Shown one piece after another: positions 1 through 64,000 of a stretch of DNA of 64,000 bases. The first letter of the stretch is position 1. Every line of letters starts with the position of its first letter. Source of the stretch: Sphingomonas sp. (GTDB taxonomy: Bacteria; Pseudomonadota; Alphaproteobacteria; Sphingomonadales; Sphingomonadaceae). The DNA lies in contig JAFIGU010000006.1 of assembly GCA_017849555.1 (NCBI GenBank), positions 19,273 through 83,272 on the forward strand, given 5' to 3'. Under the pieces are notes generated by a model that did no database searches, was not told where the DNA came from, and worked only from the letters and a program-made list of their open reading frames with translations. The position numbers were made by a program, and so were the translations under genes.

Positions 1-434
1 ACGGCGTCGTCCAACAACTCGCGGTGACCAGCGAGGGCGCGGTGCTCAAGCCCGCCGATCCGATCCTCGTCGTGGTGCCGGCCAATGCGCGGCTGATCGT
101 CGAGGCGCAGGTCCTCAATCGCGACATCGGCTTCGTCCGCCCCGGCCAGCCGGTGACGGTGAAGCTCGAGGCATTTCCGTTCACGCGCTACGGCACGCTG
201 GAGGGGCGGCTGATGTGGGTCAGCCGCGACGCGATCCAGGACGAGAAATTGGGGCCGGTCTATCAGGCGCGGGTGGCGATCCTCGGCAACCGCCCGACCG
301 GTGGCGGCGCCCCGCTCGACGTGTCGCCCGGGCTGGTGGCGAGCGCCGAGATCAGGACATCCGAGCGGCGGGTGATCGACTTCCTGCTGAGCCCGATCGA
401 GCGGCGGGTGAAGGAAGCGGGGCGAGAGCGGTGA
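1..434 (+). CDS. HlyD-family type I secretion membrane fusion protein (3' end only)
   Basis: This is the C-terminal part of a periplasmic adaptor; the frame is open to the left edge, so the start is outside the window. The visible residues form the beta-rich end of HlyD proteins, with a hairpin containing VVVPANARLIVEAQVLNRD, then FVRPGQPVTVKLEAFPFTRYG, a calcium-neutral barrel segment, and a short charged tail (SPIERRVKEAGRER) as in HlyD proteins of type I systems. It would link the inner-membrane ABC exporter, probably encoded upstream off the window, to TolC. Its place just before a Hint/calcium-loop substrate and an HlyC acyltransferase supports type I secretion over RND efflux. Family call is firm; the partner exporter is inferred. 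Confidence 0.9.
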   Translation, partial: GVVQQLAVTSEGAVLKPADPILVVVPANARLIVEAQVLNRDIGFVRPGQPVTVKLEAFPFTRYGTLEGRLMWVSRDAIQDEKLGPVYQARVAILGNRPTGGGAPLDVSPGLVASAEIRTSERRVIDFLLSPIERRVKEAGRER

Positions 435-492
435 AGGTGGGGCGTAAGCGCTTATAAATGCGCGGGCAGGAAGGTTACCGAATTTTTTGCGA

Positions 493-506
493 TTGATCCG
501 GGTCAA
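493..506 (+). promoter_or_regulatory. FNR/FixK-like box
   Basis: TTGATCCGGGTCAA is a near-perfect dyad matching the FNR/FixK consensus TTGAT-N4-ATCAA with one mismatch. It lies between the HlyD stop (434) and the next start (558). Its centre is near 499.5, so a class II arrangement would put a transcription start near 541, just before the ribosome site at 543-550. Regulation by oxygen or a Crp/Fnr protein is inferred. Confidence 0.5.
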
Positions 507-557
507 ATGCTCGGCGCTATTTGGGTCATAGGCTCCTCGGGTGGAAGGAGCGTGGCG

Positions 558-1643
558 ATGACGAGTCGCGGTGGGGAATTTCCTGTAAGATGGCGACGGG
601 CTGGTCTGACTTACGCTGCCTTGTTCGTGGTTGCGCCCTCTGCAGCGCTCTTTGCCCTTGATGGCTGCAGCGCCTCCGCCGCCGATCCGCTGGGCTATCA
701 TATCGAAATGGCCTACTCGGCCGGCGGAAAGATCGAAACTGCCTGGATTGATTATCGTTGCCGGACCATCGGTCCGAGATCCCTGGGCTTAGCCGACAGG
801 GCGCTCGACGAAAAAACGGTTCGTATCGGCGGGACAGGACCGCTCAAACTTACTCTCTCCTGGGATTGGCTCTACCGGGGCGCGCCGTGCCCGCCTACCT
901 ATTACAAGCCAGCGGACAAAGTAGAGGCAGCTCCGCCCGTTATGGTGATGGATGGGGGCAATCATCCGCGGACCGTGTGGTTTATCCGCACTACCGAGGT
1001 AAGAATGCCTAGGCCGCTGGCCGATAAATATATCATCGCCAAATTTGCTGTTCGGCATCTGGCGGAAGTGAAGGAGGGGCGACAGGATCGGCCCGATGAC
1101 TATCGCGCACTGAAGGTATTTGCGCCGCGTATTGAATTGGTCGGCCTGCCAGAAACGACCCACGATATGCCGGTGACGCGGGCTCACCCACTTTGGCAAT
1201 GGCTCGCCGGTCAACCAAGTAAGGCAATCGCGATATGCGATATCGCCCGGTTCAATGACATCCTGCTCGGCCTGGAACGTGAGGGTGTCGATATCGATTG
1301 TGGACGTGCGGTCCAGCGCACGGAGCCGCCTGCGCCAGTCAAAATCCACCCGTACTTCCTTGATTATGCTGGAAATCGAGTGTGGCGAATTTCAAACCAA
1401 GGGCGTTTTCAGCCAATAGTTGCGATATCCAGCAATCATCCGGATTGCTTGACTAAAAAAGCCGGCGCCGAAAAATTCTGGGATAATTGCATCGCCACCT
1501 TGGGAGTCGATGGCCGCTACTCCGTCGAGATCTCTGATATCTCGAATCCACTTCTCGTCTGGGACGGGAGCGAAAATCTACTGTACCTCGTCCGATACAA
1601 ATCAGAACAAGTACTTCATGATGCTATGGAAGAGCGGCCGTGA
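558..1643 (+). CDS. Exported protein of unknown function, coupled to the type I substrate
   Basis: I do not recognise this 361-residue protein. The ATG at 558 is chosen because GGAAGGAG (543-550) sits 7 bases upstream; an ATG at 507 is possible but lacks such a site. The N-terminus has arginines followed by a hydrophobic stretch (about residues 14-35) ending near GCSASAADP, so it looks like a signal peptide or anchor, possibly with a poor lipobox (LDGC). The rest is soluble, with several cysteines, suggesting a periplasmic or surface protein. Its TGA overlaps the GTG start of the large substrate (GTGA), so the two are translationally coupled. A chaperone, immunity or surface-display partner role would be guesswork. 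Confidence 0.75.
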   Translation: MTSRGGEFPVRWRRAGLTYAALFVVAPSAALFALDGCSASAADPLGYHIEMAYSAGGKIETAWIDYRCRTIGPRSLGLADRALDEKTVRIGGTGPLKLTLSWDWLYRGAPCPPTYYKPADKVEAAPPVMVMDGGNHPRTVWFIRTTEVRMPRPLADKYIIAKFAVRHLAEVKEGRQDRPDDYRALKVFAPRIELVGLPETTHDMPVTRAHPLWQWLAGQPSKAIAICDIARFNDILLGLEREGVDIDCGRAVQRTEPPAPVKIHPYFLDYAGNRVWRISNQGRFQPIVAISSNHPDCLTKKAGAEKFWDNCIATLGVDGRYSVEISDISNPLLVWDGSENLLYLVRYKSEQVLHDAMEERP

Positions 1644-3817
1644 CAAATCCGATCAAGGCGTCTGCCGTACGTGATCTCGCGCTATTATCGGCAGATCTCG
1701 CTTCTGTCAATCTTTCAGCTGAGAAAGCAATATTCGATATCAAGGGGCTTCCAAATATCTCATCTAAGGCAGTATTTTCAAAAATTTATTCCAATGCGAT
1801 GGAGCAGGTCAGGTCGAAGTTCAGCCTGAGCAGCGCTCAAGAGCTTGGCGGGGCATTCAGAACCAGTGTCATTGCGGTTCAAAGCGAGAGCGATCCTCAA
1901 CAATATCTGATCTCGATCGGCTCGGGCAGTCTGCTGACGCCGCTTTCGCAAGGTGAAAATGGCGCATTGGCGCGCGATTACGCGGCAACGCTCACCTATG
2001 TCGATTCGATACGGAAACAAATTCTTGCTCAGGATCGTCAGGCACGCGTTGACGTCGTCGGCGCCTATAATGGCGGCACGCTCGCAAAAGCCTATTCGAC
2101 TCTCACCGGCGCCAATGCAATCTCATTCAACTCGTCAGTGCTCGACGCAGGAATTCTGGGATCGGTTGATCGATACGCCCGAGAAAATCTGGGATATCCC
2201 TTGGGGGTACAGTTCGAAGATTACCCTGATCTCCGCGTCAATTTCACAACGTTCCAGCTTGAAACCGCGGCTCCTTACGAGACATCAATCCGCGCTGCGG
2301 TGAACAGCGATGCGCGAGCCTTTGACGAAACGCTTGCGCCCGCGCTTGACGTTGTCAATATTCTGAGCGGCGTAAAGTCCGGCGGTGACGGTTTCTATGA
2401 TCTGTTCAAAGCGATTAAATCTGCTAATCGCACCGACAGTCTGATTGCGGTTGCAGGGGATTTATCTTTTCAGCGCGCGACAGAATATGGGAGCGACTTC
2501 TCGAAGAAAAATTTTCAGTTTGAGGTGCCTACCGACGTTCCAGGATTTCTTGCCGGCGTTGCCAAAAGATGGGGGTTGGAATCTCAAGGCGATATCCAAA
2601 GCATCAGGTTTGATAACGAGCTAATTACCTTTGGCGCGGACCGCGCGATTGTCGATACACCGCAGATGCGGATTGAAGACGAGTTAAGGTGGTATGCATA
2701 TAGTCAGGCCGAGCTGTCTCGCGTAGTTCGAGACGCGCTCGTTCAAGATCCTTTGATTGTTGATAAAATACTGAAAAATAGAGGGTTTTCCAAGCCGTTC
2801 AGCAACTTGACATTCAAGGAATATATATACCAAAAATCCCTATATGGTGAGTTTCGCCAATCTATCTTGAACGAAGCGGTCCCTGTAGAAATCAGCTCTA
2901 CCTGGAATATCCGCAATCATCAGCCGGTCATTGATGGATATCTTCAGGCGTTTACGGATTCGATGCTGCGTGCCGGTGCAACGCCATCCGAAGCGGATAT
3001 CAGCCTGTTCTATAATCGGATGGGCATTCTCTTCGGACCAGATGGACCGATGGAGGGACGCTTCGATTCGATCGGTTCGGTTCAAGCGCGTAAGTATCTT
3101 GTCGATGGCACTGTTGCCGACGCGCTGGACGTACGCCCCGCGGCGAGCAGAAAATATGTCCCGACCTGCTTTCCTGCAGGGACCGAGGTAACGCTCGCGG
3201 ACGGTTCGACCCGTCCGATCGAGACGTTGAGCGTAGGTGATGAGATACTCTGCTTTCCAGTTGCCGATGCTGCGGCGGGCGCGCTAATCACGGGCCGTAT
3301 TGCCGGTTTTCGTCAACTGACTGCGCCTGGGCTCGTTCGATCGAATGTGTTCAACGCCACTGCCGATCACGAATTCGTGATGGCCGATGGCAGCTTCCGC
3401 ACCGCTGGCAAGATCGAGGTCGGCGATCGGATCGCGACGGCAGACGGCACCGCGACGGTGGAATGGACGGCTGTCATCGATAAGAGCGTTGACGTTTATA
3501 GCATCGCCGTTGAGCCCCATCCGACATATATCGCAGACGGGAACCGGGTTCACAATGAGGCGCTGTGCAATCCCGAGCAGACGCAGGTCCAGCTCGCGCC
3601 CAATCGCAATGCCGTTCTGCAACAGAATCTGGATGGTAGTTTCACCGTCTCGGTCGTCACCGACCAGGGACGAGAAGTCGAGCGCTACGATGTGACGTCT
3701 GAGGCGGCGATCAAGCGCGTGTGGTCCGAGTACAGTGATTTCACCGGAATCGAAGAGCCAGACAGCAACGGCATCCGTCGCAGCCGCTTGTCCGGTGCCG
3801 CGCAGGCTGTGGTCTAG
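1640..3817 (+). CDS. Hint-domain type I secretion substrate, N-terminal part up to an in-frame TAG
   Basis: This 725-residue reading begins at a GTG overlapping the previous TGA. Residues 1-509 are a large region of unknown fold; around residue 150 a VDVVGAYNGG turn resembles the nucleophile elbow of secreted lipase-like domains but lacks the serine. A Hint (hedgehog/intein) domain spans C510 to N639: it opens CFPAGTEVTLADGSTRPIE, has the VGD and TADHEF blocks, and ends VHN. The residue after Asn is Glu, so cleavage is more likely than splicing. About 86 residues later the frame meets TAG (3815-3817), where CAG (Gln) would fit. The same frame stays open to 7042, so the intact gene would encode about 1800 residues. 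Whether this half is made alone is unknown. Confidence 0.85.
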   Translation: MTNPIKASAVRDLALLSADLASVNLSAEKAIFDIKGLPNISSKAVFSKIYSNAMEQVRSKFSLSSAQELGGAFRTSVIAVQSESDPQQYLISIGSGSLLTPLSQGENGALARDYAATLTYVDSIRKQILAQDRQARVDVVGAYNGGTLAKAYSTLTGANAISFNSSVLDAGILGSVDRYARENLGYPLGVQFEDYPDLRVNFTTFQLETAAPYETSIRAAVNSDARAFDETLAPALDVVNILSGVKSGGDGFYDLFKAIKSANRTDSLIAVAGDLSFQRATEYGSDFSKKNFQFEVPTDVPGFLAGVAKRWGLESQGDIQSIRFDNELITFGADRAIVDTPQMRIEDELRWYAYSQAELSRVVRDALVQDPLIVDKILKNRGFSKPFSNLTFKEYIYQKSLYGEFRQSILNEAVPVEISSTWNIRNHQPVIDGYLQAFTDSMLRAGATPSEADISLFYNRMGILFGPDGPMEGRFDSIGSVQARKYLVDGTVADALDVRPAASRKYVPTCFPAGTEVTLADGSTRPIETLSVGDEILCFPVADAAAGALITGRIAGFRQLTAPGLVRSNVFNATADHEFVMADGSFRTAGKIEVGDRIATADGTATVEWTAVIDKSVDVYSIAVEPHPTYIADGNRVHNEALCNPEQTQVQLAPNRNAVLQQNLDGSFTVSVVTDQGREVERYDVTSEAAIKRVWSEYSDFTGIEEPDSNGIRRSRLSGAAQAVV
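3815..3817 (+). other. In-frame amber codon splitting a 1800-codon reading frame
   Basis: The codon order is GCG CAG GCT GTG GTC TAG AAG GGC GAG, all in the frame that begins at 1640. No other stop occurs between 1640 and the TAG at 7040-7042. One C-to-T change from CAG would explain it. Alternatives are a sequencing error, suppression or readthrough. Confidence 0.9.
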
Positions 3818-6800
3818 AAGGGCGAGATTGCGAAGGGCAAACGAATCGACACGGCGGGTGCGCTTGGCGCGTCATTTGGCTCGACACTTGGCAATATCCT
3901 CGGCCAAAGCGCGGCCGGGAAAATCGTTCTTAGCGGCGCGCTTGCGACCGTTCTCGAGAATATCTTCGAAGTAATCGCTAATGGCGGGGGCGGGACGCTA
4001 CCGTTGACGAGAAAAGAGGTTCTGGCAAATATCGAAACCGAATTCGCCGGGAATATCATAGGGGCGGCATCATCGTATCTGATCGCATCTTTAATCAACG
4101 AAATAGGGATCGACGGCATCCCTGGACAAGTGCTTCAGACCGGCCTCAATAACGTTATATCGACGGTTTCACAAAATCTGCTCAAAGGGGCGACAAATCC
4201 CTTTGAGGGGATAGGTGGTGGCCTCGCCAATGCCGGAGCGGCGTTCCTCGGCACGAAACTCGCGAGTGAGCTTGTCCGCTTTGACACGATAGGTGGTCAG
4301 ATTGGGAGTTCGCTGGGAAGCTCGGCCGGTTCGATTCTTGGGGTAGCGTCCGTCGTCGGGACCGGATTCGAAGCAACTTTGCTAGGCGTAAAGCTGGGCG
4401 CCTGGGCCGGACCTGTAGGTGCACTCGCAGGCGCCTTTCTCGGATTTATCGTCGGCGGGCTTATCGGCTCGGTATTTGGCGGAACGCCGCGATCCGGCGC
4501 TGATGTCATCTGGGACCCCGAGACGCAGTCGTTCGATGTGGCTAATTCCTATAGCCGAAAAGGCGGATCGCGGGACGCAGCGATCAGTGTCGCGAGCTCG
4601 GTTGCGGCGACATTCAATTCGGTGTTGGCGACGATCGGAGGGCGCCTGGCTACACCGGAGAAGGTGCAGGCCGGAAATTACGGTATGCGCAAATCCGAGT
4701 TCGTTTATCGACCTTGGTCGACGCGCGACGATTCCGCGATTACAAGGCGATATTCTGGTCAGAAAGGTGCAGAAAAGCTCATTGCCTACGGCGCCTATAA
4801 CGGACTGACGGATCCGGATTTCCAGATCCTCGGCGGAAGCGTCATTCTGAAAAGGGCATTTTACAACGGCCTTAAACTGTCCGGTATCGACCGTGAGAAT
4901 TTTGATTCCAATATTGTATTTGGAAATCTCGCCGCCGGCGCGCGTTACGAGCAGTTTTTAGCGGCGTCTTCGTCGGTGCTTGCCCTGATCGCGTCCGAGC
5001 CGACGACGAAATTTGCAGCAGAATGGGCGATCGTGTTCGCTCGGGCCAACGAGCTGGGGCTGAACCAGCGCGCCGCATCCGACTGGTTCGGAGGTTTCGG
5101 TTATTTCCTTGAGCAATTGGGCGCCACTGCAGCGGAGCTCTCGGTCGATTTCGGGATCGAGTCTTCAATCGGTTTGCCATATAGGCGCTTCCGAGCGGGC
5201 GCTTACGAGGTCGAGGACACGATCGATATAACGAACCAGACCGAAATTGCTGGTTCTGCGAACAATGATTTGATCGATCTGCACGGCAACATGGTGCAGG
5301 GTCAACGGGGAGCGCGTAATAGCGGTAACGGCACGTCCGAAGCGCCGCTGTTCTCGGTAAGGGCTGACCCTAACAGCGCCGGCCAGTTCCAGTTGGTGCA
5401 GCAGACGGCGACCAACAAAGAAGCAATAGAATATTATTACCCCGAACTGGCGGCAATCGATGGTGGTGGACTTATATCGACCGCGGTCAATGCGACGGTG
5501 CGGGTAGAAGATGGGAATGATAGCCAGCGTCTTGAATATGATTATTCTCACTATGGTATGGCAAGTACTTATATTAGATATAAAATTATAGATGAAGATG
5601 ATAATGATGGATTTGTAATTTCTAATGTGAGCTGGGAATCGGATTCTTTGGGAAGTTGGGATGTATCTGTTAGGTATATCGGCAACGGAAAAATGGATTT
5701 AAACATATACGACAGATATTATAATTCTCACTACGGATCATCTGGAACGATTTATTGGACGATCACAGACCGGAACGGTTATGGAACCTCTACTAAATTC
5801 AGTGAGTTTGTCTATGTTGAAGGATGGCCCTGGGATCAGCCATTGCCCCCGGTGGTGCTCGATCTCGACGGCGACGGTATCGAACTAGTCTCACTTCAGG
5901 AATCCGATGTCTATTTCGACATGAACGGCGACGGCGCCGAGGATCGGACCGGCTGGGTTGCCGCCGACGATGGCTTCCTGGTGCTCGACCGGGACGGCAG
6001 CGGTGCGATTGATCGTTACAACGAACTGAGTTTCGCAGCGGATTATGCCGGCGCGGTGTCCGATCTCGAAGGGCTGCGTGCCTACGACAGCAACGGCAAC
6101 GATTATTTCGATGCCGGCGACGCCGAATTCGCCCGGTTCCAGATCTGGCAGGATCGCAATCAGGACGGCATCAGCCAGGCCGACGAACTGAGCACGCTGG
6201 CCGAGAGCCGGATCAGCGCGATTCGCCTGTCGCTCGACAAGACCGGCGCGCCGGTCGACGGCGCGACCGACAATGTGTTTTACGCTTATTCCAGCTTCGT
6301 CCGGACGAACGGCACCGGCGGGGATGTCGGCGATGTGTTCCTCGCTTATGAAGATGTCGCTTCAGTGGCTGATGAAGAGCCCGTTTTCTACGCGCAAGAC
6401 GCCATGATCGCCGATGACGAAGATTCGGCACGCGACACTCCGAAGATCAGATTCTCCGGCCTTGCGGATGGGGAATCGCCCGATCGGCCGGCGACCGCGG
6501 ACGAGTCATCGGCCGACGAAACCGTCGAAGCGTCGATGACCGCAACCGAGGCGCCGCCGCAGTCGCGGGCGTCAGCGGCCCCGTCACCCCGCACCTTCGC
6601 GGCAACGCCCGAAGACCAGGGCATTGCCGTGAAGAAGACGCCCGCGGCGGTTTACGCCGACGCCGCTCCCGCGGAGGCGGGCGATGCTCGGCCGGCGGAG
6701 GCCGCGCGGTTGGTCGCGGGCTGGCAGCCGTTGGGCGAAGCCTGGTCCGCCGACCAACCCGAGCGCGTCGCCGCCGGTGACGATCGCGATCCGCTGGCTA

Positions 6801-7042
6801 AGGCGATTGCGATCCTCGGCGATGCGGCCCCGATCTCGCTCAACGCCGCAGATCGCGCGTCGCTCATTGGCGGCGAAACCGGCCAGCGCGGCGCCGGGGT
6901 TGCGCAGGGCGCGGCGCCCGATGCGCTCAATCGGCTGCTCGTCGCGATGGCGGGGTTCCACGCCGGCGAGGGCGTCGGCGCGATCACACAGCCGCCGCTT
7001 CCCGTCGCCGACGAAATCGCCCAGCTTGCACCGGCGCTCTAG
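3818..7042 (+). pseudogene. C-terminal part of the type I substrate: glycine-rich pore-like region and calcium-binding loops
   Basis: This is the continuation of the 1640 frame after the amber codon; no good start is visible (a TTG at 4004 has only a weak G-rich sequence before it). Just after the stop the protein reads RIDTAGALGASFGSTLG, then a long glycine/alanine-rich hydrophobic stretch (about 4200-4490) with glycine-zipper spacing that looks membrane-inserting. A beta-rich segment encoded by AT-rich DNA follows (about 5510-5810). From 5852 come EF-hand-like loops: DLDGDG, DMNGDG, DRDGSG, DSNGND and DRNQDG, typical of large type I substrates. The tail is Ala/Pro-rich and ends EIAQLAPAL. 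Classical RTX nonapeptide arrays are absent. The downstream acyltransferase suggests this part is lysine-acylated. Confidence 0.8.
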
Positions 7043-7052
7043 GAGAATCGAT

Positions 7053-7580
7053 TTGGAAACGAATGTTGGCCCGCGCTCGGTTGCGGAAGCGCTGGGGCAG
7101 ATCACCTGGTTGCTGACGCAATCGCCGGTGCATAAACACCTCAAGCTTGCCGATCTCGAATGGTCGATCATGCCGGCGCTGCTGCACGAGCAATTTCGGA
7201 TATTCCGTTTCGGGCCCTTGCCTGGCCTCGACGGGATCGATCCGGAGAATTTCCTTCCGGGGGTGACGCGTGAAGGGTTGGAGCAGATGCCGCTCGGGGT
7301 CGCGCTTTGGGGATGGCTGTCCGAGGGCGCCGAGCAAAAGGTGGAGCAGGGCGAACGCCTCGACCCCGCCGAATGGAAATCCGGCGATCGGCTATGGCTG
7401 CTCGAATTGATCGTGCCGTTCAGCACCGTGGAGAACCGTCTTGCAGAGGTCATGATGGCCGATCTGATCGCGGGCCCCTTCGCGGGCCAATCGTTCAGCC
7501 TCCACCGTACCGATCCGACGACAGGCCGGAAGGACAAGGTGACCTTCGGGCGGCAGGGTGCATCAGCCAGCCAAACCTGA
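7053..7580 (+). CDS. HlyC-type toxin-activating lysine acyltransferase
   Basis: The 175-residue product matches the RTX toxin acyltransferase family, which moves a fatty acyl group from acyl-ACP to internal lysines of a protoxin in the cytoplasm. Visible signatures are LGQITWLLTQSPVHKHL, whose SPVH27 aligns with the catalytic His23 of HlyC, and WKSGDRLWLLELIVPF, whose D112 aligns with HlyC Asp92. Length fits the family (about 170). The TTG at 7053 is chosen because AGGAG (7041-7045) overlaps the preceding TAG and sits 7 bases upstream. The tight junction with the substrate gene makes that substrate its probable target. No competing start is visible in the first 30 codons. Confidence 0.92.
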   Translation: METNVGPRSVAEALGQITWLLTQSPVHKHLKLADLEWSIMPALLHEQFRIFRFGPLPGLDGIDPENFLPGVTREGLEQMPLGVALWGWLSEGAEQKVEQGERLDPAEWKSGDRLWLLELIVPFSTVENRLAEVMMADLIAGPFAGQSFSLHRTDPTTGRKDKVTFGRQGASASQT

Positions 7581-8178
7581 GCAGAACATGTGGCTTTTAT
7601 CCAAGCGACGGGATTACAGCAATCTCGTCGCTTGGGGCGATGCGTACCGGCTTGCGCGCAAGATCGAGTCCATTGAGCCTATATCGCAGAAAGAATTGCA
7701 GCGAAGCCACGCGCGCCTGCTCGCTGGTGTCGAACGAGACCGCTCAGTCGCGCACTCATCGATGCATTAGATGTCGACCGTTGGCGAAGCGTGACGCCGT
7801 CCAGTGCAGGTCCCGCGGCCATCGAGTTGGGTCTGAGCCGAAGCCTGATGTGCAACAATGTCGATGGCCAAGCTTGATGAAAGCCGAAACGTCAGTGCCG
7901 CAGTGCCGCAAGAAGCTTCACATTGCGCCCGCAAACACCATTTCATCCCACGCAATCTCGATGGACAGCTGGCACTTGTGATGGTATGGAAATCGGATCG
8001 GAAGAGAATACCGGTGTTAAATCAATACCTTGCCGCGATAACTGGATGCCCGTAGGGGTCACCATATCGCGGTTTATCCGCGGGCGGCGCGCGAAATGCT
8101 CCTCGGAGAAAGCGCCATTCTGAAGCAAAGCGCATTGCACTGGTGACAGCGGCCCGCCCGAGCGGATAGGCGCGCGCG
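7581..8178. other. 598-base spacer without a supported gene
   Basis: Only short frames occur here, such as 7588-7770 on + and 7943-8140 on -, with no recognisable domain, no good ribosome site and no terminator after the acyltransferase. Base composition is mixed. It may contain decayed coding DNA marking the right border of the secretion locus, but I cannot identify a source gene. Confidence 0.4.
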
Positions 8179-9615
8179 ATGCATGCGGGGTTCCTCAATC
8201 GCTATCGCCTGATCGTGTTGATCCTCGTCGCGATCGCCGCGCGCGGGCTGACCTTCGGCAACCCCGTCGTTCATGCCGACGAGGAATTCTATTACGTCAC
8301 TGCGCACGAGATGTGGCGCGGCGCGCTCCCCTTCATCGATATCTGGGACAGGAAGCCGATTGGGCTATTTCTGCTCTACCTCCCCGCCGCCCGCCTCCCG
8401 CTGCCGTGGGGGATATTCGCCTATCAGGCGATGGCGACCGCCGCGCTCGTCCTCACCGCGCTAATCGTCGCGCGACTGGCGGCGCGCGCGGGTTGGGGGG
8501 CGGGGGCGATGGCGGCAGCGATCGGCTATATTTTGTGGCCCGATCTGATCAACGGCGTCGGGGGGCAATCGCCGATCTTCTACAATCTGCCGATGGCCGC
8601 GGCGGGGCTGCTGATCGTTTCGGGCGAGAATGGCGGGGGCCTTCCCCACCGGCGGGGCGTCGCGGCGATGGCGCTGGTGGGGATCGCGCTCCAGATCAAA
8701 TATTCGGCGGTGTTCGAGGGCGTTTACTTCGGGCTGTGGCTGATGTGGCGCGAGTGGCACGCGCATCGCCGGCTTCCCGCCACTTTGGCCTATGGTGCGA
8801 TGCTGGCGGCGATCGCGCTCGTCCCGACCGCGATGGCGTGGGGCTTCTATGCCGCGATCGGCCAGTCCGATGCGTTCCTGTTCGCCAATTTCCTGTCGAT
8901 CGAGCATCGCAACGCCAATCCGCTGCCGGAGATGCTGGGCAATATCGGGACGCTTGTGCTGCTGCTCGGGCCGTTGGTGGCGATGGCGTTCGCCGCGCGG
9001 CGACAGGAAGCGGTGGGTGGGAGCGGGGCCGCGCGCCGGTTCCTGTTTGGCTGGCTCGGGGCCGCGCTGGCCGGGCTGGCGCTGTTCGGCACCTGGTTCG
9101 ATCATTACGGGCTGCCGGTGCTCGTCCCCGGCTGCGCCTGTGCGGCCGGGTTCTTCGGTGCGCGGCGTTTCCGCGGGCGGGTGGCGCCGGCGGTTCTGGG
9201 GCTGGTTGCGATCGGCGGGCTGGCGACGGTGCTGGCGCATATCCACGGCCGCGGCAATGCGACGCAATTCGCGGCGCTGGCGCAGGCGGTGGGGCGCGGG
9301 CCGGGCTGCCTATACGTCTATTCGGGGACGACGATGCTCTATGCCGCGACCGAGCGATGCCGCCTGTCGCGCTATATCGTCCCGGCGCACCTCAACCGGG
9401 CGCGCGAGAATGGCGCGACCGGCGCGGACCAGGCGGGGGAAGTGCGTCGCATCCTCGCTGCGCGCCCGGCGGTGGTGGTGATGCGCCCACCGTTCAACGG
9501 CGAGCGGCCCGAGATACGTGCGCTGGTCTCCGCCGCGGTGACGCGCGATTATCGTCTCGCCGATCGCTTGCCGATGGGGGACGAAACCATATCGGTCTAT
9601 AAGCTGAGGCGGTGA
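8179..9615 (+). CDS. GT39/ArnT-like polytopic membrane glycosyltransferase
   Basis: The 478-residue protein has a first membrane segment followed by an acidic loop (VVHADEEFYYVTAHEM) and then DIWDRKPIGLFLLYL, the arrangement of GT-C enzymes such as dolichyl-phosphate-mannose and ArnT transferases, where acidic residues in the first periplasmic loop are catalytic. About nine or ten hydrophobic segments follow, and the last 110 residues form a soluble domain. It probably transfers a sugar from a polyprenyl carrier to lipid or protein at the periplasmic face; acceptor and sugar are unknown. Neighbours (a spacer and a ROK kinase) give no pathway clue. The ATG at 8179 is the first in frame before the membrane segment, without a strong ribosome site. 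Confidence 0.75.
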   Translation: MHAGFLNRYRLIVLILVAIAARGLTFGNPVVHADEEFYYVTAHEMWRGALPFIDIWDRKPIGLFLLYLPAARLPLPWGIFAYQAMATAALVLTALIVARLAARAGWGAGAMAAAIGYILWPDLINGVGGQSPIFYNLPMAAAGLLIVSGENGGGLPHRRGVAAMALVGIALQIKYSAVFEGVYFGLWLMWREWHAHRRLPATLAYGAMLAAIALVPTAMAWGFYAAIGQSDAFLFANFLSIEHRNANPLPEMLGNIGTLVLLLGPLVAMAFAARRQEAVGGSGAARRFLFGWLGAALAGLALFGTWFDHYGLPVLVPGCACAAGFFGARRFRGRVAPAVLGLVAIGGLATVLAHIHGRGNATQFAALAQAVGRGPGCLYVYSGTTMLYAATERCRLSRYIVPAHLNRARENGATGADQAGEVRRILAARPAVVVMRPPFNGERPEIRALVSAAVTRDYRLADRLPMGDETISVYKLRR

Positions 9616-9762
9616 CGCGCGCCCAAAGTGGGGCGTTGGCGGGTGGCGCGGTATCCGGATGCGCCCTATCGTGAACCCGACCACAGGAAGCTGCCAATCA
9701 CGGTCGAGCGCGCGTCCCACGGCGCCTCCCGCCGATGAGCCAGCGCAAGGACGGGATCGCAT

Positions 9763-10644
9763 ATGGACGGCAAGATCGCGCTGATCGAAGCGGGCGGCAC
9801 CAAATTCATCGTCGGCGTCGGGGATTCGTCGCGCCAGATCCGCGCGCGGACCCGGATCGACACGACGCGCCCCGAAGAGACGATCCCCGCCGCGATCGAC
9901 TGGCTCCGCGCGCACGGCGATGATTATGCCGCGGTCGGCATCGCGAGCTTCGGTCCGCTCGATCTCGATCCCGCTTCGCCCGACTGGGGGCATGTCACGC
10001 GCACCGCCAAGCCGCATTGGAGCGGGGCGGATATCGCCGGGCCGTTCGCGCGCGCCTTCGGCTGCCCGGTCGCGATCGATACCGACGTCAACGGCGCGGC
10101 GCTGGCCGAATGGCTGTGGGGCGCGGGGGCCGGGACCAATTCGACGCTCTATCTGACGGTCGGCACCGGGATCGGCGGCGGCGCGGTCTTGGGCGGGCAT
10201 GTGATCCGCGGGCTCAGCCACCCCGAGATGGGGCATATCAGCATGCCGCGTCACCCGGACGATGCCGGGTTCACGGGGTCCTGCCCGTTCCATGGCGATT
10301 GCCTCGAAGGCCTCGCCGCGGGGCCGGCGATCGCCGCGCGCTGGGGAGCGTCGCTCTCCGATCTTGCGCCGGATCACCCGGCGCATCGCATCATCGCTTG
10401 GTATCTCGCGCAGGCAATCCGAAGCTTTCAGGCGATACTGCAGCCGGCGCGGATCATTCTCGGCGGCGGGGTGATGCAGACGCCGGGGCTGCTCGATCAG
10501 GTTCGCATTGCGGCCCGGGATGCCGGTGGCGGCTATTTTCCGGGGGAGGTGAGCGAGATCGTTACGCCTCCGGCGCTGGGCGGCGATGCCGGGTTGCTCG
10601 GTGCGCTCGCGCTGGCGCTCGGCCGGGAGCGCACGATCGGGTGA
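9763..10644 (+). CDS. ROK-family fructokinase
   Basis: A 293-residue sugar kinase phosphorylating fructose, possibly also mannose, with ATP in the cytoplasm. The phosphate-binding signature IEAGGTKFIVGVG is at residues 8-20, with EAGGTK as in ROK fructokinases rather than the DIGGTK of glucokinases. AIDTDVNGAALAEW carries the catalytic Asp, LTVGTGIGGG binds phosphate, and a zinc site is visible from HPEMGH to CPFHGDCLEGLAAGPA. Length is normal. It stands alone, 43 bases from the convergent end of the next gene. The intervening GCGGCCGC-rich dyad could help terminate it but is not a classical terminator. A broader hexokinase role cannot be excluded. Confidence 0.9.
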   Translation: MDGKIALIEAGGTKFIVGVGDSSRQIRARTRIDTTRPEETIPAAIDWLRAHGDDYAAVGIASFGPLDLDPASPDWGHVTRTAKPHWSGADIAGPFARAFGCPVAIDTDVNGAALAEWLWGAGAGTNSTLYLTVGTGIGGGAVLGGHVIRGLSHPEMGHISMPRHPDDAGFTGSCPFHGDCLEGLAAGPAIAARWGASLSDLAPDHPAHRIIAWYLAQAIRSFQAILQPARIILGGGVMQTPGLLDQVRIAARDAGGGYFPGEVSEIVTPPALGGDAGLLGALALALGRERTIG

Positions 10645-10687
10645 AGGGCGGCCGCGGGCGGCCGCGCGCTTCACTCGGCTCGTTCGG

Positions 10688-11767
10688 TCAAACGAAGCGA
10701 ACGGACACCCGCGGACGGCGTCGCATTGCCGCGCCGACCGCGCCGAAGCCGAAGATCATCATCGCCCAGGTCGACGGTTCGGGGACCGACGCCAGATAAT
10801 TGCGCATGATTTGCGCCGTGGACATGCTCCAGCCCGGGTTTTGCAAGACGTCTACGGCGACATCCCAGCCGATCGCATCGAACACAGCCAGGTCGTTCGC
10901 GGTCCAGACCCCGATCTGGCAATAATTGGCGGTCGGGTCCATCCCGCCGATTTGCGGTTCCAGTTCCTGGCCGCACATCGTGGAGCTGCCACGGATTCGT
11001 TCGGCGTCGCGCCAGTGCGAGGGTTGTCTGCCATCATCGCCCGGGGTGAAATAGGAATTGCCGAACAGCGGGTTCGCGCCGCCGTCGATCGAAAAATATG
11101 GCTTGCCGCCCCAGGTTATGTCCCACTCGCCGTCCTTATAGCGGAACATGTCAGCGTTGCTCGGGCGCGAATCGAGTGTGTTGCCATCCCTGACCCCGCT
11201 GGAGAATCCTAGCCCGTGCCCCAGTTCCTGAAGGACAACATTAAGAAAATCGAGCGCAACTCCCTGAATGCCGTCGCGGGTATCGTAATCATATTGATAA
11301 CCGACGTTGTAGCTAGTGTAGGAATCAGCGCCGATGAGCGCCGTAATGAAGTCCGGGCCCTTATAGATGCCGAGTGCCTTCTGAACGGCCGGAGAAATTC
11401 CTACGGTACTGCTGGAGAAATTCGCTAGATTGGCGATAGCGACCGAATCAAGCGAGGTCTTTGCGTCGGCGATGATCGCAGCACGCCAATCGGTCTGCTT
11501 GGTGCTGATCGGAGAGGTCAATGCCAAACCCAGCGCACCGCTGGTGCTGCCGTTGACGACATTGACCTTCAAGTCGACGGTAATGTCATCCTTAAAGATT
11601 GATTCAAAGAACCACTTGGCGGCCTTGAAGTTAACATCATAAACGCTGCCGGGCGTAATCGTTCCTCCAGCGTCGATAATGTTGATAATAACCGCATCGG
11701 CACTGGTGGTGGAACCAAGCGCCAGCGCTGCGGCGGTGGCATATGCAAACGATCGACCCTTGTTCAT
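10688..11767 (-). CDS. PEPxxWA-CTERM secreted zincin-like protein with an altered HExxH site
   Basis: The ATG at 11767 has GGGGAG five bases upstream. The 359-residue product starts with a signal peptide (to about residue 25, SADA) and ends with VPEPSTWAMMIFGFGAVG then arginines, a PEPxxWA-CTERM tag recognised by exosortase. The middle resembles matrixin-like PEP-CTERM metalloproteases, with a VVLQELGHGLGF block. Family members normally have HExxHxxGF; here residue 180 is Gln (codon CAG at 11228-11230), leaving E181 and H184. Either zinc binding is lost or another residue substitutes. The upstream 270 bases are AT-rich and probably hold its promoter. It would be exported and sorted to the envelope or outside. 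Confidence 0.85.
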   Translation of the reverse strand: MNKGRSFAYATAAALALGSTTSADAVIINIIDAGGTITPGSVYDVNFKAAKWFFESIFKDDITVDLKVNVVNGSTSGALGLALTSPISTKQTDWRAAIIADAKTSLDSVAIANLANFSSSTVGISPAVQKALGIYKGPDFITALIGADSYTSYNVGYQYDYDTRDGIQGVALDFLNVVLQELGHGLGFSSGVRDGNTLDSRPSNADMFRYKDGEWDITWGGKPYFSIDGGANPLFGNSYFTPGDDGRQPSHWRDAERIRGSSTMCGQELEPQIGGMDPTANYCQIGVWTANDLAVFDAIGWDVAVDVLQNPGWSMSTAQIMRNYLASVPEPSTWAMMIFGFGAVGAAMRRRPRVSVRFV

Positions 11768-12037
11768 CGAAACTCCCCTTTTGTTCAATCGCTATGGCCG
11801 CGCTGAATTATCCGGGCGGCAGATCGAATGTTGACGCGGTACTCAACTGCAGCATTGGGGAGCTTCATCGTATGGATCGTCGATTTTACATCCAGTAAAA
11901 AAATCGTAAATAAAAGCGAGGAGTAACAATCTATTACATTTTTAAAGTACACGAGAATATAATATTGCTGTTCAACAACTTGATGATTAACTTGCGGCCA
12001 AGTTCATGATATATATTACGGCTTGATCCATTTTGGT
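11768..12037. other. AT-rich intergenic region upstream of the PEP-CTERM gene
   Basis: This spacer, most AT-rich between about 11880 and 12015, separates two genes on the minus strand. It probably contains the promoter of the PEP-CTERM gene. I see no clear -35/-10 pair, terminator hairpin or small gene. Confidence 0.4.
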
Positions 12038-12787
12038 TCATTGGGCATCATGGAAGATAATGCCCAGCGTGTGCCGATTCCCGCTATGCAGGCGGCTCAC
12101 ACCGTGACGCATGTTGACGCGATAGCTGCCCCTGGCGCCTCTTACGGGGCGGTGGTGGACTGCGAAGGCGACGGCGTCGCCGTGCTGCAGCGAAACGACG
12201 TCGACCCGGCTCTGCATTCGCGGGCGCTGTTCGGTGAGGACGAATTCGCCGCCGGTGAAATCCTCGCCGGGTACGGAGAGCAAGATCGCGATCTGGATCG
12301 GAAAGACCAGCCCGCCGTAAAGATCCTGATGCAGGCAATTATAGTCGCCGGGTCCATATTGCAGCAGCAGCGGCGTCGGGCGGGTCTGGCCAGCGGCATG
12401 GCAGCGCGCGATATAATCGGCGTGATCGGCGGGGTAGGTCTGATCGATGCCCATTCGCTCGTTCCAGCGATTGGCGAGATCGGCGAACTGTGGGTAGATC
12501 GCTGTCCTCAACGCTTCGATCGGGGCGGGTAGCGGGTAGCTGAAATAACGATACTCCCCTCTGCCGAACCCATGCCGGGCCATGACAACCCGGCTGCGAA
12601 AGCGGCAGTCGTCGGAATAAAGTGCTGCGATCGTGCGGCATTCTTCCGGGGATAGCAATTGCGGCAGGATCGCGCTGCCCGTGTCGTCGACTTGGTGTGT
12701 GATCGCCGGCCAATCATAGGACAGGACCCGCGCCGCTGGGGATGAAAGCGGTGCGTCGGGAAGCGGGGCGGACAAAATTCGGGGCAT
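12038..12787 (-). CDS. 2OG-Fe(II) dioxygenase
   Basis: The 249-residue protein has the iron-binding pair H153-x-D155 in NCLHQDLYGG on the double-stranded beta-helix core, a distal His (probably H228 in MRHGVSRLHSG) and R238 in NRHTLGIIFHDA, which would hold 2-oxoglutarate. The LLQYGPGDYNCLHQD block is typical of a bacterial prolyl-4-hydroxylase-like family. It would hydroxylate an unknown cytoplasmic target. The ATG at 12787 is preferred; a TTG extension to 12868 adds a basic, unconserved-looking segment. No ribosome site is convincing for either. It is divergent from the yqiJ-like gene with about 200 bases between. Confidence 0.85.
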   Translation of the reverse strand: MPRILSAPLPDAPLSSPAARVLSYDWPAITHQVDDTGSAILPQLLSPEECRTIAALYSDDCRFRSRVVMARHGFGRGEYRYFSYPLPAPIEALRTAIYPQFADLANRWNERMGIDQTYPADHADYIARCHAAGQTRPTPLLLQYGPGDYNCLHQDLYGGLVFPIQIAILLSVPGEDFTGGEFVLTEQRPRMQSRVDVVSLQHGDAVAFAVHHRPVRGARGSYRVNMRHGVSRLHSGNRHTLGIIFHDAQ

Positions 12788-12984
12788 AGTTTTCGCTGGT
12801 CCGATCGAGGGTGTTGCAGCGGTTGTGGCGCGCGTCGCGATCGGATGCGCCCCGTTCCTTGTTCTCAAATTCGGTCGCCGGCCGCGCTGATCGTTTCGGA
12901 TCGCGGCTGCTCCACATCTCTGGCAGTGGCTATTGTGATGAAGCCAACATTAGCATAGCGTTTCGAGACTACATCGGGGATGCA

Positions 12985-13602
12985 ATGTTCGCTCAACTGC
13001 TGACGCCGGACTATGCCCCGTTCGCGATCGCGTTCGTCGTCATGATCGGCATCGGGCTGATCGAGGCGATCGGGCTCGGTTTCGGGCATCTCGATCTCCA
13101 CGGCGGAATCGATGCCGATGCGGACGGTGGATTGCTCGGCTGGCTCGGGCTGGGCCGCGAATTGCCGATCCTCATCTGGCTGACGTCATTGCTCGGCTGC
13201 TTTGCGCTCGTCGGCCTCGCGATCCAGCAGGTCGCCAGCGCCTTCACTGGTGCGCCGCTGCATTGGGGGCTGGCCGTCGGCAGCGCAGCCGTCGTCGGCA
13301 GCATGCTCAACACATTGGCGGCGAACGGGCTGGCGCGGATCATGCCGGGTTTTGAGACCTCCGCGATCACCACCGACGAATTGCTGCGCCGCCGCGGCAC
13401 GATCCTCGAGGGCGCGGCGCGCCGCGGCAGCCCGGCGCGTGCCAAGGTCGTCGACCAGCATGGCCAGGCGCATTTCATCATGGTCGAGCCGCATCAGGAC
13501 GAGGGCAGCATTGCCCAGGGCGAAACCGTGCTGCTCGTCCGGCGTGAGGGGAATATGTTTTTCGCGGTTCCCGATCGGGACCCGCTGCTCCGCTCAATCT
13601 GA
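12985..13602 (+). CDS. yqiJ: YqiJ-like membrane protein (OB-fold, DUF1449)
   Basis: A 205-residue protein with an N-terminal membrane segment (about residues 10-30), a loop rich in Gly/Asp (DADADGGLLGWLGLG), two or three more membrane segments, and a cytoplasmic C-terminal OB-like domain from about residue 130 (RRRGTILEGAARRGSPARAKVVD). It belongs to the YqiJ/DUF1449 family whose partner is the flotillin YqiK, and the flotillin gene indeed begins 31 bases downstream. They probably form a membrane-domain (NfeD-like) complex linked to envelope integrity. GGGGA a few bases before the ATG at 12985 supports this start; the longer frame to 12811 is not needed. Confidence 0.85.
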   Translation: MFAQLLTPDYAPFAIAFVVMIGIGLIEAIGLGFGHLDLHGGIDADADGGLLGWLGLGRELPILIWLTSLLGCFALVGLAIQQVASAFTGAPLHWGLAVGSAAVVGSMLNTLAANGLARIMPGFETSAITTDELLRRRGTILEGAARRGSPARAKVVDQHGQAHFIMVEPHQDEGSIAQGETVLLVRREGNMFFAVPDRDPLLRSI

Positions 13603-13633
13603 TTTGAGCAGCGCGTAACACCGGGGGAGTTTC

Positions 13634-15349
13634 ATGCCTGAGTCACTGATCAACATTCTGATTTACGCCGCGATCGTCCTGTTCTCGCTGATCGTGATCG
13701 GGATCATCCTGACCCGGCTCTATCGCCGCGCGACCAAGGACGTGGCGCTGATCCGCACCGGTTTCGGTGGCGAGAAGGTAGTGCTCAACGGCGGCGTCAT
13801 GGTCGTCCCCGTGCTGCACGAGTTGATGCAGGTGCGGCTGACGACGGTGAAGCTGGAGGTCTCGCGGCTCAACAAGGATGCGCTGATCACGCTCGACAAA
13901 TTGCGCGTCGACGTGATCGGGCTGTTCCATATCAAGGTGAAGCCGGACATGCAGTCGATCGCCGCGGCGGCGCAGACGCTGGGCGATTCGGTCAACAATC
14001 CCGATGCGGTAAAGTCGCTGCTCGACGGCAAGCTGGTCTCCGCGTTGCGCTCGGTGGCGGCGACGATGACGATGGAGCATCTCCACGCCAATCGCGCCGA
14101 TTTCATCCAGAAGGTGCAGGAAGCGCTGATGACCGATCTGGATATGAATGGCTTCCAGCTCGAATCGGTCAGCATCACTCATTTCGACCAGACTGCGTTC
14201 GAGCATTTCAACGAAAACAATGCGTTCGACGCCGAGGGCCTTACCGTGCTGACCCGCACGATCGAGGAGCGCAAGAAGGTCCGCAACGATATCGTCGCGA
14301 CCAACCGGGTCGAGATCGAGCAGCGCAACCTCGAGGCGAACAAACAGTCGCTCGAGATCGCGCAAGCGGCGGAGCAGGCGCGGCTGACGCAGGAACAGAC
14401 ACTTGCCGCGCTGCGCGCCGAACAATCGACCGCGATCGCCACCGCCGAGGCCGAGCAGACTCGCGTTGCCGAGATCGCGCGGATCACCGCGATGCAGGCG
14501 CAGACCGTGGCGCAGACCGAGGCGGACAAGGTCACCCAGACCGCGAACATCAGTCGCGACGGCGCGATCCAGACCGCGACGATCGAGCGCGATCGCAACA
14601 TCGAGCTCGCGCGCATCACCACTGCGGTGCAGACCGCGCAAAAGTCCGAGGAGGAATCGAAGGCGATCGCCGCGGCCAATGAGGCGCGCGCGCTTGCGGT
14701 TCGCGCGGAGGAAAGCGTCGCCACCGCCAAGGCGACCGAAATCGCCAACCGCAACAAGAACGTCGCGGTGATCGCCGCGACCCAGCGTGCGCAGGAGGAA
14801 GCGGTCGGGATCACCGTCGCCGCCGGCGCCGAAAAGGAAGCGGCCGAGGCGCGCGCGATCGCGCTCAAGACCGAGGCGACCGCCGAATCCGAGGCCGAGA
14901 AGGTCCGTGCCGAGGGGCGCGAGGCAGCGTTCAAGGTCGATGCGGCGGGGCAGGCGCTGCTCAACGAGGCGATCAACCTGCGCAGCGACGCGCAGACCGC
15001 GTTGCTGATCCGCCAGGCGATGCTCGAGGCGCTGCCGGGGATCATCGCTGCGGCGAGCAAGCCGCTGGAGAATATCGACAAAATCGGCATCGTCGACGCG
15101 CGCGGGCTGCACGGCGAGGGTGCGAGCGACGGTGAGGGAGCCAACGGCCAGGCCAATCTGGCCGACGCGGCGGTGGCGGCGGCGATGCGCTATCGCGTCG
15201 GCGGGCCGCTGATCGATGCGCTGATGAGCGAACTCGGCATGAGCGGCACGTCGCTCAACGGGATGCTTGCCGGCGCGACCGCAGCGACCGGTGCCGGCGC
15301 GAACGGCGCGGTGCCGGCGACGGTGCGCGAGGGCGATACGCCGCGGTGA
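13634..15349 (+). CDS. yqiK: Flotillin family protein (YqiK-like)
   Basis: A 571-residue inner-membrane scaffold. Residues about 7-29 form the membrane anchor, followed by the SPFH/band 7 domain (TKDVALIRTGFGGEKVVLNG to about residue 190), a long Ala/Glu-rich coiled coil (about 205-440) with many repeats such as AEAEQTRVAEIARI, and a C-terminal region with LIRQAMLEALPGIIAAASKP and a Gly/Ala-rich tail. GGGGGAG before the ATG at 13634 fits the start. Flotillins organise membrane microdomains; with the YqiJ-like gene just upstream this is the usual bacterial pair. A strong inverted repeat after the stop probably terminates the operon. Confidence 0.92.
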   Translation: MPESLINILIYAAIVLFSLIVIGIILTRLYRRATKDVALIRTGFGGEKVVLNGGVMVVPVLHELMQVRLTTVKLEVSRLNKDALITLDKLRVDVIGLFHIKVKPDMQSIAAAAQTLGDSVNNPDAVKSLLDGKLVSALRSVAATMTMEHLHANRADFIQKVQEALMTDLDMNGFQLESVSITHFDQTAFEHFNENNAFDAEGLTVLTRTIEERKKVRNDIVATNRVEIEQRNLEANKQSLEIAQAAEQARLTQEQTLAALRAEQSTAIATAEAEQTRVAEIARITAMQAQTVAQTEADKVTQTANISRDGAIQTATIERDRNIELARITTAVQTAQKSEEESKAIAAANEARALAVRAEESVATAKATEIANRNKNVAVIAATQRAQEEAVGITVAAGAEKEAAEARAIALKTEATAESEAEKVRAEGREAAFKVDAAGQALLNEAINLRSDAQTALLIRQAMLEALPGIIAAASKPLENIDKIGIVDARGLHGEGASDGEGANGQANLADAAVAAAMRYRVGGPLIDALMSELGMSGTSLNGMLAGATAATGAGANGAVPATVREGDTPR

Positions 15350-15356
15350 GAAGGCA

Positions 15357-15392
15357 GACGATGCCGGCGGCGATCACGCTGCCGGCATCGTC
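15357..15392 (+). terminator. Perfect 12-bp inverted repeat after the flotillin gene
   Basis: GACGATGCCGGC (15357-15368) and its exact complement (15381-15392) form a GC-rich hairpin 8 bases after the flotillin stop. It is followed by a weak T-containing stretch (ATTT). It also lies just beyond the end of the convergent GNAT gene and may serve both. Confidence 0.6.
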
Positions 15393-15427
15393 CGAAATTT
15401 CGTGCGCTGAATCGGAGCGCCGGCGCG

Positions 15428-16114
15428 CTACGCGCGCGTCAGCCTCGTCATCAGTACCTCGCGGCGCAGCGTGAACCCGAGCGCCTCATAGAGCGCGATC
15501 GCCCCGGTGTTCGCGGCATAGGCGTGGAGGAACGGCGTCTCGCCGCGGCCGAGAATGCGTGTCGCGACGTGCCGCATCAGTGCGCCGGCATAGCCGCGGC
15601 CGCGATGATCCGGGTGAGTGCAAACGCCGCTCACCTCGGTGAAGCCGTCGGGCTTCATCCGCTCGCCGGCCATCGCGATCAATTCGCCGTCGATCTTCAC
15701 CCCGACGAAATCGCCGAGCTGGTGAGTGCGCGCGAAGAACGGGCCGGGTTCAGTGAGCGCGGTGAGCGCGCGCATCGCGGGCGCGTCGGCCTCGCTCAAC
15801 GGGACGATCGCGAAATCGACGCGCGGCCCCGGCGTCAGTTGCGGCGCGACCATCTGGACGCCGAGATCCTGCGACACGACCGCCACGCCCGGAATCCGGG
15901 CGGGCGGATCGGCTTCGAGCAGCGCGACATCGCCCTGTTCCGCGATCAGGTCGACAAGCCCCGCGAGGCTGGCATCCGATTGGTCCGCGACCGCCGCAAA
16001 GACGCCGTAAGCGAGATCGTACCGCCGCGCGCCGCCGCGGACGATCGCAAAGGGCGAATGGCGGCCATTGAGCGCGGACCAAGCGCAGCGATCGAGCGGA
16101 TGCGGGGCTGTCAT
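15428..16114 (-). CDS. GNAT family N-acetyltransferase
   Basis: A 228-residue acetyltransferase. The C-terminal half carries the acetyl-CoA signature GVCTHPDHRGRGYAGALMRH and the terminal block AANTGAIALYEALGFTLRRE, as in the FR47-like subgroup. The N-terminal half (about 110 residues) is more divergent and may bind substrate. The acceptor is unknown. It converges on the flotillin gene and shares the hairpin between them. On its other side it lies about 60 bases downstream of the opgH end, on the same strand as opgGH, so it could be co-transcribed or independent. Confidence 0.88.
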   Translation of the reverse strand: MTAPHPLDRCAWSALNGRHSPFAIVRGGARRYDLAYGVFAAVADQSDASLAGLVDLIAEQGDVALLEADPPARIPGVAVVSQDLGVQMVAPQLTPGPRVDFAIVPLSEADAPAMRALTALTEPGPFFARTHQLGDFVGVKIDGELIAMAGERMKPDGFTEVSGVCTHPDHRGRGYAGALMRHVATRILGRGETPFLHAYAANTGAIALYEALGFTLRREVLMTRLTRA

Positions 16115-16175
16115 GCCACTGTCGTAGCGTTGTTCACGACGGTTGGTCGAGATCGCAATATCAGGTTGCCGGAGC

Positions 16176-17984
16176 TTAACTTGCCGACGCTCGCGCGATC
16201 GTGTGCCCGACGAAGCCCGACGGTTTCATCTTGCGCTCGTCGTCCGACGGCGGCGTGGCAAAGATGCCCCACCGGGCAAGCCGGTCGCCCAGCGAAATGC
16301 TCGAGGTGAGCGAGATCAGCCAGGGGGACGCGAGCAGCCCCGCGATCACCGGCGACAGCCAAAGCCCAAGAACCGGATCGAACACCCCCACGACGATGAA
16401 CGCTGCGGCAAGCGCCAAATGTTCGCGCACCTTGGGCAATACCTCGCGCAACGGGATGCCGGCGGTTTCGCGGCTCTGCACCGACCAGTTCGACGGAATG
16501 CCGAGCAACAGCCCGATCATCGCCTTGGTCTGGGTCACCATCGTCACCGGCGCGAGCAGGATCGCGAGCAGGATTTCGAGAACCGCCGATTTGGCGACCG
16601 CCGCCGCGCCGCCGAAGCTGCGCCGCCGCTCGCGATCCGCCAGCACCCAGATGACCCCCAGCGCCTTGAGCCCGAACAGGCAGAGCAAGGTCACCACGAG
16701 CACCGCCGCGGGCGGCCCCTCGACGATCGCGTCATGCACGCCGAGCAATCGTTGCGCGATCTCGGCGAGGATCAGCAGCAGCCACGCGGGCGAGGTGAGA
16801 TAGGCGGACGCACCGATCAGCAGATGCAAGCGGCTCGTCCAGTGGAATCCAGCCGAATCGAGCAGCCGCAGGTGCTGGAGATTGCCCTGCGCCCAGCGGC
16901 GATCGCGAATCGCGTGGTCGATGATCGTCGGGGGGAATTCCTCATAGCTGCCGTTGATCATCACCATATGCACCGACCAGCCACGCCGGCGCAGCAGCGC
17001 CGCCTCGACCATATCGTGGCTCTGGATCAGCCCACCGAACGGCGGCGCACCGGGAAGATCGGGCAGCCCGCAGCATTCGGCGAAGGCACGGGTGCGGATG
17101 ATCGCATTATGCCCCCAGAAATTAGCCTCGGAGCCCGACCACCACACCAGCCCGGCCGAGGAGATCGGGCCATAGGCACAGGTCGCGAACTGCATCCAGC
17201 GCTGGAACAGAGTGCGCGCATTGATGATCATCGGCACGGTCTGCAACAGCCCGACGGTCGGCTTGCTTTCCATGATCGCAGCCATGCCCAGCATCGCGCT
17301 GCCGCTCATCAGGCTGTCGGCATCGAGCACGATCATCTGCTCATAGGCGCCGCCGAACCGGCGCACCCATTCGGCGACGTTGCCCGGCTTCTTGCCGACA
17401 TTTTGGATGCGCCGACGATAATAGACCGGGATCGGCGCGGTCGGGGCGAGTTTCGCCCAGGTGGCCTCCTCCAGCTTGCCGTGCAACTCGCTCGAATCGC
17501 TGAGGATGAAGAAATCGAAGAAGGTCGCGCCGCCGGCATCGGCGACCGATTGCGTCATCGCGGCGACCCGGCCGAAGGTGGCCTCGATGCTCTCGTTATG
17601 CACCGGCATCAGGATCGCGGTGCGGTGGCGCAACGTGCCGGCCGGCCGCGGAATCGGCGCGAAGCCGGGGTGGTCCCCGGTGATCAGGTTGATGAACCCG
17701 ACCAGCCCGCTGACGAAGCCGAACGCGATCCAACTCACCAGCGGCAGGAACAGCGCGAGCAACAGCACATCGAGCACGCCGATGCCGTCCTCGCTGAGCG
17801 CGACGCGCATCCCGGTGGAGGCATACATGCCAAGCACCGCGGTCGCGACGATCAGCAGCAGGCGCTTGGCGAGCAGCCCCGGCGGGACGGTGCGCGTCTC
17901 GATCGTGCCGGGGGGATTACCGTGGAAGCGTTGCTCGGGCATCGCGAGCGGCGCCTCCGGGGGGAGGGGGGCGGGACGCATCAT
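16176..17984 (-). CDS. opgH: Glucan biosynthesis glucosyltransferase H
   Basis: The 602-residue inner-membrane GT2 enzyme polymerises UDP-glucose into the beta-1,2 backbone of osmoregulated periplasmic glucans. It has two N-terminal membrane segments (LLLIVATAVLGMYASTG and the VLLLALFLPLVSW region), a catalytic domain with TAILMPVHNE, the VLDADSLMSG DxD motif, and the QxxRW-type QGNLQHLRL preceded by RRWA, then four to six membrane segments. The ATG at 17984 overlaps the opgG stop (ATGA), so the genes are coupled. It is shorter at the N-terminus than enterobacterial OpgH (about 850 residues), which is normal for alphaproteobacterial forms. Confidence 0.95.
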   Translation of the reverse strand: MMRPAPLPPEAPLAMPEQRFHGNPPGTIETRTVPPGLLAKRLLLIVATAVLGMYASTGMRVALSEDGIGVLDVLLLALFLPLVSWIAFGFVSGLVGFINLITGDHPGFAPIPRPAGTLRHRTAILMPVHNESIEATFGRVAAMTQSVADAGGATFFDFFILSDSSELHGKLEEATWAKLAPTAPIPVYYRRRIQNVGKKPGNVAEWVRRFGGAYEQMIVLDADSLMSGSAMLGMAAIMESKPTVGLLQTVPMIINARTLFQRWMQFATCAYGPISSAGLVWWSGSEANFWGHNAIIRTRAFAECCGLPDLPGAPPFGGLIQSHDMVEAALLRRRGWSVHMVMINGSYEEFPPTIIDHAIRDRRWAQGNLQHLRLLDSAGFHWTSRLHLLIGASAYLTSPAWLLLILAEIAQRLLGVHDAIVEGPPAAVLVVTLLCLFGLKALGVIWVLADRERRRSFGGAAAVAKSAVLEILLAILLAPVTMVTQTKAMIGLLLGIPSNWSVQSRETAGIPLREVLPKVREHLALAAAFIVVGVFDPVLGLWLSPVIAGLLASPWLISLTSSISLGDRLARWGIFATPPSDDERKMKPSGFVGHTIARASAS

Positions 17985-19477
17985 GACGATAAAGGCTCGA
18001 TCAGGGTTTCGGAGAGGGCGGAGTTGTTGTGGCGGAGGAATAGCCGAAGATCTTTCGGATTGCTCGCGTCGGTGCGGATATCGAGGGTGACGCGCCAGCG
18101 GCCGCTCTGGCGCGCAAGCGGATAAGCGGCCACCGCCAGCAGCGCCGGCTTGGCGACGTTGACGACCGCCTCGACCCCGCTCTGGCGATCGAGCCCGGCC
18201 AGCGCCTTGCCCTCGAAATCGACGACATATTTGCGCGCGCCGGGGATCGTGTCGCCGCCGGGAATGCCCGCCGCGCCGCTCCAATTATCCACCACGCGCG
18301 CGGCATTGCCGTCGAACGGATCCTGCGACATCCAGCGCAGCCGATAGGCGAAATCGCGGCGCTCGCCGGCGCGGGCCGGCTGGTCGCTGTGCCAGAAGGC
18401 GACGATATTGTCGTTGGTCTCGCTGTCGGTCGGCATCTCGTACAGCAGTACCGAGCCTTTCCCCCAATCCCCGACCGGCTCGATCCACAGGCTCGGGCGG
18501 CGGTCGTAGAAGGCGCCGTCGTCCTGATAATCGGCGAAACGCTGGTCGCGCTGGATCAGGCCGAAGCCTTTGACGCCGTCGGCGCGGAAGCTGACGGTGC
18601 GCGGGTGCGGCGGATTGGCGAGCGGGCGCCAGATGCGCTCGCCGCTGCCGGACCAGATCGCCAGCCCGTCCGAATCGTGGATTTCGGGCCGCCAGTCGGT
18701 CGCGACGCGGCGATCGTTCTGATCGTACCAGAACATGCTCGTCGCGGGCGCGATCCCCAGCCGGCGGATGTCGCGCCGGAAGAACAGCGACGATCGCACC
18801 GCCTGGGTGACGCCCTCCGGCGTCAGCGCGCAATCGAACGCGAAGGCGCCGGTCACGCTCGCCCCGTCGAGCAGCGCGTGGACCCGCAGCCGCCCGGGCG
18901 AGGCGGCCTCGATCCAGAATTCGGTGAAAGACGGGAATTCCTCCGGGCCGTCGAGCCCGGTATCGACCGCAATGCCGCGCGCCGAAAGGCCATATTGGTC
19001 CTGCGGCCCCACCGCGCGGAAATAGGAGGCGCCGAGAAAGGCGAGCCAGTCGCCGGCCAGATTGGGGTTGAGCACGCGAAAGCCCGCCGGATCGGTCGCG
19101 TTGTTACCGGCGAACAGCCCATTTGCCGCGAGCAGCGGGCGTGCCATCCCGCCTTCGACGAGGTTGAGCGCGACCGCCTCGCGCGCGAGATGCGTCACCG
19201 GCATCAGCCGCACGAACCCCGCCAGCCGTTCCGCCGCGCCATAAGCGCGTTGCGTCGCGGCGTCGAAATTGGGCGCGAAATCGGGCGCGTGCGGGCGCGG
19301 GACATAGCGGCGCCCGGCGAGCGCCTGCGCGCGTGCGACCAGCACGTCCCACGAAAAGGGCGTCGCCGGCCCGAATTTGGGCGGGCGACCGGCCGCCGCG
19401 GCGCTTTGCGCAGCGACCATTGCGCCGGCCAGAAGCGCGAGGCTGGACCGCCGTGAAATGCCTGTCGTGCTGTTCAA
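17981..19477 (-). CDS. opgG: Periplasmic glucan biosynthesis protein G/D
   Basis: A 498-residue MdoG-family protein with a twin-arginine-like signal (ISRRSSLALLAGAMVAAQ, cut near AAAA) and the beta-sandwich body seen in PPG synthesis proteins; blocks such as VLVARAQALAGRRYVPR and SASFRADGVKGFGL-type sequence are typical. It acts in the periplasm in forming or shaping the glucan chains made by OpgH. A Tat signal is more usual for the paralogue OpgD, so the G/D assignment is uncertain. The start is a TTG at 19477, since no ATG precedes the signal peptide; the ribosome site is weak. It overlaps opgH by four bases. Confidence 0.9.
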   Translation of the reverse strand: MNSTTGISRRSSLALLAGAMVAAQSAAAAGRPPKFGPATPFSWDVLVARAQALAGRRYVPRPHAPDFAPNFDAATQRAYGAAERLAGFVRLMPVTHLAREAVALNLVEGGMARPLLAANGLFAGNNATDPAGFRVLNPNLAGDWLAFLGASYFRAVGPQDQYGLSARGIAVDTGLDGPEEFPSFTEFWIEAASPGRLRVHALLDGASVTGAFAFDCALTPEGVTQAVRSSLFFRRDIRRLGIAPATSMFWYDQNDRRVATDWRPEIHDSDGLAIWSGSGERIWRPLANPPHPRTVSFRADGVKGFGLIQRDQRFADYQDDGAFYDRRPSLWIEPVGDWGKGSVLLYEMPTDSETNDNIVAFWHSDQPARAGERRDFAYRLRWMSQDPFDGNAARVVDNWSGAAGIPGGDTIPGARKYVVDFEGKALAGLDRQSGVEAVVNVAKPALLAVAAYPLARQSGRWRVTLDIRTDASNPKDLRLFLRHNNSALSETLIEPLSS

Positions 19478-19572
19478 ATCCGTACCGCTATTAGTCAGAT
19501 GTAATTCCTCTTACGGCAAGCGCGCGCAAAAACGCCGCAGCCTCTAACGGCTTACGGCGTATCCCGACCGGC

Positions 19573-20817
19573 TCAGCGCAGCCCGGTGATGACGCGCATG
19601 CCGGGTTTCAGCATGTCCGACGCCACCTCGCTGTTGCGCCCGTCGCTGCCGCCGCGGGTGACGGGGACGCGTTGCGGCGTGCCGTCGCTGCCGGTGACAT
19701 AGACGGCCTCGCCGCGCACCACGCCCGGTGGGCGCGCGGCATCGCTCGCCCGCCCGAAGCGCAATGCGCTGTCCGGCACGACCAGTGCATCGCGGTGCAT
19801 CCCGAGATCGATCTGCACCGTGACGGCGGTTCCAACCCGCAACGCGCCACCCGGGTTCCCCAGCTCGAGCGCGATGCCGACCGGGGTGCTGTCGACGGAT
19901 ATGGGGGCCGATGCGCTGCGTGCCAATGCCGGCGGCGCGGCGGTTTCGGTCAGCCGGAGGATCGGCGCGGAAACCGCTTTCCCCGGCGCGACGGTGACGA
20001 TCGCGCGTACCGCGCGCGCGGCGCGCAGCCGCTGCGCCTGGGCGCGATCGGTGGCGATATCGAGGCGCAGCCGGGTATAGGGCTCGGCGATCGCGAACAG
20101 ATGCTGCCCGGGATTGGCGCCGACGCGCTGGCCGATCGCGACGAAGCGTCGCGAGACCACCCCGGCGACGGGGGCGCGGATATCCGCCGAGGCGAGTTGC
20201 GCCTCCCGTTCGCTCAGCGCGGTGCGCGCGGCGGCGAGTTCCACCTGCGCGGTATCGACCGCATCGGCGGCGCGTCGCGCGGCATCCTGCGCGGCGGTCA
20301 TTTCGCGATCGGATGGGACACTGCCGCCCGAGCGCCGGCGCACGCGTTGATAAAGCCCCAGCCGCGCGTCGACATCCGCTTTCGTCGCCTGCGCCTTGGC
20401 CAGCGCCGCCTGCCGCGTGTCGAGCAGTTCCCGCGCTGCGGCGATCGCTTCCCGCAGCGGCGCCGGATCGAGCCGGGCGAGGATATCACCCGCGTTCACC
20501 GGCTGGTTGTCCGCGACCGGGATCGCGCGGATCACGCCTTCCTGCCCGGCATCGACGAGATGCACCGCGACGGGTTGCAGCCGCCCGCTGCCGAACAGTT
20601 TCAGCGGGATGTCGACGCGCGTGACCGGCTCAGAGGCATATTCGGTCGCCAGCCCGCCGCTCACGAACCGGCCGACGAGAACGATCAGCACGACCCCGGC
20701 GAGCCCGATCGAAAGCCACCTTATCCACCAGCCCCACGACCCGCCGGGCTTGGTGCCGAGGAACTCGTCGACCGATGTGCCGGCGGGCGGATCGGGGCTG
20801 TCAGGGGCGTCGGTCAT
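19573..20817 (-). CDS. Efflux periplasmic adaptor (membrane fusion protein, HlyD/MacA-like)
   Basis: A 414-residue adaptor: a cytoplasmic Pro/Asp-rich N-terminus, one membrane segment (about residues 33-52, IRWLSIGLAGVVLIVLVG), a lipoyl half (GVIRAIPVADNQPVNAGDIL), a helical hairpin (about 110-210), the second lipoyl half (ADIRAPVAGVVSRRFVAIGQ) and beta-barrel/MP domains (VPVTRGGSDGRNSEVASDML). It would join an inner-membrane transporter to an outer-membrane channel. Its start lies inside the end of the TolC-like gene (17 bases overlap), but no RND or MacB gene is in the window; the next gene downstream is opgG. The transporter partner is therefore unknown. Confidence 0.88.
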   Translation of the reverse strand: MTDAPDSPDPPAGTSVDEFLGTKPGGSWGWWIRWLSIGLAGVVLIVLVGRFVSGGLATEYASEPVTRVDIPLKLFGSGRLQPVAVHLVDAGQEGVIRAIPVADNQPVNAGDILARLDPAPLREAIAAARELLDTRQAALAKAQATKADVDARLGLYQRVRRRSGGSVPSDREMTAAQDAARRAADAVDTAQVELAAARTALSEREAQLASADIRAPVAGVVSRRFVAIGQRVGANPGQHLFAIAEPYTRLRLDIATDRAQAQRLRAARAVRAIVTVAPGKAVSAPILRLTETAAPPALARSASAPISVDSTPVGIALELGNPGGALRVGTAVTVQIDLGMHRDALVVPDSALRFGRASDAARPPGVVRGEAVYVTGSDGTPQRVPVTRGGSDGRNSEVASDMLKPGMRVITGLR

Positions 20818-21826
20818 TCGCCCCCGGCTCCCAGCTTCCGCCCAGCGCCGTGAACAGGTCGATCAGCGCGGCGGCGCGATCCGCTGCCGCGCCGACCCGC
20901 TCGTCGCGCACCCCGAGCAAGGCACGCTCGGCACTCTGCAGCGCGACATGATCGGTCAGCCCCTCGCGATATTGCTTCCGCGCAAGGACGGCGAGCTGCT
21001 CGGCTTCGTCGACCGCCTTTTCCAGCGCGGCTTCGCGCGCCTTGGCGGCGGCGAACGCCGTCTGCGCATTCTCGACCTCCTCCAGCGTTTGCAGCACCAC
21101 CTCCTTGTACGCGGCGACCGCGCCGTTCGAGCCGCCGCCCCATATTTTGCCACGCCCGACGCGTTGCGCGGCGAGTTGCACGTCGGCGCGGCGATTGATC
21201 AGGTCGGACGGGGCGCCAACGGTAACCTCCGCCGGCCCCACCGGGACCGGCGCGATCGGCGCGAGCTGGTCGCGGAGCGCGGCGGGGAGCTGCCCGGTCA
21301 GCACCGCGATCCGCGCCGCATCCGCCGCGATCGCCGCTTCGAGCACGGGAATGCCGGCCGCGACACGATCGCTATCGGCCGCGATCTGCAGCGCATCGAG
21401 CGGGGTGACGAGCTTGGCCTCTTCGCGGAATCGCGCGATCGCCTGATCGTCCTGCCGCGCGGCGAGATAGGCGCGGATATTCTCGATCTTCGCCTGCCGC
21501 GTGCGGAGCGCGACATAGCTGCGCGCGATCGCCGCCTCGGTGGCGATGCGCTTTACCGTTTGTTGATAGCCGGTCTTGCCGTTCGCCGCGGAATCGGCTG
21601 CGCCGACGCGCTCGATCAGACTGTTGAGCAGCGGATCATCGAAATGCCGCCACCATTGGGCGAGGTTCTCGGCCTGAGCGGGCGGTTGCGCGGTCGAATC
21701 GGTCGAATAACGGTCCGGCAGCCCGAGGTCCGCGAGCGTGACCGGGCGCCCGCCCGACGCGCCTTCGCATCCGGACAATCCCAGCATCGCCGCGGCGCAC
21801 AACATTGCTGTCCTAGCTACGCCCAT
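20801..21826 (-). CDS. TolC/NodT-like outer-membrane lipoprotein lacking the barrel segments
   Basis: A 341-residue protein with a lipoprotein signal (LGLSGC, C20), then WWRHFDDPLLNSLIER as at the start of NodT-type efflux proteins, and the conserved C-terminal helix EEVENAQTAFAAAK with its following helices. Full members have about 450-500 residues. Here the first repeat jumps from LIER (about 72) to IATEAAIARSYVALR (about 95), and the second from LINRRADVQLAAQR (about 222) to GAVAAYKEVVLQTL (about 235). Both missing parts cover the beta hairpin that builds the barrel. No frameshift restores them. It may be a decayed channel or a barrel-less periplasmic form. The ATG at 21826 follows GGGATG. 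Confidence 0.8.
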   Translation of the reverse strand: MGVARTAMLCAAAMLGLSGCEGASGGRPVTLADLGLPDRYSTDSTAQPPAQAENLAQWWRHFDDPLLNSLIERVGAADSAANGKTGYQQTVKRIATEAAIARSYVALRTRQAKIENIRAYLAARQDDQAIARFREEAKLVTPLDALQIAADSDRVAAGIPVLEAAIAADAARIAVLTGQLPAALRDQLAPIAPVPVGPAEVTVGAPSDLINRRADVQLAAQRVGRGKIWGGGSNGAVAAYKEVVLQTLEEVENAQTAFAAAKAREAALEKAVDEAEQLAVLARKQYREGLTDHVALQSAERALLGVRDERVGAAADRAAALIDLFTALGGSWEPGANDRRP

Positions 21827-22086
21827 TCACATCCCGATACGTTAACCACAATACATGTTGCGGACCCCGAACGATCGACGTGCGAGGGCGTTGCGGCCGT
21901 TTCTTCAAATCGAACGGCGTTTCTTGCGGGTGTCTTTAAAATGCAAGTGCTGCGCGCCTTGCTGACGCAGAACCGCGCCCGTGAGGCTTGCGCTCTCCTC
22001 GGTTCTTCTGGGCTGGCGAGAAAGCGGGCAGGTGCCTGATTTCAGCGGAAATCGCGGCGTTGCGCGATGTCCGTCAGGCTGCAAGG

Positions 22087-22161
22087 TGGCTCCCCGAGTT
22101 GGATTCGAACCAACGGCCGCTCGATTAACAGTCGAGAGCTCTACCGCTGAGCTATCGGGGA
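22087..22161 (-). tRNA. tRNA-Asn (GTT)
   Basis: Read on the minus strand from 22161 the sequence folds as a 75-base tRNA with encoded CCA. The acceptor stem pairs TCCCCGA with TCGGGGA, the D arm contains AGCTCAGCGGTAGAGCT, the anticodon loop is CTGTTAA giving anticodon GTT, and the T arm contains GGTTCGAATCC. It stands alone between the TolC-like gene and nadK. Confidence 0.97.
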
Positions 22162-22228
22162 ATGCCTTGCGGGAGGCGCGTCTATAGCCGGCCGTTTCAG
22201 AGATGCAACCCCCGTTTCGCGATGATTT

Positions 22229-23008
22229 TCACGCGATGAACTGTTCCATCGTAATTCGGTCGTCGAGCGCATGTTCGGGATCGAACAGCAAGGTCAGTTC
22301 GCGCGCGCGGTCCATCGCAATATCCACCTGTGCGACATCGCGAATCTCGCGCTGATCGGCCACCGCGGAGACCGGGCGCTTGCCGGGTTCGAGGATGCGC
22401 AGCGAGACGCGCGCGCGATCGGGCAGGATCGCGCCGCGCCAGCGCCGCGGGCGGAACGCGCTGATCGGGGTGAGCGCGAGCATCGCCGAGCCGAGCGGCA
22501 GGATCGGGCCGTGCGCGGAAAGATTATAGGCGGTCGAGCCGGCGGGGGTGGCGACGAGGATGCCGTCGCAGGCCAGTTCCTCCAGCACGATGCGATCGTT
22601 GACCGTCACCTCGATCTTCGCGGTCTGCCGCGTTTCGCGCAGCAGCGACACCTCGTTGATCGCGGGGAGCGCGTGGATGCGGCCGTCGATCCCCGTCGCA
22701 GTCATCATCAGCGGCGTCACCTTGAACGCGCGCGCGCGATCGAGCCGGTCGTCGAGTCCGTGCCGGCGCCATTCGTTCATCAGGAACCCGATCGTGCCGA
22801 GGTTCATCCCGAACACGGGGGGCGGGGGGCGGCGCGCCTCGAGCATCGCGTGGAGCGTCTGGAGCAGGAAACCGTCGCCGCCCAATGCAATGACCAGATC
22901 GGCCTCGTCGATCGGGCACCAATCCCATGCGTCGCGCAATTCGGCGCGCGCGGCCTGCGCCTGGGCGGTGGGCGAGGCGACCAGCGCCCGCCGAAGATAG
23001 CTGGTCAT
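22229..23008 (-). CDS. nadK: NAD kinase
   Basis: A 259-residue cytoplasmic kinase that phosphorylates NAD to NADP. The ATP-binding GGDG motif is at residues 43-46 (VIALGGDGFLLQTLH), followed by FGMNLGTIGFLMNE, NEVSLLRE and the substrate loop GILVATPAGSTAYNLSAHGP. Length matches alphaproteobacterial forms. Its ATG at 23008 overlaps the moaA TGA (ATGA), so the two are translationally coupled. The tRNA lies about 65 bases downstream. Confidence 0.96.
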   Translation of the reverse strand: MTSYLRRALVASPTAQAQAARAELRDAWDWCPIDEADLVIALGGDGFLLQTLHAMLEARRPPPPVFGMNLGTIGFLMNEWRRHGLDDRLDRARAFKVTPLMMTATGIDGRIHALPAINEVSLLRETRQTAKIEVTVNDRIVLEELACDGILVATPAGSTAYNLSAHGPILPLGSAMLALTPISAFRPRRWRGAILPDRARVSLRILEPGKRPVSAVADQREIRDVAQVDIAMDRARELTLLFDPEHALDDRITMEQFIA

Positions 23009-24021
23009 CCGCCGGTCACGCTCATGTGGCGCGATACCGCGGGAGCGCCGCCGCGCGCGATGCGGAAATCGTGCGCCTGCGGCTTGGCGGCGATCGCCGC
23101 ATCGATCGCGGCATCGAGCCCGGCGATTCCGCCGGTGCGCAGCGCGGTCTTGAGGTCGGCGTGATCGTCATGACCGAGGCACGAGAACAGCCGCCCTTCG
23201 GTGGTCAGCCGCACGCGGTTGCAGCCGTCGCAGAAATTGTTGGTGAGCGGGGAGATCAGCCCGAGCCGGGTCTTGCTGTCGCCGACGCGCCAGTAACGCG
23301 CCGGACCGCCGGTGCTGCCGGCATCGCGCGCCAGCTCGCGGTGCGCGGCGAGGCGCTCGAACACCGCCGACAGCGGGACGAAGCGATCGGCGCGATCCTC
23401 ATCGATCGTGCCGAGCGGCATCGTCTCGATCAGCGTCAGATCGAGTCCTTCGGCGACGCACCAGTCGAGCATCGCGGGAATCTCGTCCTCGTTGAGCCCC
23501 TTGAGCGCAACCATGTTGATCTTGACGCGCAACCCGGCGGCCTGTGCGGCGGCGATGCCGGCGAGCACCTGCGCGACGTCGCCGTGCCGCGTGATATAGC
23601 GGAAGCGCTCGGGATCACGGCTGTCGAGGCTGACGTTGATGCGCCGCACCCCCGCATCGAACAGCGCATCGGCGTGATCGGCGAGCCGCGTGGCATTGGT
23701 GGTCAGCGTCAGTTCGTCGAGCCCGTTCCCGACATGCCCGCCGAGCCTTTGCACCAGATCGGTCACGTCGCGGCGCACCAAAGGCTCGCCGCCGGTCAAA
23801 CGGATCTTGCGTACCCCGCGCGCGATGAAGCGCTCGGCGATGATCGCGATTTCGTCCAGCGTCAGCACCTGCGCGCGCGGCAGGAAGGTCATCTTCTCCG
23901 CCATGCAATAGCGGCAGCGCAGATCGCAGCGATCGGTGACCGAGACACGCAAATAGCGGATCGTGCGGCCGAAGCCGTCGACAAGCGCACCGGGCGCGGA
24001 AGGAGCGGGGGCCGCGGTCAT
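23005..24021 (-). CDS. moaA: GTP 3',8-cyclase
   Basis: A 338-residue radical SAM enzyme that converts GTP to 3',8-cyclo-GTP in the first step of molybdenum cofactor synthesis. The SAM-binding cluster cysteines are C32, C36 and C39 in DRCDLRCRYCM; the second cluster is formed by FCDGCNRVRLTTEGRLFSC near the end; the protein ends in the conserved Gly-Gly. KIRLTGGEPLVRRD and INVSLDS are also family blocks. The ATG at 24021 is chosen over an upstream extension to 24171 that runs through repeat DNA. It is coupled to nadK by ATGA. Confidence 0.96.
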   Translation of the reverse strand: MTAAPAPSAPGALVDGFGRTIRYLRVSVTDRCDLRCRYCMAEKMTFLPRAQVLTLDEIAIIAERFIARGVRKIRLTGGEPLVRRDVTDLVQRLGGHVGNGLDELTLTTNATRLADHADALFDAGVRRINVSLDSRDPERFRYITRHGDVAQVLAGIAAAQAAGLRVKINMVALKGLNEDEIPAMLDWCVAEGLDLTLIETMPLGTIDEDRADRFVPLSAVFERLAAHRELARDAGSTGGPARYWRVGDSKTRLGLISPLTNNFCDGCNRVRLTTEGRLFSCLGHDDHADLKTALRTGGIAGLDAAIDAAIAAKPQAHDFRIARGGAPAVSRHMSVTGG

Positions 24022-24068
24022 CTTCGTCCATAGAGCTAGGCGCTCCGACCCGGTGCGGCAAGCCTCAA

Positions 24069-24093
24069 CTCCCCTTCCTGGTCGGGAGGGGAG
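24069..24093. repeat. Short inverted repeat of the CCCCTCCC family
   Basis: ACTCCCCTTCCTGGTCGGGAGGGGAGT is an almost perfect hairpin between the moaA and EAL genes. It resembles one arm of the longer elements at 29263-29368 and 56843-56947. Confidence 0.55.
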
Positions 24094-24179
24094 TGCAAAA
24101 GAACCGGTCCCGAAATGACTCATATCGGGACGTGCGTGACGATTGGCGCGGCGGCGGCGGAGCGCTAACACAGGCGCCG

Positions 24180-25820
24180 ATGCCGGCCTTTACTACACCG
24201 ACCTATACGATTGCCATCGCGCCCGACGCGGCGCGCGCGGCGCTTGAGCCGCTCCTCGCCGCCGCCGGCTGGGTAAGCACGGACACCGCGCCGCTCGTCC
24301 GGCTGGTCGACGCGCGCCGCGAGATGACGACGCTGGCGGCGCTGGCCGGGGTCGCGTTCGAGGAACAATCGGGGCTGCTCGCGATCGTCACGAACGATGC
24401 CGCGCGTGACACGGCCTATGATGCGGGTGCGACGCATGCGGTGGTGGGCGACGAGCCCGCGGCGTTGCTGCGCTCGCTGCGCTTCGCCGGGCGTCACGCG
24501 CGGCGCGTGCGGCGTCAGGCGCGCGCGCGACGGATCGACGAGGCGGCGCCGGGCGAGGTGGCGCGTTTCCTCGCCGCGCGCGCGGCGGACGGCACCGCGC
24601 TGGCGATGATCGCGATCCGCCTGACGCGGTTCGATATCGTCAATGCGGCATTCGGGCGCTCGACCGGCGATGCGTTGCTCGCGGCGGCGTTCGCGCGGAT
24701 CGTCGAGGCATTGTCGCCGGTCGCGCCGAGGGATCGCCAGATCGCCCGCGGCGACGGCGCGTTGTTCGAGATCGCGCTTGCGGCGGACGAGGCGGCGCTG
24801 GCGACGGTGGTGGCGGCGATCGAGACCGCGCTGGCGCGGCCGTTCGATACCGGCGACGCGATGGTCAATCTCGGCGCGCGGATCGGGGTCGCACGCGCGG
24901 CGAACGGCGGCCAGGTCGACGATCTGCCGACCCGCGCGCGCGAGGCGCTGGAGCCGGCACGCGACGGCGGCGCGGTGCGCCAGGCGGCCCGCTCGCATGC
25001 CGCACCGCTCGCCCGGCTCGCCGCCGATCTGCATCGCGCGATCGAGCGCCAGGAGATTGCGATCCTGTTCCAGCCGCAGGTGACGCTGGCCTCGGGGGCG
25101 ATCACCGGGGTCGAGGCGCTGGCGCGCTGGGATCATCCGATGCTCGGTATCCTGGGGGCGGAGACGTTGTTCGCCGCCGCTGACCGCGCCGATCTCGGGG
25201 CGGCGCTGTCGGAACATATCCTGATGCGCGCGCTGGGCGCCGCGTCTGACTGGCCGGCGACGCTCGCGGAACTGCGCATCTCGGTCAACGTCACCGCGGC
25301 CGATGTCGCGCGGCCCGATTTCGTTGCGCGCTTCCTCGATCATGTCGCGGAAAGCGGTATCGCGCGCGCGCGCGTCACCGCCGAGATCACCGAGACGGGG
25401 CTGATCGGCGACCTCGACGTGGCCGCCGCCGCGCTGGGGGCGTTGCGCGAGCAGGAGGTGCGCGTCGCGATCGACGATTTCGGCACCGGTTATTCGAGCC
25501 TCGCCTATCTCAAGGCGCTGCCGCTCGATTACCTCAAGATCGACCGCAGCCTGACGCGCGACATCGCCGGATCGGCGCGCGACCGGGTGATCGTCCGCGG
25601 GGTGATCGCGATGGCGCATGCGCTGGGGCTCGCGACGATCGCCGAGGGAGTGGAAACCGCGATGGAGCGCGATCTGCTCGCGGGCGAGGGATGCGATCTC
25701 TACCAGGGCTATCTCTGCGCCGGCGCGCTCGACAGCGCGGGGCTCGCCGCGCTGGTCGCGGGCTGGACGCTCAACCCGCGGCCTTCGCCAGCCCTTTCGA
25801 CAATTGCAGCGCACCGTTGA
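24180..25820 (+). CDS. EAL-domain c-di-GMP phosphodiesterase with degenerate GGDEF
   Basis: A 546-residue cytoplasmic protein. Residues 1-110 look like a decayed receiver domain, 120-270 like a GGDEF domain whose signature has become RGDGALFEI, so no cyclase activity is expected. The EAL domain (about 285-530) keeps FQPQV, GVEALARW, the E of AEITETGLI, IDDFGTGYSSLAYLK, LKIDRS, TIAEGVET and YQGY, so it should hydrolyse c-di-GMP. The GGDEF relic may bind GTP or be structural. The ATG at 24180 is the likely start, with a weak ribosome site. The last 50 bases overlap the end of mfd on the other strand. Confidence 0.87.
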   Translation: MPAFTTPTYTIAIAPDAARAALEPLLAAAGWVSTDTAPLVRLVDARREMTTLAALAGVAFEEQSGLLAIVTNDAARDTAYDAGATHAVVGDEPAALLRSLRFAGRHARRVRRQARARRIDEAAPGEVARFLAARAADGTALAMIAIRLTRFDIVNAAFGRSTGDALLAAAFARIVEALSPVAPRDRQIARGDGALFEIALAADEAALATVVAAIETALARPFDTGDAMVNLGARIGVARAANGGQVDDLPTRAREALEPARDGGAVRQAARSHAAPLARLAADLHRAIERQEIAILFQPQVTLASGAITGVEALARWDHPMLGILGAETLFAAADRADLGAALSEHILMRALGAASDWPATLAELRISVNVTAADVARPDFVARFLDHVAESGIARARVTAEITETGLIGDLDVAAAALGALREQEVRVAIDDFGTGYSSLAYLKALPLDYLKIDRSLTRDIAGSARDRVIVRGVIAMAHALGLATIAEGVETAMERDLLAGEGCDLYQGYLCAGALDSAGLAALVAGWTLNPRPSPALSTIAAHR

Positions 25821-28800
25821 GCCGCGCATCGGCGTCAGCCCATGAACGCGTCAGCGCGAATTTCGAGTCCGGCCTGAGCTTGGCGATCGCCCCCAGCCGC
25901 TGAACATAAGCGAGCAGCCCCTCGACATTGGGCGGACGATCGTCGTGGAAGGTGACCAGCGCGCCCTTCGGCCCGATATCCATCTTCGCGACGCACGCCT
26001 TTTTGGCGTTCATCTTGATCTCGATCACGCGGATGAGATTTTCGGTTGCGTCGGGAAGCGCGCCGAAACGGTCGATCATCTCGGCGGCGAACGCCTCCAG
26101 CGCCTGTTTGTCGTCGAGCTCGTTGAGCCGGCGATAGAGCCCCATGCGCAGATCGAGATCGGGGACATAGTCCTCGGGGATCAGGATCGGCGCGTCGACG
26201 GTGATCTGCGGCGAGAAATCGCGCTTGCGTTCGGCGAGCCCGCCCGCCTTGGCGTCGAGGATCGCCTCCTCCAGCATCGACTGGTAAAGTTCGTAGCCGA
26301 CTTCCTTGATATGCCCTGATTGTTCGTCGCCGAGCAGATTGCCCGCGCCGCGGATATCGAGATCGTGGCTGGCGAGCTGGAAACCGGCGCCGAGCGAATC
26401 GAGATCGGACAATACCTTGAGACGCTTTTCCGCCGCATCGGTCATCTGCCGTTCGGGCGGGGTGACGAGATAGGCATAGGCGCGCGTCTTGGAGCGCCCC
26501 ACGCGGCCGCGCAGCTGATAGAGCTGCGCCAGCCCGAAGCGATCTGCGCGGTTGACGATCATCGTATTGGCGGAAGGGATGTCGATCCCGCTCTCGATGA
26601 TCGAGGTGGAGACAAGCACCTCGAACTTCTTGTCGTAGAACGCTGACATGCGCTCCTCGACCTCGCCCGCCGCCATCTGGCCGTGCGCGATGACATAGCG
26701 GATCTCGGGCACCTCGTTGCGCAGATACTCCTCGATATCGGGGAGATCGGCGATGCGCGGGGTGACGAGGAAGCTCTGCCCGCCGCGATAATGTTCGCGC
26801 AGCAACGCCTCGCGCAGCACCACCGGATCCCACGGCATGACATAGGTGCGCACTGCGAGGCGGTCGACCGGCGGGGTCTGGATCACCGACAATTCGCGCA
26901 GGCCCGACATCGCCATCTGCAAGGTGCGCGGGATCGGGGTGGCGGTGAGGGTGAGGACGTGGACGTCGCTCTTGAGCGCCTTCAACCGCTCCTTGTGGGT
27001 GACGCCGAAACGCTGCTCCTCGTCGACGATGACGAGCCCGAGCCGCTTGAACTCCACCCCCTTCGCCAGCACCGCATGCGTGCCGATGATGATATCGAGA
27101 TCGCCCGAGGCGAGCCGCTCGCGGGTCGTTTTCGCCTCATTGGCCGAGACGAGGCGGGAGAGGCGCCCGATATTGATCGGGAAGCCCTCGAAGCGCGCGA
27201 CGAAATTCTGGTAATGCTGGCGCGCGAGCAATGTGGTGGGGCACACGACCGCGACCTGCATCCCGGCCAGTGCCGCGACGAACGCCGCGCGCAGCGCCAC
27301 CTCGGTCTTGCCGAAGCCGACATCGCCGACGATCAGCCGATCCATCGGCTTGCCGGCGGAAAGATCGGCCAGCACATCCTCGATCGCGCGATCCTGATCG
27401 TCGGTTTCCTCATAAGGGAAGCGATCGACGAAGGTCGGGAAGCCGTTGCTGTCGGGTTCGGCCACCTCGCCGGTGCGCAGCGCACGTTCGGCGGCGACCG
27501 CGATCAGCTCGCCGGCGATCTCGCGGATGCGCTCCTTCATCCGCGCCTTGCGGCGCTGCCACGCCTCGCCGCCGAGCTTGTCGAGCGCAGCGCCTTCCTC
27601 GCTTGACCCGTAGCGCGACAGGACTTCGAGATTTTCGACCGGAACGTAGAGCTTGTCGCCGCCGGCATAGGTCAGCGCGACGCAATCGTGCGGCGCGTTG
27701 CCGACCGGGATCGAGGTCAGCCCCTCATAGCGGCCGATGCCGTGATCGACGTGGACGACGAGATCGCCCGGCGAGAGCGTCGCCAGCTCGGCGAGAAAGG
27801 CATCGGCGGACTTGCGGCGCTTCTGGCGACGGACGAGGCGGTCGCCGAGCATGTCCTGCTCGGTGAGCAACCCGACGCGCGGCGCGGTGAAGCCATGATC
27901 GAGCGGCAGGACGATCAGCGCGACCTGCGTCTCGCCGACCCCCAAAGCTTCCTGCCACGTTTCGACCGGCTTGGCGCCGTTCAGCCCGTGATCCTTGAGC
28001 AGATTGCCGAGCCGGTCGCGCGCGCCGACCGAATAGCTTGCCAGCACCGGGGTCCGGCCGTCCTTGCGCAGCTTGGCAAGGTGCGCGACCACCGCCTCAT
28101 AGACATTGGTGCCGGCGGCGCGCTCCGGGGCGAAATCGCGTGCGCCATCGACCCCGAAATCGACCACGCTGGCGGATTCGGGCTCGTGAAAGGAGGTGGT
28201 GAGATGCGCGGTCGCCGCGTCGAGCCCCGCGCGCCATTCGGTATCGTCGAGATAGAGCGTCTTGGCGGTCAGCGCGCGATAACTGCCGGGCTGGGCGGCC
28301 TCGGCGCGTTTGCGGTTCTCGTAATAATCGGCGATCGCCTCAAGTCGCGCCTCGGCGGCGGCGGTGACCCCGCTGTCGCGGATCACCAGCGCATCCTCGC
28401 CGAGATGATCGAAGATGCTCGCCAGCTTCTCCTCGAACAAGGGCAGCCAATGTTCCATCCCGGCGAGCCGTCGCCCGTCGCTCACCGCCTGATAAAGCGG
28501 ATCGCCGGTCGCGGTCGCGCCGAAGGTCTCGCGATAGCGGGTGCGGAAGCGCTTGATGCTCTCGTCATCGAGCAAGGCTTCGGAGGCGGGGAGCAGGGTG
28601 AAGCCGTCGATCCGCCCGGTGGTACGCTGGTCGGCGGGGTCGAAGGTGCGGACGCTCTCGATCTCGTCGCCGAAGAAATCGAGCCGCAACGCCTGTTCCT
28701 CGCCGCTCGGGAACAGATCGACGATCCCGCCGCGAATCGCATATTCGCCCGCGTCATGCACCGTGTCGGTGCGGACATAGCCATTGGCCTGCAGCAGCGC

Positions 28801-29226
28801 GGCAAGCCGTTCGCGGCTGATCCGCTCGCCCGGCTTGAGATTGGCGACGAGCTGGCGGATGCGGAACGGGGTGAGCGTGCGCTGGGTCGCGGCATTGGCG
28901 GTGGTGAGGACGAGCTGCGCGCCGCGCGGTTTCTGCTGCAGCCGGTGGAGCGCGCCGATCCGCTCGGCCATCACGCGCAGGGTGGGGGAGGCGCGGTCGT
29001 AGGGCAGGCAATCCCACGCCGGGAATTCCACCACCTCCAGCTCGGGCGCGAAGAACGGCGCGGTGGCGGCGATCGCGCGCATCGCCGCCTCGTCGGGCGC
29101 GATGAACACCGCCCGCCGCGGCGCCGCACGCGCGAGATCGGCGAGCAGCGACGGCAGGAAACCCGCAGGGACGCCCGCAAGCGTCAGCGGGGAGGTGGCG
29201 GCGAGGATCTGCTTGAGTTCGGGCAT
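25771..29226 (-). CDS. mfd: Transcription-repair coupling factor
   Basis: The 1151-residue ATPase removes RNA polymerase stalled at lesions and recruits UvrA. Domains in order: UvrB-like module (1-350), RNA polymerase-interacting CarD-like domain (ELATLSPGDLVVHVDHGIGR, about 480-560), RecG-like helicase lobes with GDVGFGKTEVALRAAF, DEEQRFGV and TATPIPRTLQMA, the TRG hairpin region (LRGRVGRSKTRAYAYL) and the C-terminal UvrA-binding-inhibitory domain. Length is standard. It ends inside the end of the convergent EAL gene. The region before its ATG at 29226 contains a long inverted repeat. Confidence 0.97.
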   Translation of the reverse strand: MPELKQILAATSPLTLAGVPAGFLPSLLADLARAAPRRAVFIAPDEAAMRAIAATAPFFAPELEVVEFPAWDCLPYDRASPTLRVMAERIGALHRLQQKPRGAQLVLTTANAATQRTLTPFRIRQLVANLKPGERISRERLAALLQANGYVRTDTVHDAGEYAIRGGIVDLFPSGEEQALRLDFFGDEIESVRTFDPADQRTTGRIDGFTLLPASEALLDDESIKRFRTRYRETFGATATGDPLYQAVSDGRRLAGMEHWLPLFEEKLASIFDHLGEDALVIRDSGVTAAAEARLEAIADYYENRKRAEAAQPGSYRALTAKTLYLDDTEWRAGLDAATAHLTTSFHEPESASVVDFGVDGARDFAPERAAGTNVYEAVVAHLAKLRKDGRTPVLASYSVGARDRLGNLLKDHGLNGAKPVETWQEALGVGETQVALIVLPLDHGFTAPRVGLLTEQDMLGDRLVRRQKRRKSADAFLAELATLSPGDLVVHVDHGIGRYEGLTSIPVGNAPHDCVALTYAGGDKLYVPVENLEVLSRYGSSEEGAALDKLGGEAWQRRKARMKERIREIAGELIAVAAERALRTGEVAEPDSNGFPTFVDRFPYEETDDQDRAIEDVLADLSAGKPMDRLIVGDVGFGKTEVALRAAFVAALAGMQVAVVCPTTLLARQHYQNFVARFEGFPINIGRLSRLVSANEAKTTRERLASGDLDIIIGTHAVLAKGVEFKRLGLVIVDEEQRFGVTHKERLKALKSDVHVLTLTATPIPRTLQMAMSGLRELSVIQTPPVDRLAVRTYVMPWDPVVLREALLREHYRGGQSFLVTPRIADLPDIEEYLRNEVPEIRYVIAHGQMAAGEVEERMSAFYDKKFEVLVSTSIIESGIDIPSANTMIVNRADRFGLAQLYQLRGRVGRSKTRAYAYLVTPPERQMTDAAEKRLKVLSDLDSLGAGFQLASHDLDIRGAGNLLGDEQSGHIKEVGYELYQSMLEEAILDAKAGGLAERKRDFSPQITVDAPILIPEDYVPDLDLRMGLYRRLNELDDKQALEAFAAEMIDRFGALPDATENLIRVIEIKMNAKKACVAKMDIGPKGALVTFHDDRPPNVEGLLAYVQRLGAIAKLRPDSKFALTRSWADADARLNGALQLSKGLAKAAG

Positions 29227-29262
29227 CTATTTCCTGCCCTCGCGCGGGAGGGCTAACTTGTT

Positions 29263-29368
29263 CCCCTCCCTGGAAGGGAGGGGTTAGGGGTGGGTTGGTG
29301 TGGGGGGCACCGGTCCGCATCCTCGCGGGCCAACCCACCCCCGCCCCCTCCCTTCCAGGGAGGGGAGG
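29263..29368. repeat. Long inverted repeat, CCCCTCCC family
   Basis: Arms CCCTCCCTGGAAGGGAGGGG...GTGGGTTGG and CCAACCCAC...CCCTTCCAGGGAGGGG flank a spacer of about 30 bases between mfd and sdhE. Each arm is itself a hairpin. Similar layout and sequence recur at 56843-56947. Confidence 0.7.
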
Positions 29369-29372
29369 AACG

Positions 29373-29639
29373 TCACTTCGGCACCTGCACGTAATTCAGC
29401 GCGCGCATCGCGTGCATCATCGCGCCATCCCATTGCGGCGGGCAGGGGATTGAGCCGATCGCCCAACCCATGATGTCGACATCCTGTTCCTCGAGCAGAG
29501 TTTCGAACCAGTCGAGTTCTGCCGCGCTCCAGCCGGCGTGATGCGCGTCGAAAAAACCGCCGATCATCAGATCGGCTTCGCGCGTGCCGCGATGCCAGGC
29601 GCGGAACCTCAGGCGTTTGAGGCGGATTTCGTGGTCCAT
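29373..29639 (-). CDS. sdhE: FAD assembly factor SdhE (SDHAF2 family)
   Basis: An 88-residue cytoplasmic protein that helps attach FAD covalently to succinate dehydrogenase subunit SdhA. It has the defining RGxxE motif as R17-G-T-R-E21, then ADLMIGGFFDAH and the acidic ELDWFETLLEEQDVDIMGW core that ends in the conserved aromatic region. Length is typical. It is divergent from recG with 120 bases between, an arrangement common in alphaproteobacteria (sdhE near recG and mfd). Confidence 0.95.
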   Translation of the reverse strand: MDHEIRLKRLRFRAWHRGTREADLMIGGFFDAHHAGWSAAELDWFETLLEEQDVDIMGWAIGSIPCPPQWDGAMMHAMRALNYVQVPK

Positions 29640-29759
29640 CCGGACTCCAATGACAAAATGGCCGGCAGCATCGAAATGCCGTCGGCTTTCTGGAAAAGTC
29701 GTTCCTTCCGTGGGCTTCGCAAGCTCGACCCGAACGGTTAGGGCTGTGCACAGATAACC

Positions 29760-31811
29760 ATGCGACCCGATATCCTCAATCCGTTGTTCGCCGAGGTGAC
29801 CGCGTTGAAGGGCGTGGGGCCGGCGCTCGCCAAGCCGCTCGAGCGGCTGGGGATCGCGCGCGTCGTCGATCTGCTATTCCATTTGCCGACCGGGTGGATC
29901 GATCGCCTGCCGCGCACTAGGCTCGATGCGAGCGACGCGGGGCGGACGATCGCGATCACGCTCACCCCGCGCGATATCCGCAGCACCGGCTCGGCGCGCG
30001 CGCCGACGCGGGTGCAGGCGGCCGATGCGGCGGGGAATATCGTCAGCCTGGTCTATTTCGGCGGCTCCTCCGGTTGGGTGAAGAAGCTCTATCCGCTCGG
30101 CACCTCGGTGCGGATTTCGGGCAAGCTCGAAACCTATGGCCAGGAGCTTCAGATCATCCACCCCGATATCGAGGGCGACGAGGGATTCCGCGAGCGCGAG
30201 CCGATCTATCCTTTGTCCGAAGGGATCACCTCGCGCCGGCTCGCCGGGCTGGTCGAGCAGGCGCTGGCGCGGGCGCCCGATCTCCCCGAGTGGATCGACG
30301 CGGGGCTGAAGGCCAAGCGCCAATGGCCCGGCTGGAAGGAGGCAATCACCCGCATCCACACCGATCCGGCCGATCAGGCGGCGCGGACCCGGCTTGGCTA
30401 TGACGAGGTGTTCGCCAACCAGCTCGCGCTGATGCTGGTGCGCGCCGATACGCGGCGGCGGCGCGGGCGCGCGTTGAAAGGCGACGGGCGGCTGCGCGAC
30501 CAGCTCAAGCTGCCTTATGCGCTGACGGGGGCACAGGCGCGGACCGCCGCCGAAATCGAGGGCGATCTGGTGCAGGAGGCGCCGATGCTGCGCTTGCTGC
30601 AGGGCGACGTCGGCTCGGGCAAGACATTGGTCGCCGCGCTGGCCTTGCTGATCGCGGTCGAGGCGGGCGCGCAGGGGGCGATGCTCGCGCCGACCGAAAT
30701 CCTCGCGCGGCAGCATTATGAGACGTTGCGTCGCACGCTCGCCGGGTTGCCGGTGGAGATTGCCGTGCTCACCGGGCGCGACAAAGGGCGCGCGCGCGAG
30801 GCGACCTTGATGGGGCTGGCGGACGGCTCGATCGATATCCTCGTCGGCACGCATGCGATCTTCCAGGAAGCGGTGGGGTATCGCGATCTCGCGCTGGTGG
30901 TGGTCGACGAGCAGCACCGCTTCGGGGTCGCCGAGCGGATGGCCTTGTCGGCGAAGGGCCGCGTCACCCCGCATCTGCTGGCGATGACCGCGACCCCGAT
31001 CCCGCGCACGCTGACGCTCGCGCAATATGGCGAGATGGATCAGAGCCGGCTCGACGAAATGCCCCCCGGCCGCGAGCCGGTCGAAACGCGGGTGATCAGC
31101 GAGGAGCGGGTCGACGAAGTGGTCGCCGCGCTCGGCCGGCATCTTGCCGAGGGGAAGCAGGCCTATTGGGTTTGTCCGTTGGTCGAGGAGAGCGAGAAGG
31201 TCGATCTCGCCGCCGCCGAGGCGCGCGCCGCGGCGCTCGCCGCGCATTTCGGCGATCGCGTCGGGCTGGTCCACGGCAAGATGCGCGGCCCCGAAAAGGA
31301 CGCGGTGATGGCCGCCTTCGCCGCGGGCCGCCACGGCGTGCTGGTCGCGACGACGGTGATCGAGGTGGGGGTCGACGTGCCCAATGCCACCTTGATCGTG
31401 ATCGAACATGCCGATCGCTTCGGGCTGGCGCAGCTCCACCAGTTGCGCGGGCGGGTCGGGCGCGGCGGGGGGCATTCGATGTGCCTGTTGCTGCGCGGTA
31501 ATGCCTTGTCCGAAACCTCGCGCGCGCGGCTCGCGCTGATGCGCGAGACCAATGACGGTTTCCGCATCGCCGAAGAGGACCTGAGGCTGCGCGGCGGGGG
31601 CGAGGTGCTCGGCACGCCCCAGTCGGGGGAGGCGGGGTTCCGGCTCGTCGCGCCCGAGCAGCTCGGCGCCTTGCTCCCGCCCGCGACCGACGATGCGCGG
31701 CTGCTGATCGACCGCGACGGCGGGCTCGACGCCGACCGCGGGCAGGCCGCCCGCACCGCGCTCTATCTGTTCGAGCGCGATGCCGGGGTGGCGTTATTGC
31801 GGTCCGGGTGA
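29760..31811 (+). CDS. recG: ATP-dependent DNA helicase RecG
   Basis: The 683-residue branch-migration helicase reverses stalled forks. It has the N-terminal wedge domain with an OB-fold (about 50-150, VRISGKLETYGQELQIIHPD), Walker A GDVGSGKTLVAAL, the DEQH box VVVDEQHRFGVAERM, TATPIPRTLTLAQ, and LRGRVGRGGGHSMCLLL, ending in the family C-terminal block. The ATG at 29760 is preceded by a poor ribosome site but is the conserved start (LNPLFAEVTALKGVGP). Its last 18 bases overlap the end of the symporter gene on the other strand. Confidence 0.97.
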   Translation: MRPDILNPLFAEVTALKGVGPALAKPLERLGIARVVDLLFHLPTGWIDRLPRTRLDASDAGRTIAITLTPRDIRSTGSARAPTRVQAADAAGNIVSLVYFGGSSGWVKKLYPLGTSVRISGKLETYGQELQIIHPDIEGDEGFREREPIYPLSEGITSRRLAGLVEQALARAPDLPEWIDAGLKAKRQWPGWKEAITRIHTDPADQAARTRLGYDEVFANQLALMLVRADTRRRRGRALKGDGRLRDQLKLPYALTGAQARTAAEIEGDLVQEAPMLRLLQGDVGSGKTLVAALALLIAVEAGAQGAMLAPTEILARQHYETLRRTLAGLPVEIAVLTGRDKGRAREATLMGLADGSIDILVGTHAIFQEAVGYRDLALVVVDEQHRFGVAERMALSAKGRVTPHLLAMTATPIPRTLTLAQYGEMDQSRLDEMPPGREPVETRVISEERVDEVVAALGRHLAEGKQAYWVCPLVEESEKVDLAAAEARAAALAAHFGDRVGLVHGKMRGPEKDAVMAAFAAGRHGVLVATTVIEVGVDVPNATLIVIEHADRFGLAQLHQLRGRVGRGGGHSMCLLLRGNALSETSRARLALMRETNDGFRIAEEDLRLRGGGEVLGTPQSGEAGFRLVAPEQLGALLPPATDDARLLIDRDGGLDADRGQAARTALYLFERDAGVALLRSG

Positions 31812-33056
31812 GCCGGCGGGGGGCAGGTCGCCCTCCCATTTCGCGACCACCGCGCTAGCCACCGCATTGCCGATCACGTTGGTCGCCGTCCGCCCCATGT
31901 CGAGGAAGTGGTCGACCGCGAGGATCAGCAACAGCCCCGCCTCGGGGATATGGAACATCGGCAAGGTCGCCGCGATCACGACGAGGCTCGCACGCGGCAC
32001 CCCGGCGATCCCCTTCGAGGTGACCATCAGCACCAGCAGCATCGTGATCTGCGTTTCGATCGGCAGATGGATGCCATAGGCCTGCGCGATGAACAGAGAG
32101 GCGAACCCCATATAGATCATCGAGCCGTCGAGGTTGAACGAATAGCCGAGCGGCAGCACGAAGCTCGCGACGCGCGGCGGGACGCCGAACCGCTCGAGCG
32201 CCTCGAGCATCCGCGGATAGGCGGCCTCGGATGAAGCGGTGGAGAAAGCGACCAGCAACGGCTCGCGCACCTGCCGCGTCAGGTCGACGATCCGCCGCCC
32301 GATGAACAAGGCGCCGATCCCGAGCAGGATCGCCCAGAGGATCAACAGCGAGAGATAGAAGCTGCCCATGAAATAGGCGAGCTGGCCGATCACCTTCGGC
32401 CCGCGCTCGGTGAGTGTCCCGGCGACCGCGGCGAACACCGCGAAGGGGGCGAAGCGCATCACATAATCGGTGATCTGGAGCATCACATGCACCAGCGCGT
32501 CGATCGCGCGGACCAGGGGCTCGGCCTTTTCCCCGACCGCGGTGATCGCCACCCCGACGAAGATCGAGAGGATCACGATCTGCAGGATCTCATTCTTCGC
32601 CATCGCGTCGACCATCGAGGTCGGGAAGATATGCGAGATGAAATCCTTGAGGTTGAACGCGCCGGTTTCGACCCCCGTCGCCGCGCTCGCCGCCGGGAGC
32701 GTCAGATGCACCCCGACCCCCGGCTGGAACAGATTGACCAGCAGGAGCCCGAGTCCGAGCGACAACAGGCTGGCGCCGATGAACCACCCGAGGCTGCGGA
32801 TACCGATCCGGCCCAGCGCCTTGGTATCCCCCATCTGCGCGATCCCCGCGACGAGCGTGGAGAAAACCAGCGGGGCGATGATCATCTTGATCAGCCGCAG
32901 GAAGATCGCGGTGACGATCGAGAAATAGCCCGCGATCTCCTCGAGCCGGGCCTGCGCCGGCGCCGAGCCGTCGCCGATCGCCATATTGAGCGCCAGCCCG
33001 ACCACCAGGCCCAGCAACAACGCGATGAAGATATAGGTGGTCAGCCTCTTGCCCAT
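31794..33056 (-). CDS. Dicarboxylate/amino acid:cation symporter (DAACS family)
   Basis: A 420-residue inner-membrane transporter of the DctA/GltP type, taking up C4-dicarboxylates or glutamate/aspartate with Na+ or H+. Eight membrane segments and two re-entrant loops are expected; the SFSTASSEAAYPRML hairpin, LGYSFNLDGSMIYMG, TSKGIAGVPRASLV and DHFLDMGRTATNVIGN (sodium and substrate site) are all present. The ATG at 33056 has GGGAGG just upstream. A long frame continues further upstream on this strand but is antisense to other genes and is not used. The exact substrate cannot be read from sequence. Confidence 0.92.
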   Translation of the reverse strand: MGKRLTTYIFIALLLGLVVGLALNMAIGDGSAPAQARLEEIAGYFSIVTAIFLRLIKMIIAPLVFSTLVAGIAQMGDTKALGRIGIRSLGWFIGASLLSLGLGLLLVNLFQPGVGVHLTLPAASAATGVETGAFNLKDFISHIFPTSMVDAMAKNEILQIVILSIFVGVAITAVGEKAEPLVRAIDALVHVMLQITDYVMRFAPFAVFAAVAGTLTERGPKVIGQLAYFMGSFYLSLLILWAILLGIGALFIGRRIVDLTRQVREPLLVAFSTASSEAAYPRMLEALERFGVPPRVASFVLPLGYSFNLDGSMIYMGFASLFIAQAYGIHLPIETQITMLLVLMVTSKGIAGVPRASLVVIAATLPMFHIPEAGLLLILAVDHFLDMGRTATNVIGNAVASAVVAKWEGDLPPAGSPGPQ

Positions 33057-33128
33057 ATGCCCTCCCGATATGTGCCGCGGAGGCAAAGGGGATTGCTGCC
33101 GCGCGGTCAAGCGCCGTATCGCTTCGTC

Positions 33129-34394
33129 ATGACGATCCATCGTTTTCTGCCGACGCGCCGTGGCCTGCTCGGGGCCGCTGCTTTGCTGCCGCTCGCGAGC
33201 TTTGCGGGGGTGCTCCGCGCCGCCGAGCCGGATCTGGCCGGGCTGGGCGACATGACCCGCGCGGTGAAGCCGGTCGACGCCGCGGAGCGCGCGGCGCGGC
33301 TCGCCCGCGCACAAGCGCTGATGCAACGCCACGGCATCGGCGCGGTGCTGATCGAGCCCGGATCGAGCATGATCTATTTCACCGGGGTGATGTGGCATCG
33401 CAGCGAGCGGCTGACCGCGGCGATCATCCCGGCGGAGGGCGAGCCGTGCATCGTCGCCCCGTTCTTCGAGGAACCGTCGGTGCGCGAGACGCTCGCCGTC
33501 CCGGCCGAGGTGCGGGTGTGGCAGGAGGATCAGAACCCGCTCGCGGTGGTCGCCGGGTTCCTCAAGGATCGCAAGCTCGCTGGCCGGCCGGTCGGCATAG
33601 AGGAAACCGCGCGTTTCTTCGCCTTCGACGGGTTGGCCCGGGCGTTGCCTGGGGTGAAGCTCGTCTCCGCCAATCCGATCGTGCGCGGCTGCCGGATGAT
33701 CAAGACCCCGGCGGAGATCGCGCTGATGCAGGCAGCGACCGACGTGACGATCGCCGCGTACCGCTGGGTCCACCCGCGGGTCGAAAAGGGCATGACCGGC
33801 GGCGAGATCGGCGCGCTGATGACTGCGGCGACGCGCCGGCTGGGCGGCGATGTCGAATTCTCGATGGCGCTGGTCGGCGAAGCCTCGGCCTATCCGCACG
33901 GCAGCCGCGAGGTGCATCGCGTCGCCGAAGGCGAAGTGGTGCTGATGGATTGCGGCTGCACGGTGCAGGGCTATCAGTCCGACGTGTCGCGTACCTGGGT
34001 TCACGGCAGCGCGAGCGCGGCGCAGCGCAAGGTGTGGGATCAGGTCGCGCAAGGGCAGCGCATTGCGCTCGCCGCGGCGCGGATCGGCGCGCCGGCGGGG
34101 TCGGTCGACGACGCGGTGCGCGCGCTTTACGAGAAATATGGCTATGGCCCGGGGTATAAGCTCCCCGGCCTGTCGCATCGCACCGGGCACGGCATCGGGC
34201 TCGATGGGCATGAGCCGGTCAATCTGGTCCACGGCGAGACGACCCCGCTCGCCGCGGGCATGTGCTTCTCGAACGAGCCGGGGCTCTATCTGCCCGGCAA
34301 ATTCGGGGTGCGGCTGGAGGATTGCTTCCATATGACCCCGGAAGGCCCGCGCTGGTTCAGCACGCCGCCCGCCTCGATCGAGACGCCCGTCTAG
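33129..34394 (+). CDS. Exported M24 (Xaa-Pro type) metallopeptidase
   Basis: A 421-residue protein with a twin-arginine signal (PTRRGLLGAAALLPLASFAG, cut near RAAEP), so it acts in the periplasm. The N-terminal domain is the creatinase/prolidase type and the C-terminal domain is pita-bread. Metal ligands are visible as D in MDCGCTVQGYQSD and its second D, H in RTGHGIGLDGHE, E in CFSNEPGLY and E in VRLEDCFHM. It probably removes the N-terminal residue before proline from peptides; the substrate is not known. It is divergent from the symporter gene with 72 bases between. Tat export of an M24 enzyme is less usual than a cytoplasmic form. Confidence 0.9.
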   Translation: MTIHRFLPTRRGLLGAAALLPLASFAGVLRAAEPDLAGLGDMTRAVKPVDAAERAARLARAQALMQRHGIGAVLIEPGSSMIYFTGVMWHRSERLTAAIIPAEGEPCIVAPFFEEPSVRETLAVPAEVRVWQEDQNPLAVVAGFLKDRKLAGRPVGIEETARFFAFDGLARALPGVKLVSANPIVRGCRMIKTPAEIALMQAATDVTIAAYRWVHPRVEKGMTGGEIGALMTAATRRLGGDVEFSMALVGEASAYPHGSREVHRVAEGEVVLMDCGCTVQGYQSDVSRTWVHGSASAAQRKVWDQVAQGQRIALAAARIGAPAGSVDDAVRALYEKYGYGPGYKLPGLSHRTGHGIGLDGHEPVNLVHGETTPLAAGMCFSNEPGLYLPGKFGVRLEDCFHMTPEGPRWFSTPPASIETPV

Positions 34395-34400
34395 GTAGTT

Positions 34401-34484
34401 CGTCATACCGGGCTGGACCCGGCATCCAGAGCCAAGAACCTCATCGCCCGTTGCTCTGGATGCCGGATCAAGCCCGGCATGACG
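34401..34484. repeat. 84-base double-arm inverted repeat, CGTCATGCCGG family
   Basis: CGTCATACCGGGCTGGACCC... and ...ATGCCGGATCAAGCCCGGCATGACG pair as outer arms, with CCAGAGC/GCTCTGG inside. The element at 57598-57681 shares the same arms and length. It fills most of the gap between the peptidase and rmuC. Confidence 0.75.
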
Positions 34485-34565
34485 ATAATAGGTGATGGGA
34501 ATCGCTTTAGAGCGAATGTCGATCCGACCTAGACAGTTAAGTCGTGTTCCGATTATGTTCCGGCG

Positions 34566-35945
34566 ATGATTGAAGTCGCTGCCATCGCGCTTGTCGCGCT
34601 CGTCGTCGGTCTGGCGATCGGCTGGTTCGTCGCGCGCCGCGAGGTTGCGGCGCTGCAGGCAGAGCGCGACCAGCGCACCGAGGAATTCAAGCGCGCAATC
34701 GTCGATCTCGCCGCCGCGAGCGAACGTGCCAAGGCGGCCGAGGGACTGCGCGCGGAACTGGAGACGATGCGCCGCGAGCGCGACGAGGCGCGTACCGAAG
34801 TCACCCGGCGCGAGACCGAGGCGGCGGCGTTTGAGACGCGGCTCGCCGAGTTCAAGGCGGCGAAGGATGATCTGGCCGGCCGTTTCCGTGAGGTCGCGGG
34901 CAATCTGCTCGGCGAGGCGCAGAAGGCGTTCCTCGAACGCGCCGACGAACGCTTCCGCCAGTCGGAGGAAAGCGCGGGGCAGGGGCTGCGCGCCTTGCTC
35001 CAGCCGGTCACCGAGCGGTTGCAGCGCTACGAGGAGGGCGTGGCCAAGGTCGAGGCCGAGCGGCGCGACGCGTTCGGCACCCTCTACGGCCAGATCGAGG
35101 CGATGCGCGTCGGGCAGGAATCGGTGCGCGCGGAGGCGCAGAAGCTGGTCAACGCGCTGCGCGCCGCGCCCAAGGCGCGCGGACGCTGGGGCGAGCAGCA
35201 ATTGCGCAACGTGCTCGAGACCTGCGGGCTCGCCGAACATACCGATTTCGCGCTCGAGGTGAGCGTCACCGGCGACGACGGCGAGCGGCTGCGCCCCGAT
35301 GCGGTGGTGCGCGTGCCGGGCGGCAAATCTTTGGTGATCGATGCCAAAGTGTCGCTCAACGCCTATCAGGACGCATTCGCCGCGGTCGACGAGCAGGAGC
35401 GCCAGATCGGGCTGACCGCGCATGCCAACGCGATGCGCGCGCACGTCAACACCTTGGGCGCGAAAGCTTATTGGAGCCAGTTCCCCGATGCGCCGGATTA
35501 CGTCATCATGTTCGTGCCGGGCGAGCATTTCCTCTCCGCCGCGCTCGAACACGATCCGACCCTATGGGATGCGGCGTTCGACAAGCGCGTGCTGCTGGCG
35601 ACCCCGACCAATCTGATCGCGATCGCGCGCACCGTCTCGGCGGTGTGGCGGCAGGAGCGGCTGGCGACCGAGGCGCGGCAGATCGGTGCGCTGGGCAAGG
35701 AATTGTACGACCGGCTCGCCAAGGCGGTCGGCGATCTGCGCGTCGTCGGGAGCGGGCTCAACACAGCGGTGAAGAATTACAACGGCTTCGTCGCGAGCTT
35801 CGAATCGCGCGCGCTGGTGAGCGCGCGCAAGCTGCGCGACCTCAATATCGAGCCCGGCGCGCGCGAGATCGAGACGATCTCCCCGGTCGAGTTGCTCGCG
35901 GGGCATGCCGAGGACGAGAGCGAGCGGCCGCTGATCGCGGAGTGA
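34566..35945 (+). CDS. rmuC: DNA recombination protein RmuC
   Basis: A 459-residue protein with an N-terminal membrane segment (about residues 4-22, VAAIALVALVVGLAIGWFV), a coiled coil (about 30-190), and the RmuC nuclease-like domain with WGEQQLRNVLETCGL, PDAVVRVPGGKSLVIDAKV and YVIMFVPGEHFLSAAL. RmuC limits inversions and promotes controlled recombination, and in some systems acts against phage. Length matches the family. It stands alone between repeat-filled gaps. Confidence 0.95.
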   Translation: MIEVAAIALVALVVGLAIGWFVARREVAALQAERDQRTEEFKRAIVDLAAASERAKAAEGLRAELETMRRERDEARTEVTRRETEAAAFETRLAEFKAAKDDLAGRFREVAGNLLGEAQKAFLERADERFRQSEESAGQGLRALLQPVTERLQRYEEGVAKVEAERRDAFGTLYGQIEAMRVGQESVRAEAQKLVNALRAAPKARGRWGEQQLRNVLETCGLAEHTDFALEVSVTGDDGERLRPDAVVRVPGGKSLVIDAKVSLNAYQDAFAAVDEQERQIGLTAHANAMRAHVNTLGAKAYWSQFPDAPDYVIMFVPGEHFLSAALEHDPTLWDAAFDKRVLLATPTNLIAIARTVSAVWRQERLATEARQIGALGKELYDRLAKAVGDLRVVGSGLNTAVKNYNGFVASFESRALVSARKLRDLNIEPGAREIETISPVELLAGHAEDESERPLIAE

Positions 35946-35952
35946 GCCCGCC

Positions 35953-36060
35953 CGTCATCCCGCCTTGAGCCGGGATCCATTGTGCCTCGGGCGTTTCGGC
36001 CAGAACCTCTTGCTTCGCGCCTGCCTCCCGATGGATCCCGGCTCAAGGCCGGGGTGACGG
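35953..36060. repeat. 108-base inverted repeat with conserved interior
   Basis: Outer arms CGTCATCCCGCCTTGAGCCG and CGGCTCAAGGCCGGGGTGACG flank a non-palindromic middle that includes CTGCCTCCCGATGGATCCCG. The element at 48156-48267 has the same arms and the same middle, so this is a dispersed element rather than a simple hairpin. Confidence 0.75.
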
Positions 36061-36135
36061 GAAGGGAATGCCGCGCCAGATATGAACCGTTCGCCCTGAA
36101 CGGAGGATAGGTGATCCTGTTCTTCGGACGGGGCG

Positions 36136-36795
36136 TTAATTCCCACGCCGCGCCGAGGCACGGGCATCGAGCAATTCCCACAGCCCGCGATGCTGCGCGA
36201 GCAATTGTTGCGCGCCGAAAGTGACCGCTCGCTGGGTACCGCTGGCGTCGCCCAATGCCGCGAGCGCCGCGATCACCGCGCTCGCGCGCGGCAGCGGGCT
36301 CGGCGGGAGGCGGGTTCCGACGCGATCGCCGGCCAGCGCGAGGATGCGGCGGATCGCGCTCCAGTCGAGCAGGAAGGCCGCCGCCGCGCCTGCCGCGCAT
36401 CCGACGCGATCCGACACCGCAAGCATCGCCAGCGCATGACGTTGCGCCAGCACCGTCGCCTCCGATTGCGCCTGACCCGGGGTCGAGGGCAGCGGGCCGA
36501 CCGCGGCGACCAGCGCGGCGAGCAGAGTCCGTTCCTCGTCGAAAGCAATGGCCGTCGTCCGCAACCACGCGCGCAGTTCGTCGGGGCCAGGCGCTTCGCT
36601 CGCCTGTTCGACGATGCTCGGCGCCATGCCGTGCAGCGCACAGATATTATGCACCGCATCGGCGAGATCACGCAGCGGCGCCCCCGGATAAGCGAGCGCG
36701 GTCGGCCAGCCGGTGTTGCCGGTGCCGTCGGCGTCGACGAGCGTCGCCACGGATTCGCCGAGCGAAATGGTTGCGGGGTCAGTTACACTTGCCAC
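36136..36795 (-). CDS. Uncharacterised protein of a sphingomonad type
   Basis: I cannot assign a function. The 219-residue product is helical and alanine-rich, with no signal peptide, membrane segment or catalytic motif. A candidate start is the GTG at 36795 with GAGGGA upstream; the frame runs further upstream to 37065 but that part is Ser/Pro/Arg-rich and antisense to the next gene's neighbourhood. Blocks such as GWPTALAYPGAPLRDLADAV and NICALHGMAPSI resemble a DUF6975-type family that I associate with sphingomonads, but this is memory rather than proof. It is oriented like the PAS gene 127 bases further upstream. Confidence 0.6.
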   Translation of the reverse strand: MASVTDPATISLGESVATLVDADGTGNTGWPTALAYPGAPLRDLADAVHNICALHGMAPSIVEQASEAPGPDELRAWLRTTAIAFDEERTLLAALVAAVGPLPSTPGQAQSEATVLAQRHALAMLAVSDRVGCAAGAAAAFLLDWSAIRRILALAGDRVGTRLPPSPLPRASAVIAALAALGDASGTQRAVTFGAQQLLAQHRGLWELLDARASARRGN

Positions 36796-36922
36796 GATCG
36801 TCCCTCGTCCAGCGCACAATACACGCGCGCGTTGGTTAGGGGGCACGCCCGAACGGTACTTGCCGTGTCGAGTCGGGCCCTGCGCAAGCCATTTGCCTAA
36901 CCCAACGACGTAAAGAGGGGGT

Positions 36923-37810
36923 TTATGCGATACGACGAACGATGGTGGCGACCAGTTCCTCGATCCGGCCGTCGATCGCCGCCGCGGCAAGCCCGAGCGT
37001 GACGGAAATGGCGGTGGCGCCGTCGACCAGGCATTCGGCGTCGACCCGGCGCGCGATGCCGTCACCGGCGACGGCTTCGATCGCCTCGCCGACCGCCACC
37101 CGGCTCGCCACCGCCAGCAGCGAGGCGAACCGCGCGGTCGCCAGGGCCTCCCGGGACACCCCGGTTAGCGCAGCGAGCGCGGCGCCGGGCGCGACGACAT
37201 AGCCGCGCAGGCTCAGCCGCACCGCGATCGCCCCGGCCGATTCGCCGGCGGCATGAACGGCGCGCGCGCGTGCCTGCGCCGCCGCCAGCGCCTGTTCGGC
37301 GGTCATGTCGGTGGCGCGCAACAGGCAACCGTCGGGAAAGGGGGAGAGCCGGCAGCGCAGGCGGCGCGAGGGAAAGGCGTCGGGCATGATCTCGATCGTT
37401 TCGGCGATGCCGCTCGCGATGACGCGCGCCGCCGCGGCGTCGAGTAGCTCGCCGCCGGTTCTATCCAAGGCCCCCGGGTGTGCGCCGCGCCGCAGCGTCT
37501 CCCCGAAACGCGCACGCGCGGCTGCGCTCGCCAACAGGATATCGCCCTCGCGATCGAGGATCAGTGCGATCGATCCGTCGGCATCGAGCAAGGTGGCGAG
37601 CGCAGAATCATCCGCCCGAGGCGCCACATGCGGCGTGCACAACGCATCCATCAGGTCGATCGAGGTGAGCACCAGCCGCGGGCGTCCGCGGTGGAGAACA
37701 TAGACCGGGCCGCGTGCCGCCCGTTCCTGCCACAGGCCGAAATTCCGCACGAGCTGCGAAGCGGTGACGCGCTGATCGCCGCGCTGCCGGAGCTGATCGG
37801 GAATCGGCAT
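36923..37810 (-). CDS. Phd/YefM-like N-terminus fused to PAS domains
   Basis: The 295-residue protein starts, from the ATG at 37810, with about residues 14-56 (RVTASQLVRNFGLWQERAARG then PVYVLHRGRPRLVLTS) that resemble a Phd/YefM antitoxin DNA-binding fold. Residues about 70-170 and 185-290 look like two PAS domains (LLDADGSIALILDREGDILL; RLSLRGYVVAPGAALAALTG). No kinase, GGDEF or second HTH follows. It may be a sensory DNA-binding regulator; the ligand and targets are unknown. The frame extends to 37882 upstream, but the ATG at 37810 is the better start although its ribosome site is weak. Confidence 0.65.
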   Translation of the reverse strand: MPIPDQLRQRGDQRVTASQLVRNFGLWQERAARGPVYVLHRGRPRLVLTSIDLMDALCTPHVAPRADDSALATLLDADGSIALILDREGDILLASAAARARFGETLRRGAHPGALDRTGGELLDAAAARVIASGIAETIEIMPDAFPSRRLRCRLSPFPDGCLLRATDMTAEQALAAAQARARAVHAAGESAGAIAVRLSLRGYVVAPGAALAALTGVSREALATARFASLLAVASRVAVGEAIEAVAGDGIARRVDAECLVDGATAISVTLGLAAAAIDGRIEELVATIVRRIA

Positions 37811-38228
37811 GTCGCGATTCTGCGCGCGGCGCGCGGGGAGCGGCAATGGATTGGCGTCAGATCGGGCCGGGTTGCCCGGCAAATTGCGCGGTTCGCCCCC
37901 GATGTGGAGGTAAAATCGGGCAAGGCGATCTCATCTGAATGTGCTCCACGACTGCGGGAGTCCAGACCAGGTGCGGGACACCGGGATACGCATTTCGCGC
38001 GGAATAGGCGCGTGATCCGTCGACCGGGCGGCAATCGTCCGGCGGGTAGAACAAGCCTGTCGACGGCGGCTCCCCTCCTTGAAAGCCGATCGGCAGGATG
38101 ACGGTGAAGGTTCGGTCCCGATTCACCGCATCCGGTGCAAGCCGCACGGCCCCGCTCCGGGCTTTGTGCGGCCCCCGGCGGCATCGCACCCCCGTGCCGC
38201 CGGGGGATTCCCGTCTCGGCAAAAGCGA
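37811..38228. other. Intergenic region without a supported gene
   Basis: This gap lies between the PAS gene start and the rpoD terminator. A 121-codon frame on the minus strand (38222-37857) has no recognised domain and an Arg/Pro-rich composition. A GGAGGGGAG near 38076 is the only ribosome-site-like sequence. I see no tRNA or clear RNA gene. It may hold the promoter of the PAS gene. Confidence 0.35.
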
Positions 38229-38253
38229 AGGGCGGCCCTTTCGGACCGCCCTT
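38229..38253 (-). terminator. rpoD transcription terminator
   Basis: On the minus strand AAGGGCGG and CCGCCCTT form a stem around TCCGAAAGGG, followed by TTCGCTTTT. It begins 28 bases after the rpoD stop, as expected for an intrinsic terminator. Confidence 0.65.
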
Positions 38254-38280
38254 GCTCTGTTTCACGGTGTCAGCGCCGCG

Positions 38281-40304
<2,024 letters not shown>

Positions 40305-40305
<1 letters not shown>

Positions 40306-42182
40306 CAATCGTCCTCGGAACCAAAAGCGCGGGCGTCTTCGTTCGACTGCACGAGATTTGCAAGCCGAAGCTCCAACGCCTGCTTTTCCTTCACCAATGC
40401 TACCTGTCGCTCGAACGCCTCGTCGGTGAAACGCGCCTGCATCGCGGCAGTTGCCTCCGCGAGCGCCGCATTCACCTCCGGGCCGGCCACCAGGATCGCG
40501 ATCGCCTCATCGAGGTCGGCGCGCGCCTGGTTTTCATCCCCCGTCCGCTGCGTGAAACTATATGGCATCGTATCGGCCCGCAGCAGGTCTGAAGCCACTG
40601 TTTCGAAACCCGACCGCGCCAATATGGTAACGAGCCGCCCGCTATCAAGCGCGCGATCCTCCAGCGCGACATCGACCACGGCCTCGAACAATCGCCCGAG
40701 CGCGCCATCGACGAAGCGCAGGCTACCCAGCACCTCCATATGCCGCGCGATCTCCGCCGGGTGACGGATCAGACCGGCGAGCACCGCCTTGGCGAGCACG
40801 CGATCGATCCCGCCCGCGGCGCGGACCGCCTTGGCATCCTCGGTGATCGGCAGCGGCGGGGGCGCCCAGCGCTGACCGGGACGACCCGCGGCGCGCGGCG
40901 TGAAGTTGCCACGCGCGGCAGGCGCGCGCGCGAAGGCGGTGTCGAAACGGTGGCGGAATTCGTTCTGATATTCGCTGCGTACCGAAGGGTCGGCGATCGC
41001 CTGCGCCAGTTCGGTGAGGCGGCGGCGCAGTCCGGCGCGCTGTTCGGGGGTGTTGAGCGGCTCGGCGGCGAATTCGTGCTTCCACAGCCGATCGACCAAA
41101 GGCTCGGCATCGCGCACCAACGCCTCGAACGCAGCGGCGCCCTTCGCCTTGACCAGATCGTCGGGGTCCTGCCCGTCGGGGAGGGTGACGAAGGCGAGGC
41201 TGCACCCCGGCGCGAGCATCGGCAGTGCGCGATGTGCGGCGCGGATCGCGGCTTTCTGCCCGGCGGCGTCGCCGTCGAAGCACAGGATTGGCACGTCGAC
41301 CATCCGCCACAGGCGCTCAAGCTGATGTTCGGTCAGCGCGGTGCCGAGCGGGGCGACCGCTTCGGCCACTCCGGCCTGCGCCAGCGCGATCACGTCCATA
41401 TAGCCCTCGACCACGAACACGCGCCCCGCCTTGCGCGCGGCCGGCGCGGCGCGATCGAGGTTGTAGAGCGTGCGCCCCTTGTCGAAGAGCGGCGTATCGG
41501 GGGAGTTGAGGTACTTCGGTTCGCCGTCACCGATCACGCGGCCGCCGAACGCGATCACCCGCCCGCGCGGATCGCGGATCGGGATCATCAGCCGGCCGCG
41601 GAAGCGATCATAGGGCTCCTTATTCTCGACGCTGATCAGCAACCCGGCCTCGATCAGCGCGGCGTCGCCATAATCCTTGAGCGCGGTGCGCAATTTGCCG
41701 CGCGCGTCGGGGGCGAAGCCGAGACCGAAGTCGCGCGCCGTCTCGGTGGTCAGCCCGCGCCGCTCGATCAGCGCACGCGCCTCGCCGCCCGAGATGCCGG
41801 AAAGTTGGGTGACGAACCAGGCCTGCGCCTCGGCCATCGCGTCGTGGAGCCCCTTCTGCCGCTCGGCACGCTGCGCGGCGCGCGGGTCGGGGGCGGGGAC
41901 GTCGAGCCCGGCGGCGGCGGCGAGGTCCTTCACCGCATCGATGAACGGCAGCCCGCGCTGATCGGTCATCCAGCGAATCGCATCGCCGTGCGCCGAGCAG
42001 CCGAAGCAATGATAGAAGCCCTTCTCGTCGTTGACGTAGAAGCTCGGCGTCTTTTCGTTGTGGAAGGGGCAGCAGCCCTTGTACTCGCGCCCGGCCTTGG
42101 TGAGCTTCACCGTCTTGCCGATCAGCGTCGACAGCGAGGTGCGGGCACGCAACTCGTCGAGAAAGGCGGGGGAGAGACTCAC
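40305..42182 (-). CDS. dnaG: DNA primase
   Basis: The 625-residue primase makes RNA primers at the replication fork. The zinc-binding domain reads [15 protein letters not shown] then [13 protein letters not shown]; the catalytic TOPRIM domain includes [17 protein letters not shown] and [14 protein letters not shown]; the C-terminal helicase-binding domain is less conserved. The start is a GTG at 42182, since conserved [17 protein letters not shown] begins there; there is no ribosome site but TATAAT lies six bases upstream, which may mean a leaderless mRNA. It is coupled to rpoD by TGATG. Confidence 0.96.
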
Positions 42183-42188
42183 CCGCGC

Positions 42189-42194
42189 ATTATA
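42189..42194 (-). promoter_or_regulatory. Candidate dnaG -10 element
   Basis: TATAAT on the minus strand lies six bases before the GTG start of dnaG, placing a transcription start at or next to the GTG. No good -35 is visible at 16-18 bases. Confidence 0.35.
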
Positions 42195-42255
42195 CCCTAT
42201 GCGCCGGGAGCTCTCCGCCCGCAATGAAATTTAACGCGGTCGCCCGCTCTCTACC

Positions 42256-42283
42256 CGTCATTCCCGCCTGCGCGGGAATGACG
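42256..42283. repeat. Short inverted repeat between the YqeY gene and dnaG
   Basis: CGTCATTCCCGCCTGCGCGGGAATGACG is a 28-base, nearly perfect hairpin. It may act as terminator for the GatB/YqeY gene and belongs to the CGTCA...TGACG style of repeats. Confidence 0.6.
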
Positions 42284-42293
42284 AGCGGGTGAT

Positions 42294-42746
42294 TCAGCTC
42301 AGCGCCGCCTTCACCAGCCCGCTCGCCTTGGACATGTCGAGCACGCTGGCGTGGCGCGCCTTGAGCTCGGCCATCACGCGGCCCATGTCCTTCATGCCGC
42401 TCGCGCCGAGCTCGGCCTTGATCGTCTCGATCGCCGCGCGGGTCTCGTCCTCGCTCATCTGCTGCGGCAGGAAGCGCTCGATCACCGCGACTTCGTTTTC
42501 CTCGGCCTTGGCCAGCTCCTCGCGGCCGCCCTTGCGATACATGTCGATCGATTCGCGGCGCTGCTTGACCATTTTCTGCAGCACCTCGACCACCAAAGCG
42601 TCGTCGTCGGCAGGGGCGGGGCCGGTGCGCGCCTCGATGTCGCGATTCTTGATCGCGGCCTGGATCAGGCTGACCGCGCTGCGGGTTTCCTTGTCGCCGG
42701 CCTTCATCGCGGCGATCTGGGCTTGCTTGATGTCGTCTCGAATCAT
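42294..42746 (-). CDS. GatB/YqeY domain protein
   Basis: A 150-residue protein of the YqeY family, related to the tail domain of the GatB amidotransferase subunit. The start MIRDDIKQAQIAAMKAGDKE, the block ALVVEVLQKMVKQRRESIDMY and the end KASGLVKAALS are typical. It may bind tRNA or take part in amidation, but its role is not established. It precedes dnaG-rpoD, taking the position that rpsU or yqeY has in other bacterial macromolecular-synthesis operons, and is separated from dnaG by a hairpin. Confidence 0.93.
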   Translation of the reverse strand: MIRDDIKQAQIAAMKAGDKETRSAVSLIQAAIKNRDIEARTGPAPADDDALVVEVLQKMVKQRRESIDMYRKGGREELAKAEENEVAVIERFLPQQMSEDETRAAIETIKAELGASGMKDMGRVMAELKARHASVLDMSKASGLVKAALS

Positions 42747-42772
42747 GTGAGCGAGATAGCGCCCGCGGACGG

Positions 42773-42801
42773 TTGACGCGAGGGGGGCAAATCCCTAGCG
42801 G
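42773..42801 (+). promoter_or_regulatory. carA: Candidate carA promoter
   Basis: TTGACG (42773-42778) and TAGCGG (42796-42801) are separated by 17 bases, about 50 bases before the carA ATG. The -35 is strong and the -10 weak, as often in GC-rich alphaproteobacteria. Confidence 0.45.
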
Positions 42802-42851
42802 ACGGGGCTTAGCGACATCGCGAATTTTAACGAACGGAGTGCCCGCCGATC

Positions 42852-44042
42852 ATGGCCGACGCCAAGCCTTTTGCCGTGCCCGAAGGAGCCACCGGCGTCC
42901 TTGTCCTCGCGTCCGGCGAGGTTGCCTGGGGGCGAGGCTTCGGCGCCGAGGGCGAAGTGGTGGGGGAAGTCTGCTTCCACACCGCGATGACCGGCTATCA
43001 GGAGATCATGACCGACCCGAGCTTCGCCGGTCAGATCATCACCTTCACTTTCCCGCACATCGGCAACGTCGGCACCAATGCCGACGATGTCGAGGCGGAC
43101 GAGCCGCACGCGCTCGGCATGATCGTCCGCGAGGACGTCACCGCGCCGTCCAACTTCCGCAACGTCGAGCAGCTCGACACGTGGATGAGGCGCCACGCCC
43201 GCGTCGGCCTCGCCGGGATCGACACCCGCGCGCTGACTCGCCGCATCCGCACCGGCGGCGCCCCCAACGGGGTGATCGCGCATTCGGCGTCGGGCAAGTT
43301 CGATATCCCGCTGCTGCTGGAGATGGCGCGCGCCTGGCCGGGGTTGGAGGGGATGGACCTCGCCAAGGCGGTGACCACCGAAACCCATTTCGGCTGGGGC
43401 GACAATCGTGAGGGCGGCATCTGGCGGCTCGGCTTCGGCTATCAGGGCAAAGTTCACGAAGTTCACACGAGTGACGATGATCGCCCGCATGTTGTCGCGG
43501 TCGATTATGGCAGCAAACACAATATCTTCCGCAACCTTGTTGAGGCGGGTGCGAAAGTGTCGGTGGTGCCGGCGACCGCGAGCTATGACGAGATCATGGC
43601 GCTCGGCCCCGACGGCATCTTCCTGTCGAACGGCCCCGGCGACCCCGCGGCGACGGGCGAATATGCCGTGCCGGTGATCCGGCAATTGCTCGACACCAAG
43701 CTGCCGATGTTCGGCATCTGCCTCGGCCACCAGCTGATCGGCATCGCAGTCGGCGGCAAGACGACCAAGATGTTCCAGGGCCACCGCGGCGCCAACCACC
43801 CGGTCAAGCGGCTGAGCGACGGCGCGGTCGAGATCACCAGCATGAACCACGGCTTCGCGGTCGACCGCGACAGCCTGCCGGCCAACGCGCGCGAGACGCA
43901 TGTGTCGCTGTTCGACGGCTCCAATTGCGGGATCGAGCTGACCGACCGCCCGGCGTTCAGCGTGCAATATCACCCCGAGGCATCGCCCGGGCCGCAGGAC
44001 AGCCTGTATCTGTTCGAGAAGTTCGTCGGGATGCTGCGGTGA
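42852..44042 (+). CDS. carA: Carbamoyl-phosphate synthase small chain
   Basis: The 396-residue glutaminase subunit releases ammonia from glutamine for carbamoyl phosphate, which feeds arginine and pyrimidine synthesis. The N-terminal swivel domain includes LVLASGEVAWGRGFGAEGE and the GYQEIMTDPSFAGQI block; the C-terminal class I amidotransferase domain has the nucleophile Cys in MFGICLGHQLIG and the His/Glu of YHPEASPGP. Length is normal. It is followed by carB after about 60 bases, so they form one operon. Confidence 0.98.
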   Translation: MADAKPFAVPEGATGVLVLASGEVAWGRGFGAEGEVVGEVCFHTAMTGYQEIMTDPSFAGQIITFTFPHIGNVGTNADDVEADEPHALGMIVREDVTAPSNFRNVEQLDTWMRRHARVGLAGIDTRALTRRIRTGGAPNGVIAHSASGKFDIPLLLEMARAWPGLEGMDLAKAVTTETHFGWGDNREGGIWRLGFGYQGKVHEVHTSDDDRPHVVAVDYGSKHNIFRNLVEAGAKVSVVPATASYDEIMALGPDGIFLSNGPGDPAATGEYAVPVIRQLLDTKLPMFGICLGHQLIGIAVGGKTTKMFQGHRGANHPVKRLSDGAVEITSMNHGFAVDRDSLPANARETHVSLFDGSNCGIELTDRPAFSVQYHPEASPGPQDSLYLFEKFVGMLR

Positions 44043-44105
44043 GGCCAAGCCTCCCTACATCCGAATCCGCCAATTACCGCGTCATGCCCGCCGAGAAGAA
44101 ATAAC

Positions 44106-47438
<3,333 letters not shown>

Positions 47439-47514
47439 TCCCCGACATTGAAGGATAGTGCGAAGCGGCCCACCCGGGTCGCTCGGGGAAGGGGCTTTGA
47501 CGAAGGATTGCGTG

Positions 47515-47991
47515 ATGGCGACGGTCGAAAAGATGCCGATGCTTCAGGAAGGCTATGAGAAGCTCAATGCCGATCTCAAACGCCTGAAGGCCGAGCGTCC
47601 GCTGATCGTCGACGCGATCGAGGAAGCGCGCGCGCACGGCGACCTTTCGGAAAACGCCGAATATCATGCGGCGAAGGAGCGTCAGGGCCAGATCGAGGCG
47701 TCGATCGCTGATATCGAGGACAAATTGTCGCGCGCACAGATCATCGATCCGCGCGAGCTTTCAGGCGACAAGGTGGTGTTCGGCGCGACCGTCACCCTGC
47801 TCGACGAAGACGAGAAGCCGGTGAAATATCAGATCGTCGGCCAGACCGAGGCGGACGCCAAGACCGGGCGGATCAGCTACAATTCCCCGCTCGGCCGCGC
47901 ATTGATCGGGCGCAGCGTCGACGACGAGGTCGAGGTGTCGGTGCCCGCGGGCGACCGTTACTATGTCGTGTCGAAGATCGAATTTATCTGA
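47515..47991 (+). CDS. greA: Transcription elongation factor GreA
   Basis: The 158-residue factor rescues backtracked RNA polymerase. It has the N-terminal coiled coil ([20 protein letters not shown]) with acidic tip residues near [18 protein letters not shown], and the FKBP-like C-terminal domain ending [12 protein letters not shown]. Length is exactly standard. The ATG at 47515 is chosen over an upstream frame that begins in the intergenic region. greA after carB is common in alphaproteobacteria. Confidence 0.98.
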
Positions 47992-48003
47992 GATTGCGCA
48001 TGA

Positions 48004-48028
48004 AACCCGGCTTCGTTGGAGCCGGGTT
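48004..48028 (+). terminator. greA terminator-like hairpin
   Basis: AACCCGGC (48004-48011) pairs with GCCGGGTT (48021-48028) 12 bases after the greA stop. No long T run follows, so termination may be weak. Confidence 0.5.
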
Positions 48029-48037
48029 GCCCGTCTT

Positions 48038-48118
48038 CCGTTCGGGCTGAACCTGTCGAGACTCTGCCCTTCTTCGCTAGGAAGAAGGGCGGCCCTTCGA
48101 CAAGCTCAGGGCGAACGG
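48038..48118. repeat. Inverted repeat, GTTCGCCCTGAG family
   Basis: CCGTTCGGGCTGAACCTGTCGAG and CCTTCGACAAGCTCAGGGCGAACGG form the arms. The element at 48567-48645 shares CCGTTCGCCCTGAGCCTGTCG arms. Confidence 0.65.
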
Positions 48119-48155
48119 GGTGGGTTGCGGGCGATCGGGCTCGTTCGGATCACCC

Positions 48156-48267
48156 CGTCACCCCCCGGCCTTGAGCCGGGGTCCATTGCGCCTCAAGCTT
48201 TGCGGCTGGAGCCTCTTGTCCCTGCGCCTGCCTCCCGACGGACCCCGGCTCGAGGCAGGGGTGACGG
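48156..48267. repeat. 112-base inverted repeat with conserved interior
   Basis: This has the same arms and interior (CTGCCTCCCGACGGACCCCG) as the element at 35953-36060. It occupies the gap between greA and the DUF4170 gene. Confidence 0.75.
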
Positions 48268-48270
48268 AGG

Positions 48271-48504
48271 TTACGCGCCGGTGCCCGGCTTGAGCAGATC
48301 GGGCTCGAGCAGGCGGTGGAGGTGGACGACGACATATTTCATCTCGGCATCGTCCACCGTGCGCTGCGCGGCGGCGCGCCAAGCCTTTTCGGCGGTGGCG
48401 TAATCGGGGAAGACGCCGACGATCTCGATCGACGACAGGTCCGCGAAATCGAGGGTGCGCGGATCGCTGACGCGGCCACCCATCACAAGGTGCAATTTGC
48501 TCAT
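48271..48504 (-). CDS. DUF4170 protein
   Basis: A 77-residue protein starting at the ATG at 48504 (MSKLHLVMGGRVSDP); the frame extends to 48564 but the conserved sequence begins here. FADLSSIEIVGVFPDYA, AWRAAAQRTVDDAEMKYVVV and HLHRLL are the DUF4170 signatures seen in alphaproteobacteria. Its function is not known; it looks like a small soluble alpha/beta protein. It lies alone between repeats. Confidence 0.93.
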   Translation of the reverse strand: MSKLHLVMGGRVSDPRTLDFADLSSIEIVGVFPDYATAEKAWRAAAQRTVDDAEMKYVVVHLHRLLEPDLLKPGTGA

Positions 48505-48566
48505 GCGACGCCCTTTACTGCCGGGGGGGCAGTGAAGGGAAGGGGTTTCAACCTCTCCATCCACCG

Positions 48567-48645
48567 CCGTTCGCCCTGAGCCTGTCGAAGGGCGGTCCCA
48601 CCTCTCGGGCGACAGGACGCCCGTCGACAGGCTCAGGGCGAACGG
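48567..48645. repeat. Inverted repeat, GTTCGCCCTGAG family
   Basis: CCGTTCGCCCTGAGCCTGTCG and CGACAGGCTCAGGGCGAACGG arms flank about 35 bases. It is the second copy of the element at 48038-48118. Confidence 0.7.
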
Positions 48646-48663
48646 ATCATTTGTGACTGGCGC

Positions 48664-49077
48664 TCAACGTTGCGACCCGGCTTCCTCCTTGCCGGCCTTG
48701 ACCGCGGCATTGCTGGCCGAACCGGCCGCCTTCACCAGCCCGTCGAACAGCGACTTGGCCTGGTCCTTCGCCGCGTCGCGGTTGATCCCGAGCGAATCCA
48801 GCTCGCTCTTGCCCGCTTCCTTGGCCGCCGCGAACGCCGCCGCCGCCGCGGCGCTGACGCGCTTGCCGACCGGGGCGAGCAGATCCTTCTCGCGCTTGCT
48901 GCGCGGCAGGCAGGCCGCCGCCAGCGCGCCCAGCGCCAGCCCGCCGACGATCACCCCGACGGGGTTGGTCTCGATCGTCTCCGCGGTGCGCCGCGCCGCG
49001 CTGCGCGCGGTGTCGCGGGCATTGTCGATGCCGTCGCGCAGCTTGCCGTGATGCGTGTCGGAGGGAGCGTCGGTCAT
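48664..49077 (-). CDS. Small membrane-associated protein of a stress-like cluster
   Basis: A 137-residue protein with an acidic soluble N-terminus, a Gly/Ala-rich hydrophobic segment (about 40-62, NPVGVIVGGLALGALAAACL) and an amphipathic Ala/Lys-rich C-terminus. The layout recalls YqjD/ElaB-like inner-membrane proteins but the similarity is not close enough to assign. It is the last gene of four on this strand that share style and spacing; its start overlaps the preceding gene's end. A role in envelope or ribosome hibernation is only inferred. Confidence 0.75.
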   Translation of the reverse strand: MTDAPSDTHHGKLRDGIDNARDTARSAARRTAETIETNPVGVIVGGLALGALAAACLPRSKREKDLLAPVGKRVSAAAAAAFAAAKEAGKSELDSLGINRDAAKDQAKSLFDGLVKAAGSASNAAVKAGKEEAGSQR

Positions 49078-49391
49078 AACTTCTTCCTTTCCGCCTTCAG
49101 CGGGTTCTTGCCGGATGATTTCGCTGATCGCGCCTTGCCGATCAGCTTGGCGATGTGGTGACGCCCGAGGAAGGCGGCAAGCAGCGCGACGCCGCCAGCG
49201 ATCTTTCCCGGATGGCGTTTCGCCGCGCCGATCCCCGCGTCGAGCACGCGGGTGCCGGTATCGGCCAGCCCGTCCACCGCCTCACGCGCGACATTGCGCG
49301 GATCGAGCCGCGTCTGCAGCGCGGTCAGCGTCTTGGCCATGTGGAGCCGCGCCAGCGCGGCGCGCGCCTCGGCGCGATCGAGCTCGGTCAT
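49074..49391 (-). CDS. Small protein of the envelope-stress-like cluster
   Basis: A 105-residue protein with a helical N-terminus (ARAALARLHMAKTLTALQTR), a hydrophobic stretch (GKIAGGVALLAAFLG, about 65-80) and a very basic C-terminus (SSGKNPLKAERKKL). I do not recognise the family. The ATG at 49391 is used; an in-frame GTG at 49400 overlaps the holin-like stop (GTGA) and may be the real start. It sits between the holin-like gene and the YqjD-like gene with overlapping ends. Confidence 0.7.
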   Translation of the reverse strand: MTELDRAEARAALARLHMAKTLTALQTRLDPRNVAREAVDGLADTGTRVLDAGIGAAKRHPGKIAGGVALLAAFLGRHHIAKLIGKARSAKSSGKNPLKAERKKL

Positions 49392-49396
49392 GTCGG

Positions 49397-49741
49397 TCAC
49401 GGCTTGGGCGTCCGCGAGGCGAGCTTGCCCTTGCCGAGAAAGCCGAGGATCGCGGCGATCACCAGCACCGTGCCGCACACGATCGCCGTCGCCAGCGCCG
49501 GGCCGACATAGATCGAGAGCGTCGCGATCAGCCCGACGAGCAAGGCGATCAGCGCCGCCAGCGCGAGCACCCCGGCGATCGCGAACAGGATCGCGGCGTC
49601 GCGCACGCGGGTGACGCCGGTCGTGACGCGCGCCTTGATCAGCCCGATCTCGGCGCTCGCCACTTCTCGTGCGTCGTCGGCCAATTGGCCGACGAGTTCG
49701 GCCAGCTTGGCATCGACCGTCGGACGCTCCCCCTCCGTCAT
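49397..49741 (-). CDS. Phage holin family protein (Phage_holin_3_6 type)
   Basis: A 114-residue protein of the DUF1469/holin-superfamily type: an N-terminal amphipathic helix (LAELVGQLADDAREVASAEI), two membrane segments (about 47-70 and 76-99) and a short basic tail. In non-phage genomes such proteins are membrane-shaping or stress-related; there are no phage genes near. Together with its neighbours it forms a compact cluster. Precise function is unknown. Confidence 0.85.
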   Translation of the reverse strand: MTEGERPTVDAKLAELVGQLADDAREVASAEIGLIKARVTTGVTRVRDAAILFAIAGVLALAALIALLVGLIATLSIYVGPALATAIVCGTVLVIAAILGFLGKGKLASRTPKP

Positions 49742-49744
49742 GCG

Positions 49745-50206
49745 TCAGTCCCGATCGCGCTGGTCCAGACCGGCGGTGAGCAGCCGGGCGACGACGAAGC
49801 CGACCGCCGCCGCCGCGCCGATCGCGACCCCCGGGCTCTTGCGCACCAGTTCGCGCGCGCTGTCGAGCAGTTCGTCGACGCTCTTCGAATCGAGCGACGT
49901 GGAGAAATCCTGCACCTTGCCCGCCGCGGTGCGGGCATATTGGCCATATTGCTCGCCAAGCCGCTCATCGACCTGCCCCGCGGCATCGTGGAGCAGCTGC
50001 GAAAGCTGGCCGAGCGCGTCGGTCGCGCGGGTCTTGCCTTCCTCCGCCAGCCCGCGCGCCTTGTCGCCGGCTTGCTCGCGGAACTTGGCGGTATTGTCCG
50101 CCAGCGATTGTTTGGTGGCTGCGAAGCGATCCCCGGCGGCATCCTTCGCCGCATCAGTGACCTCGGCGGCGCCTTCGTTGATCGGCTGGAGCGGGGTGTC
50201 TGACAT
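49745..50206 (-). CDS. LEA/apolipoprotein-like stress protein with C-terminal membrane segment
   Basis: A 153-residue protein starting at the ATG at 50206. Residues 10-110 are a charged, Ala/Lys/Glu-rich amphipathic helix (VTDAAKDAAGDRFAATKQSL) like LEA and DUF883-type proteins. A hydrophobic stretch, PGVAIGAAAAVGFVVARLL, is near the end. It is the first gene of the cluster behind the EcfG-type promoter and is followed directly by the holin-like gene. Role in desiccation or osmotic protection is inferred from composition only. Confidence 0.8.
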   Translation of the reverse strand: MSDTPLQPINEGAAEVTDAAKDAAGDRFAATKQSLADNTAKFREQAGDKARGLAEEGKTRATDALGQLSQLLHDAAGQVDERLGEQYGQYARTAAGKVQDFSTSLDSKSVDELLDSARELVRKSPGVAIGAAAAVGFVVARLLTAGLDQRDRD

Positions 50207-50236
50207 CGTGAAATCCTTACATCTGGCCGTGATGAT

Positions 50237-50262
50237 AACCCCGCGCGCGGCGCCGGGGTTCC
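50237..50262 (-). promoter_or_regulatory. EcfG-type (general stress) promoter
   Basis: On the minus strand GGAAC (50262-50258) and GGTT (50240-50237) are 17 bases apart, close to the alphaproteobacterial EcfG consensus GGAAC-N16/17-CGTT. The ATG at 50206 is 31 bases downstream. This fits stress control of the four-gene cluster. Confidence 0.55.
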
Positions 50263-50270
50263 ATCGCGAT

Positions 50271-50299
50271 TTGCAGCCCGGCGGCTGCAAGGTTAGAGG
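50271..50299 (+). promoter_or_regulatory. eno: Candidate eno promoter
   Basis: TTGCAG (50271-50276) and TAGAGG (50294-50299) are separated by 17 bases, about 45 bases before the eno start. The match is moderate. Confidence 0.4.
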
Positions 50300-50329
50300 C
50301 GGCGCGAACCGCCACTTTCCCCATCGTAG

Positions 50330-51619
<1,290 letters not shown>

Positions 51620-51630
51620 TCCGCCACTGC

Positions 51631-51659
51631 CGTCATGCCGGGATGAGCCCGGCATGACG
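51631..51659. repeat. Short CGTCATGCCGG inverted repeat after eno
   Basis: CGTCATGCCGGGATGAGCCCGGCATGACG is a near-perfect hairpin 12 bases after the eno stop. It is the short form of the 34401 and 57598 elements and may also end eno transcription. Confidence 0.65.
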
Positions 51660-51764
51660 GTTAATGCGACTCGCCGCGATTCCTGACGATTCGTCGACAT
51701 GGAAATCGTTGGAATCGTGGAAAACCGCTTGATTGACGGCGGGCTTCGCGCGAGAAAGCGCGAT

Positions 51765-52082
51765 ATGTCGCGTCGCCCGTCAACCTTAACCGTCATGCTG
51801 AAGCGCGCCGCCTTGCCGGCTGCGGCGCTGACCGTGATGGCGTTTTTCGGGATTTATGCGGTGCTTGGGCCGAACGGCGTGCTCGCGCTCGGCGATTACA
51901 AGCGCCAGCTGGTCAAGCGCGAACAGGATTATGCCGCGCTCGATCAGCGCCGCACGATGCTGCGCAACCGCGTCGCCTTGCTCGATCCGCGCCACGCCAA
52001 CCCCGATATGGTCGATGAGCTGGTGCGCAAGGAACTCAATGTCGCGCACCCCGACGAAGTGATCGTCCCGCTCCAGCGCTAA
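51765..52082 (+). CDS. ftsB: FtsB/DivIC-family cell division protein
   Basis: A 105-residue septum-formation initiator: a short cytoplasmic basic N-terminus, one membrane segment (about 16-36, AALTVMAFFGIYAVLG), and a periplasmic coiled coil (YKRQLVKREQDYAALDQRRTMLRNRVALL) followed by the conserved NPDMVDELVRKELNVAHPDE. It would join FtsL and FtsQ in the divisome. The ATG at 51765 is the best start. ftsB after eno is usual in sphingomonads, but the pdhA gene often found next is replaced here by a repeat and an MFS gene on the other strand. Confidence 0.9.
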   Translation: MSRRPSTLTVMLKRAALPAAALTVMAFFGIYAVLGPNGVLALGDYKRQLVKREQDYAALDQRRTMLRNRVALLDPRHANPDMVDELVRKELNVAHPDEVIVPLQR

Positions 52083-52086
52083 AATA

Positions 52087-52165
52087 CGTCACCCCAGCGA
52101 AAGCTGAGGTCGTGTGCCGGAGAGGTATCGCTCGCGGCCTGAGATCCCAGCTTGCGCTGGGATGA
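52087..52165. repeat. Inverted repeat, GCGAAAGC family
   Basis: CGTCACCCCAGCGAAAGCTG and CCCAGCTTGCGCTGGGATGAAG arms flank TCGTGTGCCGGAGAGGTATC-like sequence. The element at 60947-61188 shares the arms and part of the interior in inverse orientation. Confidence 0.65.
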
Positions 52166-52176
52166 AGCCTTCGGCG

Positions 52177-53574
52177 TCAATAACGCGTCTGCCGCAGCGT
52201 CGGGATTTCGTTGCGGGTCTCGGTGAGCGAAGGGTTGCGGATCGACGGGCGGAGGCGGGCGACGCTGCACACGCTCGCAATCACCGCGAGCGTGGCCGAG
52301 ATCAGCGGCGGGACCTGCCCCGATCCGATGCCGAACGCCAGCAGCGCCGCCACCAAGGTCGCGCCGGTGGTCTGCCCGCACAGTCGCACGGTCGAGACCA
52401 GCCCGCCCGCGACCGCGGCGCGCTCCTGCGGGGCGGAGCCGATGATCAGCCGCGCATTGGGGGGCAGGTACAGCCCGAACCCCGCGCCGCACAGCGCCAT
52501 CCGCCACGCCATGTCGAAATAGGTCGGGTGCGCGGGGATGAAGGCGATCAGCGACAAGGCCGTCACCGACACCGCCATGCCCACGCCGCCGAGCAGCCCG
52601 GCGGGAATGCGATCCGAAAGGTATCCGGCGAGCGGCGCGACAATCATATTGGTCATTGGCCAGGGCGCGATCACCGCACCGATCGTCGCGGCGGAGAAGC
52701 CCAGCGCCTGCAGCCGGAAGGGGGTTGAGATCAGCAGCGTCATCGAGGCGGTGAAGGCGATGAAGCTTCCCGCCGCGCTCAGCGCGATCACCGGTCGCGT
52801 CAGCAGATCGACCGGCAGGATCGGATTGGGTTCGCCGAGCTGGTTGCGCACGAAGAAATAGCCGATCGCCACCCCGACCAGCACGATCGCGGCGGACACC
52901 ACCGGGCTGTCGCCGTGGACCGCGCTCTCCAGCCCGCCGACGACGAGCCCGAACATCGCCGCGCACGCCACCGCCCCGGCGAGATCGAAATGCGCGTGCC
53001 CCGGCTTGGGATCGGGGATCGAGCGGCCCAAGGCGAGGCTGAGGAGCGCGAAGGGGATCGCGCTGGCGAACACCCACGGCCACGGCGCGACCGCCAGCAC
53101 CAGCCCGCCGATCGTCGGCGCGGCGGCGGCTGAGCTGGTGACGACCACCGAATTGATCGCCAGCCCGCGCCCGAGATGGTTCGCGGGATAAATCTGGCGG
53201 ATCAGCGCCGAGGCGACGCTGAGCACCGCCGCCGCGCCTATCGCCTGCACCGCGCGGACGATCAGCAGGAACGGCAGGCTCTTGGCGAAGAAGCACAATA
53301 AGGTCGCGACGGTGAAGATGAGCTGCCCGCCCTGATAGGTGCGTTTGAGCCCGATCCGCTCGCCCAGCCCCGAAAAGGGCAGCATCAGCATCACCAGCAT
53401 CACCTGGTAAATAGTGACGATTGACACGACCGAGCTCGGCGCGACATGAAGATCGTGTGCGATCGTCGGCAAGGCGACATTGGCGACGCCGCCGTCGATG
53501 ATCACCAGAGCCGAGCCGAAGGACATTGCAGCGATCGCGGCATAACGCCGCGGAAGGGGAAGGCCATCCTGCAT
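52177..53574 (-). CDS. MFS transporter, DHA2-like (14 membrane segments)
   Basis: A 465-residue drug-efflux-like permease. It starts MQDGLPLPRRYAAIAAMSFG with GAGGAA before the ATG at 53574. SALVIIDGGVANVALPTIA is the DHA2 first-segment motif, and GERIGLKRTYQGG matches motif A. About fourteen hydrophobic segments fit the DHA2 type. Substrate is unknown. It is divergent from the prolyl oligopeptidase gene with 80 bases between, so a shared regulatory region is possible, but no regulator gene is beside it. Confidence 0.9.
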   Translation of the reverse strand: MQDGLPLPRRYAAIAAMSFGSALVIIDGGVANVALPTIAHDLHVAPSSVVSIVTIYQVMLVMLMLPFSGLGERIGLKRTYQGGQLIFTVATLLCFFAKSLPFLLIVRAVQAIGAAAVLSVASALIRQIYPANHLGRGLAINSVVVTSSAAAAPTIGGLVLAVAPWPWVFASAIPFALLSLALGRSIPDPKPGHAHFDLAGAVACAAMFGLVVGGLESAVHGDSPVVSAAIVLVGVAIGYFFVRNQLGEPNPILPVDLLTRPVIALSAAGSFIAFTASMTLLISTPFRLQALGFSAATIGAVIAPWPMTNMIVAPLAGYLSDRIPAGLLGGVGMAVSVTALSLIAFIPAHPTYFDMAWRMALCGAGFGLYLPPNARLIIGSAPQERAAVAGGLVSTVRLCGQTTGATLVAALLAFGIGSGQVPPLISATLAVIASVCSVARLRPSIRNPSLTETRNEIPTLRQTRY

Positions 53575-53654
53575 CGCGTTCCTCGATAGCGCCGATTGCG
53601 ACGATCGCAATCGCTTGGCACCAAACTGGTCGCTTCAGGGAGTGGTTCACCACG

Positions 53655-55757
53655 ATGCGTTATATTAGCCTGTCATTCTGTCTCGCCGCGCTTGCCGCGA
53701 GCCCCGTGGTCGCGCAGACGAAGCCGATGACCGACGACGACCCCTATATCTGGCTCGAGGACAAGGACGGCGCGAAGCCGCTCGCCTGGGTCGAGAATGA
53801 GAATGCGCGCACGCTCGCGCGGCTCGAGCGAGATGCGCGCTACAAGACCTATTATGACGAGGCGTTCGCGATCGCCTCGGCCAAGGATCGCATCGCGATG
53901 CCCGAGCAGACCAACGGGCGCATCCTCAATTTCTGGCGCGACGCCGATCATCCGCAGGGCATCTGGCGCGCGACGAGCGAGGCGGATTATGCCGCCGCCA
54001 CGCCGACCTGGACGACATTGCTCGATCTCGACGCGCTGTCCAAGGCCGAGGGCAAGAAATGGGTGTGGAAGGGCGCGACCTGCCTCCAGCCCGATGAGCG
54101 CTTGTGCCTCGTCCAGCTTTCCGAGGGTGGCGAAGACGCGGTCGAGCTGCGCGAATTCGATCTCGTCGCGGGCAAGTTCGTCGAGGGCGGCTTCCGGCTG
54201 TCGACCTCGAAACAGGGCGCGACCTGGATCGACAAGGACAATTTGCTCGTCTCGCGCGACTGGGGGGAGGGGACGCTGACCGCTTCCTCTTATCCCTTCG
54301 TCGTCAAGCTGGTGAAGCGCGGCGAGCCGCTCGACCGCGCGACCGAAGTGTATCGCGGCGCGGCGGACGACCAGCTCGGCACCTATGCCGGCACGCTGAC
54401 TGATGCCGCGGGCAACCGCCTCGTCTATATCGAGCGGCGTAACACCTTCTTCGGCGGTGAGAAATATGTCTGGACCGCGGCGGGGACGCGCAAGCTCGAC
54501 ATGCCGGCGCGCGCCTTCTTCAGCGGGATGGTCGACGGCCGGGTGATCTTCGAGACGAGCGATCCGTGGGGCGACGTGCCCGCCGGGGCGGTCGCCTGGG
54601 CGCCGCTCGCCGAGGTCAATGCCGGCAAGCTTACCCCGCGCGTGCTGTTCGCGCCCAATGCGCGTCAATCGGCGCAAGGTGTGACGACGACGCGGTCGCG
54701 CGTGCTGCTCACCTATATCGACAATGTCCGCGGGCGGCTGGCGAGCTTCGCGCCCGACGGCGACGGCTGGCGGCAGACCGAGCTGCCGGTGCCCGAGAAT
54801 ATGAGCGTCGGCATCGCCAGCGCGACCGACCGCAGCGATACCGCCTTCGTCGCGATCAACGGCTTCGCAACGCCGACCACGCTCGCCGCGGTCGATGCCG
54901 CCAAGGCCGCCGCGCCGGTGACGGTCAAGACGCTGCCCGCGCGATTCGACGTGGCCGGGGTGAAGGTCGAGCAGTTCGAGGCGGTGTCGAGCGACGGGAC
55001 CAAGGTGCCCTATTTCGTCGTGCTGCCGAAGGGCGCGCGGCTTGACGGGACGACGCCGACGCTGATGACGGCTTATGGCGGGTTCGAGATCGCGCGGCTG
55101 CCGGTCTATCTCGGCGCGACGGGCAAGATCTGGACCGAGCGGGGCGGGGCCTATGTCCTCGCCAATATCCGCGGCGGGGGCGAGTTCGGCCCGAAGTGGC
55201 ATGACGCCGGGCGCAAGACCAAGCGCCAGCTGATCTTCGACGATTTCGCCGCGGTGGCGCGCGATCTGTTCGCGCGGAAGATCACCAGCGCGAAGAAGCT
55301 CGGTATCTACGGCGGGTCGAACGGCGGATTGCTGATGGGGGTGGAACTCACCCAGCATCCCGAGCTGTGGCAGGCGGTGACTATCCAGGTGCCGCTGCTC
55401 GACATGCTGCGCTATGAGAAGATCGCCGCGGGCGCCTCATGGGTCGACGAATATGGCTCGGTAAGCGTGCCGGCCGAGCGCGCTTTCCTCGAAAAGACCT
55501 CGCCCTATCACAACCTCAAGCGTGGGGTGGCCTATCCCGAGCCCTATATCTGGACGACGACCAAGGACGATCGCGTCGGGCCGCAGCATGCGCGCAAATT
55601 CGCCGCGCGGATGAAGGAATATGGCCTGCCCTATCTGTTTTACGAGGACACCGCCGGCGGGCATTCGGGCGACGCGGATATCGCGCAAGGCGCGCGTTTA
55701 CAGGCGCTGCAGATGGTCTATTTCACGCAGCGGCTGGTCGGCCCGGCTACAGAATAA
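53655..55757 (+). CDS. Exported prolyl oligopeptidase (S9A)
   Basis: The 700-residue protease cleaves peptides after proline. A signal peptide (LSFCLAALAASPVVAQ) puts it in the periplasm. The N-terminal seven-bladed propeller (about 70-430) precedes the alpha/beta hydrolase domain with the nucleophile Ser in YGGSNGGLLMG, Asp in TTTKDDRVGP and His in TAGGHSGD. Near the start DPYIWLEDKDGAKPLAWVE is typical. The ATG at 53655 has no strong ribosome site but is directly before the signal peptide. Confidence 0.95.
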   Translation: MRYISLSFCLAALAASPVVAQTKPMTDDDPYIWLEDKDGAKPLAWVENENARTLARLERDARYKTYYDEAFAIASAKDRIAMPEQTNGRILNFWRDADHPQGIWRATSEADYAAATPTWTTLLDLDALSKAEGKKWVWKGATCLQPDERLCLVQLSEGGEDAVELREFDLVAGKFVEGGFRLSTSKQGATWIDKDNLLVSRDWGEGTLTASSYPFVVKLVKRGEPLDRATEVYRGAADDQLGTYAGTLTDAAGNRLVYIERRNTFFGGEKYVWTAAGTRKLDMPARAFFSGMVDGRVIFETSDPWGDVPAGAVAWAPLAEVNAGKLTPRVLFAPNARQSAQGVTTTRSRVLLTYIDNVRGRLASFAPDGDGWRQTELPVPENMSVGIASATDRSDTAFVAINGFATPTTLAAVDAAKAAAPVTVKTLPARFDVAGVKVEQFEAVSSDGTKVPYFVVLPKGARLDGTTPTLMTAYGGFEIARLPVYLGATGKIWTERGGAYVLANIRGGGEFGPKWHDAGRKTKRQLIFDDFAAVARDLFARKITSAKKLGIYGGSNGGLLMGVELTQHPELWQAVTIQVPLLDMLRYEKIAAGASWVDEYGSVSVPAERAFLEKTSPYHNLKRGVAYPEPYIWTTTKDDRVGPQHARKFAARMKEYGLPYLFYEDTAGGHSGDADIAQGARLQALQMVYFTQRLVGPATE

Positions 55758-55837
55758 CGTCACAACAAGGGTTATTGCTGCGATGCAGCAGAGCGATTAA
55801 TATGGATGGAATGAAGGTCAATAGTGAGGAGGATCGC

Positions 55838-56170
55838 GTGTCCTCTGCTCCCGCTCCCTCCGCTCCCCCGGCGGGCATGCCGGTCGTGTTCGAGGCGATC
55901 GTCAAGCGCCAGGCGCTGTCCGCGACCTACAATCGCGGCGAAGTGACGCTGGCGCCGCATATCGTCTACACCAAGCACGGCGAACTCTATGTCGACGCGA
56001 CGACGCTCGACCGCGACGGCAAGCCGCCGCGCGAGGTGAAGATCGGGGCATTCAAGATCGCCGGGCTCGGCAGCCTGCGCATCACCCCGCGCCGCTTCGA
56101 GCCGTCGGAACTGTTCGACCCCGCCGAGGCGCGCTACGCCGGGGTGACGTTGCTCGCGATCGATCGCTGA
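55838..56170 (+). CDS. Small conserved-looking protein of unknown function
   Basis: A 110-residue product with a Pro/Ser/Ala-rich start and a compact beta-rich body (VVFEAIVKRQALSATYNRG, VDATTLDRDGKPPREVKIG, FKIAGLGSLRITPRRFEP). I do not recognise a family name, though the body looks like a WYL-related beta-sheet fragment; this is not secure. The GTG at 55838 is chosen because GAGGAGG (55826-55832) lies five bases upstream; an ATG at 55802 is the alternative. It precedes mazF convergently. Confidence 0.7.
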   Translation: MSSAPAPSAPPAGMPVVFEAIVKRQALSATYNRGEVTLAPHIVYTKHGELYVDATTLDRDGKPPREVKIGAFKIAGLGSLRITPRRFEPSELFDPAEARYAGVTLLAIDR

Positions 56171-56175
56171 GCGGT

Positions 56176-56508
56176 TCAGATCTGTAGCAGCGCCTTCAGC
56201 TTGGCGCGCGTATCGGCCAGTATCTCGGGCGAGACTTTGCCCTTGAGTTTCGCTTTACGCGCGCGCCAGTCGAGGCTCTTGATCTGGTCGGCCAAAATCG
56301 CGCTGGGCGGATCGTCGCTTACGACGATTTCGAACGGATAGCCTTTGATCCGCGTCGTCATCGGGCAACACAGCATCATGCCGCGCGGCCCGTTGTAACG
56401 CGCGGGGGACAGGACCAGCGCGGGCCGATGGCCGGCTTGCTCATGTCCGGCGCGTGGATCGAAATGCAGCCAGACGATATCACCGCTGTCCGGCACCCAC
56501 GCCGCCAC
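56176..56508 (-). CDS. mazF: MazF/PemK-family endoribonuclease toxin
   Basis: A 110-residue toxin that cuts mRNA. GDIVWLHFDPRAGHEQAGHRPALVL carries the conserved Gly-Asp and Arg, and MMLCCPMTTRIKGYPFEI the conserved Thr. It starts at a GTG whose G overlaps the mazE TAG (TAGTG), so toxin and antitoxin are coupled. Length is usual. The target sequence is unknown. It ends five bases from the convergent gene stop. Confidence 0.94.
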   Translation of the reverse strand: MAAWVPDSGDIVWLHFDPRAGHEQAGHRPALVLSPARYNGPRGMMLCCPMTTRIKGYPFEIVVSDDPPSAILADQIKSLDWRARKAKLKGKVSPEILADTRAKLKALLQI

Positions 56509-56750
56509 TACCAGATTTCCTTGCCGGCCGGTTCGCCGAAGTCGGTATCGTCGGGGAAAGTATCCGCCGACATGTCTGCGAGCAATTCATCGAGGTCATA
56601 GGCCTGTTCGGGGAGTGGCTCGATCACGATCCGGCCGTCCTCCTCCCTTACGTCGACCGCCTGATCGATGCGCAACGCCGCCGCGGCCATCACCGATGCC
56701 GGGATTCGCACCGAAGCGCTATTGCCCCATTTCTTGACCTGCGCGCGCAT
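56508..56750 (-). CDS. mazE: MazE-family antitoxin
   Basis: An 80-residue AbrB-fold antitoxin. The N-terminal swapped-hairpin reads MRAQVKKWGNSASVRIPASV; the acidic C-terminus (YDLDELLADMSADTFPDDT) would wrap around MazF. The ATG at 56750 follows GGAGGG. The N-terminal domain should bind DNA near two GATACAT sequences upstream and repress the operon. Confidence 0.94.
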   Translation of the reverse strand: MRAQVKKWGNSASVRIPASVMAAAALRIDQAVDVREEDGRIVIEPLPEQAYDLDELLADMSADTFPDDTDFGEPAGKEIW

Positions 56751-56785
56751 CACGCCCTCCATGTATCGACCTTGACGACACATAG

Positions 56786-56815
56786 GGCATAGGTCTCGTT
56801 TCTACAATGTATCAA
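56786..56815 (-). promoter_or_regulatory. Candidate mazEF promoter with GATACAT repeats
   Basis: On the minus strand TTGATA (56815-56810) and TATGCC (56791-56786) are about 18 bases apart. GATACAT occurs at 56813-56807, overlapping the -35, and again at 56767-56761 just before the ribosome site; both may be MazE operators. Confidence 0.35.
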
Positions 56816-56842
56816 CATGCTGGCGCGGGCCGCAGTTTTGAA

Positions 56843-56947
56843 AGCCCCTCCCCTTCAGGGGAGGGGTAGGGGGTGGGGGGAAGTCTCACCGAGACGGTCG
56901 CCTGCGGCACTGCCCCACCCCAACCCCTCCCCTGAAGGGGAGGGGCT
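56843..56947. repeat. Long inverted repeat, CCCCTCCC family
   Basis: AGCCCCTCCCCTTCAGGGGAGGGG... and ...CCCCTCCCCTGAAGGGGAGGGGCT arms, each a hairpin, enclose about 50 bases. It matches the plan of 29263-29368 and separates mazE from the glycine-zipper gene. Confidence 0.7.
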
Positions 56948-56959
56948 TGAGAGCGCGCT

Positions 56960-57502
56960 TCACCGGCAGTTGAGCGACGAATTCTTCTGGTCGATCGACT
57001 TGCCGGCCAGCGCCCCGGCCGCGCCGCCGAGCAGGGTGCCGGCGAGGCGGCTGCGGCCGCCGGTAATCACATTGCCGAACAACCCGCCCAGCGCGCCGCC
57101 GACGACCAGCCCGGTCGAACCGTCGCTGCGCTTGCAATAATAGCGGCCGTCGTTGCCGCTATAGACGCGCTCGTCGGGCGCCATCGGGCGTTCCTGATAT
57201 TGCGCGCCGCCGCGATAATAGCGTGACGGATCATAGCCGTTCTCGTCGCGCCAGCCGCTGTTGGGATCGTTGTTGTAACCGCGATTGTCGTCATAGCGCG
57301 GCGGGGGCGGATAGCCGCCGTTGCCGCGCCGCGAGACGCTGAGGTAGCGATCATATTCCTGGCGGAAGACCTCGAGCTCGTTGCTGAAGCGATCCTGCGC
57401 GGCGCGGAAGCGTGCCTCGTCGGCGGAGGTTTGCGCGAGCGCCGGCACCGCGCCGGTCAGGCCGGCGGCGACGAGCGCGACGCTGATAATCCGGGTAAAC
57501 AT
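56960..57502 (-). CDS. Exported glycine-zipper protein
   Basis: A 180-residue protein with a signal peptide (IISVALVAAGLTGAVPALAQ), a charged coil (ARFRAAQDRFSNELEVFRQE), a Pro/Tyr/Gly/Asn-rich linker, and a C-terminal glycine-zipper two-helix region (STGLVVGGALGGLFGNVITG, GTLLGGAAGALAGKSID). This plan resembles the rickettsial 17 kDa antigen/Gly-zipper_2 family of envelope proteins. No lipobox is present. The function is unknown. The ATG at 57502 is used; the longer frame enters repeat DNA. Confidence 0.85.
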   Translation of the reverse strand: MFTRIISVALVAAGLTGAVPALAQTSADEARFRAAQDRFSNELEVFRQEYDRYLSVSRRGNGGYPPPPRYDDNRGYNNDPNSGWRDENGYDPSRYYRGGAQYQERPMAPDERVYSGNDGRYYCKRSDGSTGLVVGGALGGLFGNVITGGRSRLAGTLLGGAAGALAGKSIDQKNSSLNCR

Positions 57503-57597
57503 TCTGCACTTGCCTCTCTGCCCGTTGATCGGGCGCCACAAGGTATAGGAACGCGTAACAATCTCGTTGCTGAACGAGGCGCGAATGCCCCTTTGAC

Positions 57598-57681
57598 CGT
57601 CATGCCGGACTTGATCCGGCATCCAGAGCCACGGGCGGCATAGCGTGTGACTCTGGATGCCGGGTCAAGCCCGGCATGACG
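57598..57681. repeat. 84-base double-arm inverted repeat, CGTCATGCCGG family
   Basis: CGTCATGCCGGACTTGATCC and GGGTCAAGCCCGGCATGACG arms with CCAGAGCC/CTCTGG inside; the second full copy of the element at 34401-34484. Confidence 0.75.
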
Positions 57682-57699
57682 AGGGGGGTGGGGTTTTCT

Positions 57700-60015
57700 T
57701 CACGCCGACAGGCTGACGAAACTGTCCATCACCCGCTTGAGCCCGGCCTTCTCGAATTCGATCTCCAGCTTGTTGCCCTCGATCGCGACGATCGCGCCAT
57801 AGCCGAACTTCTGGTGGAACACGCGCATCCCGAGCGAAAGATCGCTGCGCCCCTTGTTGCCGAGGCTGACCGACGGGCTGCGGCTTTCGACCACGCGGGT
57901 CGGCTCGCGGGTGAAGGTGCGGCTGGTCCAGTCGCCGCCCGGCTTGGCGGCATCAAGCGTTCCCGCCGCGCGCTGCCAGCCGGGGCCGCGCCCGGTGCCG
58001 CGGCCGACATCGGCGAAGGGATCGGCGCGCTCGGACCAATTGGCGCGCCACAGGCTCGCGCCGCCCGACATCGTCGTTTCCTGATCGACGTGATCCGCCG
58101 GCAGTTCGGCGACGAAGCGCGACGGGATCGACGAGGTCCACTGCCCGTAGATGCGGCGGTTGGCGGCGTGGAGGATCGTCGCGCGGCGCCGCGCGCGGGT
58201 GATCGCGACATAAGCGAGGCGGCGTTCCTCCTCCAGGCTGCGCGTGCCGCCCTCGTCGAGCGCGCGCTGCGACGGGAAGATGCCTTCCTCCCAGCCGGCG
58301 AGGAACACTTGGTTGAATTCCAGCCCCTTGGCGGCGTGGATCGTCATGATCGTGACCTTGGCGTCCTCGCGCGCGCCCTCATTGTCCATCACCAGGCTGA
58401 CATGCTCGAGGAACGCGCCGAGATTCTCATATTCCTCCATCGCGCGGACGAGCTCGTTGAGATTCTCCAGCCGCCCGGCGGCGTCGGCGGATTTGTCCGC
58501 CTGCCACATCGCGGTATAGCCGCTCTCGTCGAGAATCTGCCGCGCGAGATCGGGATGGGCGAGGTCGACCGCCATCTCGCGCCAGCGCACGATATCGCCG
58601 ACGAAGGTGCCGAGCGCGCGGCGCGCCTGCGGGGTCAGTTCGTCGGTGTCGAGGATGCGCGCGGCGGCGGCGCTCAGCGGCAGCCCCTCGGCGCGCGCGA
58701 GCTGGTGGAGCCGCGCGATCGCCTTGTCGCCCAGCCCGCGCTTGGGGACGTTGACGATCCGTTCGAAGGCGAGATCGTCGGCCGGCTGGTTGACGATCCG
58801 CAGATAGGCGAGCGCATCGCGGATTTCGGCGCGCTCGTAGAAGCGGAAGCCGCCGACGATGCGGTAGGGCAATCCGATCGCGATGAACCGGTCTTCGAAC
58901 TCGCGCGTCTGGTGCTGCGCGCGGACGAGGATCGCGATATCGTCGAGGCTGGTGCCGTCGCGCTGCGCCGACTCGATCTCGTCGCCGACGCGGCGCGCCT
59001 CTTCCGGGCCGTCCCACACGCCGATCACGCGGACCTTCTCGCCGGCGTCGATCTCGGTCCACAGGGTCTTGCCGAGCCGCCCCGAATTATGCGCGATCAC
59101 GCCCCCCGCCGCGCCGAGGATATGCGGGGTCGAGCGGTAGTTCTGCTCGAGCCGGATTACCTTGGCGCCGGGGAAATCGCGTTCGAAACGCAGGATATTC
59201 TCCACCTGCGCGCCGCGCCACGAATAGATCGACTGATCGTCGTCGCCGACGCAGCAGATGTTGCGCCGCTCCTGCGCGAGCAGCCGCAGCCAGAGATATT
59301 GGACGCTGTTGGTGTCCTGATATTCGTCGACCATGATGTAGCGGAAGCGCTGCTGATAATGCGCCAGCACCTCGCGGTCGGTCTTGAGGATCGTCAGGAC
59401 GTGAAGCAGCAGGTCGCCGAAGTCGCAGGCGTTCACCGCCTTCAGCCGATCCTGATATTGCTGGTATAATTCGCCGCCGCGCCCCGCGCCGTAGCGCTCG
59501 CTTTCGCCGGCATCGACATCGCCGGGGGTGAGCCCCTTGTTCTTCCATTCGTCGATCAGCCCGGCGAGGCTGCGCGCCGGGAAGCGCTTCTCGTCGATAT
59601 TCGCCGCGACGATCAACTGCTTGAGCAGGCGGAGCTGATCGTCGGTGTCGAGGATCGTGAAATTGCTCTGCAGCCCGACGAGTTCGGCGTGGCGGCGCAG
59701 CATCTTGGCGCCGATCGCGTGGAAGGTGCCGAGCCACGGCATCCCCTCGACCGCGGCGCCGACCAGCCGTCCGACGCGCTCCTTCATCTCGCGCGCCGCC
59801 TTGTTGGTGAAGGTGACCGCGAGGATTTCGGACGGATAGGCTTTGCGGGTCCACAAGAGATGCGCGAGTCGTGCGGTGAGCGCGGCGGTCTTGCCGGTCC
59901 CGGCGCCGGCGAGGACGAGCACCGGGCCGTCGGTGGTCAGCACGGCCTCGCGCTGCGGCGGGTTGAGGCCGGCGAGATAGGGGGCGTCGTCCGGGGTGGG
60001 GGCGGGGGTGTTCAC
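57700..60015 (-). CDS. uvrD: UvrD/PcrA-type DNA helicase
   Basis: A 771-residue superfamily 1 helicase. It has Walker A VLAGAGTGKTAALTARL, TFTNKAAREM, VDEYQDTN, GDDDQSIYSWRGA, RLEQNYRST, TIHAAKGLEF and LAYVAITRARR, in the usual order, and a C-terminal Tudor-like region (MRVFHQKFGYGAIVAIEG). It acts in mismatch and excision repair and removes RecA or polymerase from DNA. The start is uncertain: a GTG at 60015 is used, before NTPAPTPDDAPYLAGLNPPQ; a TTG at 60051 is possible. Neither has a clear ribosome site. Confidence 0.95.
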   Translation of the reverse strand: MNTPAPTPDDAPYLAGLNPPQREAVLTTDGPVLVLAGAGTGKTAALTARLAHLLWTRKAYPSEILAVTFTNKAAREMKERVGRLVGAAVEGMPWLGTFHAIGAKMLRRHAELVGLQSNFTILDTDDQLRLLKQLIVAANIDEKRFPARSLAGLIDEWKNKGLTPGDVDAGESERYGAGRGGELYQQYQDRLKAVNACDFGDLLLHVLTILKTDREVLAHYQQRFRYIMVDEYQDTNSVQYLWLRLLAQERRNICCVGDDDQSIYSWRGAQVENILRFERDFPGAKVIRLEQNYRSTPHILGAAGGVIAHNSGRLGKTLWTEIDAGEKVRVIGVWDGPEEARRVGDEIESAQRDGTSLDDIAILVRAQHQTREFEDRFIAIGLPYRIVGGFRFYERAEIRDALAYLRIVNQPADDLAFERIVNVPKRGLGDKAIARLHQLARAEGLPLSAAAARILDTDELTPQARRALGTFVGDIVRWREMAVDLAHPDLARQILDESGYTAMWQADKSADAAGRLENLNELVRAMEEYENLGAFLEHVSLVMDNEGAREDAKVTIMTIHAAKGLEFNQVFLAGWEEGIFPSQRALDEGGTRSLEEERRLAYVAITRARRRATILHAANRRIYGQWTSSIPSRFVAELPADHVDQETTMSGGASLWRANWSERADPFADVGRGTGRGPGWQRAAGTLDAAKPGGDWTSRTFTREPTRVVESRSPSVSLGNKGRSDLSLGMRVFHQKFGYGAIVAIEGNKLEIEFEKAGLKRVMDSFVSLSA

Positions 60016-60143
60016 CGCCGAACAGGTAGGGAACGAGCGCGCGCGGGGCAAGCGCCTGATTGGCGGCGGTCGACACGCGAAAACGGCTTGTCTCGCGCGG
60101 CGGATCGTGAGAACAAAGTGGAAACATGGCTGGGAGAATAAGG

Positions 60144-60545
60144 ATGCCGATCACGGGGCGATGCCATTGCGGCGCGGTGACCTGGCGCGCGAGCGAAGAG
60201 CCGCAGCGTCATTCTTTGTGTCATTGCGAAGATTGTCGGCGCTGGTCCGGGGCGCCGGTCGTCGGCTGGGCTGCGTTCGACGAGAATGTCGTGACGATCG
60301 AGGGCGAGACGCGCGGCTATCAATCCTCCTCCGCCGCGACGCGCGAATTCTGCGCCCGATGCGGCACCGGGTTGTTCTACCGCAGCGCTACTTTGCTTCC
60401 GGGTATTCTCGACATTCAGTCCGGCACGATGGATGATCCGGAAGCGTTCCCGCCCAGTGCACAAGTTATGGTGCGGCATAGACTTGGCTGGGCGCGGGAG
60501 ATGGATAAGCTACCGGCGTTCGGAAGCTACCCGGGGATGGATTGA
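60144..60545 (+). CDS. GFA (glutathione-dependent formaldehyde-activating-like) zinc protein
   Basis: A 133-residue beta-rich zinc protein of the GFA/CENP-V family. Cysteines in GRCHCGAVTW, LCHCEDCRRWSG and FCARCGTGLFYR provide two zinc sites. The ATG at 60144 follows GGGAGA seven bases upstream. Members are often annotated as S-hydroxymethylglutathione synthases, but for most the substrate is unproven. Its TGA overlaps the next ATG (TGATG), so the two are coupled. Confidence 0.92.
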   Translation: MPITGRCHCGAVTWRASEEPQRHSLCHCEDCRRWSGAPVVGWAAFDENVVTIEGETRGYQSSSAATREFCARCGTGLFYRSATLLPGILDIQSGTMDDPEAFPPSAQVMVRHRLGWAREMDKLPAFGSYPGMD

Positions 60546-60931
60546 TGCCGACCGACGATCCGATCGCACGCTGGCACGATTATATGCATGCGCCGACCCC
60601 CGAGGGCCTGTCGGCGATGCTCCACGAGGATTGCGTCTTCCAGAGCCCGGCGGTGCATACGCCGCAAAAGGGCAAGGCGCTGACGATGAAATATCTGCTC
60701 GCCGCGGCGCAGGCGCTGGGCGGACCGGCGTTTCGCTATGTCGGCGAATGGCGTGCGGACCGCGGCGCGGTGCTCGAATTCGAATGCGAGGTCGACGGCA
60801 AGTTCGTCAACGGCGTCGATATCATCGCGTGGGACGACGACGGGCTGATCACCGGGTTCAAGGTGATGATCCGCCCCATCAAGGCGTTCGACGCGGTGGT
60901 GCCGCGGATGGCGGCGATACTGGCGGGGTAG
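60545..60931 (+). CDS. SnoaL/NTF2-like fold protein
   Basis: A 128-residue protein with the cone-shaped NTF2-like plan: WHDYMHAPTPEGLSAMLHED and CVFQSPAVHTPQKGK at the start, then beta strands FRYVGEWRADRGAVLEFECE and VNGVDIIAWDDDGLITGFKV. Related proteins may be isomerases, hydrolases or ligand binders; no catalytic set is certain here. It is translationally coupled to the GFA gene by TGATG, so they may act on the same small molecule. Confidence 0.85.
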   Translation: MPTDDPIARWHDYMHAPTPEGLSAMLHEDCVFQSPAVHTPQKGKALTMKYLLAAAQALGGPAFRYVGEWRADRGAVLEFECEVDGKFVNGVDIIAWDDDGLITGFKVMIRPIKAFDAVVPRMAAILAG

Positions 60932-60946
60932 AGGGCGACCTCAATC

Positions 60947-61188
60947 GTCACCCCCGCGAAAGCCGGGATCGCGTACCTGGGGCGAAGGCGAGAGCCGGCG
61001 ACGGCAATAAGCTCCTCCTTGTGTCCCCGCGGAGGGTTCCCATCAAAGTAATAGTTTGATGGGGCCCGAGGCGGGAACCCAGTCTGGGCTCCCGCCGTCG
61101 CGGGAGTACAGCCCTGCGGAACGGGGTGGATCATATCGTGCGAGCGATTCTCTGACGGCCCGAGATCCCGGCTTTCGCTGGGATGACG
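60947..61188. repeat. Nested inverted repeats filling the gap after the SnoaL-like gene
   Basis: Outer arms CGTCACCCCCGCGAAAGCCG (60947) and CGGCTTTCGCTGGGATGACG (to 61188) enclose a second element (about 61021-61110) with TGTCCCCGCG, ACCCAGTCTGGG and CCGTCGCGGGAG, related to the sequence at 63911-63967. The region from 60932 to 61212 has no gene. Confidence 0.65.
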
Positions 61189-61212
61189 GACGTGCGACCC
61201 GCTCGCGGCGGT

Positions 61213-61806
61213 TTACTTCTTCGCCGCCGCCCGCTTCCGCTGCCACGCTGCCTCCAGCGCGGCCGCCGTCCCGTTGCGCGACGCCAGCGTCAGCCCGGTC
61301 AGTTCCAGCTTCCGCCCGCGCAGGAAGCGCGATTCGGTGCGCCACAGCACGTCGTACAGCCCGGTCTGGCTGTGTTTCGTATCGCCGTCCCACCAGCTCA
61401 CGCTGATCAGCACCGGCAGTCGCCCGCTGCGCGCGTCGCTGCCCTCATTGGCCTTGAGCAATGCATCGGCGAACCAGTCGCTCGCGATGCGCGGGCCGGG
61501 GAGCGCGTCCTGCGGCGCGACGCCGAGCGCCTTGGGGAAGGTGACGGTCGCGGCGCTGAACACATGCTCGCTGTCGGCCAGGGCCAAAGCATCGCCGCCG
61601 TCGGCCACCGTGCCGAGCAGGGTCACCACGCCGCGCGCATGTTCGGTGCTCGTCGCCTGCGCCGCGCGCGCGGCTTCGTCGGCCCGGCGGCCCGACCAGT
61701 TGAGATAAAGCGTCGCGGCAGCGATCAGCACCCCGGCGACCGCGACCAATTCGGCGAGCGTCACCCAGCGGCGACGCGTCGCGGCCTGATCGGCGGTTTC
61801 GCTCAT
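61213..61806 (-). CDS. Single-pass membrane protein of unknown function
   Basis: A 197-residue protein with a cytoplasmic N-terminus, a membrane segment (about 16-34, LAELVAVAGVLIAAATLYL), then a soluble domain with SGRLPVLISVSWWDGDTKHS, TGLYDVLWRTESRFLRGRK and a basic end (RKRAAAKK). I cannot name a family. Its ATG overlaps the yjbR-like stop (ATGA), making it the last gene of the purM-purN operon. Its presence there does not by itself indicate a purine role. Confidence 0.75.
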   Translation of the reverse strand: MSETADQAATRRRWVTLAELVAVAGVLIAAATLYLNWSGRRADEAARAAQATSTEHARGVVTLLGTVADGGDALALADSEHVFSAATVTFPKALGVAPQDALPGPRIASDWFADALLKANEGSDARSGRLPVLISVSWWDGDTKHSQTGLYDVLWRTESRFLRGRKLELTGLTLASRNGTAAALEAAWQRKRAAAKK

Positions 61807-62180
61807 CGCCCGCCCATTTCCAGCAAACGCCGCGGGGCGACCAGTTCCCAGCTCCGCGCGATCCGGTCCGCCACGCGATCCCAGTCGGTATCGTCGCGGT
61901 CGAGTCGCATCGCCACCCAGCCGAACGGGCCGAGATAGGCGGGGCGGAAATAGCAATCCGGGTCGAGCTCGATCAGCAATGCCTGTTCCTCGCCGTCAGC
62001 GGTCTTGACGATCGCCACGGTTTCGCCGTCGCCGTGATGATCGTGCCAGAAATAGGCGAAGAACTTGCCCTTTTCGATATGAAATCCGGGCGATCCGTGG
62101 CTCAGCCGCTCCATCGCCGCCGGCAGCGCCAGCGCGATCTCACGCACGCGGGCGAGGGCGGAGGCGGGATCGGGACTCAT
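61803..62180 (-). CDS. MmcQ/YjbR family protein
   Basis: A 125-residue protein with the DUF419/MmcQ-YjbR fold: VREIALALPAAMERLSHGSP, FHIEKGKFFAYFW, LIELDPDCYFRPAYLGPFGW and VADRIARSWELVAPRRLLE. The family has a CyaY-like DNA-binding-type fold, but its role is unknown. The ATG at 62180 overlaps the purN stop (ATGA) and its own stop overlaps the next start. It is often found beside purN in alphaproteobacteria. Confidence 0.92.
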   Translation of the reverse strand: MSPDPASALARVREIALALPAAMERLSHGSPGFHIEKGKFFAYFWHDHHGDGETVAIVKTADGEEQALLIELDPDCYFRPAYLGPFGWVAMRLDRDDTDWDRVADRIARSWELVAPRRLLEMGGR

Positions 62181-62736
62181 CGCGCGAGCCATTCCTTCAG
62201 GACGCGGGGATAAAGCTGATGTTCCGCCTCCAGCACGCGCGAGGCAAGCGTTTCCGCATCGTCACCGGGCAGGATCGGGACATTGGCCTGACCCAGCACC
62301 GCGCCGCCGTCGAGCTCCTCGGTCACGACATGGACCGAACAGCCCGCCTCGGCATCGCCCGCCTCGATCGCGCGGGCGTGGGTATCGAGCCCCTTGTACT
62401 TGGGCAGCAGCGAGGGGTGGATATTGACGATCCGCCCGCGCCAATCGGCGACGAAGCGATCCGACAGCAGCCGCATATAGCCGGCGAGCGCGATATATTC
62501 GGCGCCCGCGGCGCGCAGCGCGGCGTCGAGCGCGGCTTCATAGGCGGCCTTGCCGATCCCCTTCGGCGACAGCGCGAAGGTCGGGATGCCCTGTTCGCGT
62601 GCCCAGGCGAGCCCGGCGGCCTCGGGGCGATCGGAGGCGACCACCACGACTTCATAACCGTCGCCCGCCGCCTTCACCAGCGATTGCATGTTCGATCCGC
62701 GCCCGGAGACGAGGATCGCGACCTTGGGGAGCGCGC

Positions 62737-62740
<4 letters not shown>
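62177..62740 (-). CDS. purN: Phosphoribosylglycinamide formyltransferase
   Basis: The 187-residue enzyme transfers a formyl group from 10-formyl-THF to GAR in purine synthesis. Signatures are [47 protein letters not shown] with the catalytic Asn, His and the later Asp in [15 protein letters not shown]. The ATG at 62740 overlaps the purM stop (ATGA) and its TGA overlaps the yjbR-like start. Confidence 0.97.
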
Positions 62741-63840
<1,100 letters not shown>

Positions 63841-63910
63841 GCCCGCGCGTCTAGGGCGCAAAGGCGTTGGGGGCAACGTTCTCCATGCGTGATTGGATCG
63901 GCTTCCGCAC

Positions 63911-63967
63911 CTCATGTGCTCCCGCGAAGGCGGGAGCCCAGACTGGGTCCCCGCCTTCGCGGGGACA
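63911..63967. repeat. Inverted repeat, CGCGAAGGCGGGA family
   Basis: GTGCTCCCGCGAAGGCGGGA and TCCCCGCCTTCGCGGGGACAC arms with CCCAGACTGGG between. It resembles the inner element at 61021-61110. Confidence 0.65.
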
Positions 63968-64000
63968 CAACGACCTTTACGAAAGCAACGACCTTACGAA

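What the first reader, a model, noticed from the sequence alone, without database searches (positions are those of the whole stretch)
1640..7042. One amber codon splits a 1800-codon type I secretion substrate
Frame 1640-7042 has a single stop, TAG at 3815-3817, and 1074 further sense codons follow. Protein signatures continue on both sides (Hint domain before, pore-like and calcium-loop domains after), and CAG-to-TAG is one base change. It may be a recent mutation, phase-variation-like loss of function, suppression, or readthrough releasing two products at a point soon after the Hint domain.
Basis: seen in the sequence. Interest (0 to 1): 0.75.

Follow-up and report, generated by a model that had tools for sequence, protein, structure and literature searches.

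The report
Broken giant secreted-protein gene
A Sphingomonas strain carries a stop codon in the middle of a gene for a very large secreted protein that also lacks most of its repeat region, so it looks like an ordinary gene that recently broke rather than a new way of reading stop codons.

Summary
In detail: frame 1640-7042 is open except for one TAG at 3815-3817. It is one gene, not two: in Sphingomonas lycopersici MMSM20 it is a single 4762-codon ORF, and 8 of the 9 other carriers among 295 genus genomes are single ORFs of 4503-7091 codons.

The copy lies in an accessory type I secretion block (HlyB-HlyD-orf-substrate-HlyC), 64-83% identical in aligned pieces between two strains whose flanking DNA is 98-99% identical, and at different sites in them.

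The parts that could be tested show constraint and no faster evolution, so the stop is young, tolerated or an error. None of 43 typed tRNAs is an amber suppressor, and the gene's own terminator is also TAG. The truncated product would lack the C-terminal tail, the presumed export signal.

Best reading: a recent loss-of-function stop in an already shortened accessory exoprotein gene. Reads were not available.

The parts
3..434 (+). 3' part of the HlyD-type membrane fusion protein gene; the HlyB-type ABC transporter gene lies just upstream, outside the window
   Evidence: PF13437 HlyD_3 57.8 bits; L065 ORFs of 741 and 473 codons, stop to stop; dN/dS 0.13-0.14 against the S. lycopersici copies
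507..1643 (+). hypothetical gene of the block, kept at the same place in S. lycopersici
   Evidence: no Pfam or NCBIfam hit; 55% identical orthologue
1640..3817 (+). first piece of the substrate gene: head domain, Hint domain, 86 further codons, then the amber stop
3167..3556 (+). Hint / bacterial intein-like domain (residues 510-639); Cys first, TxxH, terminal His-Asn followed by Glu
   Evidence: motif positions
3815..3817 (+). the single in-frame amber stop
   Evidence: not in the S. lycopersici gene nor just before the core in the other uninterrupted loci
3818..5326 (+). conserved Gly-rich core domain (C1), 503 codons
   Evidence: 80% identical to S. lycopersici residues 726-1227; dN/dS about 0.05 with dS near saturation; homologues in 9 other genomes of 295
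5327..5350 (+). junction where about 3005 codons with RTX and cadherin-like repeats of the relative are absent, in frame (placement approximate)
5849..6358 (+). homologue of the FrpC self-processing module, EF-hand-like calcium loops; the residue before the first Pro is Pro, not the scissile Asp
6785..7039 (+). conserved C-terminal tail, presumed type I secretion signal
   Evidence: similarity to the S. lycopersici C-terminus; function inferred from what is known of type I substrates (passages)
7040..7042 (+). natural terminator of the gene, also TAG
7053..7580 (+). HlyC-type acyltransferase gene
   Evidence: PF02794 92.4 bits; 84% identical homologue downstream of the S. lycopersici gene
1..8044 (.). 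window part of the accessory block (it begins about 3.45 kb upstream of the window)
   Evidence: conspecific flanks end at -3455 and resume at window 8045; the other strain has an integrase-like ORF in the stretch there

Best explanation
A variable type I secretion block carries its own very large calcium-binding exoprotein. In this strain the exoprotein gene lacks about 3005 codons of RTX and cadherin-like repeats in frame and has a premature amber stop 86 codons after its Hint domain (both shown relative to the closest relative; that other carriers keep long ORFs makes loss the likelier direction). The stop cuts off the core domain, the FrpC-like module and the C-terminal tail. Because type I substrates carry an uncleaved C-terminal export signal, the 725-residue head-Hint product should stay in the cytosol and the exoprotein should not be made (inferred). 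The transporter, fusion-protein and acyltransferase ORFs are open. The stop is recent, so the gene is an early pseudogene, probably tolerated because the exoprotein is strain-specific and dispensable (inferred).
For: Single 4762-codon ORF in S. lycopersici. In the genus scan 10 of 295 genomes match; apart from the window's own, 8 of 9 are single ORFs of 4503-7091 codons. 9 of 10 fetched loci are uninterrupted across the position. The window lacks relative residues 1228-4232; PF00353 gives 0 matches in the window's genome and 23 in the relative's. Core after the stop: dN/dS about 0.05 with dS near saturation. No acceleration: 37 window against 40 relative changes in the core, 16 against 25 in the FrpC-like module. 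No suppressor among 43 typed tRNAs. No second copy found in the genome.
Against: Draft assembly of 121 contigs and no reads, so the base and the shortening could be assembly or consensus errors. The loss keeps the frame, which a gene already dead would do only about one time in three. dS is saturated or near saturation throughout the substrate gene, so dN/dS is rough; the C-terminal part is less conserved (53% aligned identity, one block at 0.33). Relative-rate tests covered only the core and the FrpC-like module; the head and the tail had no outgroup. Only one close relative of the whole gene was found. No expression data.
Confidence: 0.72

Rival explanations
1. Consensus or assembly error: the stop is a wrong base, and/or the repeat region was collapsed or skipped by the assembler; the living strain has an intact giant gene.
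For: 121-contig draft, 97.19% complete, 4.82% contamination; long repetitive RTX genes assemble poorly (general knowledge); the rest of the gene looks constrained.
Against: The contig runs through; the two sides meet in frame and I see no repeat at the junction (by eye); the missing 3000 residues were not found elsewhere in the assembly (no positive control for that query), and PF00353 found no RTX repeat in it (23 matches in the relative's genome).
Confidence: 0.17
2. A living miniature: the shortened gene still works, the amber being leaky or serving to make a separate head-Hint product while occasional readthrough gives an exported mini-protein.
For: In-frame loss leaves core, calcium module and C-terminal tail readable; constraint and no acceleration after the stop; the Hint domain lies just before the stop.
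Against: No suppressor tRNA among 43 typed; the same codon ends the gene at 7040 and 7 of 48 mechanically picked ORFs, this gene's two included; none of the 9 uninterrupted loci has a stop there; the head product would lack the C-terminal tail.
Confidence: 0.05
3. Two genes: the second piece is translated from its own start.
For: TTG at 4004 opens a 1012-codon ORF.
Against: The first ATG/GTG/TTG is 62 codons after the stop, inside the conserved core, and the first ATG is at 4685; none of 10 loci has separate genes here, L064 being frameshifted.
Confidence: 0.03
4. Amber is suppressed or reassigned in this strain.
For: No positive evidence; tRNA-Ile and the UGC tRNA-Ala are missing from the typed set, so the list is not complete.
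Against: 43 of 44 tRNA matches typed, none with CUA; the 44th is a truncated fragment; TAG ends the gene itself.
Confidence: 0.02

Closest known systems
S. lycopersici MMSM20 giant RTX/cadherin exoprotein gene (4762 codons)
   Same: same block order, head, Hint, core, FrpC-like module, tail and HlyC; 63% (head and Hint) and 80% (core) identical
   Different: no stop; keeps about 3005 codons with RTX and cadherin-like repeats; lies at another site of the genome
RTX exoproteins exported by HlyB/HlyD, with HlyC-type acyltransferase
   Same: transporter, fusion-protein and acyltransferase genes adjacent; conserved C-terminal tail
   Different: window copy has no RTX nonapeptide repeat and is interrupted
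FrpC-type self-processing module
   Same: homology over 170 residues with EF-hand-like loops (6sjw)
   Different: the scissile Asp before the first Pro is not present in the window or in S. lycopersici
Bacterial intein-like (A-type) Hint domains
   Same: Cys start, TxxH, terminal His-Asn, no nucleophile after it
   Different: activity untested; the part after the Hint domain is now cut off by the stop

Membership tests
RTX exoprotein | glycine-rich nonapeptide repeats (PF00353) | tested here: not met
   0 GGxGxD in both pieces; 0 PF00353 matches in the window's genome, 23 in the relative's
RTX exoprotein | type I export genes next to it | tested here: met
   HlyD by Pfam, HlyB and HlyD ORFs matching the S. 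lycopersici ones, HlyC downstream
RTX exoprotein | C-terminal uncleaved secretion signal that works | not testable with these tools
   conserved tail present after the stop, function inferred
FrpC-type self-processing module | sequence homology over the module | tested here: met
   6sjw E 1.1e-29
FrpC-type self-processing module | scissile Asp-Pro bond at its N-terminus | tested here: not met
   Pro-Pro in window and S. lycopersici; Asp in 2 of 7 distinct other homologues
A-type bacterial intein-like domain | intein-fold homology with catalytic Cys, TxxH and C-terminal His-Asn, no nucleophile at +1 | tested here: met
   motif strings (TxxH as a motif is recalled)
A-type bacterial intein-like domain | self-cleavage | not testable with these tools
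   needs protein
Programmed stop-codon readthrough | stop conserved at the same place in relatives | tested here: not met
   8 of 9 other genus carriers are single ORFs; 9 of 10 loci uninterrupted just before the core; only S. lycopersici aligns at the exact codon
Amber suppression | tRNA with CUA anticodon | tested here: inconclusive
   none of 43 typed tRNAs, but the tRNA set is incomplete

The most novel reading that the evidence does not exclude
The window copy is a working miniature of a giant exoprotein: the in-frame loss of the repeat arm leaves head, Hint, core, calcium module and tail, and the amber makes most ribosomes release a head-Hint product in the cytosol while rare readthrough gives an exported short form.
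Probability: 0.05. Interest if true: 0.7.

Novelty: new member of a known kind. Interest (0 to 1): 0.27.

Why it matters
It turns an apparent puzzle about stop-codon use into a likely case of gene loss, and shows that a larger event was missed: about 9 kb of the repeat region is absent in frame. It also points to giant type I exoproteins in sphingomonads with a shared core and heads that are not alike, carried on DNA that differs between two genomes of one species, and with a Hint domain in the window and S. lycopersici members. That family, rather than the amber, is the thing a specialist might follow up.

Tried and rejected
Suppressor tRNA: searched and not found in an incomplete set. Two-gene organisation: not supported by any of 10 loci. 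Missing middle moved elsewhere in the genome: not found (no positive control for that query); PF00353 with a positive control agrees. Plasmid carriers: 4 records, best 40.8% identity, not informative for the stop. Head domain elsewhere: the profile of the first piece matched 8 of 249 relatives, the window's own over full length and 7 others only around the Hint domain; the first piece matched 1 of 4 genomes. AlphaFold2 of the first piece with a two-row alignment: mean pLDDT 33.8, discarded, no fold search made. NCBIfam: only weak intein hits in the first piece and nothing in the second. Pfam on the heads of 8 homologues: four weak hits, none over a cut-off. Attachment repeats at the block ends: no shared 14-mers within 250 bases of the ends. 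Literature: searches (15 of 29 rows shown; 12 of 50; 3 of 3; 12 of 15; 12 of 15; 10 of 21; 1 of 1) were listings; the titles and abstract starts shown do not name this gene. One search listed 2 papers that name S. lycopersici, neither opened.
Full report
What was claimed and what is there. Frame 1640-7042 has one stop, TAG at 3815-3817, with 725 codons before it and 1074 after it, and ends in TAG at 7040-7042. The first ATG/GTG/TTG after the stop is TTG 4004 and the first ATG is at 4685.

Neighbourhood. Upstream on the same contig are open HlyB-type and HlyD-type ORFs of 741 and 473 codons (stop to stop, L065; HlyD by Pfam, both 86% identical to the S. lycopersici ORFs), then a gene without family hits at 507-1643. 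Downstream at 7053-7580 is an HlyC-type acyltransferase (PF02794, 92.4 bits). This is a type I secretion block with its substrate.

The substrate before and after the stop. The first piece holds a Hint domain: PF05203 over its cut-off, PT-HINT, Hint and Hint_2 below theirs. The nearest solved structure by profile is a bacterial intein-like domain (2lwy, E 2.1e-8). Cys510, Thr574-x-x-His577 and the terminal His638-Asn639 are present, followed by Glu. A review describes A-type bacterial intein-like domains with terminal His-Asn as cleaving but not ligating (PMC7765530, passages). The second piece has no Pfam or NCBIfam hit. Residues 678-847 of it match the self-processing module of FrpC (6sjw, E 1.1e-29). 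That module breaks an Asp-Pro bond at its N-terminus (PMC7078468, passages). In the window and in S. lycopersici the residue in the Asp position is Pro; 2 of 7 distinct other homologues have Asp (10 other loci printed, of which L011 repeats L006, and L013 and L015 repeat L010). So the homology holds but the defining cleavage site does not.

Relatives. A pattern scan of the genome collection with the second piece gave 2 loci, S. lycopersici MMSM20 (L002) and a Sphingopyxis MAG (L003). In S. lycopersici the gene is one ORF of 4762 codons. The window's first piece matches its residues 1-723 at 63%; the second matches 726-1227 at 80% and 4233-4762 at 48%. Within the genus, 6 of 151 genomes, own included, matched the second piece, several only by the FrpC-like module, and 10 of 295, own included, matched the core domain. 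Of the 9 others, 8 have it inside single ORFs of 4503-7091 codons; the ninth (G088) is split. Across 10 loci examined for the upstream side, 9 run in one ORF for 451-759 codons before the core; the tenth (L064, G088) is broken into overlapping ORFs in several frames. Only S. lycopersici aligns at the exact codon, because the other heads are not similar to the window's (the first piece hit 1 of 10 loci). No uninterrupted relative has a stop just before the core, and none has two separate genes there.

The larger difference. Relative residues 1228-4232, about 3005 codons, are absent from the window copy, and the two sides meet in frame near window 5327-5350. In the whole relative protein Pfam gives 27 RTX repeat stretches plus cadherin-like and Big_9 domains. 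The window pieces have 0 GGxGxD motifs against 45. The missing part was not found elsewhere in the window's genome (the tool warns that this empty answer had no positive control), and the RTX family PF00353 gave 0 matches in the window's genome against 23 in the relative's. The other carriers have long ORFs, so loss in the window is the likelier direction. A misassembly is not excluded.

How old is the stop. Against S. lycopersici the core after the stop has dN/dS about 0.05 with dS about 2.5, near saturation; HlyB and HlyD have 0.14 and 0.13. In the first piece, 3 of 6 blocks were saturated and the other three gave 0.14, 0.10 and 0.06. The C-terminal part is saturated overall and its last block gives 0.33, so constraint there is weaker. 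Counting residues changed on each side against 8 outgroup sequences gave 37 on the window side and 40 on the relative's side for the core, and 16 against 25 for the FrpC-like module (duplicates among the outgroups as noted). There is no sign of faster evolution on the window's branch in these two parts; head and tail could not be tested. The stop is therefore recent, tolerated, or an error.

Can the stop be read. The genome has 44 tRNA matches. ARAGORN typed 43, none with anticodon CUA; the 44th (L061) is a truncated fragment that by my own reading carries GAC (sequence). The list is not complete: tRNA-Ile and the UGC tRNA-Ala do not appear in it. TAG ends 7 of 48 mechanically picked ORFs of the window, this gene's two ends included; some of these ORFs may not be genes. 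No positive sign of suppression was found. A C-terminal uncleaved export signal is the rule for RTX proteins (PMC3034196, passages), so a product ending at 3815 should not be exported.

An accessory block. The tool labels G278 the same species as the window's genome; by its matching coordinates G278 appears to be the same genome as G151, which holds the MMSM20 locus. Window 30001-36000 is 99% identical to it. The flanks match at 97.9% up to -3455 and at 99.2% from 8045. The secretion block between -3141 and 7550 aligns to the G278 block only in pieces, at 64-83% identity (85% in one 254-base sub-piece), on a different contig. At the window's site G278 has an 18.7 kb stretch with an integrase-like ORF (my reading of the translation). 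Two 6 kb flank pieces of the G278 block gave only weak or short matches in the window's genome (best 68% over about 518 bases, and 52 bases at 89%). So the block is variable DNA between these two genomes, which fits a gene that can be lost.

Conclusion. The gene is best described as an early pseudogene of a shortened giant type I exoprotein. An assembly or base error is the main rival. Readthrough, suppression and two-gene readings have no positive support.

Noticed in passing
L099, L100, L101, L102, L103, L104, L063, L003 (upstream of the core domain): Giant exoprotein homologues share the core domain, but tblastn of the window's first piece hit only S. lycopersici among 10 loci. Three heads (L100, L101, L063) show HExxH-like strings by eye; Pfam gave nothing over a cut-off. 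Looks like a core with interchangeable heads.
   Followed up: partly
window 1-8044 and L096/L097: The secretion block occupies a site where a conspecific genome has an 18.7 kb stretch with an integrase-like ORF; near window 8045 both strains share what looks to me like a tRNA 3' end, though ARAGORN types no tRNA there.
   Followed up: partly
window 34400-34484: An element of about 85 bases that matches dozens of places in the conspecific genome on both strands, so dispersed and probably palindromic (capped list).
   Followed up: no
L064 (G088): The giant exoprotein gene is broken across several overlapping frames in a one-contig, 88% complete genome, which looks like indel errors.
   Followed up: no
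window 1640-7042 against HlyB/HlyD: Synonymous divergence from S. lycopersici is at or near saturation in the substrate gene but 0.69 and 0.66 in the adjacent HlyB and HlyD genes, and the substrate GC is 0.54-0.60 against 0.60-0.72 for 2-kb blocks beyond 8 kb; suggests separate histories of gene and transporter.
   Followed up: no
window 5849-6358: FrpC-like self-processing module without the scissile Asp, as in 5 of 7 distinct other homologues examined.
   Followed up: partly
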